Positions 1 through 64,000 of a DNA stretch of 64,000 nucleotides are shown here, piece after piece (the first letter of the stretch is position 1; each line of letters begins with the position of its first letter). This DNA is from Chryseobacterium cheonjiense (lineage in GTDB: Bacteria > Bacteroidota > Bacteroidia > Flavobacteriales > Weeksellaceae), in contig NZ_JABBGF010000003.1 of the NCBI RefSeq assembly GCF_012927265.1, positions 248,001 through 312,000 of the forward strand, written 5' to 3'. A program made the position numbers and the translations under genes. The notes below the pieces were generated by a model that had not been told where the DNA came from, made no database searches, and saw nothing but the letters and a program-made list of their open reading frames with translations.

Positions 1-418
1 TTATGAATATATCAGCGAATGAAGTCCACAATAATCCGTTAAAAAAAACATTACCTTTCTTGATACTTAGGGATGTATCATTATCAATTATTTTATAAAA
101 AATTTGTTTTAATCTGTTTTTATCAAACAAAAATTGTCTTTGATTATTAGAGAGATGTCCGTTATATAGATTGATGATTTTTTTTTTGATATTTATATCT
201 ATTTGTTTGTGCGAAAAATTTGTAACTAAATATCTTAATCCGCTTATTTGGTATATTGCGCCTAAAACAACTGCTGATATTAAAGGAATTCCAATATCAG
301 ACATATTGAAATCAGAAAATTCTTTTTTTTGCAACGTAGAATAAAATAATTGAGTAATAATGTATATTATTATTCCTGGGACGAGTAGTCTCAAATTTTT
401 TAAAGTTGATTGCTCCAT
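1..418 (-). CDS. Hypothetical membrane protein, 3' end cut by the window edge
   Basis: An open frame runs leftwards from an ATG at 416-418 (MEQSTLKNLRLL) without a stop to the window edge, giving at least 139 codons. Two hydrophobic stretches are visible, at about residues 10-27 and 43-58, followed by a basic Lys/Asn/Ile-rich soluble part. I do not recognise the family. The composition (long A/T runs, Lys and Ile rich) is typical of accessory genes in low-GC Bacteroidota. It lies just beyond a decayed groL duplicate and may belong to the same acquired segment. The start is the first ATG; no good promoter box was seen before it. Confidence 0.6.
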   Translation of the reverse strand, partial: MEQSTLKNLRLLVPGIIIYIITQLFYSTLQKKEFSDFNMSDIGIPLISAVVLGAIYQISGLRYLVTNFSHKQIDINIKKKIINLYNGHLSNNQRQFLFDKNRLKQIFYKIIDNDTSLSIKKGNVFFNGLLWTSFADIFI

Positions 419-516
419 GGTTATGGTAAAAGTTTAATTAATAATTATAATATTGATTTATAATTAATTAAGTAAATATAGTGATTTAAGTTTATATTTT
501 GATTTTTTGTAATAAG

Positions 517-653
517 AAAAATACTGAAATTAGAATGGTTAGGGTAATTGTCTCAGCTAAAGGCTGTATTATATCATTCCTAGCATTCCTTCGCCATAAC
601 ATGACTGATCCTTCTTTTTTCACTTGAGTGATCCACATTCACTGGTTAATAAC
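517..653 (-). pseudogene. Decayed copy of the groL 3' end and its terminator
   Basis: This stretch aligns base for base, with scattered changes and small gaps, to 2468-2613, which holds the groL terminator and the last 28 or so groL codons. Shared blocks include TTGTCTCAGC, CATTCCT, CTTTTTTCACTT and GGTTAATAAC. Read on the minus strand it still gives LLTSEC, then an in-frame stop, then a GMLGMI-like tail matching the GroEL GMPGMM end. The terminator arms are degraded (GAAATTAGAATGGTT against GAAATCAGAACGGTT). It is not a functional gene. The simplest reading is that DNA was inserted or duplicated at the 3' end of groL and this is the older distal junction. Confidence 0.8.
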
Positions 654-664
654 AGCTTTTATAT

Positions 665-1437
665 CTAGTCAAGAATTTTTTTCATAATTTCAATTGCTTC
701 GGATTGAGCATCTTTGGCAATTTTAAATTTTTTTCGAAAAAAATAAAATACAGCATAATTGTACATTGGAAAACTAATAAAAATATATTCAGAGTCTTGA
801 TGAAAAAACTCAAAATGTGATTTCTTTGTTTTAAAAATTATTAATGAGTTTAAATTTGACGACTTATTTTTTATAGAAATATTCCTTTGCATAAATTTAA
901 GATTACTTAATGCTTTAAAAGGCTTCATCTCCCAAAAATAATTCATCCAAGAAACGGGCAGTGTCCCGAAATCGGAGAAAGGTTCATTAGCGTATTTTAT
1001 GTATTTTAACCTATTAGAAAACACTGAAGTTTATATTCTAAAATCTCAAGCCATCGAATAATATTTTCTAAATCATTAATATCATAATATTTATTTTTTT
1101 CAAGATTTTCTAAAATAAAAATTATTTTTTTTTCAATTTCTGCTAAAATTGAATTATTACAATTATTACATGCTGGGACGACACTTTTTAAATAAGAAAT
1201 TGATTGTTGATTTGCTCTTATTTCAAACCCAATATTTATTTTATTTTGAAATAACCATTTTGGAAGAACATGTTCTTTTGTTAAATTCTTTTGTGTCTTG
1301 CAAAATACGCAAATCTCCGAACCAACATTTAATGTTGCCGGGTGAAATCTGTAGAAAACATCTTCAGCTATTTCTGCACCATGCTTTCTTAGATTTACTC
1401 TAATAGGAATGAATAAAGAATTTATTTTTTTTGACAT
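665..1437 (-). pseudogene. HNH-endonuclease-like gene broken by a frameshift
   Basis: Two adjoining frames, 1006-1437 (143 codons) and 665-1024 (119 codons), read as one protein if a single base is added near 1024: the first ends EYKLQ-CFLIG-stop and the second begins VFSNRLKYIK. The N-terminal part has a zinc-binding HNH-like pattern: CVFC at residues 43-46, EHVLPKW from residue 55, and CNNC at residues 90-93. Intact, the protein would be about 258 residues. HNH proteins of this kind are predicted nucleases, often in defence or mobile contexts; the substrate cannot be told. It lies between two copies of groL-derived sequence. The break may be genuine decay or a sequencing error. Confidence 0.7.
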
Positions 1438-1515
1438 CTTTATACACTTATAGGGTGATTTTTTGCTAAATTAAAATATTATAATAATATTTATTATGTA
1501 AAACCGTAAAATAAA

Positions 1516-1539
1516 AACCGCTCTGAAATCAGAACGGTT
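1516..1539 (-). terminator. Terminator of the alpha/beta hydrolase gene
   Basis: Inverted repeat AACCG-C-TCTGA / TCAGA-A-CGGTT with a two-base loop, followed on the minus strand by T residues. It is identical in stem and loop to the groL terminator at 2472-2495, so the two arose by duplication. Confidence 0.8.
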
Positions 1540-1545
1540 GATGTT

Positions 1546-2430
1546 TTAATTGCCTCGGTCGCTGACCGCCTTCTGTTTTATCCATTGGATGGCAATATCA
1601 ACAGGTGCCGGATCATCTGTAAAAGAAGTATTGTGGCCCAATTTAGAAAAAAATGTGTATTCAAAAGGCTTGCCCTGCGCTTTAAATGCATTTAACTGTT
1701 CTATACACAACTTTACGGGAATCTGGATGTCTTTTTCGCCAAAAAGCCAAAGCCCGGGAATTGAAAGCGTATTGAGATAGGCTTTTGGGTCAGTCGCTGC
1801 AAATTGATACCGGTCAGGGTCATTTCTGGTATGCTCAATGGCATCTGCATCTGTATGATTTTCCCAGAAATTATTGTTTCCATTGGTGTAAAACTGAAAC
1901 CGGAGCTGTTCCAGCGTGGTAATGGTAGGGCAGCTAAATAAAACCATGAAGCGAATTTGTGAATTTTTGCCTGCCGCGATCGGGATTATCCATCCTGCCT
2001 GACTGAAGCCCAATAATCCCATTGGTATTTTGTCTTTTAAATAGGTGCGAAATGTTTTTACTGCAGCATCTGCATCCTGAGCCAGCAGGTTAAGATTGGC
2101 CGTGTCGATATTATTTGTGCCGACGGAAGGGCCTACATACACACCGCCAGATTCTCCAACGCCACGTTTGTCATAGGTCAATACAGCAATGCCTTCTTTA
2201 GCGAGACGCTTTGCAAACTCCATTTCTCTTTTTACAGGATCGGACCCGTGGACAATTACTACGGCTGCAAAGGCTTTTTCAGGCTTCAGGATGGAGCCCG
2301 CAAGAGTGATGCCCTGACTTTCAAACTTTACATCCTGAATGGTAAAGTCGGCCGACTGGGAAAATGCAGTTCCTGGTAAAGCTATTAATAATAGTAGAAT
2401 ATATACGTTAAAAAAAATATTGATTTTCAT
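1546..2430 (-). CDS. Secreted alpha/beta hydrolase
   Basis: The protein has 294 residues with an N-terminal signal peptide (MKINIFFNVYILLLLIALPG, cut near AFSQ). An upstream TTG start at 2460 is possible, but the ATG at 2430 puts the signal peptide first. The alpha/beta hydrolase pattern is complete: oxyanion strand VIVHGSDP, the YDKRGVGESGG segment, nucleophile elbow GFSQAG (Ser about residue 143), acid in FGEKDIQ and His in LGHNTSF. The substrate is unknown; the family includes esterases and peptidases, and the protein is probably periplasmic. It stands between groL and the HNH remnant, has its own TATATTTG box, and ends in a copy of the groL terminator. Its last codons (VSDRGN) match the groL 3'-flanking sequence, so its C-terminus was formed at the duplication junction. 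Confidence 0.8.
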   Translation of the reverse strand: MKINIFFNVYILLLLIALPGTAFSQSADFTIQDVKFESQGITLAGSILKPEKAFAAVVIVHGSDPVKREMEFAKRLAKEGIAVLTYDKRGVGESGGVYVGPSVGTNNIDTANLNLLAQDADAAVKTFRTYLKDKIPMGLLGFSQAGWIIPIAAGKNSQIRFMVLFSCPTITTLEQLRFQFYTNGNNNFWENHTDADAIEHTRNDPDRYQFAATDPKAYLNTLSIPGLWLFGEKDIQIPVKLCIEQLNAFKAQGKPFEYTFFSKLGHNTSFTDDPAPVDIAIQWIKQKAVSDRGN

Positions 2431-2457
2431 TTGAGTTATTTTCCTCTGATTAGTAGT

Positions 2458-2465
2458 CAAATATA
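2458..2465 (-). promoter_or_regulatory. -7 box of the hydrolase gene
   Basis: TATATTTG on the minus strand fits the Bacteroidota TANNTTTG box and lies 28 bases before the ATG at 2430. It directly abuts the groL terminator, so the hydrolase is probably transcribed on its own. Confidence 0.5.
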
Positions 2466-2471
2466 TAAAAA

Positions 2472-2495
2472 AACCGCTCTGAAATCAGAACGGTT
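2472..2495 (-). terminator. Terminator of groS-groL
   Basis: Inverted repeat AACCG-C-TCTGA / TCAGA-A-CGGTT followed on the minus strand by a run of seven T, about 30 bases after the groL stop. It is duplicated at 1516-1539 and in degraded form at about 517-540. Confidence 0.85.
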
Positions 2496-2525
2496 AATAT
2501 ATTAAATTGTCTCAGCGACACGCTG

Positions 2526-4200
<1,675 letters not shown>

Positions 4201-4416
4201 GCGAGTTTATTTTAATTTTTTAATTTAATCTTAGTTTGTTTAAATTTTATATCAACATTAAGAATTTAAGAAAATATTCTTACAAAAGGTGTTTGAAGAA
4301 TTTACCTTTGGTAAAATTAAGCAGGACGCTTACATATCAAAGATATCCTTAACGGGCCTTTAAGATTTAATGCTCTAAATTTCTTAATGTTTAAAATTTA
4401 AATTCAGAATAAAATC

Positions 4417-4695
4417 TTACCCGATGATACCCAACAAGTCTCCTTCTTTTACAATTAAATAATCTTTTCCTTCCAGCTTTAATTCAGAACCTGAATATTT
4501 TCCATAAAGAACTTTGTCACCTACTTTAACAGTTGTAGGCTCATCTTTTTTTCCTGGTCCTACTGCCACTACCGTACCTTCCTGCGGTTTTTCTTTTGCG
4601 GTGTCCGGAATAATAATACCTGAAGCTGTTTTAGTTTCTGCAGCGATCGGCTCGATCAAAACTCTGTCTGCTAATGGTTTAAAGTTTACTGACAT
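4417..4695 (-). CDS. groS: 10 kDa co-chaperonin GroES
   Basis: The 92-residue protein has the usual GroES length and pattern: [12 protein letters not shown] at the start, the mobile-loop region [18 protein letters not shown] that contacts GroEL, VAVGPG, and the C-terminal [13 protein letters not shown] block. It caps the GroEL ring. It is the first gene of the operon with groL. The upstream region lacks a TANNTTTG box and lacks the CIRCE inverted repeat, but has a GG-N10-GC motif at 4735-4750 and a TGTCAAAATTTCA element at 4794-4806 that resembles one before htpG. Confidence 0.97.
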
Positions 4696-4734
4696 AATAT
4701 ATTTAATTTTTTAATTATTTCTGTCTTGTAACTC

Positions 4735-4750
4735 GCTAATTGTATGCCAA
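4735..4750 (-). promoter_or_regulatory. Sigma-54-like promoter before groS
   Basis: On the minus strand the sequence TTGGCATACAATTAGC has the invariant GG and GC pairs ten bases apart and matches the TTGGCA half of the -24/-12 consensus. Transcription would start about 28 bases before the groS ATG. No TANNTTTG box is present in this interval. The call is from pattern only. Confidence 0.45.
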
Positions 4751-4793
4751 CCGTTTTTGTATGGCTGAAATGGCAGATTTTTATTTTTTTATA

Positions 4794-4806
4794 TGAAATT
4801 TTGACA
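4794..4806. promoter_or_regulatory. Candidate heat-shock regulatory element
   Basis: TGAAATTTTGACA on the plus strand (TGTCAAAATTTCA on the minus strand) differs at one base from TGTCAAAATGTCA found upstream of htpG at 54530-54542. It could be an activator or repressor site shared by chaperone genes. It also lies about 55 bases before the divergent gene at 4863. Confidence 0.35.
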
Positions 4807-4835
4807 CTTTTTATTTTTTGATATAAACAAATTTG

Positions 4836-4843
4836 TACATTTG
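4836..4843 (+). promoter_or_regulatory. -7 box of the gene at 4863
   Basis: TACATTTG matches TANNTTTG. It lies 20 bases before the ATG at 4863, with TTTG at 4817-4820 as a possible -33 element at slightly short spacing. Confidence 0.45.
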
Positions 4844-4862
4844 GTTTTCAAAAAAAACCAAC

Positions 4863-5777
4863 ATGATGAAAAACAAAGTTTTGCTACTTTTGTTCTGCCC
4901 GCTTATATACAACGCACAAGTGGGTATAAACACAACCAATCCTAAAGGTATTTTCCATATTGACGGAGCGAAAGACAATTCCACCACTTCAACGCCTACC
5001 CAGGAACTTAATGATTTTGTCGTGAAATCGGATGGGAAGGTTGGCATTGGCACCGCTGATCCTATAGATCTGTTATCTATGGCGGGACAGGGAGATGCCG
5101 ATATCAATGTCGGGTTGTTTTCCGGCTCCAATACTTCGCAGTCTATAGCGTATCACAATGTAATGACAGGTGGAACGCCTGCTTCACCTACGGTTGTAGG
5201 AAACGGAAGATCAATTGCCGCATTTGAAGGATATGCGTATAATGTTGCCGCTGCCGCACCCAATTTATTGGGATCTTTGGTATTGAGAACAGGCCGCAAC
5301 GGTGGTGGTGAGGTCTGGTTTGGAACATCTCCTACCAATTCAAGCAATTACGCCAACCACTATAACAGCTCTATTGATAAGGATGGTAATTTCGGCATTG
5401 GGGTAGACCCTACTGTAAGAACAGCCAATACAAAGCTGGAGGTCAATGGCGTAATCAGTTCAACACCACAGACCCTGACTTCCAATGGAAGCAATATAAC
5501 AAGCACCGTTGTCAACGTAAATCCTGCCGCCAATGATGATGACTTTTTCCTGCCAAGCCCTACGTCGTCACCCGGAGCAATTATTTTTGTAAGGAATATC
5601 TCCAATACGAATACGGCTGAAATAAGAACTAATGTCGGAACTATAATTAATGCATCCAATGTAGGAGGCTCCAGTAATTTTTTCATGGTCGGCCTGGATA
5701 ATAATGCTGCTAAGACGAAAACAGTTATGTTCATTAGCGATGGTTTTAACTGGACTGCTTTTAAACCGAGTAACTAG
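4863..5777 (+). CDS. Secreted protein with VGINTTNP / GIGTADP head motifs
   Basis: The protein has 304 residues with a signal peptide (MMKNKVLLLLFCPLIYNA, cut before QVGIN). A TTG at 4833 opens the frame earlier, but the ATG pair at 4863 gives a clean signal peptide. Mature sequence starts with VGINTTNPKGIFHIDG and repeats the theme as KVGIGTADPIDLL and FGIGVDPT. This short beta motif is common in Bacteroidota cell-surface and tail-fibre-like proteins. The rest is rich in Asn, Ser, Thr and Gly and probably forms an extended beta structure. It may be surface exposed, but no type IX secretion signal is evident at the C-terminus (ending FNWTAFKPSN). Function is unknown. Confidence 0.75.
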   Translation: MMKNKVLLLLFCPLIYNAQVGINTTNPKGIFHIDGAKDNSTTSTPTQELNDFVVKSDGKVGIGTADPIDLLSMAGQGDADINVGLFSGSNTSQSIAYHNVMTGGTPASPTVVGNGRSIAAFEGYAYNVAAAAPNLLGSLVLRTGRNGGGEVWFGTSPTNSSNYANHYNSSIDKDGNFGIGVDPTVRTANTKLEVNGVISSTPQTLTSNGSNITSTVVNVNPAANDDDFFLPSPTSSPGAIIFVRNISNTNTAEIRTNVGTIINASNVGGSSNFFMVGLDNNAAKTKTVMFISDGFNWTAFKPSN

Positions 5778-5837
5778 TAAAAAACTCTGAAGAAATTTTT
5801 TTATTTGAATTAAATGATATGTTAAAAAAATAATGAG

Positions 5838-6392
5838 ATGAAAAAAGTATTATTATTGGCTGCAATGTCTTTAAGCAGCATTCTTGCCTACTCTCAAACA
5901 ACTGAAGAACCAGAATTTATTGGAGAATGCTTATTTTTAAAACCTGATAACAGTACGGTATTGCTGGAAAAACATACAACCCAAACAAGATCTGCTATGA
6001 ACGCGGGAATGGTTTTAACGGGTTTTGGAAGTGTAAAATCCAAGCTTCAAATTGATGGCTGTTGTTCTGCTACAAAAATAAGCTCCGGAGATAATATTCA
6101 ATTTATTGTACGTGCTGTCGATAACAATACAGACCCGATGGCTATTATTAGAATTTTTCAGTTTGACTCCAATAAAAAGTTCAGGAGAGCAGAAATGGCT
6201 TCTGTAAATACTTTTGGAACGGCCAAAACCAATAAGCTGCATTATCTTGCATTTACCGGAAAAAAATTTGGACAGAGTTCTTATCTTATTACCTTAAAAG
6301 ATAAGCCTCCAGGTGAATATGGTATTACGGTAACCAATCCGAATTCACTGGATGAAAAAAGTACCATCATAGCAACTTTTTCTATTTTGTAA
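5838..6392 (+). CDS. Secreted hypothetical protein
   Basis: The protein has 184 residues with a clear signal peptide (MKKVLLLAAMSLSSILAYSQ). The mature part has a pair of adjacent cysteines (DGCCSA) and a C-terminal segment GEYGITVTNPNSLDEKSTIIATFSIL-like that resembles a beta-sandwich edge. I do not recognise a named family. It follows the gene at 4863 by 60 bases in the same direction without an evident terminator between, so the two may be co-transcribed. A bidirectional terminator follows it. Confidence 0.75.
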   Translation: MKKVLLLAAMSLSSILAYSQTTEEPEFIGECLFLKPDNSTVLLEKHTTQTRSAMNAGMVLTGFGSVKSKLQIDGCCSATKISSGDNIQFIVRAVDNNTDPMAIIRIFQFDSNKKFRRAEMASVNTFGTAKTNKLHYLAFTGKKFGQSSYLITLKDKPPGEYGITVTNPNSLDEKSTIIATFSIL

Positions 6393-6398
6393 AAACCA

Positions 6399-6438
6399 AA
6401 AAGAGGCCGTTATCACCATAGAAAACAGCCTCTTTTAT
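6399..6438. terminator. Bidirectional terminator
   Basis: AAAGAGGC and GCCTCTTT arms enclose a loop of about 20 bases, with A and T runs on either side. It separates the converging gene at 5838 and the M1 peptidase gene. Confidence 0.75.
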
Positions 6439-6453
6439 ATTGTAAAAATAAGT

Positions 6454-8838
6454 TTATTTCTTTCCTGCCGCCTGCATCGGGTTTACTTTCCCATTGGAAG
6501 CACCTCTTGCACTTCCGCTTTCTTTTTGTTTGAATAATTCAAATTTGGATATCTGGGCATTTCCGCCATCATTGCTCCAGAAATTATTGGAGGTATCAAT
6601 GTCGGCAGTTTCTCTCATAGGGTCAAGCTGAATTGATTTTAATTTCTTATCAAAATAATAAGTCTTAGACGCTTTCTGCTCGTTCATTCTCCAGATTTGT
6701 GCTGAAGATTTGTCGGTAAGTTTTGTTCCGTCTTCAAAGGTAAACTCAAGGATGATCGGCATTACCAATCCGCCTTTGTTCACAAAATCAATCTGATAAG
6801 CGGTAATATTTTTAAACTTATCTTTTTCTTTTTGCGTTAAAGGTTCGGTACCTTCAAATTTGGAAGTGTATTCTTTGTTGTTATCTACTTTTTCCTGTCC
6901 GCGGTCGTATCTGTAGTAGAAATCCTGTGCATCCTTATCTTTCTCTACGTAGAAAGTGATGTTTTTATCTTCCCTGTTTCTGATTTTAGAAATATCTTCA
7001 AATTCGTTCAGGGCAGGCTTGTCTACCTTATATTTCGTTTCTTTAGCTTCTCTTGGAGGTGTATCCAGATCGGGAGTTGCCATGGTTACCTTATCGATGG
7101 CAATATCTACAGGATCTGTTCCGTAGAACCATCCTCTCCAGAACCAATCCAGGTCTTCACCGCTTGCATCTTCCATTGTTCTGAAAAAATCTGCCGGTTC
7201 AGGATGTCTGAAAGCCCATCTTTTAGCATAGGTTTTAAATGCTTTATCAAAAAGCTCTCTTCCCATGATGGTTTCACGAAGGATGTTTAGTCCTGTTGCC
7301 GGTTTAGAATAGGCATTCGGGCCAAACTGAACGATGTTTTCCGAATTCGACATGATCGGTTCAAGCTGGTCTTTCGGAAGCTTCATATAATCTACAATGG
7401 TCCATGCCGGACCTCTTTTTGACGGGAATTTATTATCCCATCTTTCTTCGGTAAGATATTCTACAAAAGTATTCAGCCCTTCATCCATCCAGCTCCATTG
7501 TCTTTCATCCGAATTAATGATCATCGGGAAGAAGTTGTGGCCCACTTCGTGAATCACTACACCCAGCATTCCGTTTTTAATTCCCTCCGAATACGTTCCG
7601 TCTTTTTCTGTTCTTCCGTAGTTGAAGCAGATCATAGGATATTCCATTCCGTTTGCCGCTTCTACAGATTGTGCGACAGGATACGGATAAGGAATGGTAA
7701 ACTCCGAATACGTTTTGATCGTGTGCGCTACTGCTTTGGTTGAGTATTTTCTGTATAAGTTATATGCTTCTTTCGGGTAGAAGCTCATTGCCATCACTTT
7801 GTTGTTGTTTTCAGGAATAAGCACGCCCATTCCGTCCCAAACGAATTTTCTGGAAGAAGTCCATGCAAAATCTCTTACGTCATTCGCCTCGAAAGTCCAG
7901 GTTTTTCTTTGTTTTGAATGGTTTTTCTCTGCTTTTTTAGCTTCATCCAGCGTTACGATTTCTACAGGTTCTGTTGAAGTTTTGGACTTATTATACCTTG
8001 CTAACTGTTCTGAAGTTAAAACCTGATCGTAGTTTTTACATTCTCCCGTTCCGCCTACGATATGATCTGCTGGAACATTCATCGAAACTTTAAAATTTCC
8101 GAAAACCAAGGCGAACTCACCTCTTCCCGTAAACTGGTGATTCTGCCATCCGTGAAAATCGCTGTATACGCACATTCTGGGATACCATTGAGTCATCGTA
8201 TAAAGATCGTTTCCGTCTTCAGGAAAGTTTTCGTAGCCTCCGCGGCCGCCCATTTTCATTCTGTTCGGAATGTTGTAATTCCAGTCTATTTTAAAAACAA
8301 GCTTTTCTCCTTTTTTAAGCACTTTCGGTAAATCAATACGCATCATGGTTTTGTTTACCGTATATTTTAAAGGAGTTCCTGAAGCGTCTGTTACTTTTTC
8401 AAGATTCACGCCGTATCCGTTATCTGAAACAGGAAGGTCGGTAGGGCGTAATTGCTGATCGTTTGAAGCCTTCGGAAGGGTAGAGGAGTATGGAAAGTCT
8501 GCCTTTTTTACGCTTGACTGCTGGTTTTCATCCAGCTGCAGCCAGATGTAATCGAGGTCATCCGGAGAATTGTTGTAATAGGTTATCGTCTCGGAACCTT
8601 TGAGATTTCTTTTATCTTCATCAAGGTAAGCCGTAATATCGTAATCTGCTTTGTTTTGCCAGTATCCGTGACCGGGCGCTCCTGAAGCGGTTCTGTAAAT
8701 ATTAGGAGTGGGAAGAATAGTCCCAAGCTGTTCAAATTTATTTCCGTGATTGCTCCCCGGATTATTCTGAATATTTTGTGCGGTGAAACCTGTATATGCA
8801 AATACAGAAAGAGAAAGTATGATAACTTTTAGTTTCAT
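6454..8838 (-). CDS. M1-family metallopeptidase
   Basis: The protein has 794 residues with a signal peptide (MKLKVIILSLSVFAYTGFTAQ). The ATG at 8838 is preferred over a TTG at 8865 because the TATATTTG box overlaps the latter. The zinc site is HEVGHNFFP (HEXXH) with the third ligand in WMDEGLN about 18 residues later, and GMEYP stands for the substrate-binding GAMEN motif of M1 aminopeptidases. The C-terminal part is Lys/Glu rich and less conserved. It is a zinc aminopeptidase-like enzyme, exported to the periplasm or surface. A HupE-type membrane protein lies directly upstream, followed by a DUF6702 gene across a toxin-antitoxin pair. Confidence 0.9.
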   Translation of the reverse strand: MKLKVIILSLSVFAYTGFTAQNIQNNPGSNHGNKFEQLGTILPTPNIYRTASGAPGHGYWQNKADYDITAYLDEDKRNLKGSETITYYNNSPDDLDYIWLQLDENQQSSVKKADFPYSSTLPKASNDQQLRPTDLPVSDNGYGVNLEKVTDASGTPLKYTVNKTMMRIDLPKVLKKGEKLVFKIDWNYNIPNRMKMGGRGGYENFPEDGNDLYTMTQWYPRMCVYSDFHGWQNHQFTGRGEFALVFGNFKVSMNVPADHIVGGTGECKNYDQVLTSEQLARYNKSKTSTEPVEIVTLDEAKKAEKNHSKQRKTWTFEANDVRDFAWTSSRKFVWDGMGVLIPENNNKVMAMSFYPKEAYNLYRKYSTKAVAHTIKTYSEFTIPYPYPVAQSVEAANGMEYPMICFNYGRTEKDGTYSEGIKNGMLGVVIHEVGHNFFPMIINSDERQWSWMDEGLNTFVEYLTEERWDNKFPSKRGPAWTIVDYMKLPKDQLEPIMSNSENIVQFGPNAYSKPATGLNILRETIMGRELFDKAFKTYAKRWAFRHPEPADFFRTMEDASGEDLDWFWRGWFYGTDPVDIAIDKVTMATPDLDTPPREAKETKYKVDKPALNEFEDISKIRNREDKNITFYVEKDKDAQDFYYRYDRGQEKVDNNKEYTSKFEGTEPLTQKEKDKFKNITAYQIDFVNKGGLVMPIILEFTFEDGTKLTDKSSAQIWRMNEQKASKTYYFDKKLKSIQLDPMRETADIDTSNNFWSNDGGNAQISKFELFKQKESGSARGASNGKVNPMQAAGKK

Positions 8839-8862
8839 AACCGAAATTGTTTTAAAGATTTT

Positions 8863-8870
8863 CAAATATA
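8863..8870 (-). promoter_or_regulatory. -7 box of the M1 peptidase gene
   Basis: TATATTTG on the minus strand, 25 bases before the ATG at 8838, matches TANNTTTG. Confidence 0.5.
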
Positions 8871-8906
8871 ATAATAAGTAGCTGAAAAATTGAAAATGTT
8901 TCAGCC

Positions 8907-9485
8907 TTAAAAAGGAATTCTTTCTAAAGTCATTTTTAAGGATAAGGCAAAGACTCCTGAAGACACGAAAAGAACCCAGTCTTTCTGATTGACCTTGAAA
9001 ACTTTAAATAAAACAAACAGAATCATTAAAATTCCAAAGACAATGGCAATTTGTCCCAATTCCAGCCCAATATTGAACCCTAAAAGAGGAACGGCAATAC
9101 TTTGGCTTTTGGCAATCATGACCCGCGCCGTATTGGCAAATCCCATCCCGTGGATAAGGCCGAAAATTAAGGCTAAATAATAATTGACGTTATTTTGAGA
9201 TTTCTTTTTATTTCGGATGAAAATATTATTCAGAGAAGTTAAAACAATGGTAAGCGGAATAAGAAATTCTACCCAAGCGGAATTGATTCTTATGATGTCA
9301 AAAGTACTTAACGCTAATGTAATAGAGTGTCCTATCGTAAAGGCGGTGACAAGAATCAAAATTTTCTTGAAATCGTTAAAAGAATAAACAGCAATTAAAG
9401 CTAAAACAAAAAGCTGATGATCGAGTGCATCCAAAGAAATAATATGTTCCCAGCCGAGATTCAGATAGAATAAAAAATCCTGCAT
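8907..9485 (-). CDS. HupE/UreJ-type membrane protein
   Basis: The protein has 192 residues from the ATG at 9485 (a TTG at 9494 is less likely). It has about six hydrophobic segments and the HupE/UreJ-type motifs GWEHI near the start, FTIGHSITLAL and FGLIHGMGFA, each with a conserved His that could bind a metal. Relatives are thought to be nickel or other metal permeases or accessory proteins. There are no hydrogenase or urease genes in the window, so the role is unclear. It is upstream of the M1 peptidase in the same direction and may share a functional context with it. Confidence 0.8.
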   Translation of the reverse strand: MQDFLFYLNLGWEHIISLDALDHQLFVLALIAVYSFNDFKKILILVTAFTIGHSITLALSTFDIIRINSAWVEFLIPLTIVLTSLNNIFIRNKKKSQNNVNYYLALIFGLIHGMGFANTARVMIAKSQSIAVPLLGFNIGLELGQIAIVFGILMILFVLFKVFKVNQKDWVLFVSSGVFALSLKMTLERIPF

Positions 9486-9553
9486 TTTTTCCAATATTTT
9501 TTTGAAATGCGATGATACAAAATTTATTTTAACTTTGTTGAAAATTCAATATT

Positions 9554-9805
9554 ATGATTGTCAATATAGAATTAGAGAATGATGAAGATTTTATATTTAT
9601 CAAGCAACTTTTAGAGAAAATAAAAGGCGTGAAATCTGTTTCGGTAAAAGAAGAGGAAGAGTTTTATGAAGATGGAACACCAAAATGGGTTATTGATAAA
9701 TTGGCGGATTACGCAGATCGTCTTGAAGATAAAGACATGGTTTCGGAAGAAGAGTTTTTTTCAAATGCAAGAAAAAAAGCATGCGAATTATATTCTCGAA
9801 AGTAG
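9554..9805 (+). CDS. Antitoxin of a type II toxin-antitoxin pair
   Basis: The protein has 83 residues and is acidic, with an N-terminal beta/alpha part (VNIELENDEDFIFIKQLLEK) and a charged C-terminal tail expected to wrap the toxin. The family is not clear from sequence alone. It is called from size, charge and position: its end overlaps the toxin start by 25 bases, a common arrangement that couples translation. It probably binds its own promoter, but no operator was identified. The pair sits between the HupE gene and a DUF6702 gene. Confidence 0.75.
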   Translation: MIVNIELENDEDFIFIKQLLEKIKGVKSVSVKEEEEFYEDGTPKWVIDKLADYADRLEDKDMVSEEEFFSNARKKACELYSRK

Positions 9806-10083
9806 CCAGGCAGAGTTATGAAAATATTCTTGAGTTTCTTTCCCAAACTTGGACTGAGAAAGAAATAGTTGTGTTTATAGATGAAGCTGAAAAAGTAATT
9901 ATTAAATTAAAAGAAGGCAAATTCCGTCTTTATCAAAAATATTCCAATGATATTCGTTCCGCACTCATCGGCAAAAAGCATGTAAGAATGTTTTTCCGCA
10001 AAGAAAATGATACTCTAATCAAAGTTCTTCTGTTTTTCGATATGCGCCAAGATCCACAAAAAATCCTTGAATTATTACAATGA
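9781..10083 (+). CDS. RelE/ParE-family toxin
   Basis: The 100-residue basic protein has the RelE/ParE pattern: MRIIFSKVARQSYENILEFL at the start, EGKFRLYQKY in the middle, IRSALIGKKHVRMFFRKE and a final LLFFDMRQDPQKIL with the conserved beta strand and Asp-Arg-Gln-Asp segment. Toxins of this family either cleave mRNA on the ribosome or inhibit gyrase; sequence alone does not decide. Its stop codon overlaps the ATG of the next gene by four bases, so expression of the DUF6702 gene may now depend on this operon. Confidence 0.85.
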   Translation: MRIIFSKVARQSYENILEFLSQTWTEKEIVVFIDEAEKVIIKLKEGKFRLYQKYSNDIRSALIGKKHVRMFFRKENDTLIKVLLFFDMRQDPQKILELLQ

Positions 10084-10580
10084 AAAAACTCTTTTTCTTC
10101 CTTTCCGTTCTTATTATATTTTTTTCTTTCACGGAGGTGAAACATCCTTATCATGTAGGTTCCGTAGAAATCAATTACAATCAGAAATCAAAAACTTTTG
10201 AAATTACAGGCCGTTTTTTTCTTGATGATCTGGAAAACGGACTGAATAATAAATATGGAAAGTCGCTGCATTTCAACGATCCGAAATTCAAAGCACAGCT
10301 CAACGAATCTCTTAAAAATTATTCTGCGGAATATTTTAAGCTAAAAGGCAACAATAAATTCCTAAATGTGAACTTTGTAGGGTATGAAGAAGATCACGAA
10401 TCGGTAAATGTTTACCTCGAATCCGAAAAGATAGACAATCCTAAAAAAGTAGAAGCAGCGGTAAGTTTTCTGTATAACCTGTTTGACGATCAGATCAATA
10501 TTGTCCACATCATCGTTAACGGAAACCGTAAAAGCGAAAAATTAACCTATCCGAATCGCTATTTGTTTCAACAGTTTTAA
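10080..10580 (+). CDS. DUF6702-type secreted protein
   Basis: The 166-residue protein has a signal peptide (MKKLFFFLSVLIIFFSFTEV) followed by KHPYHVGSVEINYN, the pattern I associate with the DUF6702 family. Its function is unknown. In Bacteroidota this type of gene is, as I recall, found near M1 peptidase and HupE genes; here a toxin-antitoxin pair stands between. The start overlaps the toxin stop (ATGA). It converges on the ACP phosphodiesterase gene, with a single base between them. Confidence 0.7.
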   Translation: MKKLFFFLSVLIIFFSFTEVKHPYHVGSVEINYNQKSKTFEITGRFFLDDLENGLNNKYGKSLHFNDPKFKAQLNESLKNYSAEYFKLKGNNKFLNVNFVGYEEDHESVNVYLESEKIDNPKKVEAAVSFLYNLFDDQINIVHIIVNGNRKSEKLTYPNRYLFQQF

Positions 10581-10581
10581 A

Positions 10582-11175
10582 TCAATTTTCCAATTGCAGA
10601 AGTGCGTTGATTCCTTTTGCATGTTCCATGAGATCGGAAAAAAAATCATCGTAACATTCTTGAAGGAAACTTTTATTCCTTAAAAAAGCATCATGAACAG
10701 GAATATCTGTTTCTAAATATTTTGCTTTGTTCAGAACATTTCTCATGCTGTAACCGATGTTTTTCTCGAAACGGTAATTATAGAGCCAGTCGCCTTCTTC
10801 CATTTTTTCAAGCATTATTCTGAAGTTTTCAGGAAGAAATTCATAATTTTCATTTAAAACACGATACACTTTTTGAGAATGATTTTTCCAGCCTTCCAAA
10901 GAATTCAGACTTAGATCATTGGCTACAAAATAATCCATCGAAACATCCACAAAAGCTCCGGCGTATAATCTTACCAAGGGCGCAAAAACTTTTTTTGCTT
11001 CATGAATGGCGGGATGAGCATCAGTAAAAGTGTCAATAGCGCGGTGTAAAGTGATCCCATCCTGAATATCTTTCGGAAAAGAATAACGGTCTCTGTTTTT
11101 AATAAAATCCTCCAAAAACTGACCGACAATCTGTCCGTCTGTAAAAGTAAGAAAGGAATGCGCAAGGTAATTCAT
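10582..11175 (-). CDS. Acyl carrier protein phosphodiesterase
   Basis: The 197-residue protein matches the AcpH/DUF479 family in length and motifs: MNYLAHSFLTF at the start, VGQFLEDFIK, DGITLHRAIDTFTDAHP, GAFVDVSMDYFVAN. These His and Asp residues form the HD-like metal site. The enzyme removes 4'-phosphopantetheine from holo-ACP in E. coli; activity here is by homology. It faces the DUF6702 gene tail to tail and is followed upstream by a palindrome-flanked transposase remnant. Confidence 0.88.
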   Translation of the reverse strand: MNYLAHSFLTFTDGQIVGQFLEDFIKNRDRYSFPKDIQDGITLHRAIDTFTDAHPAIHEAKKVFAPLVRLYAGAFVDVSMDYFVANDLSLNSLEGWKNHSQKVYRVLNENYEFLPENFRIMLEKMEEGDWLYNYRFEKNIGYSMRNVLNKAKYLETDIPVHDAFLRNKSFLQECYDDFFSDLMEHAKGINALLQLEN

Positions 11176-11200
11176 AGCGTGAAGATAAGAAATTTACTGC

Positions 11201-11237
11201 AGAGCACTGTTAGAGTTCAAAGCTCTAACAGTGCTCT
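11201..11237. repeat. Palindrome at the left end of the REP-type transposase
   Basis: A 15-bp perfect inverted repeat, AGAGCACTGTTAGAG and its complement, with a seven-base centre. Its core CTGTTAGAG is shared with the palindrome at 11814-11838 at the other end of the transposase. It may also act as a terminator for neighbouring genes. Confidence 0.8.
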
Positions 11238-11781
11238 TTAGCTTTCCAGCAAAGCTTTAATTGCGTCCAAAGATACCAATGGATCATTAATTCCATTTTT
11301 AATACTAAATAACGACGAATAGCGATAATTTTCTGCATTCATGTTTATTCCGTGTTTTACCGGATTGTTATGGATGTAAAGGATGGTATTGGTCAACTGC
11401 TCATGAGAGCCAATGAGCTTTCTCCTGAATGGCAGTTCAAATAATTTTCCTGTTCTTCCGTAATTGCTTATTGATAGCCTGGGTATAGCTGCTAAACATA
11501 TTGGAAAATTGCTGACTTATGATCTTGGAAACTTCAATTGTATCTTTGTGAGGGAATATTAATCGGATTTCCTTTTCTGATTTAATCTTAACAAGAATGT
11601 GAAAATGATTTTGTAGCAAGCAATATGCATAGATATTGACAACTGAAGATAGTTTGGATTCCATTAGTTTGATAAAATAATGATAATTTCTATCATTAAA
11701 AAATATCTTTTGACTATTAATTCCTCTGTTGAAAATATGATAGAAGCATTCTGCCTCTAAAGGGTAAATATTTTTTTTCAT
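11238..11781 (-). pseudogene. REP-associated Y1 (HUH) transposase, frameshifted
   Basis: The gene starts at the ATG at 11781 (MKKNIYPLEAECFYHIFNRG). It has the HUH motif in LLQNHFHILVKI and a probable catalytic Tyr in the helix before INKQ. One extra base near 11461 shifts the frame: read as written it ends NKQLRKNRKII-stop, but removing one base gives NKQYGRTGKLFELPFRRKL and continues through LYIHNNPVKHGINM to a stop at 11238. That restores the usual transposase of about 180 residues. Members of this family move or maintain REP palindromes, and this copy is flanked by two related palindromes. It is probably inactive, unless the shift is a sequencing error. Confidence 0.85.
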
Positions 11782-11813
11782 GCGTGTTTTTTTTAGTTTG
11801 GCAAAGGGCAAGG

Positions 11814-11838
11814 CTGTTAGAGCTCTAAGCTCTAACAG
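11814..11838. repeat. Palindrome at the right end of the REP-type transposase
   Basis: Ten-bp inverted repeat CTGTTAGAGC / GCTCTAACAG around a five-base centre. It pairs in sequence with the palindrome at 11201-11237 and lies just past the radA stop, where it could also terminate radA. Confidence 0.75.
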
Positions 11839-11840
11839 TC

Positions 11841-13190
11841 TTAGAAAAGGCGTTCATGGAAATCTTCAATTTTGCTTACTTCTTCGATCTTGATTCCAAA
11901 TTTTCTTTTTGGAAGTTTATTGAGATTGGAAATAAAAATTTTCTCATAGCCTAATTTTTCAGCTTCTGTAATCCGCTGTTCCGCCTGTGCAATCGGACGA
12001 ATTTCCCCGCTTAAGCCAATTTCTCCTGCAAAACAATAATGTTCGGAAATCGCAATATCTTCATTAGAGGAAAGAATAGAGGCGACAACGGCTAGATCCA
12101 GTGCCGGATCATCTGTTTTTATTCCTCCTGTGATATTTAAGAAAACATCTTTTGCTCCCAGCTGAAAACCAGCTCTTTTTTCCAAAACGGCAAGAAGCAT
12201 GTTTAATCTTTTGGCATCGAAACCTGTGGAACTTCTTTGCGGGGTTCCATAAACGGCCGTACTTACCAATGCCTGAATTTCCAGCAGCATCGGGCGGTTT
12301 CCTTCCAAAGTCACGGCTACAGAGTTTCCGGAAAGTTCTTCAAATTTTTTGGTAATCAGGATTTCGGAAGGATTTTTAATTTCTTTTAATCCCTGGGAAA
12401 CCATTTCATAAATTCCGATTTCCGAAGTGGATCCGAAACGGTTTTTGTTGGCTCTTAATAATCGGAAGAGATGATTTCTGTCGCCGTCAAAATTTAAAAC
12501 GACATCAACCATGTGTTCCAGCACCTTTGGGCCGGCAATCTGCCCGTCTTTGGTAATGTGACCCACTAAAAATACGGGAACATTGTTTTCTTTAGCATAT
12601 TTAATAATTTCGTTTGAACATTCCCGGATTTGAGAAACCGTTCCGGGCGAGCTTTCAATTAATTGAGACTGCAGCGTCTGAATGGAATCGATAATAACGA
12701 AATCAGGGTCCAGTTTTTTGGCTTCATGAAGAATTTTTTCAAGACTGGTTTCTGTGAACAAAAAACAGTTGGGATTCTGAATATCCGTTAATCTGTCGGC
12801 TCTCATCTTGATCTGCGAAGCACTTTCTTCCCCGGAAACATAGAAGATTTTTTTCTTCATCTTTAAAGCCAGCTGAAGAAGCAGGGTAGATTTGCCGATT
12901 CCGGGCTCTCCGCCAATAAGGGTTACGGATCCTAAAACAATTCCGCCACCCAAAACGCGGTTGAGTTCTTCGGAAGGGGTTTTTATTCTTGGTTCTTCGC
13001 TGGTTTCAACCTCAATGATGTTGATGACGTGCTGTTTTGATTTTGAAAACGGAGGTGTTTTTGATGAGGTTTTTTCCACAACTTCTTCCACCAGGGTATT
13101 CCATTGCCCGCAGTTTTTGCATTGCCCCATCCATTGGGAATATTGTGTTCCGCAGTTCTGACAGAAATATGCTGTTTTAAGTTTTGCCAT
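11841..13190 (-). CDS. radA: DNA repair protein RadA
   Basis: The 449-residue protein is full length. An N-terminal C4 zinc finger (CQNC at 10-13, CKNC at 24-27) is followed by a RecA-type ATPase domain with Walker A GEPGIGKST near residue 95, the RadA-specific KNRFG motif, and a C-terminal Lon-protease-like domain (FLNITGGIKTDDPALDLAVVAS). RadA is a DnaB-like branch-migration helicase that acts in recombinational repair. It is transcribed alone; the REP-type palindrome follows its stop directly. Confidence 0.97.
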   Translation of the reverse strand: MAKLKTAYFCQNCGTQYSQWMGQCKNCGQWNTLVEEVVEKTSSKTPPFSKSKQHVINIIEVETSEEPRIKTPSEELNRVLGGGIVLGSVTLIGGEPGIGKSTLLLQLALKMKKKIFYVSGEESASQIKMRADRLTDIQNPNCFLFTETSLEKILHEAKKLDPDFVIIDSIQTLQSQLIESSPGTVSQIRECSNEIIKYAKENNVPVFLVGHITKDGQIAGPKVLEHMVDVVLNFDGDRNHLFRLLRANKNRFGSTSEIGIYEMVSQGLKEIKNPSEILITKKFEELSGNSVAVTLEGNRPMLLEIQALVSTAVYGTPQRSSTGFDAKRLNMLLAVLEKRAGFQLGAKDVFLNITGGIKTDDPALDLAVVASILSSNEDIAISEHYCFAGEIGLSGEIRPIAQAEQRITEAEKLGYEKIFISNLNKLPKRKFGIKIEEVSKIEDFHERLF

Positions 13191-13249
13191 ACTGCGAAGT
13201 TCAAAATTTTTTTTGAATTTTTCTTTCGAATTTTAATTAATTTTCGGGC

Positions 13250-13657
13250 ATGAAAAATATTTTTTTGAGTTTGATGGTTTTTGTGGTGATGTCACTTTTA
13301 CATGCGCAGTTAACAGATTGTATTGTGAAATACCTCAGTCTTCCCGGAGGAGATTATGGTATGTACTCAATATTTATTCTTATTTTTTGTTCTGTTATTA
13401 CTGCAATTGGTTTGCTAACGGTGATTATTTTCCGAAAACATTATTATTCAATTCTTCGGATTGCAATGTTGTTTGAAATTATTTATTTGTTGTTTTTAGT
13501 AATTTCAGGAAATAATCCTTTTATTTATTTTTCAGACTACACTAGTGAAAATCTCCTGAAAATTTTCATGTATGTAATTTCATTTATCGTTCTATTTATT
13601 ATGTATTTGGTTCATCTAATTTATTCTAAAATAATTTTATCCAAATCAAAAAACTAA
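13250..13657 (+). CDS. Small membrane protein, family unknown
   Basis: The 135-residue protein has four hydrophobic segments, at about residues 1-18, 35-60, 66-85 and 100-125, with very little hydrophilic sequence. The ATG at 13250 is the first start and gives a membrane segment at once. I do not recognise the family. It is divergent from radA, 59 bases away. Confidence 0.65.
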   Translation: MKNIFLSLMVFVVMSLLHAQLTDCIVKYLSLPGGDYGMYSIFILIFCSVITAIGLLTVIIFRKHYYSILRIAMLFEIIYLLFLVISGNNPFIYFSDYTSENLLKIFMYVISFIVLFIMYLVHLIYSKIILSKSKN

Positions 13658-13689
13658 CATAGATCAATGTTAAATTACAAGAACGGACT

Positions 13690-13697
13690 TACTTTTG
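13690..13697 (+). promoter_or_regulatory. -7 box of the yceI-like gene
   Basis: TACTTTTG matches TANNTTTG and lies 32 bases before the ATG at 13729. Confidence 0.5.
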
Positions 13698-13728
13698 TAT
13701 CATAATTTTAATCTAAAAAATAAATCCA

Positions 13729-14298
13729 ATGAAAAAGGTATTTTTAACTTTTGTATTTGCGCTTTTAAGCATGGTAGGCTTTGCACAGACAGGGTGGCAG
13801 GTAGATCCGATGCATTCTTCTGTTAATTTTAATATTAAGCATATGGGAATCAGCTTTGTGCAGGGGAGGTTTGATAAGTTTGACGGTAAGGCAGTTACTA
13901 AAGGAAATACCCTTGATAATGCTGAACTGAGCTTTAATGTGAATGTAAGTTCAGTCAACACGGGTGTTGAGATGAGAGATAATCACCTGAAAAGTGCGGA
14001 TTTCTTCGATGCAGAAAAATTTCCTGCCATGACTTTTGTAACAAGTTCAGTTGTTAAAGAAAAGAACAATTCTTATATGGTTAAAGGAAAATTAACGATA
14101 AAAGATGTTACCAAAGAAATAAGCGTTCCTGTTACTTTCGGTGGGGTTACCAAAAACCAGCAGGGTAAAGAAGTGATGGGCTTCCAGGCTGCATTTAAAG
14201 TAAACCGTCTGGATTACAACATTAAATATGATCCTACGGGAGCAGGTGTTGCGAAAGAGGTTGATGTTAACTTATATTTTGAGTTAGTTAAGCAATAA
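13729..14298 (+). CDS. YceI-family periplasmic protein
   Basis: The 189-residue protein has a signal peptide (MKKVFLTFVFALLSMVGFAQ) and the YceI lipocalin-like barrel pattern: WQVDPMHSSVNFNIKHMG, VQGRFDKFDGKA, the NHLKSADFFDAEKFP signature, and KGKLTIKDVTKEI. Relatives bind isoprenoid chains in a central cavity. It is predicted to be soluble in the periplasm. It has its own promoter and terminator, so it is probably expressed alone. Confidence 0.9.
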   Translation: MKKVFLTFVFALLSMVGFAQTGWQVDPMHSSVNFNIKHMGISFVQGRFDKFDGKAVTKGNTLDNAELSFNVNVSSVNTGVEMRDNHLKSADFFDAEKFPAMTFVTSSVVKEKNNSYMVKGKLTIKDVTKEISVPVTFGGVTKNQQGKEVMGFQAAFKVNRLDYNIKYDPTGAGVAKEVDVNLYFELVKQ

Positions 14299-14322
14299 TT
14301 TTCATCTATAAATTTGATTTAG

Positions 14323-14353
14323 AAAAGGTTTTCAGTTTGCTGGGAACCTTTTT
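14323..14353 (+). terminator. Terminator of the yceI-like gene
   Basis: AAAAGGTT and AACCTTTT arms around a 14-base loop, followed by a short T run. Confidence 0.7.
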
Positions 14354-14781
14354 TATTGATTTTCTGTGAGAAGATCAAGATAGGTTTTTTCTAAACTGAT
14401 GTATTCATTTTTCCAGTCCTGAGCGGTTTTATCCATTTTTTCAAACTTAACATTTGAAACTTCAATTTCTTCGAGATGGTCTACCGTATTTCTATCTTCA
14501 ATATGGTCAAAATATTCAGCATACCAAACATTAAGAAGCTGTTCTGAAATTTCGATGTACAGTTGTTCTCCAATCAGGCTTTTAAAAGTCATATGGTAGT
14601 TTAAAACATTTTCTTTGAAATGAACAGAAATACATTCGTAATAATCATGATGACGATCTGTAAAATATGTGTTAAGATGATTATTTTTCCAGATTGATAG
14701 ATTGTCGAATTTTAATAATAAACCATTTTCAGGTAAAAGTTCGACATTTTTCAGATAAACTAATTTATTAAGAATTTTCAT
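14353..14781 (-). CDS. Hypothetical soluble protein
   Basis: The 142-residue protein is hydrophilic and acidic, without signal peptide or membrane segment. It has a mixed beta N-terminal part (LVYLKNVELLPENGLLLKFD) and a helical Glu/Lys-rich C-terminus. I do not recognise it. It is divergent from pyrG and convergent with the yceI-like gene; its stop codon abuts the yceI terminator. Confidence 0.6.
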   Translation of the reverse strand: MKILNKLVYLKNVELLPENGLLLKFDNLSIWKNNHLNTYFTDRHHDYYECISVHFKENVLNYHMTFKSLIGEQLYIEISEQLLNVWYAEYFDHIEDRNTVDHLEEIEVSNVKFEKMDKTAQDWKNEYISLEKTYLDLLTENQ

Positions 14782-14853
14782 TATTAAACTTTATAGTCCC
14801 TAAAATACATAATCAAATTTTAATACAAAATTGCTTTGTATTTCTTTTTCCCA

Positions 14854-14861
14854 TAACTTTG
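14854..14861 (+). promoter_or_regulatory. -7 box of pyrG
   Basis: TAACTTTG matches TANNTTTG, with TTG at 14831-14833 twenty bases upstream as the -33 element. This supports the ATG at 14877 as the pyrG start over an upstream TTG at 14859 that overlaps the box. Confidence 0.6.
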
Positions 14862-14876
14862 CACAAACCTAATCTA

Positions 14877-16484
14877 ATGAGTAAAAAGAATACTAAGTAC
14901 ATCTTTGTGACAGGAGGTGTAACTTCATCTTTGGGAAAGGGAATCGTTTCAGCTTCTCTTGGACTTCTGCTAAAATCACGTGGCTTCAACGTAACTATTC
15001 AAAAGCTTGATCCTTATATCAATATTGATCCGGGAACTTTGAATCCTTATGAACACGGAGAATGTTATGTAACCGAAGATGGTGCGGAGACGGATCTGGA
15101 TTTAGGTCACTACGAGCGTTATCTCGATGCTCCTACTTCTCAAAACAACAATGTTACCACCGGGAAAATTTATCAGACAGTCATTGAAAAAGAAAGAAAA
15201 GGAGATTTCCTTGGAAAAACGGTTCAGGTAATTCCTCATATCACCAACGAAATTAAGCGGAGAATTAAAATTTTATCTAAACAGAACTACGATATCATCA
15301 TTACGGAAATCGGAGGAACGGTAGGAGATATTGAATCTTTGCCATATATCGAAACGGTTCGCCAGCTGAAATGGGAACTTGGTGAAAAAAATTCAATGGT
15401 GATTCACCTTACTTTGCTGCCTTATCTGGCTTCTAGCGGGGAATTAAAGACAAAACCTTCTCAGCATTCTGTTCGCCAGTTAATGGAAAGCGGAATTATG
15501 GCGGATGTTCTCGTTTGCCGTACCGAGCATAAAATCCCGAAAGACCAAAGAGCAAAATTGGCCCAGTTCTGTAATGTTCCTTTGGATAACGTGATCGAAT
15601 GTAAAGATTTGGAAACGATCTATGAAGTTCCGATGTATCTTCAGAAACAGAATTTTGACGATGTAGTGCTCAAAGAATTGGATCTTAAAAGTGATAAAGA
15701 AGCAGATCTTAAAGACTGGAAATCATTCTTAAAGAAATTCCAGAACCCTAAAAAATCAGTGGAAATTGCTTTGGTTGGAAAATATGTATCTCTTCAGGAT
15801 TCCTATATTTCCATTGCGGAAGCTTTTAAACACGCAGGTGCAGATCTGGAAACAGAAGTAAAAGTAAGATGGGTATATAGTGGAGATTTAACCCAGGAAA
15901 ATATTAAAGAAACGTTAGCCGGTGTTTCGGGGATTCTTATTGCTCCGGGCTTCGGAGACAGAGGGATTGAAGGTAAAGTTCTTACCGCTCAATATGCAAG
16001 AGAAAATAAAGTTCCTATGCTGGGAATTTGTTTAGGAATGCAGATTATGACGGTTGAATTTGCCAGAAATGTTTTAGGTTATACAAAAGCCAATTCCATG
16101 GAGTTCGATACTTCTACCGAACATCCCGTAATTTCATTAATGGAAGAGCAGAAAAATGTGGTAGATAAAGGCGGGACTATGCGTTTGGGTGCCTGGAAAT
16201 GTACTTTGAAAAATGGCTCTAAACTAAATGATATTTATGGAGCTAAAAATATCACGGAAAGACACCGTCACAGATACGAGTTCAATAGTGATTACATCGG
16301 TGAGTTTGAAAAGAACGGCTTCCTGGCTACAGGTACAAATCCTGAAACGGGATTGGTTGAAGCGCTTGAAATGCCTGGTCATCCTTTCTACGTAGGAGTA
16401 CAGTATCACCCGGAATATAAGAGTACGGTAGCAACACCGCATCCTTTGTTCAGAGCTTTCATTAAGGCTTGTACATCGAAATAA
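14877..16484 (+). CDS. pyrG: CTP synthase
   Basis: The 535-residue protein is full length. The N-terminal synthetase domain shows KYIFVTGGVTSSLGKGI and DPYINIDPGTLNP, and the C-terminal glutaminase domain has GICLGMQ (nucleophile Cys) and GVQYHPEYKS (His-Glu of the triad). It converts UTP and glutamine to CTP using ATP, the last step of pyrimidine nucleotide synthesis. It precedes yidC in the same direction, but a terminator-like hairpin and a separate -7 box lie between them. Confidence 0.98.
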   Translation: MSKKNTKYIFVTGGVTSSLGKGIVSASLGLLLKSRGFNVTIQKLDPYINIDPGTLNPYEHGECYVTEDGAETDLDLGHYERYLDAPTSQNNNVTTGKIYQTVIEKERKGDFLGKTVQVIPHITNEIKRRIKILSKQNYDIIITEIGGTVGDIESLPYIETVRQLKWELGEKNSMVIHLTLLPYLASSGELKTKPSQHSVRQLMESGIMADVLVCRTEHKIPKDQRAKLAQFCNVPLDNVIECKDLETIYEVPMYLQKQNFDDVVLKELDLKSDKEADLKDWKSFLKKFQNPKKSVEIALVGKYVSLQDSYISIAEAFKHAGADLETEVKVRWVYSGDLTQENIKETLAGVSGILIAPGFGDRGIEGKVLTAQYARENKVPMLGICLGMQIMTVEFARNVLGYTKANSMEFDTSTEHPVISLMEEQKNVVDKGGTMRLGAWKCTLKNGSKLNDIYGAKNITERHRHRYEFNSDYIGEFEKNGFLATGTNPETGLVEALEMPGHPFYVGVQYHPEYKSTVATPHPLFRAFIKACTSK

Positions 16485-16570
16485 TAACTTGTCAGACAAC
16501 CTTCAGGGTTTCAAAAAGCTTGAAGATTTTGGGAATATAAAGTAATTGAATACTTAAAACGTTATATCAT

Positions 16571-16602
16571 AAACTCAGACTGATTATTCTCAGCCTGAGT
16601 TT
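16571..16602 (+). terminator. Terminator of pyrG
   Basis: AAACTCAG and CTGAGTTT arms enclose a 16-base loop and are followed by TATTATATA, a weak T tract. Confidence 0.6.
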
Positions 16603-16648
16603 ATTATATAGTAACACAGTATTGTATAGAGGTTTGATAAAAAAACAG

Positions 16649-16656
16649 TATTTTTG
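16649..16656 (+). promoter_or_regulatory. -7 box of yidC
   Basis: TATTTTTG matches TANNTTTG and lies 60 bases before the yidC ATG. Confidence 0.45.
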
Positions 16657-16716
16657 TCGACTCAAAATATATTGTCACATAATATATTAAATAGGTAAAA
16701 TTTTAATAAAAATAAA

Positions 16717-18516
16717 ATGCAACAGAACAACGGACTCGATAAAAGTCAGATTATCAGTTTTGCGGTTTTATGTTTGGTACTCTTCGGATTTATGTTTTAT
16801 TTCCAAAACAAACAATCTAAGGAGGAACAGGTAAAAGCTGAACAACAAAAGACCGAGCAGGTAAAGAATGCCGTAAAACCAACTCAGGCAAATAATATCA
16901 ATCCTAATGTAACTCCCAATGCTATTCAGACAGCCAATCTTTCCAACAAAGAGCTGAAAATAGAATTCAACAGTCTTGGAGGGCAGGTTTCGAAAGTAGA
17001 GCTTGCAGAATATAAAGCATACGATCATAAAACAGATAAAGCAGATCTTCCGCTGTATCTGATCACAAAAAATAATTCGAATTACGGTTTTCAGTTTAAA
17101 GATAAAACGGGAAAAGTAATCAATACAAAAGATTTGGTTTTTTCTCCCACAGTCAATGGAAATGCGGTTACTATGACGGCAAATTACAATGGTGCGGTTA
17201 TCCAGTTTATTTATACTTTACTTCCGAAATATACGCTTGATTTTAAAGTAAGAACTCAGGGGCTTGCTAAAATTACTTCAGATAATAAAGCAGATTTTAT
17301 CTGGGACTATAATGTAAGAAATCTTGAAAAGGGTAGAGCCCAGGAACAATCTCACTCGGAATTCTCTTATGCATTCAATAATTATAAAAATTATGATTAT
17401 GACGGGAGAACTACTATGGAAGAAGAAAAGGAAACCCTCAACTGGATTGGTGTAAAGCAGCAGTTCTTTGCTTCTGTAATTGAATCTAAGGTAGGATTCA
17501 CCCAAAGTAAAGGAAATCAGGAAACCATTGAAGAAGGCGAATATCTGAAAAAGCTTAATTACCAAGGATTTGTTCAGATGACAGGCAGTGAGCTTAATCA
17601 GGATTTCACCTGGTATTTTATGCCACTGGAATTACCATTGTTAAAATCTTACGATAAAAACTTTGACGAGATTCTTCCGTTAGGCTGGTCTTTTATTGGG
17701 GCAATGAACCGCTACTTCTTTATCCCGATGTACAATATTATTGCAGACTGGGGACTTACTGCAGGGTGGGTGATTTTCCTTATGACGATTATTGTTAAGT
17801 TGATCTTATCGCCAATTATGTATAAGCAGCACAAGCTGAGTGCGATGATGCGAGTAATTCGACCGGAAATTGATGAGGTGAATGCCAAGCTTAAAGATGC
17901 TGATCCAATGAAGAAGCAACAGGCTACCATGGAAGTTTACAGGAAAGCAGGTGTGAATCAGATGGCAGGATGTTTGCCGGCGTTGGTTCAGATTCCTATT
18001 TTCTATGCATTGTTCCGTTTCTTCCCGAACTTTATAGATTTGAGGGGACAGGGCTTTTGGTTTGCAAAAGATCTGACTGCTTATGACGATATAATCAAGT
18101 TGCCGTTTAAAGTTCCTTTCCTGGGAGATCATTTAAGTATCTTTGCGTTGGCTTGTACTATCGTAATTTTGATTTATACCATTATGACTTCAGGAAATAT
18201 GCAGCAGCCTCAACAGGAAGGAATGCCGAATATGAAGGTGTTAATGTATATTTTCCCGGTTACTTTCCTATTCTTCCTGAATACTTCAGCATCAGGTCTG
18301 TCCTGGTACTATTTTGTATCAAATGCAATTAATATTCTCATTATCCTTGTCATTAAATATGTGATTTTGGATGAGAAAAAGATTCATGCGCAGATTCAGG
18401 CGAATAAAGAAAAACCTAAAACTGAAGGAAAGTTCCAGAAAAGAATGAGAGAAATGATGGAAAAGGCTCAGGAGCAACAAAAATATCAGGAGCAGCAAAA
18501 AAATAAGAAAAAATAA
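16717..18516 (+). CDS. yidC: Membrane protein insertase YidC
   Basis: The 599-residue protein has an N-terminal membrane segment (SFAVLCLVLFGFMFYF), a large periplasmic domain, and the C-terminal insertase core with five membrane segments, including GWVIFLMTIIVKLILSPI, PALVQIPIFYALFRFF and FPVTFLFFLNTSASGLSWYY. The conserved charged groove residue lies in the segment before YKQHKLSAMMR. The C-terminal tail is basic and Gln/Lys rich, which helps ribosome binding. It inserts inner-membrane proteins with or without SecYEG. A terminator follows. Confidence 0.97.
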   Translation: MQQNNGLDKSQIISFAVLCLVLFGFMFYFQNKQSKEEQVKAEQQKTEQVKNAVKPTQANNINPNVTPNAIQTANLSNKELKIEFNSLGGQVSKVELAEYKAYDHKTDKADLPLYLITKNNSNYGFQFKDKTGKVINTKDLVFSPTVNGNAVTMTANYNGAVIQFIYTLLPKYTLDFKVRTQGLAKITSDNKADFIWDYNVRNLEKGRAQEQSHSEFSYAFNNYKNYDYDGRTTMEEEKETLNWIGVKQQFFASVIESKVGFTQSKGNQETIEEGEYLKKLNYQGFVQMTGSELNQDFTWYFMPLELPLLKSYDKNFDEILPLGWSFIGAMNRYFFIPMYNIIADWGLTAGWVIFLMTIIVKLILSPIMYKQHKLSAMMRVIRPEIDEVNAKLKDADPMKKQQATMEVYRKAGVNQMAGCLPALVQIPIFYALFRFFPNFIDLRGQGFWFAKDLTAYDDIIKLPFKVPFLGDHLSIFALACTIVILIYTIMTSGNMQQPQQEGMPNMKVLMYIFPVTFLFFLNTSASGLSWYYFVSNAINILIILVIKYVILDEKKIHAQIQANKEKPKTEGKFQKRMREMMEKAQEQQKYQEQQKNKKK

Positions 18517-18531
18517 GTTTAGTATACAAAA

Positions 18532-18560
18532 GAAAAGAGAAGCATTTGCTTCTCTTTTTT
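18532..18560. terminator. Bidirectional terminator between yidC and rnhB
   Basis: AAAAGAGAAGCA and TGCTTCTCTTTT arms with a three-base loop and T run. Confidence 0.85.
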
Positions 18561-18571
18561 ATTAGATAATT

Positions 18572-19171
18572 TTAATCACATTCATCCTGTATGCTGTAAT
18601 CTAAACGAAATGATCTTCTATGATATTTTGTTGGCCCGAATTCTATTAATGCCTGTTGATGTTTTTTCGTTGCATATCCAAAATTGGTATCCCAGCCGTA
18701 TTCAGGATGCTCGTGGTGAAGTTCCATCATCAGCTTATCCCTGTAATTTTTTGCAAGTATTGAGGCGGCTGCAATGGATAAAATCTTAGAATCTCCTTTG
18801 ATAATACATTGATGAGGAATGTAATTGTAGGGATGAAATCTGTTTCCGTCTACCACGATGAATTCAGGGCGTATGGTTAACTTATCAAGAGCCTGATGCA
18901 TGGCATGAATACTTGCATTAAGAATATTATGCTCATCAATAAATCCAGGTGGCAACTCTGCAATGGCGTAGTCTTTCACATTGTCTTTTATATACTGATC
19001 CAGATCCATTCTAGTCTTGAAACTCAGTTTCTTGGAATCATCAACCATATTCTGGTTAAAGTTTTCATCCAAAATCACAGCAGCAGCTACTACAGGACCA
19101 CTTAAGCAGCCTCTGCCAACCTCATCGCATCCTGCTTCAATATAAGTAGACCATTTTTTTTGTAAATCCAT
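18572..19171 (-). CDS. rnhB: Ribonuclease HII
   Basis: The 199-residue protein carries the RNase HII signature GCDEVGRGCLSGPVVAAAV (first Asp-Glu pair), IVVDGN (third acidic residue) and a C-terminal region ending YGWDTNFGYATKKH. It removes ribonucleotides from DNA and RNA-DNA hybrids in the cytoplasm. The ATG at 19171 is chosen over a TTG two codons earlier. Converges with yidC. A long non-coding region lies before it. Confidence 0.95.
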   Translation of the reverse strand: MDLQKKWSTYIEAGCDEVGRGCLSGPVVAAAVILDENFNQNMVDDSKKLSFKTRMDLDQYIKDNVKDYAIAELPPGFIDEHNILNASIHAMHQALDKLTIRPEFIVVDGNRFHPYNYIPHQCIIKGDSKILSIAAASILAKNYRDKLMMELHHEHPEYGWDTNFGYATKKHQQALIEFGPTKYHRRSFRLDYSIQDECD

Positions 19172-19720
19172 TCTCAAGATTACTTAGGAAATTAAAACGT
19201 TGTAAAATTAAAAAAAATTAAATAGATATTTTATTATAATATCGAATCCTTAAATCAAATGAAACTGATATAAATTTTGAAATTAGGGAATTTTAATCAT
19301 GTTACTATTTGGACAAATGAACAGCAAAATATAGATTATTTCGTCACTAAAATTTATCATCATAAATGTTAAAATTTAAGAAATATTTCAAATAAATTAT
19401 ATGCATCGCATGGTATGTGAATTTATTTTCATTCACTTGTTGGTGATATTTTATATTGTAACGTACTGTTTATCACTATTTATAGATATTTTTTATACAT
19501 TATAATGATATAGAAAAAAACAATTGATAAAAATTGTTTTTTATATAATTTTAATTTGATAGTATTGATTAAACTTTGTTAAAAACATTATTATTAACTA
19601 ATATTAATGAATATTTATAGGTTTTTGTTCTAATTTATTTAAAAAGTGTTAAATTTTATTGATTTTCTTTTGTTATTTTAAGAAAGTTTTACAACTTTGT
19701 TTAGCAAAATTTAATTAGAT
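19172..19720. other. Long AT-rich intergenic region before susC
   Basis: About 550 bases without a convincing gene on either strand. It must carry the start of rnhB transcription to the left and of susC to the right. Near the susC end, TACAACTTTG at 19690-19699 is a loose variant of the -7 box. No strong hairpins, repeats or RNA gene were seen. Long leaders before susC genes are common where anti-sigma or small-RNA control operates, but nothing here proves it. Confidence 0.5.
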
Positions 19721-22700
19721 ATGAAGAAACTAACAATGGGTGTACTTGCATCCGTACTATCATCATCTTTAGCCATTGCACAAGCTCAGCAAAAGAATGA
19801 TACAGTAAGGACACAAGACATCGAAGGTGTGGTGGTGACCGCACTGGGAATCAAAAGAGAAAAAAAATCTTTGGGTTACGCTTCCCAAACTTTAGATGCC
19901 GAAAAAGTAAATTCAGTTCCTACAAACAACTTTATTAATAATCTCTCGGGTAAGGTCGCCGGGATGGAAATCAAAAATAACGGAAACTTCGGGGGATCAA
20001 GTAATATTGTTTTAAGAGGAACTAAAAGTATCACAGGTGATAACCAAGCATTAATTGTACTCGATGGTGTACCGATTATCAGTGGAAATCTAAATTCAAG
20101 CGATGCTTCAAGGGGACGTGATGGTTTTGACTTTGGTAACGCCACTGCGGATATTGACCCAAATAATATCGAATCAATTAACGTACTCAAAGGCGCTGCA
20201 GCTACTGCCTTATATGGTAGTATGGCTTCAAATGGTGCGGTAATTATTACTACAAAAAAAGGTAAAAGAAATAAAAGTTTAGGACTTTCATTAAGTTCCA
20301 CAGTTTCCGTAGGAGAAATTGATAAAAAAACTTTTCCAAAATATCAGAATCAATATGGTGGAGGATACGGGGGAGAAGATAGTTTCCTTTCTGGCGATGT
20401 AAACTTAGATGGGGTAGACGATCTCATCGCACCTACTGGCGATGACGCTTCTTACGGTCCAAGATTTAATCCAAATCTGTTAGTATATCAATGGGATGCA
20501 TTTGTTCCCGGGGACCCGAATTATGGAAAGGCTACTCCTTGGGTAGCTCCAAAAAATAATCCAACCAAGTTTTTTCAAAATTCACTCTCATTTGTTAATA
20601 GTTTTAACTTAAATGGAGGAGATGAACTAAATACATATAACTTAACGGTTACCAATAACTACGAAACAGGTGTATTACCAAATAGTAGATTAAATAAAAA
20701 TATGTTGAGCGGTAGCTACAGCAGAAAATTTTCAGATAACTTCACTGCACGTACATTTTTAACATTTAATGACCAGACAACTATAGGACGAAATTCGGTA
20801 GGATATGGAGATAACATTCTTACTGGTTTCAGACAATGGTATCCTTTAAATGTTGATATTTTGCAGCTTAGAGACACATATTTCAGAACAAGACAGAATT
20901 ATACATGGAATATGAATGATGCTCTAGGAGGGGATCTGTCACCTGCATTTTGGAACAATCCTTATTGGGATAGATATGAAAATTATTCTTCTGACGATAA
21001 AACTAGGCTAATTACAGGTGCTGAATTATCATATGATGTTACAAGTAAACTGAATATTTTAGGTAGGGCAACTATTGATTATACAGGTAGTAAGCAGGAA
21101 ATCAGAAAAGCAGTAGGCAGCCATGCTGAAGAATTTGGTCTTTCACAGGCTGATGAGACTTCAGGATACTGGGTATATGATGACACGATAATGAGGCAGA
21201 CTTATGATTTGATTGGAAGATATACATGGAATATCTCAGATAAAATGAATGCTTTATTCATTGCAGGGGGCCAGTTTATGGACCAGCATCAACGAAGCAT
21301 GGAAAATTCTACAACAGGAGGCTTAATTATTCCGGGATTATATACTATTGCAAATTCAAGAGCATATTTCCCGCCTGTAGAAACAAATATCAGAGGTCAG
21401 AAGGCAGGAGTATATGCACAAGCATCATTTGATTTTGATAAATTTTTATTCCTAGAAGGTACTATTCGTAATGATACATCTTCAGCACTTCCTAAAGCCA
21501 ATAGAAATTATACGTATTATTCTCTTGGTTCAAGTTTTGTTTTTTCTGAACTTATTAAAAATAATTGGTTAAGCTTTGGAAAAATAAGATTAAGTTATGC
21601 AGAAGTTGGTAATGATATGCCTTTCGGTAGACCAGGCTTCTTTGCTAATAGAGGAACAACCAGTGGGCTTCCAATGGCTGATATAAATACAACGTATGTT
21701 AATTTTGATGCTTTAAAACCTGAAAGACAGAAAAGCTGGGAAGTTGGTTTAGAAGCATCAATGTTCAAGAGAAGAGTTTCTTTAGATGTTTCATTGTATA
21801 AAACTAATACCCAAGATCTATTATTTAGTGTACCTCAGTCTCCTTCAACTGCTTATAGTTCATCTCTTATCAACGCAGGGGAAACCGAAAACAAAGGTAT
21901 TGAAATAGCTTTAGGATTAGTTCCATTAAAAAGTCAAGATTTTCAATGGGATATTAATTTAAATTGGGCTAAGAATAGAAATATGGTTGTTGCGTTAAAT
22001 CAAGGAAGAGAAAATTTACAATTGGCAAGTTTTCAGGAAACCAGTCTAAATGCAACAGTAGGAGAGGCTTACGGTACGTTTAGAGGTACTGGTTATGTTT
22101 ATGACGCTAACGGAAATAAAGTTGTAGATGAAGACGGACATTATTTGGTTGCAACAGACAAAGTTTTAGGTAATATACAACCAGATTGGATTGGAGGGGT
22201 TTATAATACCTTTAGGTACAAAAACTTCTCACTCGGATTTTTGATTGACGTCAGAAAAGGAGGAAGTGTGTATTCTCTCGACCAGTCATATGGAAGCTTT
22301 ACAGGACTGTATGAATATACTGCAGGACTAAATGATTTAGGAAATCCGATAAGAAACTCATTAGCTAATGGAGGGGGTATTATCTTACCTGGTGTAAAAC
22401 AGGATGGTACACCTAATGACGTGAGAGTAGATGCATCTTTTGCAGGAGGAGCTTTTGGAACCGATGCCGGTTTGCCACAAGAAGCATTTATCTATGATGC
22501 ATCATATGTAAAATTGCGTGAGGCAAAAATCTCTTATAGTTTACCATCTGATTTGTTAAAGAATACTTTTATCAAAGGAATGACTTTTAGCTTATTAGGA
22601 CAAAACTTATGGATTATTCACAAAAATCTTCCGGATGCAGATCCTGAAGCAGGTACATCTTCAGGAAATATTCAGGGTTTCCAATCAGGAGTTATGCCAA

Positions 22701-22741
22701 CAACCCGCATTTATTCATTCAATGTTAAATTAGATTTCTAA
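19721..22741 (+). CDS. SusC/RagA-family TonB-dependent outer-membrane transporter
   Basis: The 1006-residue protein has a signal peptide (MKKLTMGVLASVLSSSLAIAQ), then a TonB-box-like stretch (DIEGVVVTALGIKREKKSLGYA), the plug domain (VAGMEI, NIVLRGTKS, ALIVLDGVPI, NVLKGAAATALYGSMASNG), and a 22-strand barrel ending in an aromatic residue (FNVKLDF). It lacks the N-terminal carboxypeptidase-like domain found in many SusC proteins, so control by a SusR/anti-sigma relay through that domain is unlikely. With the SusD partner 15 bases downstream it imports a large substrate; no degradative enzyme is nearby, so the substrate (glycan, peptide or other) is unknown. Confidence 0.95.
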   Translation: MKKLTMGVLASVLSSSLAIAQAQQKNDTVRTQDIEGVVVTALGIKREKKSLGYASQTLDAEKVNSVPTNNFINNLSGKVAGMEIKNNGNFGGSSNIVLRGTKSITGDNQALIVLDGVPIISGNLNSSDASRGRDGFDFGNATADIDPNNIESINVLKGAAATALYGSMASNGAVIITTKKGKRNKSLGLSLSSTVSVGEIDKKTFPKYQNQYGGGYGGEDSFLSGDVNLDGVDDLIAPTGDDASYGPRFNPNLLVYQWDAFVPGDPNYGKATPWVAPKNNPTKFFQNSLSFVNSFNLNGGDELNTYNLTVTNNYETGVLPNSRLNKNMLSGSYSRKFSDNFTARTFLTFNDQTTIGRNSVGYGDNILTGFRQWYPLNVDILQLRDTYFRTRQNYTWNMNDALGGDLSPAFWNNPYWDRYENYSSDDKTRLITGAELSYDVTSKLNILGRATIDYTGSKQEIRKAVGSHAEEFGLSQADETSGYWVYDDTIMRQTYDLIGRYTWNISDKMNALFIAGGQFMDQHQRSMENSTTGGLIIPGLYTIANSRAYFPPVETNIRGQKAGVYAQASFDFDKFLFLEGTIRNDTSSALPKANRNYTYYSLGSSFVFSELIKNNWLSFGKIRLSYAEVGNDMPFGRPGFFANRGTTSGLPMADINTTYVNFDALKPERQKSWEVGLEASMFKRRVSLDVSLYKTNTQDLLFSVPQSPSTAYSSSLINAGETENKGIEIALGLVPLKSQDFQWDINLNWAKNRNMVVALNQGRENLQLASFQETSLNATVGEAYGTFRGTGYVYDANGNKVVDEDGHYLVATDKVLGNIQPDWIGGVYNTFRYKNFSLGFLIDVRKGGSVYSLDQSYGSFTGLYEYTAGLNDLGNPIRNSLANGGGIILPGVKQDGTPNDVRVDASFAGGAFGTDAGLPQEAFIYDASYVKLREAKISYSLPSDLLKNTFIKGMTFSLLGQNLWIIHKNLPDADPEAGTSSGNIQGFQSGVMPTTRIYSFNVKLDF

Positions 22742-22756
22742 ATCAAAAAAATTAAA

Positions 22757-24217
22757 ATGAAAAAAATATTTTCAATATTCACTATAAGTTCATTGGTTAT
22801 GCTTACTAGCTGTATCAATGGAGATGATGATTTTAATAACAATCAAAGCCAGCCATATCAGGTTCCCGCAGAGCCACTTTTAACAAATGCACAGAAGGAA
22901 CTTATGGATCAGATGGAAACACCGAGTGTGAACTTGAATGTTTTCCGATTCTTCCAGCATTATTTAGCAACTACGATATATAGAAATGATGCACGTTTCA
23001 ACTTTACAGGAACAAGAAAAGTTCCGGATAATATGTGGCTTGCATTGTATACTGATGTGCTGGGAAATTTAAATCAGGCAAAAAAAATAATTCCTTCAGA
23101 GGTAAAACCTCCCCAAATCTCGCAGACTGTTTGGGACAAACAACAAGCCAATAAAATGGCAATTTTAAATTTAATGGAAATATATACTTATCAGGTTTTA
23201 GTAGACAGTTTTGGAAATGTTCCATATTCTGAAGCTGCGAAGCCGGAAACATTTGTACTTCCTAAATATGATGATGCTAAAACGATTTATTCGGATTTAA
23301 TTAATAGATTAAATTCAATAACTGCAACATTAGATTCCGGATACCCTAGTTTTGAAACAGGGGATAACATTTACAATGGTAATGTAGCCGACTGGATTAT
23401 TGTTGCAAATAGTTTGAAACTAAAAATAGGTATTAATCTTGCTGATGTCAATCCAACCTTAGCAAAACAAACAGTCGAATCAGCTTTTGCTGGTGGTGTA
23501 ATGACAGAGAATTCTGAGAATGCATTATTCCGATATGACTCTACATCTCCAAACTTCAACCGTGTATATGCTGAAGTTATTGCCAGCAATAGAAATGATT
23601 TTGTTGCAGAAGAAGGAATTGTTGACGTAATGAACACTCTGGCTGATCCGAGAAGACCATTTTATTTTACTACAGTTAACGGAAACTATGTAGGAGGTAC
23701 GGTTGGTCTAACAAATACTTACAGTGATTACTCGCACATCGGCCCAAGCTTATTAGCTCCTAACAAACCGGGCGTATTGTTTGATGCATCAGAAGTTAAT
23801 TTTTATCTAGCCGAAGCAGCAGCAAGAGGTTATAATGTTGGAGCTAGTGCACAGCAGTATTATAATGATGCTATTACTGCATCGATGGAACAATGGGGGG
23901 TAACTCCTGCAAGTATTGCAACTTATTTGTCAAACCCAGCTGTCACATTTTCTTCAGTCAACTGGAAACAAAGTATTGGTCAGCAAGCTTGGATAGCAAT
24001 GTTTAACAGAGGATTTGAATCATGGAATTTCTACAGAAGATTAGATTATCCCGTACTTACGGCTCCTAATGCCGTAGCAGCAGCAGCAGGTAAAGTTCCT
24101 ACAAGATTAACATATCCTATCAATGAACAAACTGTTAATGGTACAAACTGGTCACAGGCATCTACAGCTATCGGTGGCGATAAGCTAACCACTAAAGTAT
24201 TCTGGGACATTAATTAA
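22757..24217 (+). CDS. SusD/RagB-family surface lipoprotein
   Basis: The 486-residue protein has a lipoprotein signal (MKKIFSIFTISSLVMLTSC, lipid Cys at 19) and the SusD-like helical repeats; typical segments include DSFGNVPYSEAAKPE and FNRGFESWNFYRRLDYP near the C-terminus. It is the lid that binds substrate for the SusC partner. Translation follows susC after 15 bases, so the two form an operon that ends at a terminator. No third gene accompanies the pair. Confidence 0.93.
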   Translation: MKKIFSIFTISSLVMLTSCINGDDDFNNNQSQPYQVPAEPLLTNAQKELMDQMETPSVNLNVFRFFQHYLATTIYRNDARFNFTGTRKVPDNMWLALYTDVLGNLNQAKKIIPSEVKPPQISQTVWDKQQANKMAILNLMEIYTYQVLVDSFGNVPYSEAAKPETFVLPKYDDAKTIYSDLINRLNSITATLDSGYPSFETGDNIYNGNVADWIIVANSLKLKIGINLADVNPTLAKQTVESAFAGGVMTENSENALFRYDSTSPNFNRVYAEVIASNRNDFVAEEGIVDVMNTLADPRRPFYFTTVNGNYVGGTVGLTNTYSDYSHIGPSLLAPNKPGVLFDASEVNFYLAEAAARGYNVGASAQQYYNDAITASMEQWGVTPASIATYLSNPAVTFSSVNWKQSIGQQAWIAMFNRGFESWNFYRRLDYPVLTAPNAVAAAAGKVPTRLTYPINEQTVNGTNWSQASTAIGGDKLTTKVFWDIN

Positions 24218-24250
24218 ACTCAAACACATTAGTTAACATTCATATTTAAT

Positions 24251-24274
24251 CCGCCTTTAGGGGCGGTTTTTTTA
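24251..24274 (+). terminator. Terminator of susC-susD
   Basis: CCGCC-TTTAGG-GGCGG hairpin followed by seven T. Confidence 0.9.
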
Positions 24275-24280
24275 TTTCCG

Positions 24281-24288
24281 TATATTTG
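24281..24288 (+). promoter_or_regulatory. -7 box of argS
   Basis: TATATTTG matches TANNTTTG and lies 40 bases before the argS ATG. Confidence 0.5.
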
Positions 24289-24327
24289 CATGTCGGATAG
24301 AAACGACAGTTTTTTAAATAACATATA

Positions 24328-26088
24328 ATGAATATTAAAAATATAATAGAAGAAAAGCTTCATGAAGTAATCCTCAATGTTTATCAGTTGAACGGCGTTG
24401 CTTTGGAAGTTCAGGAAAATAAGACAGAATTTGAGGGCGATTTTACGATTGTTACATTTCCTCTGGTTAAACAGCTGAAGAAAAATCCTGAAACCATTGG
24501 AGTAGAGTTGGGACATACTTTAACAGAGCAAACCGACCTTGTGGAAAGCTTCAATGTAGTAAAAGGTTTTTTAAATATTAAAGTAAAGAATCAGCTTTTT
24601 ATAGATAACTTCAATTCCTTGGGGCAGAATTTTGAGGCTATAGAAAAGAAGAATGCTACAGTAATGGTAGAATATTCATCCCCAAATACCAATAAACCAC
24701 TCCACCTCGGGCACATCAGAAACAATCTGCTCGGATTTTCGGTTTCCCAGATCCTTGAAGAAGCAGGATATGACGTTATTAAAACACAGATTATTAACGA
24801 CAGAGGAATTCATATCTGCAAATCGATGCTTGCCTGGGAAAAATTCGGAAACGGCGAAACACCGGATTCTACAGGGATTAAAGGAGATAAATTTGTGGGA
24901 AATTACTATGTAAAATTCGACCAGGAATATAAAAAAGAAATTGCTGAGCTTATGGCTCAGGGAATTTCTGAAGATCAGGCTAAAAAAGACGCTCCGCTAA
25001 TGAAGGAAGCACAAAAAATGCTGCTTGATTGGGAAAATGGTGATGAGCATGTACGAAACCTTTGGAACGAAATGAATTCATGGGTGTATAAAGGATTTGC
25101 TGATACCTACAAAAGATTGGGAGTGAATTTTGATCAGGTTCAGTACGAAAGCAATACCTACATTTTAGGAAAAGACCTTATTCAGGAAGGATTGGATAAG
25201 GGGGTTCTTTATCAGAAAGAAGACGGTTCCGTATGGTGCGATCTTACAGATGAAGGTCTCGATCAGAAATTACTGTTACGTTCAGACGGAACATCCGTGT
25301 ACATGACTCAGGATTTGGGTACTGCGGTTGAACGTTTTAAACAAAATGATATTCAGAAATTAATTTATACCGTAGGAAATGAACAGGATTATCATTTCCA
25401 GGTTTTATTTAAAATTTTAGGAAAGCTTGGATATTCATGGGCAGATCAGCTGTACCATTTATCTTACGGAATGGTGGAGCTTCCGAACGGTAAAATGAAA
25501 TCCCGTGAAGGAACGGTGGTAGATGCCGATGACCTGATGCAGGAAATGTACGAGGAAGCAAAATTAAAATCGACAGAACAGGGAAGATTAGAAAGTCTTT
25601 CAGAAGAAGAAAAGGAAAAATCTTATGAAAAAATAGGACAGGCTGCTCTGAAATATTTCATGCTAAAAGTGGATCCGAAGAAAAAAATGCTTTTCAATCC
25701 GGAAGAAAGTATTGACTTTAATGGAAACACGGGTCCTTTTATTCAATATACCTTTGCCCGTATTCAATCTTTATTGGCTAAAGCGAATTTTACATTTAAA
25801 GAAGTTGACCATGTTGAATTGAATGAGTATGAAAAAGCACTGATCATGCAGCTGGCGAATTATAAACCGGTAGTTGAGAAAGCAGCAGAAGTGCTGAGTC
25901 CGGCCCTGGTTGCCAACTATGTGTATGATCTGGTAAAAACATACAACTCTTTCTATCAAAGCAATCCTATTATGATTCAGGAAGATGAAAATGTAAAGCA
26001 GATCAGATTAAATTTATCAGATCTTACCGCAAAAACCATAAAAAAATCTTTACGTTTATTGGGAGTAGAAACAGTGAACAGAATGTAA
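24328..26088 (+). CDS. argS: Arginyl-tRNA synthetase
   Basis: The 586-residue class I synthetase has the N-terminal additional domain, the HIGH signature as SPNTNKPLHLGHIRNN, and GKMKSREGTVV in the KMSKS position. The C-terminal helical anticodon-binding domain ends GVETVNRM, the usual ArgRS end. It charges tRNA-Arg. It stands between its own promoter and a strong terminator, so it is monocistronic. Confidence 0.98.
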   Translation: MNIKNIIEEKLHEVILNVYQLNGVALEVQENKTEFEGDFTIVTFPLVKQLKKNPETIGVELGHTLTEQTDLVESFNVVKGFLNIKVKNQLFIDNFNSLGQNFEAIEKKNATVMVEYSSPNTNKPLHLGHIRNNLLGFSVSQILEEAGYDVIKTQIINDRGIHICKSMLAWEKFGNGETPDSTGIKGDKFVGNYYVKFDQEYKKEIAELMAQGISEDQAKKDAPLMKEAQKMLLDWENGDEHVRNLWNEMNSWVYKGFADTYKRLGVNFDQVQYESNTYILGKDLIQEGLDKGVLYQKEDGSVWCDLTDEGLDQKLLLRSDGTSVYMTQDLGTAVERFKQNDIQKLIYTVGNEQDYHFQVLFKILGKLGYSWADQLYHLSYGMVELPNGKMKSREGTVVDADDLMQEMYEEAKLKSTEQGRLESLSEEEKEKSYEKIGQAALKYFMLKVDPKKKMLFNPEESIDFNGNTGPFIQYTFARIQSLLAKANFTFKEVDHVELNEYEKALIMQLANYKPVVEKAAEVLSPALVANYVYDLVKTYNSFYQSNPIMIQEDENVKQIRLNLSDLTAKTIKKSLRLLGVETVNRM

Positions 26089-26092
26089 TAAA

Positions 26093-26124
26093 AAACCTTC
26101 AGCATATATGCTGAAGGTTTTTTT
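26093..26124. terminator. Bidirectional terminator after argS
   Basis: AACCTTCAGCATA / TATGCTGAAGGTT perfect stem with flanking A and T runs, serving argS and the converging BrkB gene. Confidence 0.9.
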
Positions 26125-27043
26125 ATGTTTTACTGTGAAGACTGTCTTCATATAACTTGGCATCACTCCATTTCGCATGTTTGGAAGGAATGATTTTGTA
26201 GCCTCTTTTATAAGCATATATTTTGGTAAACTCAGCTCCGAAGAAAACGAGCATACACGAATAATTGATCCACATCATGATCAGGATAACCGTTCCCGCC
26301 GCACCAAATGCTGAGGTAGGTTTTGCGGTCCCGAAATAAAGGCTCAGCAAGAATTTTCCCAATGTAAATAAAATGGTGGTAAGGAAAGCGCCCCGCCATA
26401 CTGGTCTCCAGCTGATCTGGACATCCGGAAGAACCTTAAACATCAATGCAAAAAGAATCATGATCACTATAAACCCGATGAGGTAATTCACCAGTTCTAC
26501 CAGCATATAGGTTTCCAGTCCGAAGTAGGTAGTGATCCAGTTATTGAGCAGGCTTATTAAAGAAGAAAGAACCATTGTGATCATCAGTAAAAATCCTAAA
26601 ATAAGAATCATTCCCAATGAGTTGGCTCTGTCAAGAAGAAATTTAACGAAAGCCTTTTTAGGCGCTGGCTGCACATCCCAAAGATTATTCAGGGAACGCT
26701 GAAGCTGAAAAAATAAGGTGGTGGAACCAAATACCAAAGAACCGATACCTACCGCTTTCATAAAAATATTCTCCTTATCGATGAGAGCACCTGCAATCAT
26801 ATCCTGAACACTTTTTGCAGCATCCTGTCCCATAATCCCGCTGATCTGACTTGTGATCTGTCCGCGTATCGCTTCTTCACCGAAAAAATTACCTGCTATC
26901 CAGATAATGATAATCAGCAGACCCGGAATAGAGAAAATAGCATAATATGCAAGACTCGCCGAGTCATTTGATGCCGATGAGTCATTCCACTTTTTAAAAG
27001 TTTCGCGCAGTGCTTCCCAGAAAAATTTTATTCTTTTTACCAT
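26123..27043 (-). CDS. YihY/BrkB-family inner-membrane protein
   Basis: The 306-residue protein has six membrane segments and the family pattern: SLAYYAIFSIPGLLIIIIWIAG at the first helix, SLVFGSTTLFFQLQRSLNNLWDV, and the last helix region AAGTVILIMMWINYSCMLVFFGAEFTKIYA. The family was once called ribonuclease BN by error; its true role is unknown and transport is suspected. It is 10 bases after the tamL stop in the same direction and is probably co-transcribed with tamB-tamL. Confidence 0.88.
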   Translation of the reverse strand: MVKRIKFFWEALRETFKKWNDSSASNDSASLAYYAIFSIPGLLIIIIWIAGNFFGEEAIRGQITSQISGIMGQDAAKSVQDMIAGALIDKENIFMKAVGIGSLVFGSTTLFFQLQRSLNNLWDVQPAPKKAFVKFLLDRANSLGMILILGFLLMITMVLSSLISLLNNWITTYFGLETYMLVELVNYLIGFIVIMILFALMFKVLPDVQISWRPVWRGAFLTTILFTLGKFLLSLYFGTAKPTSAFGAAGTVILIMMWINYSCMLVFFGAEFTKIYAYKRGYKIIPSKHAKWSDAKLYEDSLHSKT

Positions 27044-27053
27044 GTATTAAAAT

Positions 27054-29378
27054 TTAGAAAGGATACCCGATCGCAATATTCAGAATCAGATTATCTTTCC
27101 TCCAGCTTGCATCACCGAAATTAATCTTATCAAAAGTCCATCGGTCGCCTCTTTCATAATATGGCACTCTCAATGGCATTGCGAGATCGAGTCTCAGAAT
27201 CAGGATAGAGAAATCAAGTCTCAGACCAACTCCGGCTCCTACGGCGATTTCACTTAAAAATTCTTTGGAAAACTTCGCACCGGGTCTTTGAGGGTCATCA
27301 TTAATAAGCCATACATTTCCTGCATCTGCAAAAACGGCAACATTTAAGAATTTATATAAATTAGCTCTGTATTCGGCATTCAGCTCAAGCTTTACATCTC
27401 CGGACTGGTCAAAATAAAATCCTTCCGGTATCGTTCTCGGATCAAAGCTTCCCGGACCTAATGTTCTCGCCCTGAAAGCTCTCACACTGTTGCTCCCTCC
27501 GGAAAAGAACTGCCTTGAGAAAGGAATATGCTCAGAATTTCCATACGGATAGGCAATCCCTGCAATAGCCCTTGTTGCAAGAGAAGTTTTTTCGTTAAAT
27601 TTATGATAAAACCTGAAGTCGTTTTCAATTTTTGCATACTGGCTGAACGGTACGCCGAAAATGGTTTTTTCCTTATCTTTTTTTACATTCGCTCCCGTTA
27701 ATAAACCTGTAATATTTCCTGCAAGATCCAATGTTCCTTTATAATATACCGTATTGGGTTTTGGCAGCATGGTGTTGGTGTAAGTGTAGGAATAGGTTGG
27801 TCCGAAAATCAGCTGTTTTTCCACAACTCTTTTCATCGCATCATTACCGGCCGACCGCTCCATATATAAAGGCGTAATATTAGCCGGAGAAACATAAGTG
27901 ATATCCAGGATTTTCAGGTCATGTTCCTTTCTTGCATTTTCTTTCCATACATAGCCGAAGGAACCGCTGAACGTATTCAGGGTGTAATATTCCGTACGGT
28001 TCTGGAATTCATAGCCTAATGTAATATTCGTTCTCGGAACAAAAGCACTGGACGAATTAAACCTGAATGGCGCTACGATTCTCGGGATGGAAAGCTGCAC
28101 GTTAGATCCTGCCCTGAAAATGTTTTTGGCATTTTCCGGACCTCCGATCTGTACATCAAAAGCACCATATACAGAAGCTTTAAACTGCTCGGCACCTCTG
28201 AAGAAGTTCCTGTGGGTCCAGTTCAGATTCAGCTCGCTTCCGGCATAATTGGCGGAGTTGGTTCTTCCTAAAGCTTCCAGACGGAGCGACTGCAACTCAC
28301 GCGGAGTTAACAAATAATAGGCATCAAACTTATGCTGCAACGAATCTGAAACTACGAATTCGTTTTTAACAAATTTAAATACGCCAAGACTGATAAGCCT
28401 GTTCAACGTAAGATTATGATTGGTACGGTTGTAAAGATCTCCTCTTTTGAAATATAAAGCCCTGTCAAAGATCTTTGGTTTGAATTTATGTTCGGGATCG
28501 ATGACGTAGATGTCTTCATGAGCATATTTCTGAAGAGAATCAGAATTCATAGGAACACTGTATTTTCCGTTTTTAACATCGCGTATATTATAATTTGGAA
28601 ATACAATCACCTTGTCGATGCTGAACTGTTGCGTAGAAAGATCCGGTGTGTTGTCTTTCAGTTTTACATTCAGCTCTACTTTATGATTTTTACTTATGGT
28701 GCTGTCTGCCTGAACAATGATATTGTCGGGATGGAAATAATAAAAACCACGTTCTTTCAGGCCATTATCAATTCGTTCTCTTTCAGATTTTATAACATCA
28801 AGGTCAAAAGGCTGTCCTTTTTTCAGGAAAGTTTTATCCGTAAGATTCTGGATTTCTCTGTTAACCAGTGTAGAATCTTCCTGAAATTTTACGTTGCTGA
28901 TCAGGTATCTGGCCCCGGGGCGTAGCGTATAAATTACCTTTACCTTTTTATTATGAGAAACCGTATCGTAGGTGGCGTTTGCATTAAAATATCCTTTATT
29001 CTCAGAATAATTTTCGATGATATCTTTATTGAATTCACGGTCAACATCACCAAGCAGTACGGGTTTTTCCCCGACTTTATATTTTAGCCAGTAATTAAAT
29101 CCTTTTTCTTTTTTAGGCTCTTTGGCAATATTGTAGAAGAAAAGCTTTGGTCTTAATCCTAAAAAACTGGAATTGGGTTTTGGGGTGAGATTCGCTTCCA
29201 GAGCAGCTTTAAGATCTTTTTTATCTTTCTTTGAAATCGTATCATTTTCGATGTTGATCTCCGCTCCCGTATACAGCATTTCCCCTTCCTTCAGATACCT
29301 CGTGTTGCAGGAAACCACAACATAAGCCATCCCGAAAGTAAGTGCATATTTGAAGTATGTTTGATAATTTTTTTTCAT
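27054..29378 (-). CDS. tamL: TamL, lipoprotein form of the TamA/BamA-type outer-membrane assembly protein
   Basis: The 774-residue protein starts with a lipoprotein signal (lipid Cys at residue 24, VVSCNTRYLKEGE), then POTRA-like domains (YTLRPGARYLISNVKF, LDVIKSERERIDNGLKERGFYYF), and ends in an Omp85 barrel (FSRQFFSGGSNSVRAFRARTLGPGS is the conserved loop; the C-terminus is LNIAIGYPF). In Bacteroidota this lipidated TamA form pairs with TamB to bring lipids or proteins to the outer membrane. tamB ends on the base before this gene starts, which shows tight coupling. Confidence 0.9.
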   Translation of the reverse strand: MKKNYQTYFKYALTFGMAYVVVSCNTRYLKEGEMLYTGAEINIENDTISKKDKKDLKAALEANLTPKPNSSFLGLRPKLFFYNIAKEPKKEKGFNYWLKYKVGEKPVLLGDVDREFNKDIIENYSENKGYFNANATYDTVSHNKKVKVIYTLRPGARYLISNVKFQEDSTLVNREIQNLTDKTFLKKGQPFDLDVIKSERERIDNGLKERGFYYFHPDNIIVQADSTISKNHKVELNVKLKDNTPDLSTQQFSIDKVIVFPNYNIRDVKNGKYSVPMNSDSLQKYAHEDIYVIDPEHKFKPKIFDRALYFKRGDLYNRTNHNLTLNRLISLGVFKFVKNEFVVSDSLQHKFDAYYLLTPRELQSLRLEALGRTNSANYAGSELNLNWTHRNFFRGAEQFKASVYGAFDVQIGGPENAKNIFRAGSNVQLSIPRIVAPFRFNSSSAFVPRTNITLGYEFQNRTEYYTLNTFSGSFGYVWKENARKEHDLKILDITYVSPANITPLYMERSAGNDAMKRVVEKQLIFGPTYSYTYTNTMLPKPNTVYYKGTLDLAGNITGLLTGANVKKDKEKTIFGVPFSQYAKIENDFRFYHKFNEKTSLATRAIAGIAYPYGNSEHIPFSRQFFSGGSNSVRAFRARTLGPGSFDPRTIPEGFYFDQSGDVKLELNAEYRANLYKFLNVAVFADAGNVWLINDDPQRPGAKFSKEFLSEIAVGAGVGLRLDFSILILRLDLAMPLRVPYYERGDRWTFDKINFGDASWRKDNLILNIAIGYPF

Positions 29379-32300
29379 TTATTTAAATTCTACGACTTGG
29401 TTTTGATTATTTTTTCTCGTTTCCTTCTTCTTTTTATCCTTTCGTGATCTTTGGAAAATATCACGGAATTTATCATAGTCCAGCGTAATGATAAATCCTA
29501 AACCTGTTTCTACGATCTGTCCCTGAAGTGCCACCTGGTATTCGTTTTTACGGTATGCCCGAAGCATATATCTGCCGTCTTTGGATAAGCTGTAATCTAC
29601 GGTTACATCTCCGGCAATGTTGGTCATGTTTTCATTCTGGCGGGCTTCTCCTTCCAGCCCGAAATTACTTCCTACCGAAACCTTCAGACGGTCGTTCAAC
29701 AGTTTCTTGCTGATGTCTACATTCAGGTCGGTTCTGGTATTCTGGGTCCCTGTGGAATAATCTTCTGATGATTCCAGGTCGAAATTAAGATCGACTCCCT
29801 TGATAAGATCCGAAGCGAGATTATTCAATTGTTGGGAAAGAATTTTACTCACACTTTGTCTGGCCATCATTTCTCCGGAAAGTCCTGCTCCCGATTCAAA
29901 AGGGTTTTCACCGATAAACCGGTTTAATAACAATAAAGCAAAAACCTGTTTGTTCATTTCAGATTCCTGGGTTCTCAGCTGTGAAAGTTTCTGATCCACA
30001 ATGTCCGTAACCGTTGAAGAAACAGCATTGTTTTTCTCATCTGTGGTAATATCAAACGTAATGACAGGCTTCAGCAGTTCGCCCTGCATTTTCAATAAAG
30101 TATTAAAAGGAATTCTCTGCTTAAACTGATTCAGTGTTCCGGCGTCTTCACCGCTGATCTGCTGTTGTACAAGATCAATCGGTGCAGCTTCCGTTTTATA
30201 AACGGCTGTAATGTCTAGCGTGGCGGTTGTAGGTTCACCGGTCCAGGTAATCGTACTTCCTTTTTGGATGTCAAATTTTCTTTTTAAAACACTTACGGTC
30301 ATTTCATAGCTTCCTGATTCTACTTCATATACGCCGACCAGAGTGGTTTTTCCTGAAGGATCGATTCCGCCTGTCAATTCTGCTTCACCCTGAAGTTTTA
30401 CAAAATCTCCGTTGGCTTTATCAATTAATAAAGATAATTTGGCTTCTTTGCTCAATTCGATATTAACGTTCACATCCATTCCTTTGATTCTGCTCTGGGA
30501 ATCTAAAGAATCTGCCTTGATGGTTTTATTTAAAGCAACCTGATCCTGATCGATAAATTCTACAATTCCTTCTCTTTCCTGAAGGGTAGGAGAGGACTGC
30601 GGAAGGACAAAAGTGAAATCGGTATTGTCGGCAACGGCTAATCTCCCGTCCACTTTCGGTAAATCCAGATTTCCGCGAACCTGTAATGCGGCATCAATAG
30701 AAAGTATGCCGTACATGATGGCTTCATTTGATTTTTCTGAATTCACCACTTTGAAATTTTTGGCATTAAGATCTAGGTTAAAGGCAAAGTCTCTGTACGT
30801 CTCTGTAAGAACCTGCCCGTCAATATTCATAGAATTTCCGTCTCTGTCCTTGATTTTGAAATTGTTGAATTCAATTCCGCGGCTTGTAAAATCAATTTCA
30901 TCATCAAGATTCCTGAAATCACTTCCTGTTTTGGCAATTTCTAATCCGGCATTATTGAATTTTACTTTACCTAAAATATTCGGTTGCGCAGTAGTTCCTG
31001 TAATTTTAAGGTTTCCGGAAATGTAGCCTTCCGTATTCGTGATTGCATTCATCGAAAAGCCCTGTACGGATTTCATCTGAAGCTGGTTGATGGCCATATT
31101 CAGGTCAAACGTACTGGAAGACGTATTATAATCTCCAAGAATTTTGACATCATTGTTATTCCCGGAAAGCGCAATATCTGCATTTAATATTTTCGGTGAA
31201 GTATTATTGACTTTTACAGCAAGATTTCCTACAGGATTTTCATAAACAATAAGATCCGAAATATTTAAGTCTGAAGTAAACGTCATGTTTTTGGTCAGAT
31301 CCCGCAATTGAGCCGTTCCGTTGATATTTCCTCTTGCCAGTAAAGTATCTTTTTTAATAAGTTCGGTAAGAGTCTCTATCTTAAAATCTTTTAACGAAAC
31401 ATTTAAAGGTGCGTTCGGAGACTGGGTTTCGGATTGTAAAAGAATTTCACTGCCTCCGTTCGACAGCCTGAAATTATCAGCCAGAATACCTCCGCTGCTG
31501 ATCTGTATTTTATTCCCTTCCGCTACAGTCCAGTCAGTATAATTGAGTTTTAATCCATTTGGGTTAAGTGAAATTTCCGTGATATCATTCATCGATTTTG
31601 CATTCCCCGCAATCAGGAATTGCGTTTCATCCTTTGTATCTTTTGTAGTAATGTTGTAATTGATGATATTATCGGCAATATTTCCCCCGATGTTTATTTT
31701 GTTTAAAGCAAAGCTTGAGCTTTTTAATGCGGCGACATTCAGGTTGTACTGTAAGGCCTGATTTTCATTGGTAACCTGCAATCTTGCATTTTCAATAGAA
31801 TTATTTCCATAAAGAAGCTGTGGAATCTGTCCGTCAATTTCTATTTTCTGAGAATCAGCATCGTAATTTCCGGTAAGATTAATGGTTTCAAAACTCTTCA
31901 GCTCCGGTACAAATTTTCTGATGAGATCATCATTTTTAATTTTAGCATTAAAAGTAAAAAACTGTCCTGCTCCAATTTTTTGATTTTTCGCTGGCTTCTG
32001 GAACTGGTAATATTGGTTGATCGTCTGGCTTAGAGCTCCGAATATCTGGGTAAGTCGGTATTTTCCTCTTAATTCTATATCCGCAATCTGGGAATTGAAA
32101 ATAATATTAGTAGAATCGGATGTCGATGATGCTTTCAGGTTAATTTCCTGAACAGGATAAATTTCTTTGGTATCCGAGAAAGCAAAATCTTTTAAATTCA
32201 GATATCCGTTTAGGTGGTCCGGATCTAAATTGGTGAAATCCCCGTCTATCTTCCCTGCAAGAATCATAGGATCTTTATAGAATCCCAGTTTATTAAGATC

Positions 32301-34415
32301 GAGTTTCAACACATTTCCGTTTACCTTTACCGTAGGATTTTTTTCATTATATACTCCGGATGCCGTAAGCTGCAAGTTGGCATTAGGATCTTTGGAATTT
32401 AAAACAATATTGTAAGCGCCACGTCGTATTTTTCCGGTAAGATTCATATTCTGATAGCGGTATCCTTTATATACAGCGGATGCAACATGTCCTCTCAGGT
32501 CTGCATTGGCATTTTTGAAATCGAAGCTTTCTCCTTTCGCATAAATCTGTGCAGAGACAGAACCGATGTCTTTGTTTTTTATAATTCTTCCGATCTGTAA
32601 TCCCTGAAGATTGGCTTTTACATCATACAGTTCGCGGTTTTTCCTACGCATATCCACTTTGGCTACAACGGATGCATTTCCTGAAGTAGAGTAGAGGTTA
32701 AGGTTGGTATCTACCACTTTGGTTGTGCCTTTTGCCGTTCCTTTAATGCTCATATTAGAAGGAAGAGCAATATTGGAAGGGATGGTGTTTTTTGGAACCA
32801 GATTGTAAATTGTTCTCGCTGAAGAAGACAATTCCGCAATTCTCAGATCGTAATATAAATTGTCGGGATTGGTAGCATTTTTAATTCTTCCTGATGCTGC
32901 TACTCTCAGCTGATCGATGCCCGACACTTTAAGATTGTTGATCAGAAGGTCATTTACATTTCCTTTTACGTTGGCATTAACATTTAAAATGGCGTTCGGG
33001 TATCTGTTAAATGGTGCAGTATTTCTGAGGTTCGGCGCAAGGTTCAGGATATCTGCAAAACCTACTTTTGAATCTTTGATATTTGCTGAAATTTTTACGG
33101 CTCCCAGATTTGAACTGAGCTGCTCGATGGAATTATAATTTAATATTACCTCATCACGCAAAACCGTTCTGGAAGTTTCCAGGTAAAGATCTTTTAGATA
33201 AGCTTCTTTTTCATTATACACAAAATCGGTATTGAATTCACGGATATCTAATCCTCTTGCTTCCTGAATTTCAGCAGAATTTACCGATCCGGCAAACGTA
33301 TTGTTCTGCATTTTGAATTTTTTCACCTCAAGATTTAATTTGGAAAAGTTCAGGTGGTTAAAATCCATTCCCTGTTTTGTAGGAGCTATTGCAGTATTGT
33401 TATAAGCTACTTTTACGTCATTAAGAACAAGTTTACCCAGCAAAAGACTAAGTGCCTTCTGCTGTTCGGACGTTTTAGAATCTTTAGAATCTTCATTTTT
33501 GGGGTTGGCATTATTTGCCGGAAGATAAAGATTTGCGTTAATATTAGCGCCGGAAAGAAAAACATTGTCAACATCGTATGCATTTTTTTCAAGATCAAGT
33601 TTGTTGACTTTTGTGCTCAGTTCTTTAAACAACACTTTGGCAAAAGTCCTGGTATTGTCATCACCGTAATCAATATCGAAATTGGTCAGCTTAACACCTC
33701 TCAGTCCAAGCTGCATAGGTTTTTTATTGTTGAGAGAATCTACTTTCTTTTCAACTTTTTTGGAAACTTCTTCTACGAGATCCTGCTTGAGTTTAAGTTT
33801 CAGCCCGTCAAGATTGATATCATTAACGGCGTAAGAATTATTCTGAAGATCAAAAGTTTTTACCCTGGTGTCAAAAGATTTAAAATAGAATTTAATATCA
33901 TTGCGCGACTGCTGATCGTTGAAGGTAACACCAATATCTTTAAGCTTAATTTTATCTAAAGAAATAATGAAAGGTTTTGAAGTGCTTTCTTCTTTGTCTG
34001 TGGTGGCAAACGCATCAAGAATATAGTCGAAATTGAATGTTCCGTCCGGCTTTCTTACGACATTGGCTCGCGCACCTTCCAGATCTACGGAGGTAATATC
34101 TGCGGTAGAACTGATCAGTTTGATCATATTCAGACCTACGTCAAGCTTTTTTACAGCCAGTAAGGTGTCGATATTCTGGCCTTTTAAATAAAGATTTTCC
34201 ATAACAAGGCTGTTTGGAAATCCTATATAAACCCTTTCCAGGCTTACTTTTGTTTTGATTTTTTTTTCTAGGTAAACAACCAGCTTGTCTTTTACAAAAT
34301 TCTGAACAACGGGAAGTCTTAAGCTAAGGATCAGTAACACAAGAAATACCAAGATGGATATAATGGTAATAACAAAACGCCGAAAGAGTTTTCTTTTGTT
34401 GATTTTCAGTTTCAA
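29379..34415 (-). CDS. tamB: TamB-type translocation and assembly protein
   Basis: The 1678-residue protein has one N-terminal membrane anchor (RFVITIISILVFLVLLILSL) and a very long repeating beta structure typical of AsmA/TamB bridge proteins, with the TamB C-terminal domain (old name DUF490) over the last 450 residues, including LLLNRFIGENPF and SVGSNFGLEGEARQNE. It spans the periplasm as a groove thought to carry phospholipids between membranes and works with the outer-membrane partner encoded next to it. It is first in the tamB-tamL operon, with a TATATTTG box just upstream. Confidence 0.92.
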   Translation of the reverse strand: MKLKINKRKLFRRFVITIISILVFLVLLILSLRLPVVQNFVKDKLVVYLEKKIKTKVSLERVYIGFPNSLVMENLYLKGQNIDTLLAVKKLDVGLNMIKLISSTADITSVDLEGARANVVRKPDGTFNFDYILDAFATTDKEESTSKPFIISLDKIKLKDIGVTFNDQQSRNDIKFYFKSFDTRVKTFDLQNNSYAVNDINLDGLKLKLKQDLVEEVSKKVEKKVDSLNNKKPMQLGLRGVKLTNFDIDYGDDNTRTFAKVLFKELSTKVNKLDLEKNAYDVDNVFLSGANINANLYLPANNANPKNEDSKDSKTSEQQKALSLLLGKLVLNDVKVAYNNTAIAPTKQGMDFNHLNFSKLNLEVKKFKMQNNTFAGSVNSAEIQEARGLDIREFNTDFVYNEKEAYLKDLYLETSRTVLRDEVILNYNSIEQLSSNLGAVKISANIKDSKVGFADILNLAPNLRNTAPFNRYPNAILNVNANVKGNVNDLLINNLKVSGIDQLRVAASGRIKNATNPDNLYYDLRIAELSSSARTIYNLVPKNTIPSNIALPSNMSIKGTAKGTTKVVDTNLNLYSTSGNASVVAKVDMRRKNRELYDVKANLQGLQIGRIIKNKDIGSVSAQIYAKGESFDFKNANADLRGHVASAVYKGYRYQNMNLTGKIRRGAYNIVLNSKDPNANLQLTASGVYNEKNPTVKVNGNVLKLDLNKLGFYKDPMILAGKIDGDFTNLDPDHLNGYLNLKDFAFSDTKEIYPVQEINLKASSTSDSTNIIFNSQIADIELRGKYRLTQIFGALSQTINQYYQFQKPAKNQKIGAGQFFTFNAKIKNDDLIRKFVPELKSFETINLTGNYDADSQKIEIDGQIPQLLYGNNSIENARLQVTNENQALQYNLNVAALKSSSFALNKINIGGNIADNIINYNITTKDTKDETQFLIAGNAKSMNDITEISLNPNGLKLNYTDWTVAEGNKIQISSGGILADNFRLSNGGSEILLQSETQSPNAPLNVSLKDFKIETLTELIKKDTLLARGNINGTAQLRDLTKNMTFTSDLNISDLIVYENPVGNLAVKVNNTSPKILNADIALSGNNNDVKILGDYNTSSSTFDLNMAINQLQMKSVQGFSMNAITNTEGYISGNLKITGTTAQPNILGKVKFNNAGLEIAKTGSDFRNLDDEIDFTSRGIEFNNFKIKDRDGNSMNIDGQVLTETYRDFAFNLDLNAKNFKVVNSEKSNEAIMYGILSIDAALQVRGNLDLPKVDGRLAVADNTDFTFVLPQSSPTLQEREGIVEFIDQDQVALNKTIKADSLDSQSRIKGMDVNVNIELSKEAKLSLLIDKANGDFVKLQGEAELTGGIDPSGKTTLVGVYEVESGSYEMTVSVLKRKFDIQKGSTITWTGEPTTATLDITAVYKTEAAPIDLVQQQISGEDAGTLNQFKQRIPFNTLLKMQGELLKPVITFDITTDEKNNAVSSTVTDIVDQKLSQLRTQESEMNKQVFALLLLNRFIGENPFESGAGLSGEMMARQSVSKILSQQLNNLASDLIKGVDLNFDLESSEDYSTGTQNTRTDLNVDISKKLLNDRLKVSVGSNFGLEGEARQNENMTNIAGDVTVDYSLSKDGRYMLRAYRKNEYQVALQGQIVETGLGFIITLDYDKFRDIFQRSRKDKKKKETRKNNQNQVVEFK

Positions 34416-34433
34416 GAGTGATTGGGTTTATAA

Positions 34434-34441
34434 CAAATATA
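34434..34441 (-). promoter_or_regulatory. -7 box of tamB
   Basis: TATATTTG on the minus strand, about 20 bases before the tamB ATG, matches TANNTTTG. Confidence 0.45.
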
Positions 34442-34589
34442 GCAATACTAATCGTACTGCTCATCTGTTGTGGTACCCTTTGCGTATGCAAAAATCCTGC
34501 CTTGACTGCCAATCTAATGGAATTTAGTTTAGTTGAGTGTCAAGTGAATAGTTGATGCTGACAGTCAAAGCTCGGATTTGTGTAATAAA

Positions 34590-34676
34590 AAAGCCCCCTT
34601 TTTTCCATTTTTCTTTACTGAAAAGGTATTAGCAAAAATGAATTCAAGTATAAGTTAAGTTATCAAAGGGGGCTTG
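34590..34676 (-). terminator. Long-loop terminator after ccoP
   Basis: An 11-bp arm AAGCCCCCTTT at 34666-34676 (minus-strand 5' arm) pairs with AAAGGGGGCTT at 34590-34600, followed on the minus strand by a T run. The loop is about 65 bases, far longer than usual, so the stem may enclose further structure. Confidence 0.65.
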
Positions 34677-34709
34677 GCATGGTTTAAGATTATATTGAGA
34701 TTATAGTTT

Positions 34710-35597
34710 TTAATTGTTTCCGTTTTCCCAGTGCACTTCCTGTCCCTGAGGTGCTGCACCTCCCTGAGCAGGAGTGATGGGTGCTGTCTCCTGGTTGATA
34801 TGGTAAATATAGGCTGCAATTTTCTCGGCATCCCGCCCGGTGATAGTTCCTTCTTTAATCAGAGGACGCATGGTAGGGTTATTCGGAGATCCGTTTTCAA
34901 GCATCCAGAATACATTTTTGAACAGGCTTTTTTCTTTCACGTTGATCCAGTGTGAATCGGTAAGATTTGGGCCGATACCTCCTTTTGCTCCTTCTCCGTG
35001 GCAGGTTGCGCAGTTGGTTTTAAAGAGCTCCTTACCTTCTGCTATATTATCTGCATTGTATTTTGCAGACTCAAGATTAATCTGCGGCGCGGTTTTTTCA
35101 AATTCTGCGATGGAAGCCAGCATGGTTTTGGTTTCGTGTGTCAATTCTGCTTCAGGGTGCGCATAATCGGTGAAAGAAAATGCTGTAAGATATACGGCAC
35201 AGAAGATACATCCGAACCAGAAAAGGCCGATCCACCATTTTGGGAGTGAATTATCCAACTCTGTAATTCCATCGAATCCATGATCAATAAGAATATCTTT
35301 TTCTTCTGTTGCAGATTGTTTTTTGAAAGCCGAATTCCAAAGTTTCTGGAAATAAGGTGTGCTTTTTTCTTTCAGGTATAAAGCTTTCTCTTCATCCGAA
35401 AGCCTGCTAAAATTCTGATTTTCGATTAGGTCTCCGATGGAGTTCATGATGAGAAGCAGGATAACCGCGATCAGCATCAGTCCCCAGAAAAAAGGAGAGG
35501 AAAAATATCCTGAATCGTGTGCGAACATTTCAAATGCCATGATCGTCAAACCTATGGTGACAAGGATGTATACTGAAATTGGGGTTCTTGTTTTCAT
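34710..35597 (-). CDS. ccoP: cbb3-type cytochrome c oxidase subunit III (CcoP)
   Basis: The 295-residue protein has two N-terminal membrane segments in a region that may correspond to a CcoQ-like part, a second membrane-anchored CcoP N-domain (PKWWIGLFWFGCIFCAVYLTAF), and a single C-terminal cytochrome c domain with haem motif CATCH near residue 196 and Met ligand in PTMRPL. Classical CcoP has two haem domains; a one-haem form is known in Bacteroidota. It passes electrons to the fused CcoNO subunit, 12 bases upstream in the same operon. Confidence 0.9.
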   Translation of the reverse strand: MKTRTPISVYILVTIGLTIMAFEMFAHDSGYFSSPFFWGLMLIAVILLLIMNSIGDLIENQNFSRLSDEEKALYLKEKSTPYFQKLWNSAFKKQSATEEKDILIDHGFDGITELDNSLPKWWIGLFWFGCIFCAVYLTAFSFTDYAHPEAELTHETKTMLASIAEFEKTAPQINLESAKYNADNIAEGKELFKTNCATCHGEGAKGGIGPNLTDSHWINVKEKSLFKNVFWMLENGSPNNPTMRPLIKEGTITGRDAEKIAAYIYHINQETAPITPAQGGAAPQGQEVHWENGNN

Positions 35598-35609
35598 TGC
35601 TAATTAATT

Positions 35610-37892
35610 TTAATTATCTGCACTTGCGGTTTGAATCTGAGTGGTTTTAATATCGGTTCCTAATCTTTGGAGATAAGCAATCATAGCTACGATTTCTCTG
35701 TCTTCAAGCGGAACGAAAGATCCTCCTTTTGCTATTCTGTCTTTTTCAACCTGCTGTTTTACATCTGCGGCTTCAGAATAAATTCTTTTAACAATACCTT
35801 TTGCCTGATTGTCTGCCCACTGATTCGCAGAATCGATCTGTGCTTTTGTATAAGGAACATCAAAATAATTTTTCATCAGTTTCATTTTGTCTACCATCTG
35901 CTTTTTATCCAGCTTGTTACTTATTAACCAAGGGAAACGCGGCATGATGGAACCGGCTGAAGTAATTCTTGGGTTATACATGTGTTTAAAGTGCCATGAA
36001 TCAGGGTTTCTTCCGCCTTCTCTGTGTAGATCCGGTCCTGTTCTTTTTGATCCCCAAAGGAATGGTCTGTCATATACGAATTCACCTGCTTTAGAATACT
36101 GTCCGTTTTTACCTTCAAATCGTACGATTTCATCTCTGAAAGGTCTGATCATCTGGGAGTGACAGGCATTACATCCTTCTCTGATGTATAGGTCTCTTCC
36201 TTCCAGTTCCAGCGGAGAGTAAGGTTTTACAGCAGTGATCGTAGGGACGCTTTGTTTTAATGTTAAAGTAGGAATGATTTCTACCAAACCACCGATTGCC
36301 ACAGTAATGAACGCCAGTATGGCCATGATTCTCGGGGTTCTTTCAATCCAAAGGTGCAGTCCTTCACCTTCTTTTCTGGCGCTTCCGATGTTGGCTAACG
36401 CCGGAGCTTCTGCAGGTACGTTTTTCTGGAATGAGCCGGCTCTAATGGTTTTGATGACGTTTACAACCATTAAAATGGCACCTGAGATATAGAATAAACC
36501 TCCTAAAAATCTCATTTTGTAGTATGGAATAATTGCCGTTACCGTATCCAGCCAGTTTTTCCAAACCAATGTTCCGTCCGGGTTGAACTGCTTCCACATT
36601 AATCCTTGTGTGAAACCTGAAATATACATTGGTACCGCATAGAAAATGATTCCCAGTGTTCCCAGCCAGAAATGCCAGTTAGCTAGTTTTTTAGACCAAA
36701 GCGGTGTTCTCCACATTACCGGAATCAGGTAATAGACAATCCCGAATGCCATGAAGCCGTTCCATCCTAATGCTCCGATATGTACGTGACCAATTACCCA
36801 GTCGGTGTAATGTCCTATTTTGTTTAAAGATTTTGTTGCCAATAACGGTCCTTCAAACGTTGCCATACCATAACAGGTTACCGCTACCACGAAGAATTTA
36901 AGAATAGGATTTTCTCTTACCTTATCCCAGGCTCCTCTCAGGGTTAAAAGTCCATTTAACATACCTCCCCAAGACGGCGCGATAAGCATAATAGAGAAAC
37001 CTGTTCCTACGGCCTGTGCCCAAGCTGGTAAAGCGGTATACTGAAGGTGGTGAGGGCCTGCCCAAAGATAAACGAAGATCAGTGACCAGAAGTGAATGAT
37101 TGACAGTTTGTAAGAGAATACCGGTCTGTCTGCTGCTTTAGGTAAGAAATAATACATCAGACCTAAAACCGGTGTTGTCAATACAAATGCAACTGCATTG
37201 TGACCATACCACCACTGTACCAAGGCATCTTTAGCTCCTGCATAAATAGAATATGATTTCCATGAAGTAAATGATAATGGTACTTCAAGATTATTGAAAA
37301 TGTGCAGCATTGCTACGGCAATCCAGGTTCCCAGATAGAACCAGATGGCTACATAAAGGTGTCTTACCCTTCTTTTGGCAATAGTTCCGAACATATTAAT
37401 TCCGAAAATCACCCATGAAATAGTAATTAAAATATCGATTGGCCACTCGTGCTCTGCGTATTCTTTGGAAGTATTGATTCCCATAAGGAAAGTAATGACT
37501 ACGGAAACGATCATAATCTGCCAGGTCCAGAAGTGCATCCAAGACAGGGTATCGCTGTACATTCTTGTTTTCAGCAGTCGCTGCATGCTGTAGTAAGCAC
37601 CGCAGAAAAACGAATTACATACAAAGGCGAAAATTACGGCACTTGTATGCAGCATTCTGATTCTTCCGAAGCCTAAAGCTCCCTGTGTATTAATTAATCC
37701 CTGGATGTTTCCTGAAGCCAGACTTTTAATGGTGGTGTCGTCTGTTCCAAATAAAAATTCCGGAAGTTCGGGGTAAAAAAGCATCAGTGCAGCGGTAAGA
37801 CCGAGTAAAAAACCAACCAGACCGAATGCAATTGTAGCATAGAGAAATGCTCTGACAATATTATTGTCATAATTAAATTTTTGCGTCTCCAT
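35610..37892 (-). CDS. ccoN: Fused cbb3-type cytochrome c oxidase subunits I and II (CcoN-CcoO)
   Basis: The 760-residue protein joins the 12-helix haem-copper subunit I (WWYGHNAVAFVLTTP with copper-ligand His, VIGHVHIGALGWNG, FAGPHHLQY-like AGPHHLQYT) to the CcoO cytochrome c domain (REGCNACHSQMIRPFRDE). It is the catalytic core of the high-affinity terminal oxidase that reduces oxygen at low tension in the inner membrane. The fusion of N and O is usual in this phylum. The maturation genes ccoG, ccoI and ccoS are not in this window. The leader of about 110 bases starts at a divergent promoter shared with an XRE regulator. Confidence 0.95.
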   Translation of the reverse strand: METQKFNYDNNIVRAFLYATIAFGLVGFLLGLTAALMLFYPELPEFLFGTDDTTIKSLASGNIQGLINTQGALGFGRIRMLHTSAVIFAFVCNSFFCGAYYSMQRLLKTRMYSDTLSWMHFWTWQIMIVSVVITFLMGINTSKEYAEHEWPIDILITISWVIFGINMFGTIAKRRVRHLYVAIWFYLGTWIAVAMLHIFNNLEVPLSFTSWKSYSIYAGAKDALVQWWYGHNAVAFVLTTPVLGLMYYFLPKAADRPVFSYKLSIIHFWSLIFVYLWAGPHHLQYTALPAWAQAVGTGFSIMLIAPSWGGMLNGLLTLRGAWDKVRENPILKFFVVAVTCYGMATFEGPLLATKSLNKIGHYTDWVIGHVHIGALGWNGFMAFGIVYYLIPVMWRTPLWSKKLANWHFWLGTLGIIFYAVPMYISGFTQGLMWKQFNPDGTLVWKNWLDTVTAIIPYYKMRFLGGLFYISGAILMVVNVIKTIRAGSFQKNVPAEAPALANIGSARKEGEGLHLWIERTPRIMAILAFITVAIGGLVEIIPTLTLKQSVPTITAVKPYSPLELEGRDLYIREGCNACHSQMIRPFRDEIVRFEGKNGQYSKAGEFVYDRPFLWGSKRTGPDLHREGGRNPDSWHFKHMYNPRITSAGSIMPRFPWLISNKLDKKQMVDKMKLMKNYFDVPYTKAQIDSANQWADNQAKGIVKRIYSEAADVKQQVEKDRIAKGGSFVPLEDREIVAMIAYLQRLGTDIKTTQIQTASADN

Positions 37893-38010
37893 AATTCCTA
37901 AAGTGTTGTCCTGAAGTGATATTCTTTTCTTTTAAAGCATAAGTTTTAATGTAAAATTTTAACTTAAGTCTCAATAAATAAAAATATCATGTAGCGTAAT
38001 AATGTTTTGC

Positions 38011-38018
38011 CAAAGGTA
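38011..38018 (-). promoter_or_regulatory. -7 box of the ccoNO-ccoP operon
   Basis: TACCTTTG on the minus strand matches TANNTTTG, about 120 bases before the ccoNO start. It is five bases from the divergent box at 38024-38031. Confidence 0.45.
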
Positions 38019-38023
38019 TTCAC

Positions 38024-38031
38024 TAACTTTG
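38024..38031 (+). promoter_or_regulatory. -7 box of the XRE regulator gene
   Basis: TAACTTTG matches TANNTTTG, 58 bases before the ATG at 38089. The two boxes overlap in their promoter footprints, so only one polymerase could bind at a time. Confidence 0.5.
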
Positions 38032-38088
38032 TGTAAGTCTAATAGATATACTTCTAAATTATACTGAAAACTTCTAAAACGGCATGGT

Positions 38089-38382
38089 ATGAAAATATGT
38101 GGTCAAAACATAAGGAAAATCCGGAGGAGCAAGGATTTTACCCAGGAATATATGGCTTTTGAGATGGGAATATCACAGAAAGCCTATTCTGATATTGAAA
38201 ACTCTAAAGTGAAAATCAATCTGGAAATTCTTACGAAAATTTCTGATATCTTAGGGATCAAACCGTCCGAGATTTGCAGTATTTCCGATAAGTGCGGTAC
38301 CAATGATTACGAAGAAAAATATAACGGACTTTTGGAATACATGAAGAAAAAGGGAATCTCCATACCGGATGAACTTTCCTAA
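38089..38382 (+). CDS. XRE-family helix-turn-helix regulator
   Basis: The 97-residue protein begins with a standard HTH_3 domain (KICGQNIRKIRRSKDFTQEYMA, then MGISQKAYSDIENSKVKINLEIL, then ISDILGIKPSEI), followed by a short tail of about 30 residues with no ligand domain. It probably binds DNA as a dimer. It is divergent from ccoNO with overlapping promoters, and precedes a small membrane protein gene. Its targets are unknown; its position also puts it close to the lanthipeptide cluster, with which it converges. Confidence 0.88.
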   Translation: MKICGQNIRKIRRSKDFTQEYMAFEMGISQKAYSDIENSKVKINLEILTKISDILGIKPSEICSISDKCGTNDYEEKYNGLLEYMKKKGISIPDELS

Positions 38383-38395
38383 AAATAAGCTTGAT

Positions 38396-38602
38396 ATGAA
38401 CTTACGAAGAATGGGAATTATATCATTAGTGGCTTTGGCAATGACAGTTGTGTTATTTTATATTGACATCAATTTTTATAACGCCCAGGATTTTACCAAA
38501 GACAATGTCAATGAAATTTTGTTTTGGTCATTGATAAGAGGTTTCGTGATTTCTATTGCCGTAAATATCGGGAATTATTACCGTTCGGTTCAGAAGAAAT
38601 AA
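38396..38602 (+). CDS. Small two-helix membrane protein
   Basis: The 68-residue protein (MNLRRMGIISLVALAMTVVL at the start) has two hydrophobic segments, at about residues 7-24 and 43-60. An earlier in-frame ATG at 38369 would overlap the regulator gene by 14 bases and adds nine polar residues; either start is possible. I do not recognise the family. It is probably co-transcribed with the regulator. Confidence 0.6.
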   Translation: MNLRRMGIISLVALAMTVVLFYIDINFYNAQDFTKDNVNEILFWSLIRGFVISIAVNIGNYYRSVQKK

Positions 38603-38747
38603 AACATATTTTCAGTAAATATTTTAGGTCAGAATCTTAACTTAGGAGACCTCTATTGAATATTAAAACTGATATTTTATTAAACTTTATTAGCAAGCTA
38701 CTTTTTGAATCCCTTTCGCTGCTAAATATTATCATTCAAAAATAAAG

Positions 38748-39122
38748 TTATGCAGGTACGAGAAAAATTCCTTCACTAATTCTTTTGAATAATTTGATTG
38801 TGTTGGTCTGTTTTCCGAATTCTCTGTTCTCCCAGTAAATTTTGCCATCTTTATAATCACTGATTATAACGAACATCCCACCATTAATATTTAAGAAAGC
38901 AATAGCGGGAAAAGTAAGCTCTTCAATATCTTCCCAGTCATCCAGTCTAATGACCATTGATTCGATATCAAAATCATCTTGCAGTATATTGTAAAAACTA
39001 AAGAAATTATAATCGTCGAATGATAAGGTATAATCCTTTATTTTTCTTACTTTTTTATTATGCTTTATAAATTTCTTCAGCAAAAAATTAAAGGATAGTA
39101 GATAATCTTGTTTTTCAATCAT
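38748..39122 (-). CDS. C39-peptidase-like protein lacking catalytic residues
   Basis: The 124-residue protein resembles the peptidase C39 fold of bacteriocin exporters: a helical part (LLSFNFLLKKFIKHNKKVRK), a stretch matching the SLLSLSDAL-type helix (FSFYNILQDDFDIESMVIRL), then LTFPAIAFLNINGGMFVIIS, where active C39 enzymes have PAIxHxxxxHFVV, and DGKIYWENREFG. There is no cysteine at all, and the active-site His is replaced by Met. It is therefore not a protease. By analogy with C39-like domains that only bind leader peptides, it may present the precursor to an enzyme or exporter. It is the last gene of the lanthipeptide operon, 15 bases after the DUF6625 gene. The family call rests on motif resemblance only. 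Confidence 0.6.
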   Translation of the reverse strand: MIEKQDYLLSFNFLLKKFIKHNKKVRKIKDYTLSFDDYNFFSFYNILQDDFDIESMVIRLDDWEDIEELTFPAIAFLNINGGMFVIISDYKDGKIYWENREFGKQTNTIKLFKRISEGIFLVPA

Positions 39123-39137
39123 AAAAGCTGAATGTTT

Positions 39138-40373
39138 TTAATAGATATAGTATGCATTCTCTGTTACACAATTTTTTATGCTCTTTATATTTATTTTGTA
39201 AGGAACATTTTTTTCATTTTTATAATGAAAATCAATAGTACTGATATTCTTTCTACTTGTTCCTATCCATCGATTACCTTTAAGTTTATAGAGATAAAAT
39301 TGATTATAAAGAATACCATTTTCGTCTTCGTTAATAATAATTAATCTGTTTTTATCTTGGGGATAAAAAGTGAGATGTGTTTTACCAATTTTATAGGACT
39401 GCTCTTCAAGAAAATCAATATGCTGTTTTTGTGTGTAAGCCAGGAGCTTAGATTTCAACAGTAAAAATCTGTAGCGGGTATTGTTCATTCTTCTCTCTAG
39501 ATTTCTACCAAGTTTTTTTAGAGAATAAGAAATTTTGTTGGGCTTATAATAGATCCCCTTTGGCGAAATTAAAAAATTCCCTTTCGGTTCAAAAGTTTCT
39601 ATAAAGAAATTCTGATTGTCTTTAAGGTTGATAAGGTGAATCAACAGGTATTGTTTTTCTGTTACTGTATTATAAATATTACCTTGTACCCAATGATGAT
39701 CTACAGTGGAATAAACAAATTCCTGAACAATATTTTTGTGATAATATTTAATCTGATTTTGAAGTTCTAGTCTTCTAAGAACCAGAGTGAAGCTTTCAAT
39801 TTCGGTTTTAATCTCAGTAATATCTTTTAGATGAACAAGATTAAATTCAAAGTTGCATTCATCAAAACAAAAATGACGTGTATTTTGTAAAATGTGTGCA
39901 TAGTCCTTACTCTGTTTGAATAGGTTAATACACTGTTCATTATTTTTCAACAGTGTAAAGAATCCGGCGGGGTAGTTTTTGTGGGGAGAAATAACATCAT
40001 ATTTTTTCAGGAGTTTCTCCGTAATAAAATATCGGATATTCCCGAAAATAATATCGATGTCACAGTATCCCCAAAAATCATATCCCTGTAAATAATCCTG
40101 AAAAATCAGTCCATAAGCAGGTTTAAAATCACAAAGTTTGTAACCATCCAGAATATTGATGGATAAGTTCAGCTTTTCGCTTGCCAATTTACTAAATTCA
40201 GTAAGGCTGCTGATCTTGATAAAATGAACATTAGGGACATGAAAAGGGGCTTCCAGATTGGTGAATAAAAAAAAATCAACATCTGGATTGTATTTGCAGC
40301 TGAACAAAAAATGTTTGAAATATTCAGGCCAGCTTTTGCCAAAATAACAGTTTATTAATGCGATTCTGGTCAT
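39138..40373 (-). CDS. DUF6625-type putative glycosyltransferase
   Basis: The 411-residue soluble protein starts MTRIALINCYFGKSWPEYFK and has an FFLFTNL strand, then FWGYCDIDIIFG, which is a DXD-type motif as in GT-A glycosyltransferases that bind a nucleotide-sugar through a metal, and later SPHKNYPAGFFTLLKNN and HFCFDE. These fit the family NCBI calls DUF6625, as I recall it. It lies one base after the LanB stop, inside the lanthipeptide operon, so it may glycosylate the peptide or another cell product. The function is inferred. Confidence 0.65.
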   Translation of the reverse strand: MTRIALINCYFGKSWPEYFKHFLFSCKYNPDVDFFLFTNLEAPFHVPNVHFIKISSLTEFSKLASEKLNLSINILDGYKLCDFKPAYGLIFQDYLQGYDFWGYCDIDIIFGNIRYFITEKLLKKYDVISPHKNYPAGFFTLLKNNEQCINLFKQSKDYAHILQNTRHFCFDECNFEFNLVHLKDITEIKTEIESFTLVLRRLELQNQIKYYHKNIVQEFVYSTVDHHWVQGNIYNTVTEKQYLLIHLINLKDNQNFFIETFEPKGNFLISPKGIYYKPNKISYSLKKLGRNLERRMNNTRYRFLLLKSKLLAYTQKQHIDFLEEQSYKIGKTHLTFYPQDKNRLIIINEDENGILYNQFYLYKLKGNRWIGTSRKNISTIDFHYKNEKNVPYKINIKSIKNCVTENAYYIY

Positions 40374-40374
40374 C

Positions 40375-43300
40375 TTACACAGTTTTTTTAATATTCAGTA
40401 ATGAGTCATAGCTTTTATGCAAAAAATAATATAAAATAGACTCATGTATATTCGGTTTCGAGGCAAATATTCTGTTGATAAACATATGGATATAGCTTAC
40501 AACCAATGATTTTACCATTTGTGGAGATTGCAGTTCTTTAATTTCGGTAATGTAGCAGGCAGTTTTTTTAGATCTTATATCCAAAATTTTAGAAAACTCA
40601 TCAACACCTGCAAGAAGCTCCAAAGTTTGGTGTCTGTGCTCTCTATATTTATCCTTCAATGTCTGCTTAGAGCTATCATCCAACATGCTTCCGTATCCGT
40701 TGGAGAGTTTGTGCAGAATATCTCGTTTTTCTGTCATGTTATATCCAAAATCATCAAGAATTCTGTTTATTCCGGCAACAGCAGCTTTCCAGATTGAAGT
40801 TTCTGTGTATTCTGCTTCTTTCAGTAACTGGCATACACATTCACTATCCAAGTAGAAAATACTTTCCATCTGATCAATTGTAGTTTCACCATAACGCTCA
40901 ATTTCTCTATTATAGGTGTCCAGAACAATTTTATGGATAATCATTTCCCGGTTCAGATATTTGTCAAGTAACTGATAGATCTGGCTAGAAAGACTATGAT
41001 CTTGAGATGTCGTTAAAAACCTTATTCTGATATGCATATCCGGATCGCTGTAACGGATGAAGAACCATTTTTTTATAATTCTTTTTCGTACAAGTCCATT
41101 GGCGAATTTATACACGGTATCTTTAAGGATCTGATCAGAAACCTTTGTACTGCAATATATTTTATAGAAAAGCCATTCACTCCCCGGAACAAAATTTCTG
41201 GTGACTGTGTTTTTTACTGGGAAGGAAATAAGTTTTTCTCTCTTTTTGCTACTGAAATTATGCCATGGAATAAGGAACTCATTGCTGTGAAGATTTCCTT
41301 CTGCATCCTTTGTTACGGTGTTGTATTGGGATGAAAGATTTTCCAACACTCTTATCTTCTTTTCTTTTAATAAATGGTCAAACAGGATTTCCAGTGAAAG
41401 AGCATTGTTTATAAATATGGGAAGTTCCATATCTTTTTCTGTGAAAATACAAATTTCCGGAATGTTTTTTTCTTTTAAATACGTTTTGAATACCTCAATT
41501 GAAGCTTTTTTTCCATTGAAAATTTTATCATGATCCAGTAGCCAGGACGCTCTCGAAAGAATCACATTATGAATCATTATTCTCGGTAGAAAATCATAAT
41601 TGGCAAACATGCCCCAGTTCCAGTTATAAGAAGGAGTTGTATCCTGATACTGCAGATCACATAGAAAATGATACATCGGTACTTTATGCAGGTTATAATT
41701 GTGTGCAGATGAAAGACTTGGGATAATTTCTTTATTGTATTTTTTTGAACGAAGAATAATTCTGTCATTTTTTACAGAAATCATAATATCATTCAGATAG
41801 ATTGGCTCACCATCAGTGTTATGGCGATTTATAATAGGTATTTCATACTTCCTCAGATGAGGTCTGATCGTAATATTTCCAACCCTGGGCTGTGGATTGT
41901 GTACCACTTCAGCAATAATCTGCTCATCAAAGAAAGACTCTTCTTCTGACAGGGCATTTTTTACTGATTCTTCCAAATGACCATCCAAATGACAAAAGCG
42001 ACCCAAATAGGTAGAAGATGAAGGTCCGTCACTAAATTTATGGAAAATGACAGGCTTCCCTTTTTCATCCTCATAGATATGAACCAGTGAAGACATTGAA
42101 AAAGGAATATTTTTATTCTCCTCTAAAAAAGGACTAACTTCTTCTTGTGTAATTTGTATTAAATCTCGACTGTCTTTTAAAGCATTAATGAGCTTTTCCC
42201 CTAAAAACTGATTCCATTTCAAAGAGCCCTGAATAATATTAGTGGTGTTTTCTGACTTAAACTGAATTCCGTCTGAAAGGTTGGAACTTTCATTATCAGA
42301 ATGTAAAGGATAATTGATACCTGATAAAGGATCAAGGGCTAACAGTATCGGAATTTCCTGCTGATCATATCTTGCCGCAAATTCCTTTTTGAATTTATCC
42401 AGAGAGTCAATCGTATCTGCAGATCCAATATGAAAAACGGTTGAAAGTACTTTTTTAAAGTCTTTAAAAATATTTTTATCCAGTGTATTGGATTTTTTAC
42501 CTTTCAGCAAATCGGTTTGGAGGATATTTTTTTTGTGATTCTTAATTCCGACTGAAGTCAAAATTTCGGAAATCTGATCAACAGCAAGAAATGCATTATT
42601 GGTTTCATTAGCTTTTTGTACAATTTCAAATATGATAATCAGGCTGCGAATCAATTCTGCATCCTTTTTGTTTTCTTCGTTTTCCGGTATTTTCAGATCT
42701 TTCAAAAACTGATATATAAAATTCTGGAAATTCTTATCGGTAACCTTTGGAGAAAGTTCACTGATAAGAATTTTTGAATCTATCAATTCGTTGATATAGT
42801 CGAAACTATCTTCATAAGAAATGTCCTGATTAACCAATATTTCTATAATCTCTGAAAGCTTCAGGCCATCCTGACAGGCCTTTATGATTGAGTTCAGATA
42901 TTTATTTTTTTCAGTAGAGATAATTTCATATTTCAACCCGGAATTCTTGATAGAGGGTTCAATATAACGGTATTTATTTTTAGTGTTGTATACTGTATTA
43001 TTAGTAAAGAATTTGCAAACTTTTCTAACCTGCATATTCTCTTCCAGTTTTACCGTAATATCATGCAAAAGCTGCATATCCAGTCGGGCATATATTTTAT
43101 CCTGTTCTTTATCCAAAGCAATGTGAGTACTGTCGCTCCATTCGCCCATACTTACACCGGCATTGGTCCCGAATGGGATTGTTCTGAAGTGGGTTCTCAG
43201 CCAGTACTTCAATAGAGATTTTTTTATTTTATCAGCTTTTTCTTTAGACAGCTTTTTTTTGTCCCACAGAATGAGTTGTTCATATAAGTCCGGTGATGAT

Positions 43301-43425
43301 AAATAAATGGTATTACGAAAACTTTCTGTATTGATATCCTCTTCCCACTGATCGATATTTTTCTGTGGAAGGAGTGGTGTTCTCAGCAGGTAAAAGTTCA
43401 GTTTTTCTATATCGTTGTATTTCAT
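40375..43425 (-). CDS. Class I lanthipeptide dehydratase LanB
   Basis: The 1016-residue protein is full length for LanB (nisin NisB has 993). The N-terminal glutamylation domain spans about residues 1-700 (FRTIPFGTNAGVSMGEW, then HNPQPRVGNITIRPHLRKYEI and NDIMISVKNDRIILRS). The C-terminal elimination domain of the SpaB_C type begins near residue 760 (GSEWLFYKIYCSTK, then KKWFFIRYSDPDMHIRIRF). It uses glutamyl-tRNA to dehydrate Ser and Thr of the precursor core to Dha and Dhb. Its start overlaps the LanC stop by four bases (43422-43425). A single full-length LanB differs from the split dehydratases described for pinensin in Chitinophaga. Confidence 0.93.
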   Translation of the reverse strand: MKYNDIEKLNFYLLRTPLLPQKNIDQWEEDINTESFRNTIYLSSPDLYEQLILWDKKKLSKEKADKIKKSLLKYWLRTHFRTIPFGTNAGVSMGEWSDSTHIALDKEQDKIYARLDMQLLHDITVKLEENMQVRKVCKFFTNNTVYNTKNKYRYIEPSIKNSGLKYEIISTEKNKYLNSIIKACQDGLKLSEIIEILVNQDISYEDSFDYINELIDSKILISELSPKVTDKNFQNFIYQFLKDLKIPENEENKKDAELIRSLIIIFEIVQKANETNNAFLAVDQISEILTSVGIKNHKKNILQTDLLKGKKSNTLDKNIFKDFKKVLSTVFHIGSADTIDSLDKFKKEFAARYDQQEIPILLALDPLSGINYPLHSDNESSNLSDGIQFKSENTTNIIQGSLKWNQFLGEKLINALKDSRDLIQITQEEVSPFLEENKNIPFSMSSLVHIYEDEKGKPVIFHKFSDGPSSSTYLGRFCHLDGHLEESVKNALSEEESFFDEQIIAEVVHNPQPRVGNITIRPHLRKYEIPIINRHNTDGEPIYLNDIMISVKNDRIILRSKKYNKEIIPSLSSAHNYNLHKVPMYHFLCDLQYQDTTPSYNWNWGMFANYDFLPRIMIHNVILSRASWLLDHDKIFNGKKASIEVFKTYLKEKNIPEICIFTEKDMELPIFINNALSLEILFDHLLKEKKIRVLENLSSQYNTVTKDAEGNLHSNEFLIPWHNFSSKKREKLISFPVKNTVTRNFVPGSEWLFYKIYCSTKVSDQILKDTVYKFANGLVRKRIIKKWFFIRYSDPDMHIRIRFLTTSQDHSLSSQIYQLLDKYLNREMIIHKIVLDTYNREIERYGETTIDQMESIFYLDSECVCQLLKEAEYTETSIWKAAVAGINRILDDFGYNMTEKRDILHKLSNGYGSMLDDSSKQTLKDKYREHRHQTLELLAGVDEFSKILDIRSKKTACYITEIKELQSPQMVKSLVVSYIHMFINRIFASKPNIHESILYYFLHKSYDSLLNIKKTV

Positions 43426-44576
43426 CCTATATTCATTAAATAAATTTTATCCCAATCTTTTGCTTTTTCGGGATATTGATAGTCCAGCAGCACCATTCCC
43501 ACACCAGAAATGCCTTCTAAAAGACCAGTATGTTCTACCCACATGTCATTTTTAAGATCGTAAGGAAATTTAACTCCTTTTTCCAGTTGTTCCAGGGTAA
43601 GAGACATCCAGTAATCGTGCGCTGCTTTCAGCTCTTCATCTTGAAATATTCTATAGAACTTATTGAATATATGCGAAATTCCGGATGTTCCATGGCAAAT
43701 TCCTGTGTCTATACACTTATTTTTTTGACTATAAAATACGCCTGACCTATTCGCTTTTATTTTTGATGAATTCAAAATAATGGAATGACACATTGTTTTC
43801 AGCTCTTCGTCCTGCAAAACTGTATAAGCTTTCCAGATACTTATTGTAACTCCTAAATCACCATAGCACCAGGCAAGTCTTTCTGATAACTGTGTTTCTC
43901 CTGTGGCAATATTAAGTTTTGAAGGAAATATGAATTCTGAATCTTTATTTTGTTCGTAGAGCTCCTTTAAAAAGTTGACACTTCCATTAATCAGCTTCTT
44001 GCATGTTTCTTTCTCACAGCCTTTATGATAACATTCTACTAAAAAAGATATAATGGAGGGCTGCCCGTGGGCAAGGCCAAGGTCAATAATATTATCTTCT
44101 TTTACTATATGATCAATCCAGAAAAAGGATTCGTTTTTTTCATGTTTTAAATGGTCTATATAAGACACTATTTTTGCTACGGTATCAAATTTCTTAATTT
44201 CAAGAAAATAAATACCTAATCCGATCAGACCGGTAAATAAATCATATTCCTTTTTGTCTGCAGCAGCAGAAAGAAGTTCGAGGAAAAACTCAAAAGAATC
44301 TTCTTCTATGCTTTCAATATCCTCATCCGTAATAATATCAGCATTATGCAGAAGTCTCATAAAATAGATAATCGCTAAACTACCTGTACCAAAAGACGAA
44401 TATGATGCTTCTGATGCCATATCAATAAGATCCTCAATTTTTTCAATCTCAACATCATTGTTGTAAAATAATGAATAGTATCCGTTTCCCAGGCTGAATG
44501 TAATATTTTCACCTTTGTCTTCATTACATTTTTCTGAAATTTGGGTTAAAAAAAAGTCAATTTTATCTTTATACAT
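43422..44576 (-). CDS. Lanthionine synthetase LanC
   Basis: The 384-residue protein has the LanC double alpha-toroid pattern. Zinc ligands are present: Cys237 in AWCYGD and Cys294-His295 in GICHGTSG; GLAHGQPS gives the other conserved Gly-His-Gly. It closes lanthionine and methyllanthionine rings by adding Cys thiols to Dha/Dhb. Its start overlaps the LLM oxidoreductase stop by eight bases and its end overlaps lanB by four, so the three are translationally linked. Confidence 0.93.
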   Translation of the reverse strand: MYKDKIDFFLTQISEKCNEDKGENITFSLGNGYYSLFYNNDVEIEKIEDLIDMASEASYSSFGTGSLAIIYFMRLLHNADIITDEDIESIEEDSFEFFLELLSAAADKKEYDLFTGLIGLGIYFLEIKKFDTVAKIVSYIDHLKHEKNESFFWIDHIVKEDNIIDLGLAHGQPSIISFLVECYHKGCEKETCKKLINGSVNFLKELYEQNKDSEFIFPSKLNIATGETQLSERLAWCYGDLGVTISIWKAYTVLQDEELKTMCHSIILNSSKIKANRSGVFYSQKNKCIDTGICHGTSGISHIFNKFYRIFQDEELKAAHDYWMSLTLEQLEKGVKFPYDLKNDMWVEHTGLLEGISGVGMVLLDYQYPEKAKDWDKIYLMNIG

Positions 44577-45486
44577 ATTGGCTTAATATTTCGATAGCTG
44601 TTAAAGAATCTTTGTGTGATCTCGCAATGTTATTGAACATAAATTCATTATATCCGTAGAGCTCTTTAAATTCCAGCAGTTTTTCCTGAAAAAAACTTCC
44701 GTCTCCTACAAGGCTTATATTGCTTATATCATTGTTGGTACTTTTTTTTGCAACATTGATTGCCTTTTGTTTTGTTTTATGGCAGCATCCTGAAAAAGTA
44801 AGCACCATTGATGGTTCTTTTCCATATTTTGCTTTATATGCTGCTTTGAAATTTTGTAATTCTTCTTTGAGATATTCTTTGTTTGACTCTCCATGAAATA
44901 TGGATCGTGCAAAATTAAGATCATGCTCTAAAGCTACTTTTAATCCTGAGTGTGAAGATCCCATATACCATACATCAGGAATATTTCCTTTGTAGGGTGG
45001 GATGATCAAATCCTTTTTAAGAAATTCACTTTCATCTCTCAGAAAGCTTAAAGTAGATTCCAGTTTTGGAAGAAATGATGAAAAATAATTGTCTTTGTCG
45101 ACATCAACATTAAAATATTTAAGGTCATATTCACCTACGAGACCTTTAACGAAGCCAAGATCTAATCTTCTTGGATATAAACTTGAAAGGAGTTTATAAT
45201 TGTGAGCTACTCGGAATGGGCTTTGTAATGGTAAGATAACTCCTGCAATCCCTATTTTTATTTTCTCGGTTAATCCTAATAATATGGGAATTAACATTTC
45301 AGGAGTAGACCAAGCCATATCATGCGCTTTTGAAAAGTAGTTTTCGGTGACCCAGAATCGGGAAAAGCCAAGTTCATCAGCTCTTGAAGCATAGTCAATG
45401 ATATCGTATAATGATTTCTTAGAATTATTAAGCGAGTTTTCTCTAATGCCAAATTCTAAAAGGCCTATTTTTAATTTATTTGCCAT
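44569..45486 (-). CDS. LLM-class flavin-dependent oxidoreductase
   Basis: The protein of 305 residues begins at the ATG at 45486 (MANKLKIGLLEFGIRE); an open frame goes back to 45573 but would overlap the precursor gene and the hairpin. It is a luciferase-like TIM barrel of the MsnO8-like group: ADELGFSRFWVTENYF, KIGIAGVILPLQSPFRVAHNYKLLSSLYPRRLDLGFVKGL, and YMGSSHSGLKVALEHDL. It could bind FMN. Some LLM-type enzymes in actinobacterial lanthipeptide clusters (LanJ_C, as LxmJ) reduce Dha to D-Ala with F420H2. Whether this enzyme does that, with FMN, or oxidises the peptide is unknown. It is the first enzyme gene after the precursor. Confidence 0.85.
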   Translation of the reverse strand: MANKLKIGLLEFGIRENSLNNSKKSLYDIIDYASRADELGFSRFWVTENYFSKAHDMAWSTPEMLIPILLGLTEKIKIGIAGVILPLQSPFRVAHNYKLLSSLYPRRLDLGFVKGLVGEYDLKYFNVDVDKDNYFSSFLPKLESTLSFLRDESEFLKKDLIIPPYKGNIPDVWYMGSSHSGLKVALEHDLNFARSIFHGESNKEYLKEELQNFKAAYKAKYGKEPSMVLTFSGCCHKTKQKAINVAKKSTNNDISNISLVGDGSFFQEKLLEFKELYGYNEFMFNNIARSHKDSLTAIEILSQYV

Positions 45487-45504
45487 AGTAGAGCTGTTAA
45501 AAGC

Positions 45505-45526
45505 AGCTACTCCGAAAGGAGTAGCT
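45505..45526 (-). terminator. Hairpin between precursor and enzyme genes, probable attenuator
   Basis: Nine-bp perfect stem AGCTACTCC / GGAGTAGCT, extendable by a wobble pair and one further pair, with a four-base loop and only TTTT after it on the minus strand. It lies in the 68-base gap between the precursor stop and the oxidoreductase ATG. Partial terminators in this place are known in lantibiotic clusters and keep precursor mRNA in excess. Confidence 0.65.
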
Positions 45527-45554
45527 ACAATTTTTGTAAAATGTTTCTGATTTA

Positions 45555-45737
45555 CTAAGCAGGGCAAACGCAAAGATTAGTAGATCTGCTGCTTCCAGCC
45601 GTGCATGTCCAGTGTGAACAATCAACAACGGATGTTACTAGCTCTTTTCCTGCTTTTACAGATTTCATTTCTTCAGAATTCAATTGACTTAATTTTTCTT
45701 TTTTAAGTGTCAATTTTTTAGTTAATTTTTTGCTCAT
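45555..45737 (-). CDS. Class I lanthipeptide precursor
   Basis: The 60-residue peptide has the leader typical of Bacteroidota lanthipeptides: KKLTLKKEKLSQLNSEEM followed by KSVKAG, with likely cleavage after Gly30. The 30-residue core holds four cysteines (40, 45, 56, 58) and nine Ser/Thr (35, 36, 41, 44, 46, 49, 50, 52, 53), enough for up to four rings. The leader KLxLKKExLxxL pattern is the probable LanB/LanC recognition site. It is the only precursor seen in the cluster. A 67-base gap separates it from the upstream hydrolase gene and no -7 box is seen in that gap. Confidence 0.9.
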   Translation of the reverse strand: MSKKLTKKLTLKKEKLSQLNSEEMKSVKAGKELVTSVVDCSHWTCTAGSSRSTNLCVCPA

Positions 45738-45805
45738 AATAAAAAAAATTTAATTTGATACCTACTCGTTAGCTTTTCGGTTTCCGCTATATTGTTTACT
45801 GTAAT

Positions 45806-47446
45806 TTATTTTTTTATAAAATTCAATATTTGCTGATTGACAAAATCTGGCTTTTCTAGTGGGGCGTTATGGGTCGTATCTGGCACCACAAGCAATACTG
45901 AGTTTGGAATATTTTTGTGAATTAAGTTTGTGTCTTCGATTTTTACCAGATCATTACTTCCTGCAATTACCAAAACAGGATTTTCTATTTTTTTTAAATC
46001 ATTTGATTGTATATCCGGGTGATTAATCATTAAGTTTAATCGTCTTTTTTCTAAAAGGTCATCCGAATTTTCGTATCTTTTTTTTATGGAATTAATAAAT
46101 TTATCATCTACCCCTTTTGGATTGGTATTGGCGCCAATCACTACAAGTTTATTTATTATTTTCGGGTTTTTGATGCTAAATAATAAACCTGTTATTCCGC
46201 CATCACTCCAGCCCAGAATATTTATTTTTTGAAGTTTTAATTGATCTACGATATCAGACAAATCATCAGCTAATTTTTCATAACCATAATCAACGTTAGA
46301 AAAATCCTGACTTTTACCCTGATTTCTGGTATCTATGGTAATCACATGAAAATATTTTGAAAAAAAGGAAATCTGATGATAGAAATCCGAAATAATTCCA
46401 TTGTTGCCTTCTAATAAGATTAAAGGTTCACCGGTTCCGTATTCTTCGTAATAAATATTTGCATCAGTAAGCTTAATAAATTTACCCTCCGGATTTTTTC
46501 CATAAATAGTCTTTTTTGCATCTTCTCGTGCTTCGTAAAAAGTAACTAAATTTTTCTCTTCGTCTGTTAACTTAGAGTCATTGTTATTATCGCTCTTCTC
46601 GACAGTATCTATACCTTTATTATTGTAGCCGACATTAATATTTGAAAGAAAGGTTCCGTCACTTATATCCCACTGCGACTGACTTTGATGTCTGAACAAT
46701 AAATTTTTCGAAAGAGATTTTTTCGCTGAAATTCCAAAAACAAAGTCTGAATCTTTTAAAGGTTCATATTCTAACAGCTGCAAAGTGATTGCAATTTTAT
46801 CCAAATTATTGAAGACTAGTTTGTAGTTCGATAATTCTATATTTTGCCAGCCGGTTGTAGAAGTTTTAAAAATAATATTTTCATTTAAAAGTGACTGATT
46901 GGGCAAGCCATTTTTAACATCATAAATATTCAGTTTTAAAGTGATGCTTTCAAACCTTGAACTTGGCATGATATGAAAACTAAATGATTTTAACTTTGTT
47001 TTCTTATAAATATCAAAAATATTTCCCTGCTCAACTGTAAGCGTATTTTTATCAAACATTTTCGAGAAAGTTAAAATTGGGCGTGACTTTTGTCCGATAG
47101 TTTTCTCTTTTAATTTTTCTCCCTCCAGTACAACTTCTTGGATATTTCTAATCTTAAAATCCAGATAAACATCTGCATTCTGCAGCAATTCTGATATTGG
47201 TTTAGTATTTTCCGCGTAGCCTTCAGCCTTAAAAACAATTGATTTGTTTTGAAATTCTTTTGGGATTATCATCTTATAATCTCCGGATTTATTCGTAAAG
47301 GAGCCAATGTTGGTATCCTTAATACCAATATTGCAATAAGGCAAAATTTCATTTTCCATATTTTTCACTTTACCTTGAATTGTAATTTGAGCGTAAAGTA
47401 CAATATGTAACAACAAACATATTAGAAAAAACGACCTCTTTTTCAT
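45806..47446 (-). CDS. Carboxypeptidase-regulatory-like domain fused to an alpha/beta hydrolase
   Basis: The 546-residue protein starts at ATG 47446 with a signal peptide (MKKRSFFLICLLLHIVLYAQ). A carboxypeptidase-D regulatory-like beta domain follows (ITIQGKVKNMENEILPYCNIGIK, SFTNKSGDYKMIIP), then a beta-rich middle of about 200 residues, then an alpha/beta hydrolase from about residue 330 (YYEEYGTGEPLILLEGNNG, DTRNQGKSQD, nucleophile GWSDGG, ANTNPKG, acid AGSNDLV, His DTTHNAPLE). It would act in the periplasm or at the surface. It is 68 bases before the precursor gene in the same direction and may be part of the cluster as an immunity, processing or tailoring enzyme; this is inferred from position only. 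Confidence 0.8.
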   Translation of the reverse strand: MKKRSFFLICLLLHIVLYAQITIQGKVKNMENEILPYCNIGIKDTNIGSFTNKSGDYKMIIPKEFQNKSIVFKAEGYAENTKPISELLQNADVYLDFKIRNIQEVVLEGEKLKEKTIGQKSRPILTFSKMFDKNTLTVEQGNIFDIYKKTKLKSFSFHIMPSSRFESITLKLNIYDVKNGLPNQSLLNENIIFKTSTTGWQNIELSNYKLVFNNLDKIAITLQLLEYEPLKDSDFVFGISAKKSLSKNLLFRHQSQSQWDISDGTFLSNINVGYNNKGIDTVEKSDNNNDSKLTDEEKNLVTFYEAREDAKKTIYGKNPEGKFIKLTDANIYYEEYGTGEPLILLEGNNGIISDFYHQISFFSKYFHVITIDTRNQGKSQDFSNVDYGYEKLADDLSDIVDQLKLQKINILGWSDGGITGLLFSIKNPKIINKLVVIGANTNPKGVDDKFINSIKKRYENSDDLLEKRRLNLMINHPDIQSNDLKKIENPVLVIAGSNDLVKIEDTNLIHKNIPNSVLLVVPDTTHNAPLEKPDFVNQQILNFIKK

Positions 47447-48045
47447 TTTTGATCTAATGTAAAACAAGAATTTCCTGCATTAGTTATTTGATGGTATCTA
47501 ATAAACTATTGATGAATAGCTAGGTGTAGAGAAATGCAAAGATTGAATAAGCTTAAAGGAATTGCAAAAAGACGAAATGGATTTAAGTTTAGAAAAATTA
47601 TGGAATAAGTGTAAATTATTCATAGTTAGTAGTGGTTTGGTTGTTGGTTGAGTTGTGATATGTCACAAACTTAAGAAATATATTTTATAAAAAAGCAAGT
47701 ATTTGTAATTTTTTTCACACAAATTAGAAAAATATACGATGCAAGAATGTTTTCAGGTCTGGGAAAGAAGAGGAATAATGACTCTATCAATCAGTTAGCT
47801 CATGTAATATGATGAATGGTAGAAATTAATTACTTTAAAAGTGAAGAGAGAATGGAAGCCTTGATTTGTTTTTAAGCAAGTAATAGGATATAAAAAGGTG
47901 ACCCAAGGATGGATGAATATGGAGATAGTATGGGCTATCTTATTTTTTATTTTGAACTATTTTATGAATTTGAAATGGTTTCAATCAAAAGAAAGGCGGC
48001 TATGAAAACACCTATTATATATTAAAAAATAAGCCAGTACTACAA
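47447..48045. other. Non-coding AT-rich region upstream of the lanthipeptide cluster
   Basis: About 600 bases with no convincing gene. Short open stretches exist on the plus strand (24 codons from 47536, 38 codons from 47910) but lack codon or motif support. A palindrome-like TTGTGA-TATG-TCACAA occurs at 47653-47668 and may be an operator. The promoter of the cluster should lie in the right part of this stretch, reading left, but no exact TANNTTTG was found. Confidence 0.5.
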
Positions 48046-48080
48046 AAAAAAAGAGAAACAATCACATTGATCGTTTCTCC
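48046..48080 (-). terminator. Terminator of tRNA-Gln
   Basis: GAGAAAC-G-ATCA and TGAT-T-GTTTCTC arms with a three-base loop, then a run of T on the minus strand, just after the tRNA 3' end. Confidence 0.88.
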
Positions 48081-48087
48081 TTAAATG

Positions 48088-48159
48088 TAGACTCACAGGG
48101 ATTCGAACCCCAGATGACTGAACCAAAATCAGTAGTGTTACCGCTACACCATGAGTCTA
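48088..48159 (-). tRNA. tRNA-Gln (anticodon TTG)
   Basis: A 72-base cloverleaf on the minus strand. The acceptor arm TAGACTC pairs with GAGTCTA; the D arm contains GGTGTAGCGGTAACAC; the anticodon stem is ACTGA/TCAGT with loop TTTTGGT, giving anticodon TTG for CAA/CAG; the T arm contains GGTTCGAATCC. The terminal CCA is not encoded. A strong terminator follows. The tRNA separates the lanthipeptide region from the housekeeping genes to the right. Confidence 0.95.
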
Positions 48160-48257
48160 TCTCTGTTTGAGTGGTGCAAATTTACAGCTTTTTTAATTAT
48201 TTGCAAGAACTTTTTCAAGTTTTTTTTAAATTTACATTTCCTTTATTTGCGACCATT

Positions 48258-49277
48258 ATGCTGATAGACTTCAAAAATCTCAATATGAATCAATTACCCG
48301 CCGGAACCGAATTTGAAAAGAAAGTCGGAGCTTTTCTGGAAGAATGGTTTTCAGATGAAAAAACGGTACAGGTGCAGACCTCAGGTTCTACCGGAACTCC
48401 GAAGATTTTTGAAATTGAAAAAGATAAAATGATCGCTTCTGCTGAAATGACCTGTAACTTTTTAGGATTGAAAGAAGGTGATACGGCTTTGTTATGCCTC
48501 CCGGTCGAATACATCTCCGGAAAAATGATGACAGTACGCTCCATTATAAGAAATCTTAAACTCATCATTACAAATCCTTCAGTAAAACCCTTGGAGAATA
48601 TCAATGAAGAAATAGATTTTTGTGCTATGACGCCGCTTCAGATAGAAAATTCTCTAGACCATTTACATTGGATAAAAAATATAATTATCGGAGGAGCTGC
48701 CGTTTCAGAAAGCTTAAAGCATAAAATTTTTGATTCCCTCGGATCGAAAGGAACGCAAAAGATTTTTGAGACCTACGGAATGTCAGAAACACTTTCCCAT
48801 ATCGCTCTGAAACAGATTTACCCTGTTTCAGAATCTTTTTTCACCGCTTTTGAAAATGTTGATATTTCCACGGATGAAAAAGGGTGTTTAAAAATTTTTG
48901 CACCACATCTTAATACAGAAGTATTGCAAACTAATGATTTAGTCGAAATTAAAAATAATAACCAATTCAGGTTTTTAGGAAGAATTGATAATGTAATTAA
49001 TTCCGGCGGAGCTAAAATTTTCCCGGAACAGCTGGAAGCTTTAGTAAAAAAAGAAATTCCGAATGAAGCAGTTTTTATAGGAAGGGAAGATGAGAGTTTG
49101 GGGCAAAAATTAATACTGGTTATCGAAGGACAAAAATCTAAGGAAATTATTGATGAAATTTCAAAAATACCTTTTGAAAAAAGTTATCACAGGCCAAAAG
49201 AAATTATTTTTACAGAAAAAATTCCGAGAACACCAAATGGGAAGGTTAACAGGATAGAATTAAAAAATATACTGTAA
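48258..49277 (+). CDS. menE: AMP-forming acyl-CoA ligase, probably o-succinylbenzoate-CoA ligase
   Basis: The 339-residue protein is a short ANL enzyme with the AMP-binding motif TSGSTGTPK, the FETYGMSETLSHIA motif and the C-terminal RIDNVINSGGAKIFP and RTPNGKVNRIELK, ending in the catalytic Lys. The ATG at 48258 is preferred to an earlier start at 48171 that would overlap the tRNA leader. MenE proteins in Bacteroidota are this short, and menaquinone is their usual quinone. No other men gene is in view, so the substrate is inferred from length and resemblance. Confidence 0.8.
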   Translation: MLIDFKNLNMNQLPAGTEFEKKVGAFLEEWFSDEKTVQVQTSGSTGTPKIFEIEKDKMIASAEMTCNFLGLKEGDTALLCLPVEYISGKMMTVRSIIRNLKLIITNPSVKPLENINEEIDFCAMTPLQIENSLDHLHWIKNIIIGGAAVSESLKHKIFDSLGSKGTQKIFETYGMSETLSHIALKQIYPVSESFFTAFENVDISTDEKGCLKIFAPHLNTEVLQTNDLVEIKNNNQFRFLGRIDNVINSGGAKIFPEQLEALVKKEIPNEAVFIGREDESLGQKLILVIEGQKSKEIIDEISKIPFEKSYHRPKEIIFTEKIPRTPNGKVNRIELKNIL

Positions 49278-49300
49278 CCGATTAACGCATACGATAAATT

Positions 49301-49693
49301 ATGAAAGATTTTTCAAAAGAACTGACCTTTAAAACTTCCCGTAGCAGTGGCGCAGGAGGGCAGAACGTCAATAAGGTTGAAACTTCTGTGACGGTTCTCT
49401 GGAAAGTTTCCGATTCGGGATTTTTTAATGACGAACAGAAAGATCGCATTCATCATAAACTGAACAACAGGATCAACGCCGAAGGCTTTCTGTTTTTAAC
49501 GGTATCCGAAACCAGAACCCAGCTGATGAATAAAACCAGAGCCATCGAAAAAATTCTCGAGCTTGTAAACCAAGCGCTGATTATTCCAAAAAAACGGCTC
49601 GCTACAAAACCTTCAAAATCACAAAAACAAAAACGGCTGGACACCAAAAAGAAACTGTCTGATAAAAAAGAGAACCGGAAATTCAGGTATTAA
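49301..49693 (+). CDS. arfB: Alternative ribosome-rescue factor ArfB
   Basis: The 130-residue protein carries the GGQ peptidyl-hydrolase motif in RSSGAGGQNVNKVET and a basic C-terminal tail (KKRLATKPSKSQKQKRLDTKKK) that enters the empty mRNA channel. It releases stalled nascent chains from non-stop ribosomes. It lies 23 bases after menE in the same direction and may be co-transcribed. Confidence 0.93.
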   Translation: MKDFSKELTFKTSRSSGAGGQNVNKVETSVTVLWKVSDSGFFNDEQKDRIHHKLNNRINAEGFLFLTVSETRTQLMNKTRAIEKILELVNQALIIPKKRLATKPSKSQKQKRLDTKKKLSDKKENRKFRY

Positions 49694-49767
49694 CTCAACT
49701 GCAGTTGTAGTTGACTGCGAAAGGTGTTAAATTTTTATTTTCTATGGGATAATTCACCTTAATACTA

Positions 49768-49775
49768 TATTTTTG
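49768..49775 (+). promoter_or_regulatory. -7 box of the gene at 49795
   Basis: TATTTTTG matches TANNTTTG and lies 20 bases before the ATG. Confidence 0.5.
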
Positions 49776-49794
49776 CGCCCAAAATAGTTAACTA

Positions 49795-50436
49795 ATGATC
49801 AGAAAACTTTTTGCGGCCGCATTCATTTCTATATCGGCGCTTTCATCTGCACAGAAATTTTCAATTATTCCATCGGTAGGATATGCCTGGAGAACAGCTA
49901 AAACAGTTTCGGGACTTTCCAGAGAGGAAGAAGAATACGTAAAAGGATTAAAAAGCGGAATGAATTTCGATATTTCTGCATACTATCAGGTAAATCCTAT
50001 TGTATCTGTCGGATTAAAATATTCCAACTTCAGCGCTTCCAGTGACGGATATATTTTAGGGTATGTGAATAATATGCCTGTTTCGATTTCCGTAACGACA
50101 AAAGATCAGATCAATTTTTTCGGTCCTGCTGTTATGATTTCCAATTTTACTGAGCAGACCAGGCATAAAATGTTCGTTGATGTAGGTTTGGGTGTAATTT
50201 CATACAGCACTAAAACGGCAAATGTGAAAGGAACAGGGTCTAATTTAGGAGCCGAACTTAATTTTGCCTATCAATACCAGATCACAAAAAATATTCTGAT
50301 TGGGCCAAAGCTTGGGCTTACGGCAGGAACGCTTAATAAAATGAAAATTAACGGTGTTACCTATGATTTTGGCGAAGACCAAAAAGAAGGTTTGCACAGA
50401 GTTTCTTTGAGTGCAGCGGCTACATTCCGTTTTTAA
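49795..50436 (+). CDS. Outer-membrane beta-barrel protein
   Basis: The 213-residue protein has a signal peptide (MIRKLFAAAFISISALSSAQ), alternating hydrophobic beta strands (FSIIPSVGYAWRT, VSVGLKYSNFSAS, MFVDVGLGVISYS, LGAELNFAYQYQI) and a C-terminal aromatic residue (AAATFRF), the features of a small outer-membrane barrel of the PF13505 kind. Function unknown. It has its own promoter and precedes the deoxyhypusine synthase homologue by 26 bases. Confidence 0.8.
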   Translation: MIRKLFAAAFISISALSSAQKFSIIPSVGYAWRTAKTVSGLSREEEEYVKGLKSGMNFDISAYYQVNPIVSVGLKYSNFSASSDGYILGYVNNMPVSISVTTKDQINFFGPAVMISNFTEQTRHKMFVDVGLGVISYSTKTANVKGTGSNLGAELNFAYQYQITKNILIGPKLGLTAGTLNKMKINGVTYDFGEDQKEGLHRVSLSAAATFRF

Positions 50437-50462
50437 GTTTTATCTTTGCAAAAAATAATTAA

Positions 50463-51437
50463 ATGAGCAAACCGATTACTGAATTCATAGAAAAGTATTA
50501 TCTGCACTTTAATGCAGCGGCATTGGTAGATGCTTCAAAAGGATATGTAGCGCATCTTAAGGATGGCGGGAAAATGATGATTACACTGGCAGGAGCAATG
50601 TCTACGGCAGAATTAGGAAAAATTCTTGCAGAAATGATCCGTCAGGACAAGGTAGATTTTATCTCTTGTACAGGAGCGAATCTTGAAGAAGATCTGATGA
50701 ATCTTGTAGCGCACTCTCACTACGAAAGAGTTCCTCATTATAGAGACCTTACACCGCAGGAAGAGTGGGGCCTTCTGGAAAGAGGGTTGAACAGAGTTAC
50801 AGATACCTGTATTCCTGAAGAGGAAGCTTTCAGAAGACTGCAGAAACACATCTATGAAATCTGGAAAGATGCCGACAACAAAGGAGAAAGATATTTTCCT
50901 CACGAATATATGTACAAAATGATTCTTTCAGGAGTTCTTGAGCAGTATTACGAAATTCCTAGAGAAAACTCATGGATGATCGCTGCAGCAGAGAAAAACC
51001 TGCCGATCGTTGTTCCGGGATGGGAAGATTCTACCATGGGAAATATTTTTGCATCATACTGCATCAAAGGAGAACTTAAATTTTCTACCATGAAATCCGG
51101 AATCGAATACATGGCATACCTTGCAGACTGGTACACAAAGAACTCTTCAGGAAAAGGAGTAGGTTTCTTCCAGATCGGTGGAGGTATTGCGGGTGATTTC
51201 CCGATTTGTGTTGTACCGATGCTGTATCAGGATATGGAAATGCATGATATACCTTTCTGGTCATATTTCTGTCAGATCTCAGATTCTACCACTTCTTACG
51301 GTTCTTATTCGGGAGCGGTTCCAAATGAGAAGATTACTTGGGGTAAGCTTGATATCACCACACCGAAATTTATCGTTGAAAGTGATGCCACCATCTGTGC
51401 GCCTTTGATGTTCTCTTATATTTTAGAAAATTCATAA
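50463..51437 (+). CDS. Deoxyhypusine synthase family protein
   Basis: The 324-residue protein belongs to the DHS family: MITLAGAMSTAELG and FISCTGANLEEDL for NAD binding, GGGIAGDFPICVVPML, and ITWGKLDITTPKFIVESDAT, where the Lys matches the catalytic Lys of eukaryotic deoxyhypusine synthase (in SWGKI). Bacteria lack eIF5A, and bacterial members studied make homospermidine or similar polyamines by aminobutyl transfer from spermidine or putrescine. That is the likely role here. No other polyamine gene lies adjacent. Confidence 0.9.
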   Translation: MSKPITEFIEKYYLHFNAAALVDASKGYVAHLKDGGKMMITLAGAMSTAELGKILAEMIRQDKVDFISCTGANLEEDLMNLVAHSHYERVPHYRDLTPQEEWGLLERGLNRVTDTCIPEEEAFRRLQKHIYEIWKDADNKGERYFPHEYMYKMILSGVLEQYYEIPRENSWMIAAAEKNLPIVVPGWEDSTMGNIFASYCIKGELKFSTMKSGIEYMAYLADWYTKNSSGKGVGFFQIGGGIAGDFPICVVPMLYQDMEMHDIPFWSYFCQISDSTTSYGSYSGAVPNEKITWGKLDITTPKFIVESDATICAPLMFSYILENS

Positions 51438-51466
51438 GCAGGAAAAAGTTTAAAGCTTACAATTAC

Positions 51467-51500
51467 ATAAACGTTTCAATTTTTGGGACGTTTTTTTTAG
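51467..51500 (+). terminator. Terminator after the deoxyhypusine synthase homologue
   Basis: AAACGT / ACGTTT arms with a 15-base loop, followed by seven T. Confidence 0.7.
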
Positions 51501-51544
51501 TTTATTGTAAAGATGAATCCGTATAATCAACGAGTTATTTTTAA

Positions 51545-51665
51545 CAATGGCGTGCCCTTCGCAGCACCAATCCCAAGGCTCAGGTCGGGCTTCTCCGGGC
51601 TCCACTTCGTTCCGGTCTCAAGAGACTGCTTGCTTCGCTCGCACCCTCCGTATCCCTCACGCAAA
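51545..51665. repeat. GC-rich non-coding element
   Basis: About 120 bases clearly richer in G and C than all surrounding DNA. No protein frame fits. It contains the palindrome GTCTC-AA-GAGAC at 51616-51627 and several CGAAG/CTTCG-type inverted segments. It ends exactly at the stop codon of the small gene at 51666. It looks like a dispersed repeat or a structured RNA; it resembles in style GC-rich elements I have seen in Chryseobacterium intergenic DNA, but I cannot name it. Confidence 0.45.
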
Positions 51666-51812
51666 TCAGTCCAGTGAATTCACCAGCACAAAATACCGGT
51701 AGGCTAAGATTCCTTTTTGGATCTTTGTCAGCTTATTGGGATCTTTATTGCTTAATTTCGGAAGTACCGCTTTATTGACTTTATTCAGCCAACGGAAAAA
51801 TGTTTTTTTCAT
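51666..51812 (-). CDS. Conserved small basic protein of 48 residues
   Basis: An ATG at 51812 opens a 48-codon frame, MKKTFFRWLNKVNKAVLPKL at the start and ALAYRYFV-like AYRYFVLVNSLD at the end. The pattern MKKxFFRxLxKxNKxxLPxx...YRYxVxxNSLD is familiar from tiny Chryseobacterium and Flavobacterium proteins that databases sometimes label SsrA-binding protein, although they are far shorter than SmpB. The real function is unknown. It is basic, with one amphipathic helix likely at each end. The GC-rich element starts at its stop. Confidence 0.7.
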   Translation of the reverse strand: MKKTFFRWLNKVNKAVLPKLSNKDPNKLTKIQKGILAYRYFVLVNSLD

Positions 51813-51869
51813 AGCAGATATTTTTATGTTGATATTCAAAAATTATGCAATGCTGATATAGATACAGCA

Positions 51870-51944
51870 AATAAAAAATTGCCGGCATTGCTGCAGGCAA
51901 TCTTAACACTTCATCACACTATGTACGGGTTTCCGTATATTTTT
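51870..51944 (-). ncRNA. Candidate small RNA or leader with terminator-like hairpin
   Basis: Read on the minus strand, TACGG-AAAC-CCGTA (51921-51936) is followed by ATTGCC...GGCAAT (about 51880-51902) and then TTTTTTATT, the shape of an intrinsic terminator, yet no gene ends here. It could be the end of a short transcript starting near 52000, or an attenuator in the leader of the 48-residue gene. Confidence 0.3.
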
Positions 51945-52007
51945 TAAATTCACTTTGATTATGCATTAAATTTACAAATTAGAAACAAGTTGCATCTTGA
52001 TCTATGG

Positions 52008-52021
52008 TAAGTAATTACTTA
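52008..52021. promoter_or_regulatory. 14-bp perfect palindrome, possible operator
   Basis: TAAGTAATTACTTA is its own reverse complement. It ends 18 bases before the -7 box of the alkyltransferase-like gene, where a -33 element would be expected, so it may be a repressor site. Confidence 0.4.
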
Positions 52022-52038
52022 AAGTTGTACAATTTTCT

Positions 52039-52046
52039 TATTTTTG
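52039..52046 (+). promoter_or_regulatory. -7 box of the alkyltransferase-like gene
   Basis: TATTTTTG matches TANNTTTG, 26 bases before the ATG at 52065. Confidence 0.5.
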
Positions 52047-52064
52047 ATTGATGATCCTTTTATT

Positions 52065-52361
52065 ATGAATGAAGTTTTTAAACAACAGGTCTGGGAAATT
52101 TCAAAACTAATTCCCAAAGGAAGAATAACCAGCTATGGCGCGATAGCCAAAGCAGTAGGTTTTCCAAACCATTCGCGGCATGTGGGGAAAGCAATGGGAG
52201 GCTGTCCGCCGGATGTTCCTGCGCACCGTGTCATTTCAAGTTCAGGAACGTTATCGGTCCCGGAATTTCAGCAAAGGCTTGAAGCCGAAGAAATTATTGT
52301 CGAAAATTTCAGGATTAAAGATTTTAAAAAATTGTTTTGGGATCCGATGATGGAATTGTGA
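52065..52361 (+). CDS. Alkyltransferase-like protein (MGMT family without catalytic Cys)
   Basis: The 98-residue protein is the DNA-binding domain of O6-alkylguanine transferases: KQQVWEISKLIPKGRITSYG, then RHVGKAMGGCPPDVPAHRVISSSG. The methyl-acceptor motif PCHRV is PAHRV here, so it cannot take an alkyl group. Such ATL proteins bind alkylated bases and hand the lesion to nucleotide-excision repair. An upstream TTG at 52044 falls in the -7 box, so the ATG at 52065 is chosen. Confidence 0.88.
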   Translation: MNEVFKQQVWEISKLIPKGRITSYGAIAKAVGFPNHSRHVGKAMGGCPPDVPAHRVISSSGTLSVPEFQQRLEAEEIIVENFRIKDFKKLFWDPMMEL

Positions 52362-52390
52362 TTTATTAAAATCCGGAATTACTGTTTCAG

Positions 52391-52528
52391 CAAACCGGAG
52401 CCACGAAGTGGCGGCTTACATCAGGATTGGATGCGAATCCAATCTAAAAAATTAATGTCGACCAAGCGAAGCCACGAAGTGGCGACCTATATCAGGGTCG
52501 GATGGTGTCCGACCATATTAATGTAATA
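52391..52528. repeat. Two tandem copies of a 71-bp hairpin repeat
   Basis: Two units start 71 bases apart. Each has GCCACGAAGTGGC (52400-52412, 52471-52483), then ATCAGG, a perfect hairpin (GATTGGAT/ATCCAATC at 52425-52444; GGTCGGA/TCCGACC at 52496-52514), and ATTAATGT. The hairpin arms differ between units, but changes on one side are matched on the other (A-T to G-C, T-A to C-G), which shows selection for base pairing. This fits REP/BIME-like elements mobilised by Y1 transposases such as the broken one at 11238, though its own palindromes differ. Confidence 0.75.
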
Positions 52529-52532
52529 AAAA

Positions 52533-52563
52533 AGTTTCGGGGCGACAAAGTCGCCCCGAAACT
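52533..52563 (-). terminator. Terminator of htpG
   Basis: Perfect 14-bp stem AGTTTCGGGGCGAC / GTCGCCCCGAAACT with an AAA loop, then TTTTT on the minus strand, right after the htpG stop. Confidence 0.92.
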
Positions 52564-52578
52564 GATATAACTCATCAA

Positions 52579-54471
52579 TTACTTCTCCAGTTGCTTATAG
52601 CTTCTTTGAATAAAATCGGTAAGCTCTTTTCCTTTCAATAAATTCTGGGAAAGCTTTGCCAGATCCAGAGCATGCTGAATCAGACCTGTTTTTTCTTCTG
52701 TATTTTCTGCTTTCAGAATTTGACCTGCAAATTCACTGTTGGAATTAACCACAAGATTATACATTTCCGGGAATCCTCCCATTCCGAACATTCCACCGCC
52801 GCCGGTTGCCTGCATATCTTTCATTCTCCTCATGAATTCAGGCTGCGTGATAGTGAATGGAGCATCTGTACTGTCAAGATCTTCAAGCTGAACGGTAAAC
52901 TTCTTATCGGTGATCGCTTCTTCAACAGATTTTTTTAATGATTCTTTTTCCGTTTCATTTAATTTAGCAATAACGGGCTCGTCTTTTTTGATCAGATTAT
53001 TGATGTGATCGGCGTCTACTCTTGCAAAAGAAATTTTCTCTTTTGAAGTTTCCAGTTTTTGGATCACGTGAGGAATGATCGGAGAATCTAAAAGAAGCAC
53101 TTCATATCCTTTATCTTTTGCCGCCTGGATATAACTGTGTTGTTCATCTTCATTAGAAGCGTAAAGAACAATAAGATTACCGTCTTTATCGGTTTGATTA
53201 GGCTTAATTTTTTCTTCTAATTCATTCCATAGGAAATATTTTCCGTCTGTAGTTGGGTAAAGGGTAAATTTATCCGATTTTTCGGCAAATTTTTCTTCCG
53301 TAACGATTCCATACTCAATAACGACTTTGATGTCATTCCATTTCTTTTCGTAATCTTCCCGATTTTCATTAATAAGAGAAGACATTTTGTCGGCCACTTT
53401 CTTAGTGATATAAGAAGAAATTTTCTTTACGGCACCATCTGCCTGCAGGTATGAACGGGAAACATTTAGCGGAATATCCGGAGAATCAATTACCCCGCGA
53501 AGAAGCATTAAGAAATCCGGAACAATACCTTTTACCTCATCGGTTACAAAAACCTGGTTTTGGTACAGCTGGATTTTATCTTTTTCAATATTTAAATTGT
53601 TGCTCAGTTTAGGGAAGAATAAAATTCCGGTAAGGTTGAATGGGTAATCAACATTCAAATGGATGTTAAATAAAGGCTCCTCAAACTGCATCGGATACAA
53701 TTCATGATAGAATTTCATGTAATCCTCATTGGTCAGCTCACTTGGAGCGATTGTCCATGCCGGAGTCGGATTGTTGATGATATTGTCAATTTCTTCTGTC
53801 TCTGCAACAGCATCTTCCGGCGCATCCTCCGGTAGAGGCAGCGTATGTGTTTTTGTTCCGAATTTAATAGGAACAGGCATGAATTTGTTATATTTCAACA
53901 ACAGTTCACGGATTTTTGCTTCTTCAAGGAATTCAACAGAATCTTCAGCAATATGAAGAATGATTTCTGTTCCACGCTCTGTTTTATCTGTTGTTTCTTC
54001 TAAAGTGAATTCCGGGCTGCCGTCGCAGATCCATCGAACTGCAGGCTCATCTTTATAAGACTTTGTCAGAATTTCAACTTTTTCGGCAACCATAAACGCA
54101 GAATAGAATCCAAGTCCGAAATGTCCGATAATTCCGGAATCTTTCGCCGTGTCCTTATATTTTTCCAAAAACTCTTCAGCTCCTGAAAACGCTACCTGAT
54201 TGATGTATTTTTCAACCTCCTCACCAGTCATCCCGATTCCCTGATCAATAATATGAAGCACCTTGTGCTCTTTATCGATCTTCACTTCAATTTTCGGATT
54301 CCCGTATTCAACCTTTGCTTCTCCGATGCTTGTTAAGTGCTTTAATTTCAAAGTCGCATCCGTTGCATTGGAGATCAATTCTCTTAAGAATATTTCGTGG
54401 TCACTGTAAAGAAATTTTTTAATTAAGGGAAAAATATTTTCCACTGATACATTAATATTTCCTTTAGTCAT
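52579..54471 (-). CDS. htpG: Hsp90-family chaperone HtpG
   Basis: The 630-residue protein is full length. The GHKL ATPase domain shows LRELISNATDATLKL, IIDQGIGMTGEEV and GHFGLGFYSAFMVAEKV; the middle domain has DEVKGIVPDFLMLLRGVIDSPDIPLNVSRSYLQ. The very C-terminal end lacks MEEVD, as in all bacterial forms. It is a dimeric ATP-driven chaperone in the cytoplasm. No TANNTTTG box precedes it; instead there is TGTCAAAATGTCA at 54530-54542, similar to an element before groS. Confidence 0.97.
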   Translation of the reverse strand: MTKGNINVSVENIFPLIKKFLYSDHEIFLRELISNATDATLKLKHLTSIGEAKVEYGNPKIEVKIDKEHKVLHIIDQGIGMTGEEVEKYINQVAFSGAEEFLEKYKDTAKDSGIIGHFGLGFYSAFMVAEKVEILTKSYKDEPAVRWICDGSPEFTLEETTDKTERGTEIILHIAEDSVEFLEEAKIRELLLKYNKFMPVPIKFGTKTHTLPLPEDAPEDAVAETEEIDNIINNPTPAWTIAPSELTNEDYMKFYHELYPMQFEEPLFNIHLNVDYPFNLTGILFFPKLSNNLNIEKDKIQLYQNQVFVTDEVKGIVPDFLMLLRGVIDSPDIPLNVSRSYLQADGAVKKISSYITKKVADKMSSLINENREDYEKKWNDIKVVIEYGIVTEEKFAEKSDKFTLYPTTDGKYFLWNELEEKIKPNQTDKDGNLIVLYASNEDEQHSYIQAAKDKGYEVLLLDSPIIPHVIQKLETSKEKISFARVDADHINNLIKKDEPVIAKLNETEKESLKKSVEEAITDKKFTVQLEDLDSTDAPFTITQPEFMRRMKDMQATGGGGMFGMGGFPEMYNLVVNSNSEFAGQILKAENTEEKTGLIQHALDLAKLSQNLLKGKELTDFIQRSYKQLEK

Positions 54472-54529
54472 AATAATTTAGTTTTGATTTTGCTTTTATT
54501 TCTCAAAAAAAATACCGTTCGGGAAAAAC

Positions 54530-54542
54530 TGACATTTTGACA
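54530..54542. promoter_or_regulatory. Candidate heat-shock element before htpG
   Basis: TGTCAAAATGTCA on the minus strand, a direct repeat of TGTCA separated by AAA, lies about 60 bases before the htpG ATG. A one-base variant precedes groS at 4794-4806. Between it and htpG is GG-N10-GA, a weaker form of the -24/-12 pattern seen for groS. Confidence 0.4.
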
Positions 54543-54704
54543 TTTTTATATTTAATTAAGAACGACTTTTATATAGCTTAAATTCCATTCCTTCGGAGGA
54601 GTGTCTAAAATTCAAATGGTTTTGAAGGGTGGTTCAATAAACTAGAACAATCATTATTCATTCAGAAAGTTATCACACTGACAGAATATCTTCCGCTTAA
54701 AACT

Positions 54705-54735
54705 AAAAAAGACAGCCTTTTCAGACTGTCTTTTA
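54705..54735 (-). terminator. Terminator of recA
   Basis: AAAAGACAG / CTGTCTTTT arms with a ten-base loop and flanking A/T runs, 20 bases after the recA stop. Confidence 0.85.
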
Positions 54736-54753
54736 ATATTTTAAAACAAATAA

Positions 54754-55755
54754 TTACTTGTTTTTTAATTCTTCCTTGATTTTATTTTCAAGCTCTTCGG
54801 AAAGTTCAGGATTGTCTTTCAGCACATCTTTCACCGCATCACGGCCCTGTCCAAGCTTTGTATCTTCATAGCTGAACCAAGATCCGCTTTTCTTTACGAT
54901 TCCCTGTTCTACAGCCTGATCCAGGATTTCTCCGGTTTTGGAAACTCCTTCTCCGTACATGATGTCAAATTCTGCCTGTTTGAAAGGTGGAGCAACTTTA
55001 TTTTTTACAATTTTCACCTTTACGCGGCTACCGACAGCTTCATCACCATTTTTAATCGGTGCGCTCGCTTTTCTGATATCTACTCTTACGGAAGCGTAGA
55101 ATTTCAAGGCATTACCACCGGTTGTTGTTTCAGGATTTCCGAACATCACCCCGATTTTTTCTCTCAGCTGGTTAATGAAAATTACGGTACATTTCGTCCT
55201 TGAAATCGTTGCCGTTAGTTTTCTCAACGCCTGAGACATCAATCTTGCATGAAGACCCATTTTTGAATCTCCCATTTCGCCTTCAATTTCCGCTTTTGGT
55301 GTAAGTGCTGCAACCGAGTCAATAACTACAATATCAATAGCTCCGGAACGGATCAGGTTGTCGGCAATTTCCAAAGCCTGTTCCCCGTTATCCGGCTGGG
55401 AAATGATAAGGTTTTCCAGATCAATTCCTAATTTTGCAGCATATGTTCTGTCGAAAGCATGCTCTGCATCAATAAATGCGGCAATTCCTCCTGCTTTCTG
55501 AGCCTCTGCAATCGCATGAAGAGTCAATGTTGTTTTACCGGAAGATTCAGGACCATAGATCTCAATGATTCTTCCTCTTGGATAACCGCCCACTCCAAGA
55601 GCGATATCCAATCCTAATGATCCGGAAGGAATCACTTCAATGGTATTGTCCACAGAGCTGTCGCCCAAGGTCATTACCGTTCCTTTTCCGTATGTTTTAT
55701 CTAGCTTGTCAAGCACCAGTGCCAGTGCTTTTTTCTTGTCGTCTATATTACTCAT
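54754..55755 (-). CDS. recA: Recombinase RecA
   Basis: The 333-residue protein is full length: Walker [10 protein letters not shown] near residue 70, Walker [11 protein letters not shown], loop-1 [10 protein letters not shown], loop-2 [22 protein letters not shown], and an acidic Lys/Glu C-terminus ([17 protein letters not shown]). It drives strand exchange and SOS induction. A TATTTTTG box lies 20 bases upstream. No LexA-like operator was recognised before it. Confidence 0.98.
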
Positions 55756-55774
55756 CTGTTGTTAAATAATTTAT

Positions 55775-55782
55775 CAAAAATA
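55775..55782 (-). promoter_or_regulatory. -7 box of recA
   Basis: TATTTTTG on the minus strand matches TANNTTTG. Confidence 0.5.
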
Positions 55783-55945
55783 CAAAAAAATACAGTGAAA
55801 AACTAATATTGCATACCATTAAAACCAGTTTTTATAGTTAAAAAAATGATAAAATTTTAATACGGCAATTCATTTTTTAATTTTCGGACAAAGTTATTTT
55901 TTTTAATCTTTCCAAATGTAAATCATCAAGACTATCAGAGGCTTA

Positions 55946-57142
55946 CTAATGGAAAACTGAATTATCAGTAATGCTGAGATAGTCTGTCAATACTTTCATC
56001 TGGTCTTTATTTCCTTTTCTGATTCTCAGGTCCCGGCTCACTATTTTATTGTAAATTTTGTTGATCATTTTTTTGGTAACCGGAAAGGCATTTCTGTTGC
56101 TTACCTCCGGAATCTGCAGTCTTTTGCAAACCTCGTCGTCCAGTAAAAACCAGGTGCAGGAAATATGCAGATAGCGAAGGTTTTTCCTTTGGAATTTGTA
56201 TTTTAAAATAGGGTTTTCAAGGGATTCGTTCAATAATGAATGGGCGAGGAGTACTGAGTCTTTATCTGCAGGGGGCTGAATAGAAGTCCACATATAGAAA
56301 AATTCAGCAGCCTGTTTTTTGTTGTCCGGTAATAGTTTTTCAGGGATTCCCAGAAGATACCCTACATATTTCCAGAGATGAAAAAGTCCTTTTTCCTCTT
56401 CTAGGGAGAAGGTGTTCCCAAGCTTATGAAGGCTGTGCAGAAAAACCAGACTGAACCCGATATAAGTTGCCATCATATCCCAGGAATTAATAGGTTCGCC
56501 CCAGTTTTCTGTATCCCAGTTTTGGTAATGTTTTCTGATGAAAAGTCTTGCGTAAGAATGAATTAATCTTGTTTTAATCGCAAACTCATAGCCTTTATGA
56601 TGAAGTTCCAGTGCGTTGTACCGTGTAACATTTACCCAAAAATCCAGTGTTTCGGAAAGTCTTTTAACGGCGCCTTTTTTTAAAGCTTCGGTTATGATAA
56701 GCGGTTTGTTCAGGTAGGCAAAATCATATCCTCCCATCAGGCAGTAATCCCGAAGGGAAATCAGGGAATCCAGATTGGCCCTCATACAGAGTTCGGCACC
56801 GCTTTTTAATAAACCATAATCCAGCCATTCCGGAACTGTTTCTGTCTGGGAAAACATTTGTCTGGCGCTTTCCGGAATATTTTTATTTTCGGAAATACCT
56901 TTTCGAATATATTCTTCTATTTCTTTCGAAGCCTCCCGGAAATTTTTGGTAAAATAAATATCTTTTACAACCTGGTCTCCCGTTTCATCCACGTGATAAA
57001 AATAGGGTGAGAATTTTTCAAAATCCCTTAAACTTACTTCGGCTCCCGAAAAATCGATCAGCAGCTTTCCATTACCTTTTGTCCAGAAGTCTTTAAAATG
57101 CGGTGAATCTTTATAACGAGGCTGTACATTGGTGGTTTTCAT
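55946..57142 (-). CDS. MpaB/DUF2236-family oxygenase-like protein
   Basis: The 398-residue protein resembles the oxygenase MpaB / rubber oxygenase catalytic family: ISLRDYCLMGGYDFAYLNKPLIIT, FWVNVTRYN, ALELHHKGYEFAIKTRLIHSYARLFIRKH, containing the His residues that bind haem in Lcp-type enzymes, and NSWDMMATYIGFSLVFLHSLHKLG. The start at 57142 gives MKTTNVQPRYKD; a start at 57193 adds 17 unrelated residues. There is no signal peptide. Substrate and activity are unknown. It stands alone, upstream of recA in the same direction but with its own spacing. Confidence 0.8.
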   Translation of the reverse strand: MKTTNVQPRYKDSPHFKDFWTKGNGKLLIDFSGAEVSLRDFEKFSPYFYHVDETGDQVVKDIYFTKNFREASKEIEEYIRKGISENKNIPESARQMFSQTETVPEWLDYGLLKSGAELCMRANLDSLISLRDYCLMGGYDFAYLNKPLIITEALKKGAVKRLSETLDFWVNVTRYNALELHHKGYEFAIKTRLIHSYARLFIRKHYQNWDTENWGEPINSWDMMATYIGFSLVFLHSLHKLGNTFSLEEEKGLFHLWKYVGYLLGIPEKLLPDNKKQAAEFFYMWTSIQPPADKDSVLLAHSLLNESLENPILKYKFQRKNLRYLHISCTWFLLDDEVCKRLQIPEVSNRNAFPVTKKMINKIYNKIVSRDLRIRKGNKDQMKVLTDYLSITDNSVFH

Positions 57143-57280
57143 TACAATAAAAATACAAGTTTTACGCCGAAAAGAGAAGGTGAGATTTGTCATTCATCTT
57201 ATCAGGCTCCTGAAAAATACCACAAACGGGTAATTTCTTTGTGTTGAAGGATTTTGAAAATTTGTATAAAATTATTTATC

Positions 57281-58561
57281 ATGAAAACAAAAATTTTATT
57301 GCTGTTGCTGATGTTTTCAATTGGCATGGCGTTCGGACAAGGGGAGAGAACAAAATATCTTGATAGTTTGCTTAATAAATTGGTTAAATATGATAATGCC
57401 TATATTAATGACACCAATTCACTAGTCTCGGCATATACATTTAGTCAGATGGTCAAAAAAGATTTTTCGTTGTTGGTTACCGGGTCTGCAGAAAATACAC
57501 AAGTGGGAAAATATGCAGCCCTATCGGTTGATAAAAATGAACAGAGTTTTTCTTTTAGTCCTATTAACTATATTATTAATGGCAACGATGCTTCTAAACC
57601 ATTTAAACATGTATTGGCAATAAATGCAAACGGAAAGCTTAATAATGATGGGTTTTTTGATTTTTCTGACAGAAAGAAGCTTCAGATTGGCGGAAGTTGG
57701 ACTTCTCTCTGGTATTCTCGTTACAGTTTTCCAAAAAATAAAGTGAAGTACAGGCAAATATATGGTTTGGTAAAAGATAATATACTGAATAATGTTGAAG
57801 GCACAGATGATTTGGAAAAACTTGTAAATAATGAAAGAAATGTTGGAGATTATAAAAATCTGTACCACCAGGAAGTAGAAAAATATGAAGATGCATTATA
57901 TAAGAATTATTGGACAAGAAAAGTTTTAGCCTGGACTAAACTTGATATTGGATATTCGGAAGATAAACTCAAAATTGTAGATAGTATTAATGTGCAGAAT
58001 TCTGTGATGGAGCCAATTAATAAAAATATAAAAGGCGCCTACTTTTCCTTGTCAGGAAATATATTTTATGGCTTAAAAAATGGCTTTAGTTTTTATTTAA
58101 ATGCCCAATTGGCATATTCGAGGAAAACTTCTCTATCTGAAATATTTTCAACAGTCGACTGGAATAAAGTTATGTATGGAGGGGGAACTAATAATACAGT
58201 TTATTATGATATGGGCGAGCAAAGTGTTTATATCGCCGATCTTACTAAATTTGAAAAAAAATATAAGCGTGATGTAGCGGTACAACTTTTATGCTTTGTA
58301 CCATTAGGGCAACAGAACTTAATCGGTTTGGATCTGTCATATCAAAATAAACAATTTATTACACCGGGTACAAAAACGTTTACGAGCAATAAAAATATTT
58401 ATAGTGTGGGAATTATGTTTCCTTTGAGAGATAAGGATGGTAAAATAACAATAAATATTGAGCCTTTCTGGAAATCGACATCCTTCGATAATTATGATTC
58501 AGGATTGGATGAAAGTTTTTGGGGAGTTAAGTTTGGTGTTCCTCTTAACCAGATATTTTAA
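57281..58561 (+). CDS. Secreted hypothetical protein
   Basis: The 426-residue protein has a signal peptide (MKTKILLLLLMFSIGMAFGQ) chosen by the ATG at 57281. The mature part is rich in Asn, Lys, Tyr and Ser and appears beta-rich toward the C-terminus (AYFSLSGNIFYGLKNGFSFYLN, LIGLDLSYQNKQF, YSVGIMFPLRDKDG), which suggests an outer-membrane barrel. I do not recognise a family. Codon use is more AT-rich than in the neighbouring core genes, which may mean recent acquisition. It converges on gapA. Confidence 0.7.
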   Translation: MKTKILLLLLMFSIGMAFGQGERTKYLDSLLNKLVKYDNAYINDTNSLVSAYTFSQMVKKDFSLLVTGSAENTQVGKYAALSVDKNEQSFSFSPINYIINGNDASKPFKHVLAINANGKLNNDGFFDFSDRKKLQIGGSWTSLWYSRYSFPKNKVKYRQIYGLVKDNILNNVEGTDDLEKLVNNERNVGDYKNLYHQEVEKYEDALYKNYWTRKVLAWTKLDIGYSEDKLKIVDSINVQNSVMEPINKNIKGAYFSLSGNIFYGLKNGFSFYLNAQLAYSRKTSLSEIFSTVDWNKVMYGGGTNNTVYYDMGEQSVYIADLTKFEKKYKRDVAVQLLCFVPLGQQNLIGLDLSYQNKQFITPGTKTFTSNKNIYSVGIMFPLRDKDGKITINIEPFWKSTSFDNYDSGLDESFWGVKFGVPLNQIF

Positions 58562-58589
58562 AATGAATGGTAATAATAATGTACAAAAC

Positions 58590-58619
58590 CAAAAAAACCT
58601 TCCCATCGGGAAGGTTTTA
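58590..58619. terminator. Bidirectional terminator between the gene at 57281 and gapA
   Basis: AAACCTTCCC-ATC-GGGAAGGTTT stem with flanking A and T runs. Confidence 0.9.
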
Positions 58620-58643
58620 TATTACTCATTGCTTGTTTACAAA

Positions 58644-59669
<1,026 letters not shown>

Positions 59670-59677
59670 TTAAAATA

Positions 59678-60664
59678 TTAGATTGCTAAAATTTCTGAAA
59701 TCAACAGAAGATCTTTATTGATTTCATTGTGTTTTTTAATGGCTTCTTCAATCGGTGTATATACCAAATCATTAGAACGCATCCCTGCCATTACATTATT
59801 TTGTCCTTCCATCAGTCCCGTTACGGCACCATAGCCCAATCGGCTTGCCAAAACCCTGTCGGCACAGCTTGGTGAGCCTCCTCTCTGCATATGTCCTAAG
59901 ATTGCAACACGAATATCATAATCCGGGAATTCCTGCTTGGTTTTTTCAGCAAGTTCATAAACGTTTGCTAATTTTTCACCTTCAGCTACCACAACAATAC
60001 TGGATGCTTTTCCTGTTTTTTCAGCATTTCTGAAATTATTGAAGAGTTCATCGATGCTGTCTTTTCTTTCAGGGATTAAAATATCCAGTGCCCCTGTTGC
60101 CAATCCGCTGTTTAGTGCAATAAACCCTGCATCACGGCCCATCACTTCTACAAAGAAGACCCTGTTGTGTGAGGTTGCTGTATCACGGATTTTGTCAATC
60201 GCTTCCATGGCTGTATTTAAAGCCGTATCATAGCCGATCGTATTATCGGTTCCGAAGATATCATTATCAATGGTTCCCGGTATCCCGATTACCCTGATCC
60301 CGAATTCTTCATTAAAAATTTTGGCTCCCGTAAAGGTTCCGTCACCACCAATGCATACCAATCCGTCGATACCCAGCTTCACACAATTGTCGTAAGCTTT
60401 CTGACGGCCTTCTTTGGTTCTAAATTCCATGGATCTGGCAGATTTCAGAATCGTTCCGCCCTGATTGATTATATTTTTTACGGAACGGGGGCCCATTTTA
60501 AGGAAATCTCCGTTGATAAGACCATTATAGCCTTCTCTAACTCCGTAGCATTCGATATTGTAATAATTTGCGGTTCTCACCACCGCCCTTAATGCTGCAT
60601 TCATACCCGGAGAATCACCTCCAGAGGTAAGAACTGCAATTTTTTTTACAGCACTCTCTTTCAT
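59678..60664 (-). CDS. pfkA: 6-phosphofructokinase
   Basis: The 328-residue protein is an ATP-type PfkA: TSGGDSPGMNAALRA for ATP binding, CIGGDGTFTGA, GIPGTIDNDI with the catalytic Asp, FFVEVMGRDAGFIAL, and LGHMQRGGSPS. It phosphorylates fructose-6-phosphate. First gene of the pfkA-gapA operon, with TAAATTTG upstream. Confidence 0.97.
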   Translation of the reverse strand: MKESAVKKIAVLTSGGDSPGMNAALRAVVRTANYYNIECYGVREGYNGLINGDFLKMGPRSVKNIINQGGTILKSARSMEFRTKEGRQKAYDNCVKLGIDGLVCIGGDGTFTGAKIFNEEFGIRVIGIPGTIDNDIFGTDNTIGYDTALNTAMEAIDKIRDTATSHNRVFFVEVMGRDAGFIALNSGLATGALDILIPERKDSIDELFNNFRNAEKTGKASSIVVVAEGEKLANVYELAEKTKQEFPDYDIRVAILGHMQRGGSPSCADRVLASRLGYGAVTGLMEGQNNVMAGMRSNDLVYTPIEEAIKKHNEINKDLLLISEILAI

Positions 60665-60684
60665 CTAGTAAAAAGTTTCGAACA

Positions 60685-60692
60685 CAAATTTA
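60685..60692 (-). promoter_or_regulatory. -7 box of pfkA-gapA
   Basis: TAAATTTG on the minus strand matches TANNTTTG, 21 bases before the pfkA ATG. Confidence 0.5.
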
Positions 60693-60744
60693 CAAAAACA
60701 AGTTCAGATAATAACAGTATGTTGAGAAGAGTTTTGGATATTCA

Positions 60745-61617
60745 TTATTTAAAATGTCTAAAATTTACCGATCTGAAAAGATATCTTGCCGTAGCAATTT
60801 CCGGCGCATCAACATCCAGCTGATACCATGGTGAAATTGTTTTCCGGAAAGGATTCGAAATAATATGAACAGATTGTGCAGGTGTGAAACCTTCTCCCAG
60901 AAGATATAGTTTTTCACCTTTATTATTTGTGCATACTCCGGTAATGAAAACCACGTGGCCGGGACTTCGGGGTGTAATCAGGATATCTCCGGTTTTGAGC
61001 TTTCTGTTGTCAGTTACAGACAGTGTTTCCTTGTTTAATGATATCGTTCCCGCATAGTTGAAAATCAGGTCCAGATAATTTCTGAAATTAGTATACGAAT
61101 CATCAAATCCTGCAGTTTTTCTGAAACTCACAGCGCTGCCGTTTACAAAAGCTCTTATCCCGTTTTTATAGTCATTCCAGGAAACGAGATCACCGCTGGT
61201 AAAATGAAACTGTATTGTATCAAATTTTTTGGTTTTAAATAAATATTCTGCTCTTAGTCGAATAACAGCATCAGCACACTGCTGAAGATCCCTGTTTCCT
61301 GTATCAAGATCAAAAACCGCTTCATGAAGGTGTTGTGTTCCGATTTTATTACCGTCATATCTCAGAATGGGACTTCTGTATGGCTTTAAGGGAAATTGTT
61401 CAATAAAATATCCGAAAGAACCAGGCCGTTCTTCTACCCACTCGTAGCCTTCCGGAGCCGGAAATCTTTCTTTTATGGCGTTTTTGTTCTTATTGATTTT
61501 CAGTTGAATATCTTGAGAATCTTCATTTATTTTAGTTGAATTTTTATTCTCTGCTTTTTTCTCGCTACAGCTGCTGATTAATAATAAGAAAGTAATTCCC
61601 CAAATAATTTTTTTCAT
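60745..61617 (-). CDS. DUF4846-family lipoprotein
   Basis: The 290-residue protein has a lipoprotein signal (MKKIIWGITFLLLISSC, lipid Cys at 17) followed by a Lys/Asn linker and a domain matching DUF4846: RFPAPEGYEW, LRYDGNKIGTQHLHEAVFDLD, QQCADAVIRLRAEYLF, and KTGDILITPRSPGHVVFITG. The last part resembles a beta-barrel with a conserved His. Function unknown. It lies 80 bases before pfkA in the same direction, with a promoter between. Confidence 0.85.
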   Translation of the reverse strand: MKKIIWGITFLLLISSCSEKKAENKNSTKINEDSQDIQLKINKNKNAIKERFPAPEGYEWVEERPGSFGYFIEQFPLKPYRSPILRYDGNKIGTQHLHEAVFDLDTGNRDLQQCADAVIRLRAEYLFKTKKFDTIQFHFTSGDLVSWNDYKNGIRAFVNGSAVSFRKTAGFDDSYTNFRNYLDLIFNYAGTISLNKETLSVTDNRKLKTGDILITPRSPGHVVFITGVCTNNKGEKLYLLGEGFTPAQSVHIISNPFRKTISPWYQLDVDAPEIATARYLFRSVNFRHFK

Positions 61618-61679
61618 GGTTTATATTTGTCCGAAAGATATAAATAATTCTAAAATCAGATTTACTGCGAGCTGAATGG

Positions 61680-62438
61680 TTACCACTTTTCCGTTAAATA
61701 TTTCCAGTATCGCTTGGGTACATGCTGAACATGCAGCTTCAGATTCTTCCTTTCGACAATATTCGTTTTGGTAAAATACCGCTGCCACAACGTCTGATAG
61801 TTTTTTTCCTGATCATGAAATTTCTGCTCATATTTGTTGAGGTCAATTTTTTCATCAGGATAGAAGAAGTCGCAGGTCTCAAGATCATAAATAATCCCGT
61901 AATTTCTGCGCAAATCATAGATCATCCATTTCTGGTCCTGATATCGGTCTTTAAAATGTTTGCGGATCAATGGAAGTACATTGAAATCGGGATCGATTTT
62001 AGCAAAAAAGACATCGTCCTGCATTTTTTCAAAACGGACAAAAGCGGTCATCCTGTGCCGTTCCCGACTGACAGATTTGCAGATTTTAGCGATCTTTAAA
62101 ATAGCTTCATCAGCGTAATTCTGGAGAATATTTTCATCAGGATATTTTATGGATTGCCTTACCGCAGATAAAATAAGCTGTTCGGCCTCAGGATCTTCCG
62201 ATAAATATACTTTCAGCAATTCATGAATGCCCTGCTTGCTGATGTTTGCTTCGAGTTTATTTAAAACCCTTTCGGATTTATCATTCTGCGTAATCACTTC
62301 ATGAATTTCAGCAAAAATATTTTCCTGATGAAACCGTTCCCTGCTGATAATTTCTACGTCTTTATATTTATATTCAAATACTTCAAATACTGCAGTGAAA
62401 AGTCCGTCGAAACTTCCGTCGTAGAGTAGGGTGGTCAT
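61680..62438 (-). CDS. TIGR03915-type putative DNA repair protein
   Basis: The 252-residue protein matches the family that accompanies a radical-SAM protein: TLLYDGSFDGLFTAVFEVFEYK at the start, then VSRERHRMTAFVRFEKMQDDVFFAKIDPDFNVLPLIRKHFKDRY and WMIYDLRRNYGIIYDL. Members are predicted to act with TIGR03916 radical-SAM proteins in DNA modification or repair; the reaction is not established. The partner is encoded at the right edge, separated by a toxin-antitoxin module. An 8-bp tandem repeat lies 40 bases upstream of its start. Confidence 0.9.
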   Translation of the reverse strand: MTTLLYDGSFDGLFTAVFEVFEYKYKDVEIISRERFHQENIFAEIHEVITQNDKSERVLNKLEANISKQGIHELLKVYLSEDPEAEQLILSAVRQSIKYPDENILQNYADEAILKIAKICKSVSRERHRMTAFVRFEKMQDDVFFAKIDPDFNVLPLIRKHFKDRYQDQKWMIYDLRRNYGIIYDLETCDFFYPDEKIDLNKYEQKFHDQEKNYQTLWQRYFTKTNIVERKNLKLHVQHVPKRYWKYLTEKW

Positions 62439-62461
62439 TTTTTAATATAACAATTTATTAA

Positions 62462-62526
62462 TTGAACAATTGAACAATGTAACAATGTAACAATGTAACA
62501 ATGTAACAATGTAACAATGTAACAAT
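62462..62526. repeat. 8-bp tandem repeat, six perfect copies
   Basis: GTAACAAT occurs six times without change from 62479 to 62526, preceded by two degenerate units (TTGAACAAT, TGAACAAT). It lies directly upstream of the TIGR03915 gene and may change in copy number by slippage. Confidence 0.9.
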
Positions 62527-62607
62527 TTGAGATCTATTTCTCATGCTGAAGCATCTCAATATTTAAATTAAAATTTGAAAATTAATTCATTTATTTCTAA
62601 AAGCTTA

Positions 62608-62903
62608 TCAGAAAAAGTTTGGTATATCCCTGCTTCCATGCAATATCCGCACAATGATGATATGTGTGTCCGACAATCTGTAAAAAATGATATGATTGCC
62701 TTTCGGAAAACTATATAAACCTTGTTTTATTTCATTACGTGTTTTTCCTGATGTTGGATTTAAAAGCAAGCTTTGAAAATTTCCTCTATCTCCAGCAGAT
62801 ATTTTTCAGCCTGATCGAATCCGAAATAATGTACTGTATAATCAAAAATGTCTTCCAGATCTTGGTCTGCCGCTTCAGACAGAATATAGATTCTTTCAGG
62901 CAT
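62608..62903 (-). pseudogene. RelE/ParE-family toxin, frameshifted
   Basis: The ATG at 62903 opens MPERIYILSEAADQDLEDIF, then YTVHYFGFDQAEKYLLEIEEIF, typical of ParE. The frame then reads KACF-stop. Adding one base in the TTTT run (62776-62779 on the plus strand) restores QSLLLNPTSGKTRNEIKQGL, then YSFPKGNHIIFYRLSD and HGSRDIPNFF, a full toxin of about 98 residues. As written the toxin is dead. Its start overlaps the antitoxin stop by eight bases. A homopolymer error in sequencing is also possible. Confidence 0.85.
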
Positions 62904-63129
62904 CCTTTTTTTTCTTCTTAGAGTCAATAATATCTTTTACCGACCGCGAACTGGAATTACTGTCCCATCCTTTTTCAATTTCAGCCTTTAAATCCTGAAT
63001 TACTCTGTGACGGTATACTTCGTGTAATCGCAACGCATCCCGTACCACTTCACTGGCATTCTGAAAATCTCCCGATTGTATCTGTTCTGCAATATAATCT
63101 TCCTGCTTTTTTGTAAAACTGACATTCAT
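62896..63129 (-). CDS. ParD-family antitoxin
   Basis: The 77-residue protein (MNVSFTKKQEDYIAEQIQSG at the start) has the ParD/CC2985-type ribbon-helix-helix pattern, with DFQNASEVVRDALRL, and a charged C-terminal toxin-binding tail (RSVKDIIDSKKKKKDA). The ATG at 63129 is preferred to one at 63174. It normally represses its operon and neutralises the ParE toxin encoded next to it, which is frameshifted here, so the antitoxin may be an orphan. Confidence 0.88.
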   Translation of the reverse strand: MNVSFTKKQEDYIAEQIQSGDFQNASEVVRDALRLHEVYRHRVIQDLKAEIEKGWDSNSSSRSVKDIIDSKKKKKDA

Positions 63130-63204
63130 TGTTAATCTTTTTTCGAAATTACAAAATATATCCATATTTAGCAAAATTGGACATGGATTTAAATATAGGT
63201 GGTT

Positions 63205-64000
63205 TTAAAACAAAGTCAGTTGTTGCGAGAATTGATTATGAAATTTGGAAGAGCTTCCGCCAATAAGCAATCTCCTGAAATTTTTATCCGTTAAATATTT
63301 CAGATAAGCATTTCCTGCATTAAAATCGATAAAATACCGGGCGCGGTTAACCGCTGCACCCAGTTTGCTTAGATGATCCATCGTAAGAACCTGAAAACGT
63401 CTCGCGCTAACAATTTTTTTGGCTGTTTTTACACCAATACCCGGAATTCTTAAGATCATCTGGTAATCGGCAGTCTGAAGATTAACAGGAAATTGATCGA
63501 GATGTCTTAACGCCCAACTCATTTTCGGATCCATTTCAAGATCAAGGAAAGGCATATTCGGATCCAGAATTTCTTCTGCTTTAAAGCCGTAAAACCTCAT
63601 GAGCCAGTCGGATTGATACAATCTGTTTTCGCGGAGCATTGGAACTTCTGTCGTTAAAGAGGGGAGCCGCTTATCCTCCAAAACCGGCACGTATCCCGAA
63701 TAATACACTCTTTTCAGATTAAAATTTTTATAAAAATGATCAGCAACTTTAATGATCTGAAGGTCGTTTTCGTTGGTAGCACCTACAATCATTTGGGTTG
63801 ACTGTCCCGCCGGAGCAAACTTGGGAACCTTCCTGAAAATCTTTTTCTCATCTTTATATTGGTCAATGCCCTTCTGAATATACCGCATCGGGTTGATCAT
63901 GTCCTGTCTGTTCTTTTCAGGAGCCAGAAGTTTCAGTCCGCTCTCCGTTGGGATTTCAAGGTTTACAGATAACCGGTCCGCATATAATGCTGCTTCCTGC
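63205..64000 (-). CDS. TIGR03916-type radical-SAM DNA modification/repair protein, 5' end cut by the window
   Basis: The frame is open to the right edge, giving at least 265 residues; an internal ATG at 63900 is not the true start, since the frame continues upstream with QEAALYADRLSVNLEIPTES. Visible parts are KFAPAGQSTQMIVGATNEND, RVYYSGYVPVLEDKRLP, and a helix-hairpin-helix segment (ILRIPGIGVKTAKKIVSARR) that suggests DNA binding. The radical-SAM cysteine cluster should lie beyond the window. Known to pair with TIGR03915 proteins, one of which is encoded at 61680. Confidence 0.9.
   Translation of the reverse strand, partial: QEAALYADRLSVNLEIPTESGLKLLAPEKNRQDMINPMRYIQKGIDQYKDEKKIFRKVPKFAPAGQSTQMIVGATNENDLQIIKVADHFYKNFNLKRVYYSGYVPVLEDKRLPSLTTEVPMLRENRLYQSDWLMRFYGFKAEEILDPNMPFLDLEMDPKMSWALRHLDQFPVNLQTADYQMILRIPGIGVKTAKKIVSARRFQVLTMDHLSKLGAAVNRARYFIDFNAGNAYLKYLTDKNFRRLLIGGSSSKFHNQFSQQLTLF

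Follow-up and report, generated by a model that had tools for sequence, protein, structure and literature searches.

The region downstream of groL in Chryseobacterium is probably a cassette array resembling an integron, one that would spread through homologous recombination at groL as an accreting kind of "minimal mobile element". In the 64,000-nucleotide stretch of Chryseobacterium cheonjiense DNA analyzed here (the window) and in related species, we observe the anatomy of such arrays, their spread through the genus, the reuse of cassettes in unrelated species, fixed cassette-specific junctions, and type switching inside the groL copy. We found no earlier account of groL (groEL) cassettes or partial duplications in this genus in openly licensed papers.

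The resident groL of the window (2526..4151, minus strand; 541 aa, from the open reading frame list) is complete and shares 94-99% amino acid identity with complete groL in relatives; the part found repeated is its final 100-250 nt. Its 3' UTR (2472..2525, minus strand) carries a small hairpin, CAGCG-TGT-CGCTG, after the stop codon (2513-2525) and a terminator hairpin (2472-2495) with a T-run, an organization alike in kind in the groL genes and groL copies of relatives. Downstream of groL come, in order, a hydrolase gene, a terminator copy, a frameshifted HNH-like gene, and a degenerate groL end. The last of these had been reported in a preliminary description of the window, and it is real: local alignment of 441-760 to the groL region recovers 546-654 (groL -88 into the UTR) plus a terminator remnant at 517-541, with a score of 190, while 200 shuffles reach at most 92. 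This copy (no. 2; 517..654, minus strand) spans groL from about -88 to +47 around the stop codon, with indels, a broken reading frame, and a ruined terminator. The terminator remnant that had been proposed within it can be aligned, though its fold is lost (z = -0.4, as against -5.6 for groL's own terminator and -3.8 for copy no. 1). In a genome-wide search, the stretch matched only itself and the end of groL (79% over 110 nt, E = 3e-19).

The preliminary description had recognized this copy alone and overlooked another. The groL terminator hairpin has two occurrences genome-wide, one after groL (2472-2495) and the other, identical over 24 nt, after the hydrolase gene (1516-1539), so that there are two groL-end copies downstream, not one. 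Copy no. 1 (1513..1570, minus strand) combines a 3' UTR of another type (CGGTCAGCGACCG, 1556-1568) with an intact terminator (1516-1539), and is fused to the end of the hydrolase gene, whose last codons come from the copy. The hydrolase reading frame ends within CGGTCAGCGACCGAGGCAATT, which in several other species follows the groL stop codon.

The cargo of the first cassette is an alpha/beta hydrolase (1546..2430, minus strand; Hydrolase_4, Pfam PF12146, E = 8.5e-12), whose coding sequence starts at the ATG at 2430. Inspection places TATATTTG, of the Bacteroidota -7 type, at 2458-2465, immediately past the groL terminator and before the hydrolase coding sequence. The second cassette holds the HNH-like gene (665..1437, minus strand), in two frames, which match a 257-aa homolog at 88% identity over residues 1-140 and 76% over residues 138-252; intact 257-aa homologs occur in two other species (L047 and L093), likewise in groL arrays. 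The hydrolase gene and HNH-like remnant described earlier between groL and the degenerate end are both present, then, and the remnant is a frameshifted copy of the gene for this 257-aa protein. On the cassette reading, the window contains two units, the older of them decayed, between groL and a distal defense-like pair of genes. This pair lies behind the last copy (L003:8732-10418; the window's share ends at 418) and is possibly a defense pair: its first gene (1..418, minus strand, running beyond the window) encodes a 220-aa protein without a family match, and the next gene, outside the window, a 345-aa DndC-like/PAPS-reductase protein.

The arrangement recurs throughout the genus. A nucleotide search of 98 Chryseobacterium genomes (one per species) with a 188-nt groL end finds a match in 97, and 53 of the 97 carry between two and seven copies. 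As controls, the groES and rpoB ends occur once in each genome, a single 32-nt chance match being the exception. A protein search with the GroEL C-terminus shows second copies in 44 of 99 genomes of the genus (counts read off the table of matches), and no second groL end in any of the 143 matching genomes from 32 other genera of the family. No sequence from the body of groL lies downstream of groL in any sampled genome; the copies represent its last part only. Related species show one to seven groL ends behind groL with differing genes between them. The cargo between groL and the far flank differs across about 56 species (the comparison being of species, not strains), and single-copy genomes have variable genes behind groL too. 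On one side there is always groL; the far flank is a kelch-repeat family (F1) in 31 sampled regions and otherwise varies. At least one site is almost empty (L065), with the conserved kelch-repeat gene 360 nt after groL. These comparisons bear out the suggested insertion point: the 3' end of groL is a hot spot for insertions, with a variable locus and a nearly empty site. They do not support the accompanying idea that an insertion duplicates the groL end as a transposon or site-specific element duplicates its target. The left edge is not fixed, the arrays have no associated integrase, and the groL fragment behaves like a piece that accompanies each cassette, so the copy makes better sense as the terminator and right-hand homology arm of a cassette than as a duplicated target.

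The anatomy was worked out from about 60 groL-downstream regions, one genome per species. Each array unit consists of its own leader/promoter, one or two genes, a groL 3'-end copy, and a groL-type terminator. Units are 0.3-5 kb long and free of integrase. Within the arrays, 109 of 111 reading frames are co-directional with groL; past the last copy the ratio is 267:31. The left edges of the copies are spread between -246 and +29, counted from the groL stop codon, while the right edges lie mostly at the terminator (+57 to +65), and some copies are terminator-only (45-70 nt). There are 69 cargo families, mostly unannotated, 16 of which recur across arrays of two to nine species; defense-like examples include an NsnB/AriA-like ATPase and a PDC-S33 protein. 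The hydrolase of the window turns up as cargo in 13 Chryseobacterium regions of the sample, and 12 of these are represented on the groL tree.

Several minor features accompany this anatomy. A conserved leader of about 150 nt, of two main types and with the TAnnTTTG promoter element, lies between a groL-type terminator and unrelated cargos (L040, L051, L059, L075, L088, and others). A box within the leader, GCAATGCGTAAATTTGGATGTTA, found before many cargos, was considered as an integron-type core and dropped; since it contains the Bacteroidota -7 element TAnnTTTG and cassettes share a longer leader similarity, a promoter is the simpler reading. Mini-cassettes without a gene were seen at L036, L037, L047, L048, L049, L052, and L053; they have a groL end and terminator, then CCTTGTCAAGGTTTAAAACCTTGACAAGG, a perfect palindrome of 30 nt, and then another groL end. 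The groL 3' UTR itself comes in at least six unlike types in the genus (e.g. CAGCGTGTCGCTG, CGGTCAGCGACCG, or TAGCGTAAGCTA). Among Rfam families, none was found at the arrays or the attC-like repeats of the scanned loci, where the only hits, elsewhere, were to Flavo-1.

Cassettes shared between species show how the units are joined. The same cargo has the same cargo|groL' junction within a few bases (-135/-135/-137, -200/-200, -122/-122, -139/-139, -113/-113, and -134/-135 in different species), and different cargos have different junctions. Identity between shared cassettes is 87-100% in the cargo and 85-98% in the first 40 nt of the groL copy, drops to 67-79% in the groL 3' UTR for all pairs but one, and is about 50% past the terminator, where a different cassette comes next. 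The UTR type behind an identical cargo and junction often differs between species, which places the switch within the groL copy, as expected if the copy had served as the homology arm joining the cassette to a resident groL end. The genome's own groL is the best match for 15 of 60 copies, the remainder being closest to the groL of other species. On the groL tree, the UTR types need 25 changes over 56 species, and the carriers of a cargo are scattered, its presence requiring as many changes as it has carriers: 12 for the hydrolase, 7 and 6 for two other cargos, and 4 for each of four more. These counts show patchiness and not direction, because the tree is of one gene with one genome per species.

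We propose that cells take up DNA of other strains or species and that RecA-type homologous recombination then moves the units. The resident groL with its terminator would be one arm, and the groL copy at the far end of the cassette the other, both able to pair with a single resident groL end. With such pairing a cassette would go in behind groL, groL would stay whole, and cassettes would accumulate, while recombination between copies would delete them. A cassette family probably has a single origin, the chance joining of a gene to some point in the last 250 nt of groL. Some results count against this reading. The terminator-only copies, at 45-70 nt, are short for homologous recombination, and the arrays are confined to one genus. 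Insertion at groL should also leave donor sequence in the groL coding 3' end, and Mantel windows detect no recombination imprint there (r = 0.68-0.78, as elsewhere in groL); this is the main gap on the side of the sequence data. Genes for ComEC and DprA, which speak for the proposal, are present in the genome of the window; such genes occur in non-competent bacteria too. We found no demonstration of natural competence for Chryseobacterium in the openly licensed literature. Also on the favorable side, two members of the family, both Riemerella species, are naturally competent; Flavobacterium johnsoniae was not under the same conditions (PMC8383284, PMC7965970).

Alternatively, the arrays could be integron-like in mechanism as well as in form, the groL 3' UTR and terminator hairpins being recognized by a trans-acting enzyme, either an XerC/D-like recombinase or a tyrosine recombinase of unknown identity, with the copies as its att sites. 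The co-directional single-gene cassettes, the constant right edge at the terminator, the existence of terminator-only copies, the occurrence of the hydrolase in attC-like arrays of other genera, and an excess of complementary cassette ends (8 of 67 cargo families, with 2.6 expected) all fit this model. We nevertheless judge it unlikely: the left edge is not fixed, the sequence switch in shared cassettes falls upstream of the terminator, inside the groL copy, and no integron integrase (TIGR02249) scores over the cut-off in any of 59 genomes of the genus. A lone tyrosine recombinase (PF00589) was observed 64-924 nt after groL in one species (L089), on the opposite strand and pointing towards groL. 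It was rejected as a constant partner of the arrays, as it is found beside groL only there; its relatives in six other genomes all lie away from groL. The copies might instead be the flanks of integrative elements (islands or prophages) that used the groL 3' end as attB and were reduced to little cargo. The 3' ends of genes often serve as attachment sites, and one array does contain a 45-kb prophage-like block. Units of 0.3-5 kb without an integrase, with variable left edges, and with no fuller parental element in about 60 regions make this very unlikely. Genomic islands have an integrase in the element and a constant attachment core; here the edges vary, and the L089 recombinase has its relatives away from groL. 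The 45-kb block itself (G071 contig C4, 26-71 kb; L043/L076/L077/L042) lies between copy 1 and the rest of the array; by inspection its gene content is Mu-like (that of a transposable phage), so we regard it as a bystander. An integrase-bearing mobile island was accordingly rejected, the block being Mu-like and not tied to the groL end.

Two further explanations dispense with cassette movement. Lineage-wise tandem duplication of groL or its end, followed by decay and by unrelated insertions between the copies, would account for the several decayed copies, such as that of the window, and for those closest to the resident groL. It is highly improbable given that the groES and rpoB ends are single and that the same cargo and junction appear in scattered species, a shared junction in unrelated species refuting it for that cassette; duplication of the whole groL was rejected, as remnants of the groL body are absent downstream. 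Finally, the fragments might be inconsequential, retained by chance in an ordinary variable region behind a highly conserved gene, and single-copy genomes do have variable genes there. We give this the slightest of chances: copy number, recurrence across the genus, fixed junctions, and the controls at other gene ends oppose it. The recurrence data refute it for the genus, and it is possible for single decayed copies.

The preferred reading, accretion by homologous recombination, has its nearest functional counterpart in the minimal mobile elements (MME) of Neisseria (Saunders and Snyder 2002, whose definition is quoted in PMC3082526). MME are whole-gene cassettes without mobility genes that vary next to conserved genes by homologous recombination; their hosts are naturally transformable bacteria, in which the cassettes differ between strains. 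In the groL array, too, whole-gene cassettes without mobility genes vary next to a conserved gene, and homologous recombination would incorporate them. Alternative MME cassettes lie between two conserved genes, and hence they replace one another. Each groL cassette, in contrast, brings its own copy of the groL end, so that cassettes accumulate in tandem and need no platform besides groL, and it would be exchanged between species of the genus. In layout, the array is more like integrons and CALIN (attC clusters that lack an integrase): single-gene cassettes lined up in tandem and sharing an orientation (109/111 reading frames co-directional), related hairpin-bearing repeats, and cargo mostly of unknown function, the hydrolase among it being found with attC-like repeats in Flavobacterium and others. 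It differs in that its repeat is the end of a protein gene plus a terminator rather than attC, that the left edge is variable where attC has a fixed crossover, that there is no integron integrase, and that every unit has a terminator and many have their own promoter-like leader. Also comparable are the orphan C-terminal modules of rhs/CDI genes, 3' fragments that pile up behind the intact gene and offer homology through which they can be exchanged. In those systems the exchanged 3' end is itself the part that varies and functions, whereas in the groL array the end stays constant and the cargo is the intervening gene. Overall, the groL array is functionally closest to MME and resembles an integron array in layout, but the defining integron features that were tested, an integrase and a fixed attC core, are lacking.

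More generally, and more tentatively, the 3' end of a housekeeping gene may act as the general "attachment site" of an integrase-free system, in which any gene joined to the groL 3' end becomes a mobile cassette that can be inserted after groL in any Chryseobacterium, and former integron cassettes are taken in as well. If true, no integrase is needed for an integron-like array to arise; an essential, highly conserved gene would supply in its end a portable homology arm and terminator, and the genus would have a cheap route for exchanging accessory genes, some of them defense-like. Other conserved genes in other naturally transformable bacteria may then be predicted to be similar docks. The arrays would themselves be a ready catalog of exchanged genes.

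A link to integrons comes from the hydrolase. Relatives of the window's hydrolase (69-86% identity) are found in many Bacteroidota away from groL, where the gene often lies between direct repeats of 80-160 bp with complementary border boxes (GTTGTAGGCAATGC ... GCACTGCCTACAAC). These repeats look like attC sites, an assignment made with pattern tests of our own rather than a dedicated attC model. The window's own cassettes have no attC boxes, and in most Chryseobacterium arrays the hydrolase lacks the border boxes and is instead joined to groL, as a rule around -170. Of 67 cargo families, 8 have cassette ends that are complementary at no fewer than 10 of 13 positions, with 2.6 expected from mismatched pairs. 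This minority of cargos with complementary ends, together with the hydrolase in attC-like arrays elsewhere, suggests that some cassettes that once belonged to integrons have probably entered the groL array, the groL end replacing the attC site. Flavobacterium and its relatives are genera in which integrons are reported to be rare. Close relatives of the window's hydrolase stand in attC-like arrays there, at L138, L145, L110, L118, L135, L153, L155, and others, and the first of these, in Flavobacterium lotistagni, has at least eight attC-like repeats in 10 kb.

Follow-up and report, generated by a model that had tools for sequence, protein, structure and literature searches.

A conserved class I lanthipeptide cluster of Chryseobacterium with candidate reductase, glycosyltransferase and leader-binding genes

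What peptide is made by a lanthipeptide operon that also encodes a luciferase-like enzyme, a DUF6625 protein and a C39-like protein, and do these additional proteins act on that peptide? The question is raised by a locus of Chryseobacterium cheonjiense (contig NZ_JABBGF010000003.1, positions 248,001 to 312,000), a stretch of 64,000 nucleotides referred to here as the window. A preliminary description had reported six minus-strand genes (lanA, LLM, LanC, LanB, DUF6625 and C39-like), and coordinates and family matches bear out all six. Between the enzyme genes, the reported overlaps (8 and 4 bases) and gaps (1 and 15 bases) are exact. The gene set exceeds that description by a DUF805b RNA element, a hairpin (45505-45526) and a co-inherited gene (45806-47446). 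In order of transcription, the features are:

45806-47446, minus strand: gene for a secreted CarboxypepD_reg and alpha/beta-hydrolase protein, 546 aa (PF13715, 35.7 bits; PF00561, 74.8 bits)
45759-45790, minus strand: DUF805b RNA element, lanA leader (RF02914, 38.1 bits)
45555-45737, minus strand: lanA, 60-aa precursor
45505-45526, minus strand: stem-loop between lanA and the enzyme genes, read from the sequence
44569-45486, minus strand: LLM (luciferase-like) flavoenzyme, ATG start, 305 aa, candidate LanJC-like dehydroamino-acid reductase (PF00296, 68.9 bits)
43422-44576, minus strand: LanC cyclase, 384 aa (PF05147, LANC_like, 145.8 bits)
40375-43425, minus strand: full-length LanB with glutamylation and elimination domains, 1016 aa (PF04738, 378.8 bits; PF14028, 203 bits)
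39138-40373, minus strand: DUF6625 protein, 411 aa, candidate peptide glycosyltransferase (PF20330, 196.3 bits)
38748-39122, minus strand: stand-alone C39-like protein of 124 aa, candidate adaptor that binds leaders (PF03412, weak, 19.8 bits)

A TTG start for the LLM gene, in an open reading frame reaching 45573, was rejected; it overlaps lanA and is unsupported by the relatives.

Scanning GTDB genomes turned up 11 related loci (in C. candidae, C. culicis, C. viscerum and others). The order CarboxypepD_reg, DUF805b, lanA, hairpin, LLM, LanC, LanB, DUF6625, C39-like is identical in 11/11 of them, so the set is no chance arrangement. Among 199 genomes searched, LanB orthologues with 63-100% identity occur in the own genome and seven other Chryseobacterium genomes, after which identity drops to 33%. 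Ten of the relatives' loci share one genomic location; the window cluster and L042 lie elsewhere. As the location differs and the GC content of the window cluster (about 28-36%) is below that of its flanks (34-43%), the cassette has probably moved. About 640 bases upstream of the cluster is a tRNA-Gln gene (48087-48158); given the low GC of the cluster and its different place in ten relatives, this is a possible insertion site. In L042 (8489-9031) lanA is duplicated in tandem, the first copy being partly masked by N.

The precursor matches NF038153 (30.1 bits, cut-off 22). Its leader, LTLKKEKLSQL...VKAG (45648-45737), fits LxLxKx5L, the motif given in PMC7268733 for leaders of class I precursors from Bacteroidetes. 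The core, KELVTSVVDCSHWTCTAGSSRSTNLCVCPA (45558-45647), contains four Cys and nine Ser/Thr, and cleavage between leader and core would fall after AG. In an alignment of 13 precursors the four core Cys and Trp43 are invariant and eight core positions are Ser or Thr throughout. LanB unites Lant_dehydr_N (PF04738) and Lant_dehydr_C (PF14028) in one protein of 1016 residues, as the preliminary description had it, and is thus not of the split, pinensin type. It has equivalents of NisB R83, R87, D121, R784, R786, E823, R826, H961 and R966, of which the first three serve glutamylation and the others elimination and binding. LanC retains GLAHG (active His) as well as WCYG and CHG (zinc ligands), and its best NCBIfam match is LanM. 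Because these catalytic residues are kept, the cluster very likely makes a class I lanthipeptide. The LanB/LanC chemistry proposed earlier is well supported by them, by the leader motif and by the conserved core.

The lanA gene is flanked by two RNA features. Downstream, the hairpin AGCTACTCC-TTTC-GGAGTAGCT, followed by T4, is attenuator- or terminator-like; its stem is the same in the relatives and its loops vary. Upstream, the DUF805b element scores above its gathering score (38.1 vs 35.6 bits), and a near-identical sequence lies 5' of lanA in 11/11 relatives. Small peptides with AG/GG leaders follow 26/34 of the best-scoring DUF805b copies and 18/26 of the copies in two genomes, compared with 4% at random positions in the same loci. 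The pattern used is crude and passes some secreted proteins, so these automated counts are upper estimates; reading by eye gave 23/34 and 17/26. Chryseobacterium genomes hold about 1-21 copies each (L044-L079, L169-L197), mostly 5' of AG/GG-leader genes (about two thirds by eye). A literature search found no paper on DUF805b, and its association with AG/GG-leader peptides could aid in finding such genes.

The peptide is not confined to one genus. A class-level search with DUF6625 uncovered genome G381 (GC 0.59), which belongs to the same class and a different order. Its locus, L198, encodes homologues of LanC (39% identity to the window protein), LanB (34%), DUF6625 (37%, full length), the C39-like protein (33%) and the CarboxypepD_reg/hydrolase protein (31%), and beyond the last gene lie HlyD and PCAT in convergent orientation. 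The G381 core, TSIANCTGWTCTAGSTRSSNLCIC, agrees with that of the window at 16/24 positions, and three more differences are Ser/Thr swaps at dehydratable positions. In the place of the window hairpin, after lanA, stands a different strong hairpin, and 5' of the gene the DUF805b model matches weakly, its 19.9 bits falling short of the gathering score. No LLM gene lies between lanA and LanC in G381; a distant LLM (24% identity, EHH motif) is found 2.4 kb upstream. On these sequences the peptide is conserved across orders, as the near-identity of the cores indicates, and the adjacent LLM is not. Since a bacterium of another order has an almost identical peptide and the majority of the genes, the cluster looks like that of a real, undescribed product family. 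The conserved class I lanthipeptide cluster is real, and no description of its tailoring module was found in the literature searched. The preliminary description knew of no described Bacteroidota lanthipeptide that combines reduced residues with a sugar; in the papers searched, no characterised cluster with this gene set was found.

The CarboxypepD_reg gene adjoins lanA in 12/12 Chryseobacterium loci, and in G381 it lies downstream of the C39-like gene. Its alpha/beta-hydrolase domain is present in 7/12 Chryseobacterium loci and absent from 5/12 (L037-L041:7752-8672), the N-terminal half alone being constant. The protein is regarded as a member of the cluster, with candidate roles in the outer envelope, immunity or trimming.

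The LLM enzyme belongs to a subfamily tied to LanB. Of its matches in the 199 genomes the best 20 (E up to 6e-39) all adjoin LanB, in the window type with LanC between, when coordinates are compared by eye; the next match (3e-22) is not adjacent to LanB. A second LLM-LanB architecture accounts for 12 of these 20. Membership of the MsnO8 family (TIGR03558) was ruled out by score (127.1 bits, curated cut-off 166.95). The name LanJC has been proposed for LLMs that reduce dehydro residues in lanthipeptides (PMC7268733), and the window enzyme is, like them, a PF00296 protein encoded inside a lanthipeptide cluster. The cofE gene (TIGR01916) was not found in the own genome by a search that detected it in archaeal control genomes, which makes use of F420 unlikely; the enzyme would be flavin- rather than F420-dependent. 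LxmJ of the lexapeptide cluster is a LanJC of the F420-dependent kind.

By analogy, a LanJC-like reductase is the preferred assignment, with a chance slightly better than even. One point against it is that the usual EHH motif is lost: 12/12 window-type LLMs have ENY, the other ten EHH. The same loss bears on an alternative in which the LLM acts oxidatively, as a monooxygenase on Trp, a Cys sulfur or the backbone of the peptide, instead of reducing dehydro residues. The closest PDB relative is 4us5, the nearest solved relatives are named monooxygenases, and Trp43 and the core Cys are invariant, all as oxidation would have it. However, without the His-His motif of the other LanB-linked LLMs ordinary luciferase-type chemistry is disfavoured, and lanthipeptide LLMs that reduce Dha are known (PMC7268733), so that oxidation appears unlikely. 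Reduced residues in the product, as proposed in the preliminary description, are made plausible by the LanB-adjacent subfamily and by this precedent; against them stands G381, which has the same core and no adjacent LLM of that type. If LLM reduction takes place, it would be a lineage-specific step. Among the titles and abstracts returned by the literature search, none matched a LanJC in class I clusters.

The DUF6625 protein consists of an N-terminal DUF6625 domain and a C-terminal extension. The DXD-type assignment made earlier agrees with its DID motif, in which D105 and D107 are invariant among 18 diverse members, as in the DXD motif of GT-A glycosyltransferases. The GT-A fold itself is unproven, because an AlphaFold model from 11 close sequences reached a pLDDT of only 43.5 and neither the single sequence nor the 18-sequence profile matched PDB sequences. 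A literature search found no paper on DUF6625.

Gene neighbourhoods are more informative. Outside RiPP loci, DUF6625 genes sit next to GT2, GT4, flippase and sugar-nucleotide genes (L156, L160, L167), in EPS or O-antigen loci, and also on the Lactococcus plasmid pS74 and a Proteus plasmid; the plasmid-borne matches come from other genera only and cover at most 42% of the query. In 9/10 other DUF6625 loci of Chryseobacterium and relatives, a small peptide with an AG/GG leader is adjacent, usually together with VKOR proteins, and L217, L218 and L220 are further cases. L216 unites lanA, LanC, a split LanB and DUF6625. There (L216:11846-17763, genome G875 of the same order) a 405-aa DUF6625 protein directly follows LanB-C and is itself followed by a C39 transporter. 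The adjacency to glycosyltransferases in some places and to AG/GG-leader peptides in others supports glycosylation of the peptide, which on sequence evidence is the most economical reading and somewhat probable. The alternative is that DUF6625 glycosylates a cell-surface target, for example in self-protection, or transfers no sugar, the peptide being left unmodified by it. The many DUF6625 genes in polysaccharide loci and the unproven fold would suit this. In Bacteroidota, however, the gene recurs beside unrelated AG/GG-leader peptides and occurs in three kinds of LanB cluster (the window type, G381 and the split-LanB L216), as is expected of a peptide-modifying enzyme, and a non-peptide role is therefore considered rather improbable. 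These contexts lend indirect support to the sugar that, according to the preliminary description, the product may carry. The titles and abstracts returned by the literature search included no match for glycosylated class I lanthipeptides of Bacteroidota.

The three genes do not always travel together. G381 and L216 have DUF6625 with LanB and no LanB-linked LLM, and L117-L126 have LLM with LanB and no DUF6625; a fixed LLM, DUF6625 and LanB set was therefore rejected. In C. sp. CH25 (L037:14204-15436) the DUF6625 gene is frameshifted, by decay or sequencing error. In two unrelated genomes a DUF6734 gene lies next to a DUF6625 or LanB locus (L198:4397-5995, L153:10740-12083); the L198 protein carries a DSD motif and is possibly a further enzyme of glycosyltransferase-like type.

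The C39-like protein of the window scores 19.8 bits with PF03412, below the cut-off of 22, and its G381 homologue scores 39.7 bits, above it. Its structural model (pLDDT 74) finds PCAT peptidase domains as best Foldseek matches (E about 0.005-0.02, TM 0.45-0.56), and so similarity to C39 was found in both sequence, through the homologue, and fold. The catalytic residues of peptidase C39 were not found: Cys is absent from 12/12 Chryseobacterium copies and the catalytic His is replaced. Judged by its residues the protein is no peptidase, and the preliminary description was right to call it catalytically dead. Equivalence to the N-terminal domain of the VKOR proteins received no support from profile comparison. 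C39-like domains of transporters bind leaders, and by analogy with them the protein is probably a leader-binding adaptor. It could instead be a mere decayed remnant of a C39 transporter once encoded in the cluster, since the catalytic residues are gone and other LLM-LanB clusters have PCAT right after LanB. A remnant would hardly be expected to stay intact in 12/12 copies and be conserved across orders, and G381 carries both the C39-like protein and a complete PCAT; this origin is accordingly held to be improbable. No PCAT was found near the Chryseobacterium clusters in the loci read. The own genome encodes a complete PCAT with HlyD and AG/GG peptides, unlinked to the cluster (G000:C2).

The precursor, complete LanB and LanC, and the co-inheritance of DUF6625, the C39-like gene and the CarboxypepD_reg/hydrolase gene can be read directly from the genomes. 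The pathway would then run as follows. The hairpin after lanA would let the precursor exceed the enzymes in amount. LanB would glutamylate and dehydrate up to nine Ser/Thr, and LanC would use the four invariant Cys to form as many as four rings, some of them perhaps with i to i+4 spacing (S36-C40, S41-C45, S52-C56). The LLM may reduce one or more of the remaining dehydro residues in a LanJC-like, flavin- rather than F420-dependent reaction, and DUF6625 may glycosylate the peptide. The AG/GG leader would be bound by the dead C39-like protein, which would present the peptide to the glycosyltransferase or exporter. A C39 transporter (PCAT) whose gene lies at another place in the genome would then cut after AG and export the peptide.

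A class I lanthipeptide of a family that Chryseobacterium shares with one or more bacteria of a different order, with LanB/LanC rings, LLM reduction, a DUF6625 sugar and a C39-like adaptor, is moderately likely. Far more tentative, and perhaps doubtful, is a broader version: a glycosylated, partly reduced class I lanthipeptide whose DUF6625 and dead C39-like proteins form a portable module common to disulfide-type and other leader peptides, with precursors under common DUF805b elements. A silent or decayed cluster without any product is very improbable. The Chryseobacterium loci lack a linked exporter and DUF6625 is frameshifted in one relative (L037), but all reading frames and active sites of the window are kept and the core is conserved across orders.

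Few Bacteroidota lanthipeptides have been characterised despite the many LanB/LanC clusters in the phylum, and this cluster defines a family of products with a core conserved across two orders. It links the unstudied DUF6625 domain to peptide modification and allows a test of leader-peptide glycosylation. The recurrent dead C39-like protein offers the testable idea of a stand-alone leader reader.

Among known systems, the closest in taxonomy are ChmABC (Chryseobacterium sp. OV715, the same genus) and RuiABC (Runella limosa), class I lanthipeptides of Bacteroidota for which dehydration and rings were shown in E. coli with native tRNA-Glu/GluRS, A, B and C alone being tested (PMC9993889). They share LanA, LanB and LanC with the window. 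Seven dehydrations and three rings were reported for them, while the window core, judged from the genes alone, has four Cys and nine Ser/Thr; their text reports no LLM or DUF6625 product (PMC9993889). At the time of PMC7268733, no lanthipeptides other than pinensins had been isolated from this phylum. The window cluster resembles theirs in its class I pathway, LxLxKx5L leader and a LanC related to LanM cyclase domains. Pinensin clusters use split LanB, whereas the window LanB is full length, and the cores are unrelated by eye. The LanJC of birimositide, a luciferase-like reductase from an actinobacterial class II cluster (PMC7268733), is likewise a PF00296 enzyme encoded within a lanthipeptide cluster, a likeness of family and context; the window cluster differs in being class I and in lying in a genome without cofE.

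The second LLM-LanB architecture was read in ten loci of Chryseobacterium and relatives (L117-L126). It is widespread and comprises GG-leader precursors, two LanC, LLM, LanB and PCAT, often with an OMP_b-brl_3 protein upstream; PCAT follows LanB in nine loci, and in L117 a second LanC lies between. No characterised example was found in the literature searched. As in the window, LLM directly precedes LanB, open reading frames overlap and the precursors are class I. They differ from the window in that the LLM retains EHH, LanC is present twice, there are several GG-leader precursors and PCAT is linked to the cluster; no DUF6625 or C39-like gene was seen in them. In L146-L153 and L220, DUF6625 lies beside a leader peptide and C39-like domains, sometimes with DUF805b. 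These loci differ from the window in having VKOR and thioredoxin domains and no LanB or LanC. They encode Cys-rich AG/GG peptides, degenerate C39-like domains fused to VKOR and thioredoxin, and GT25-like genes; the VKOR and thioredoxin domains suggest disulfide peptides, and the loci probably represent another family of modified, disulfide-rich peptides.
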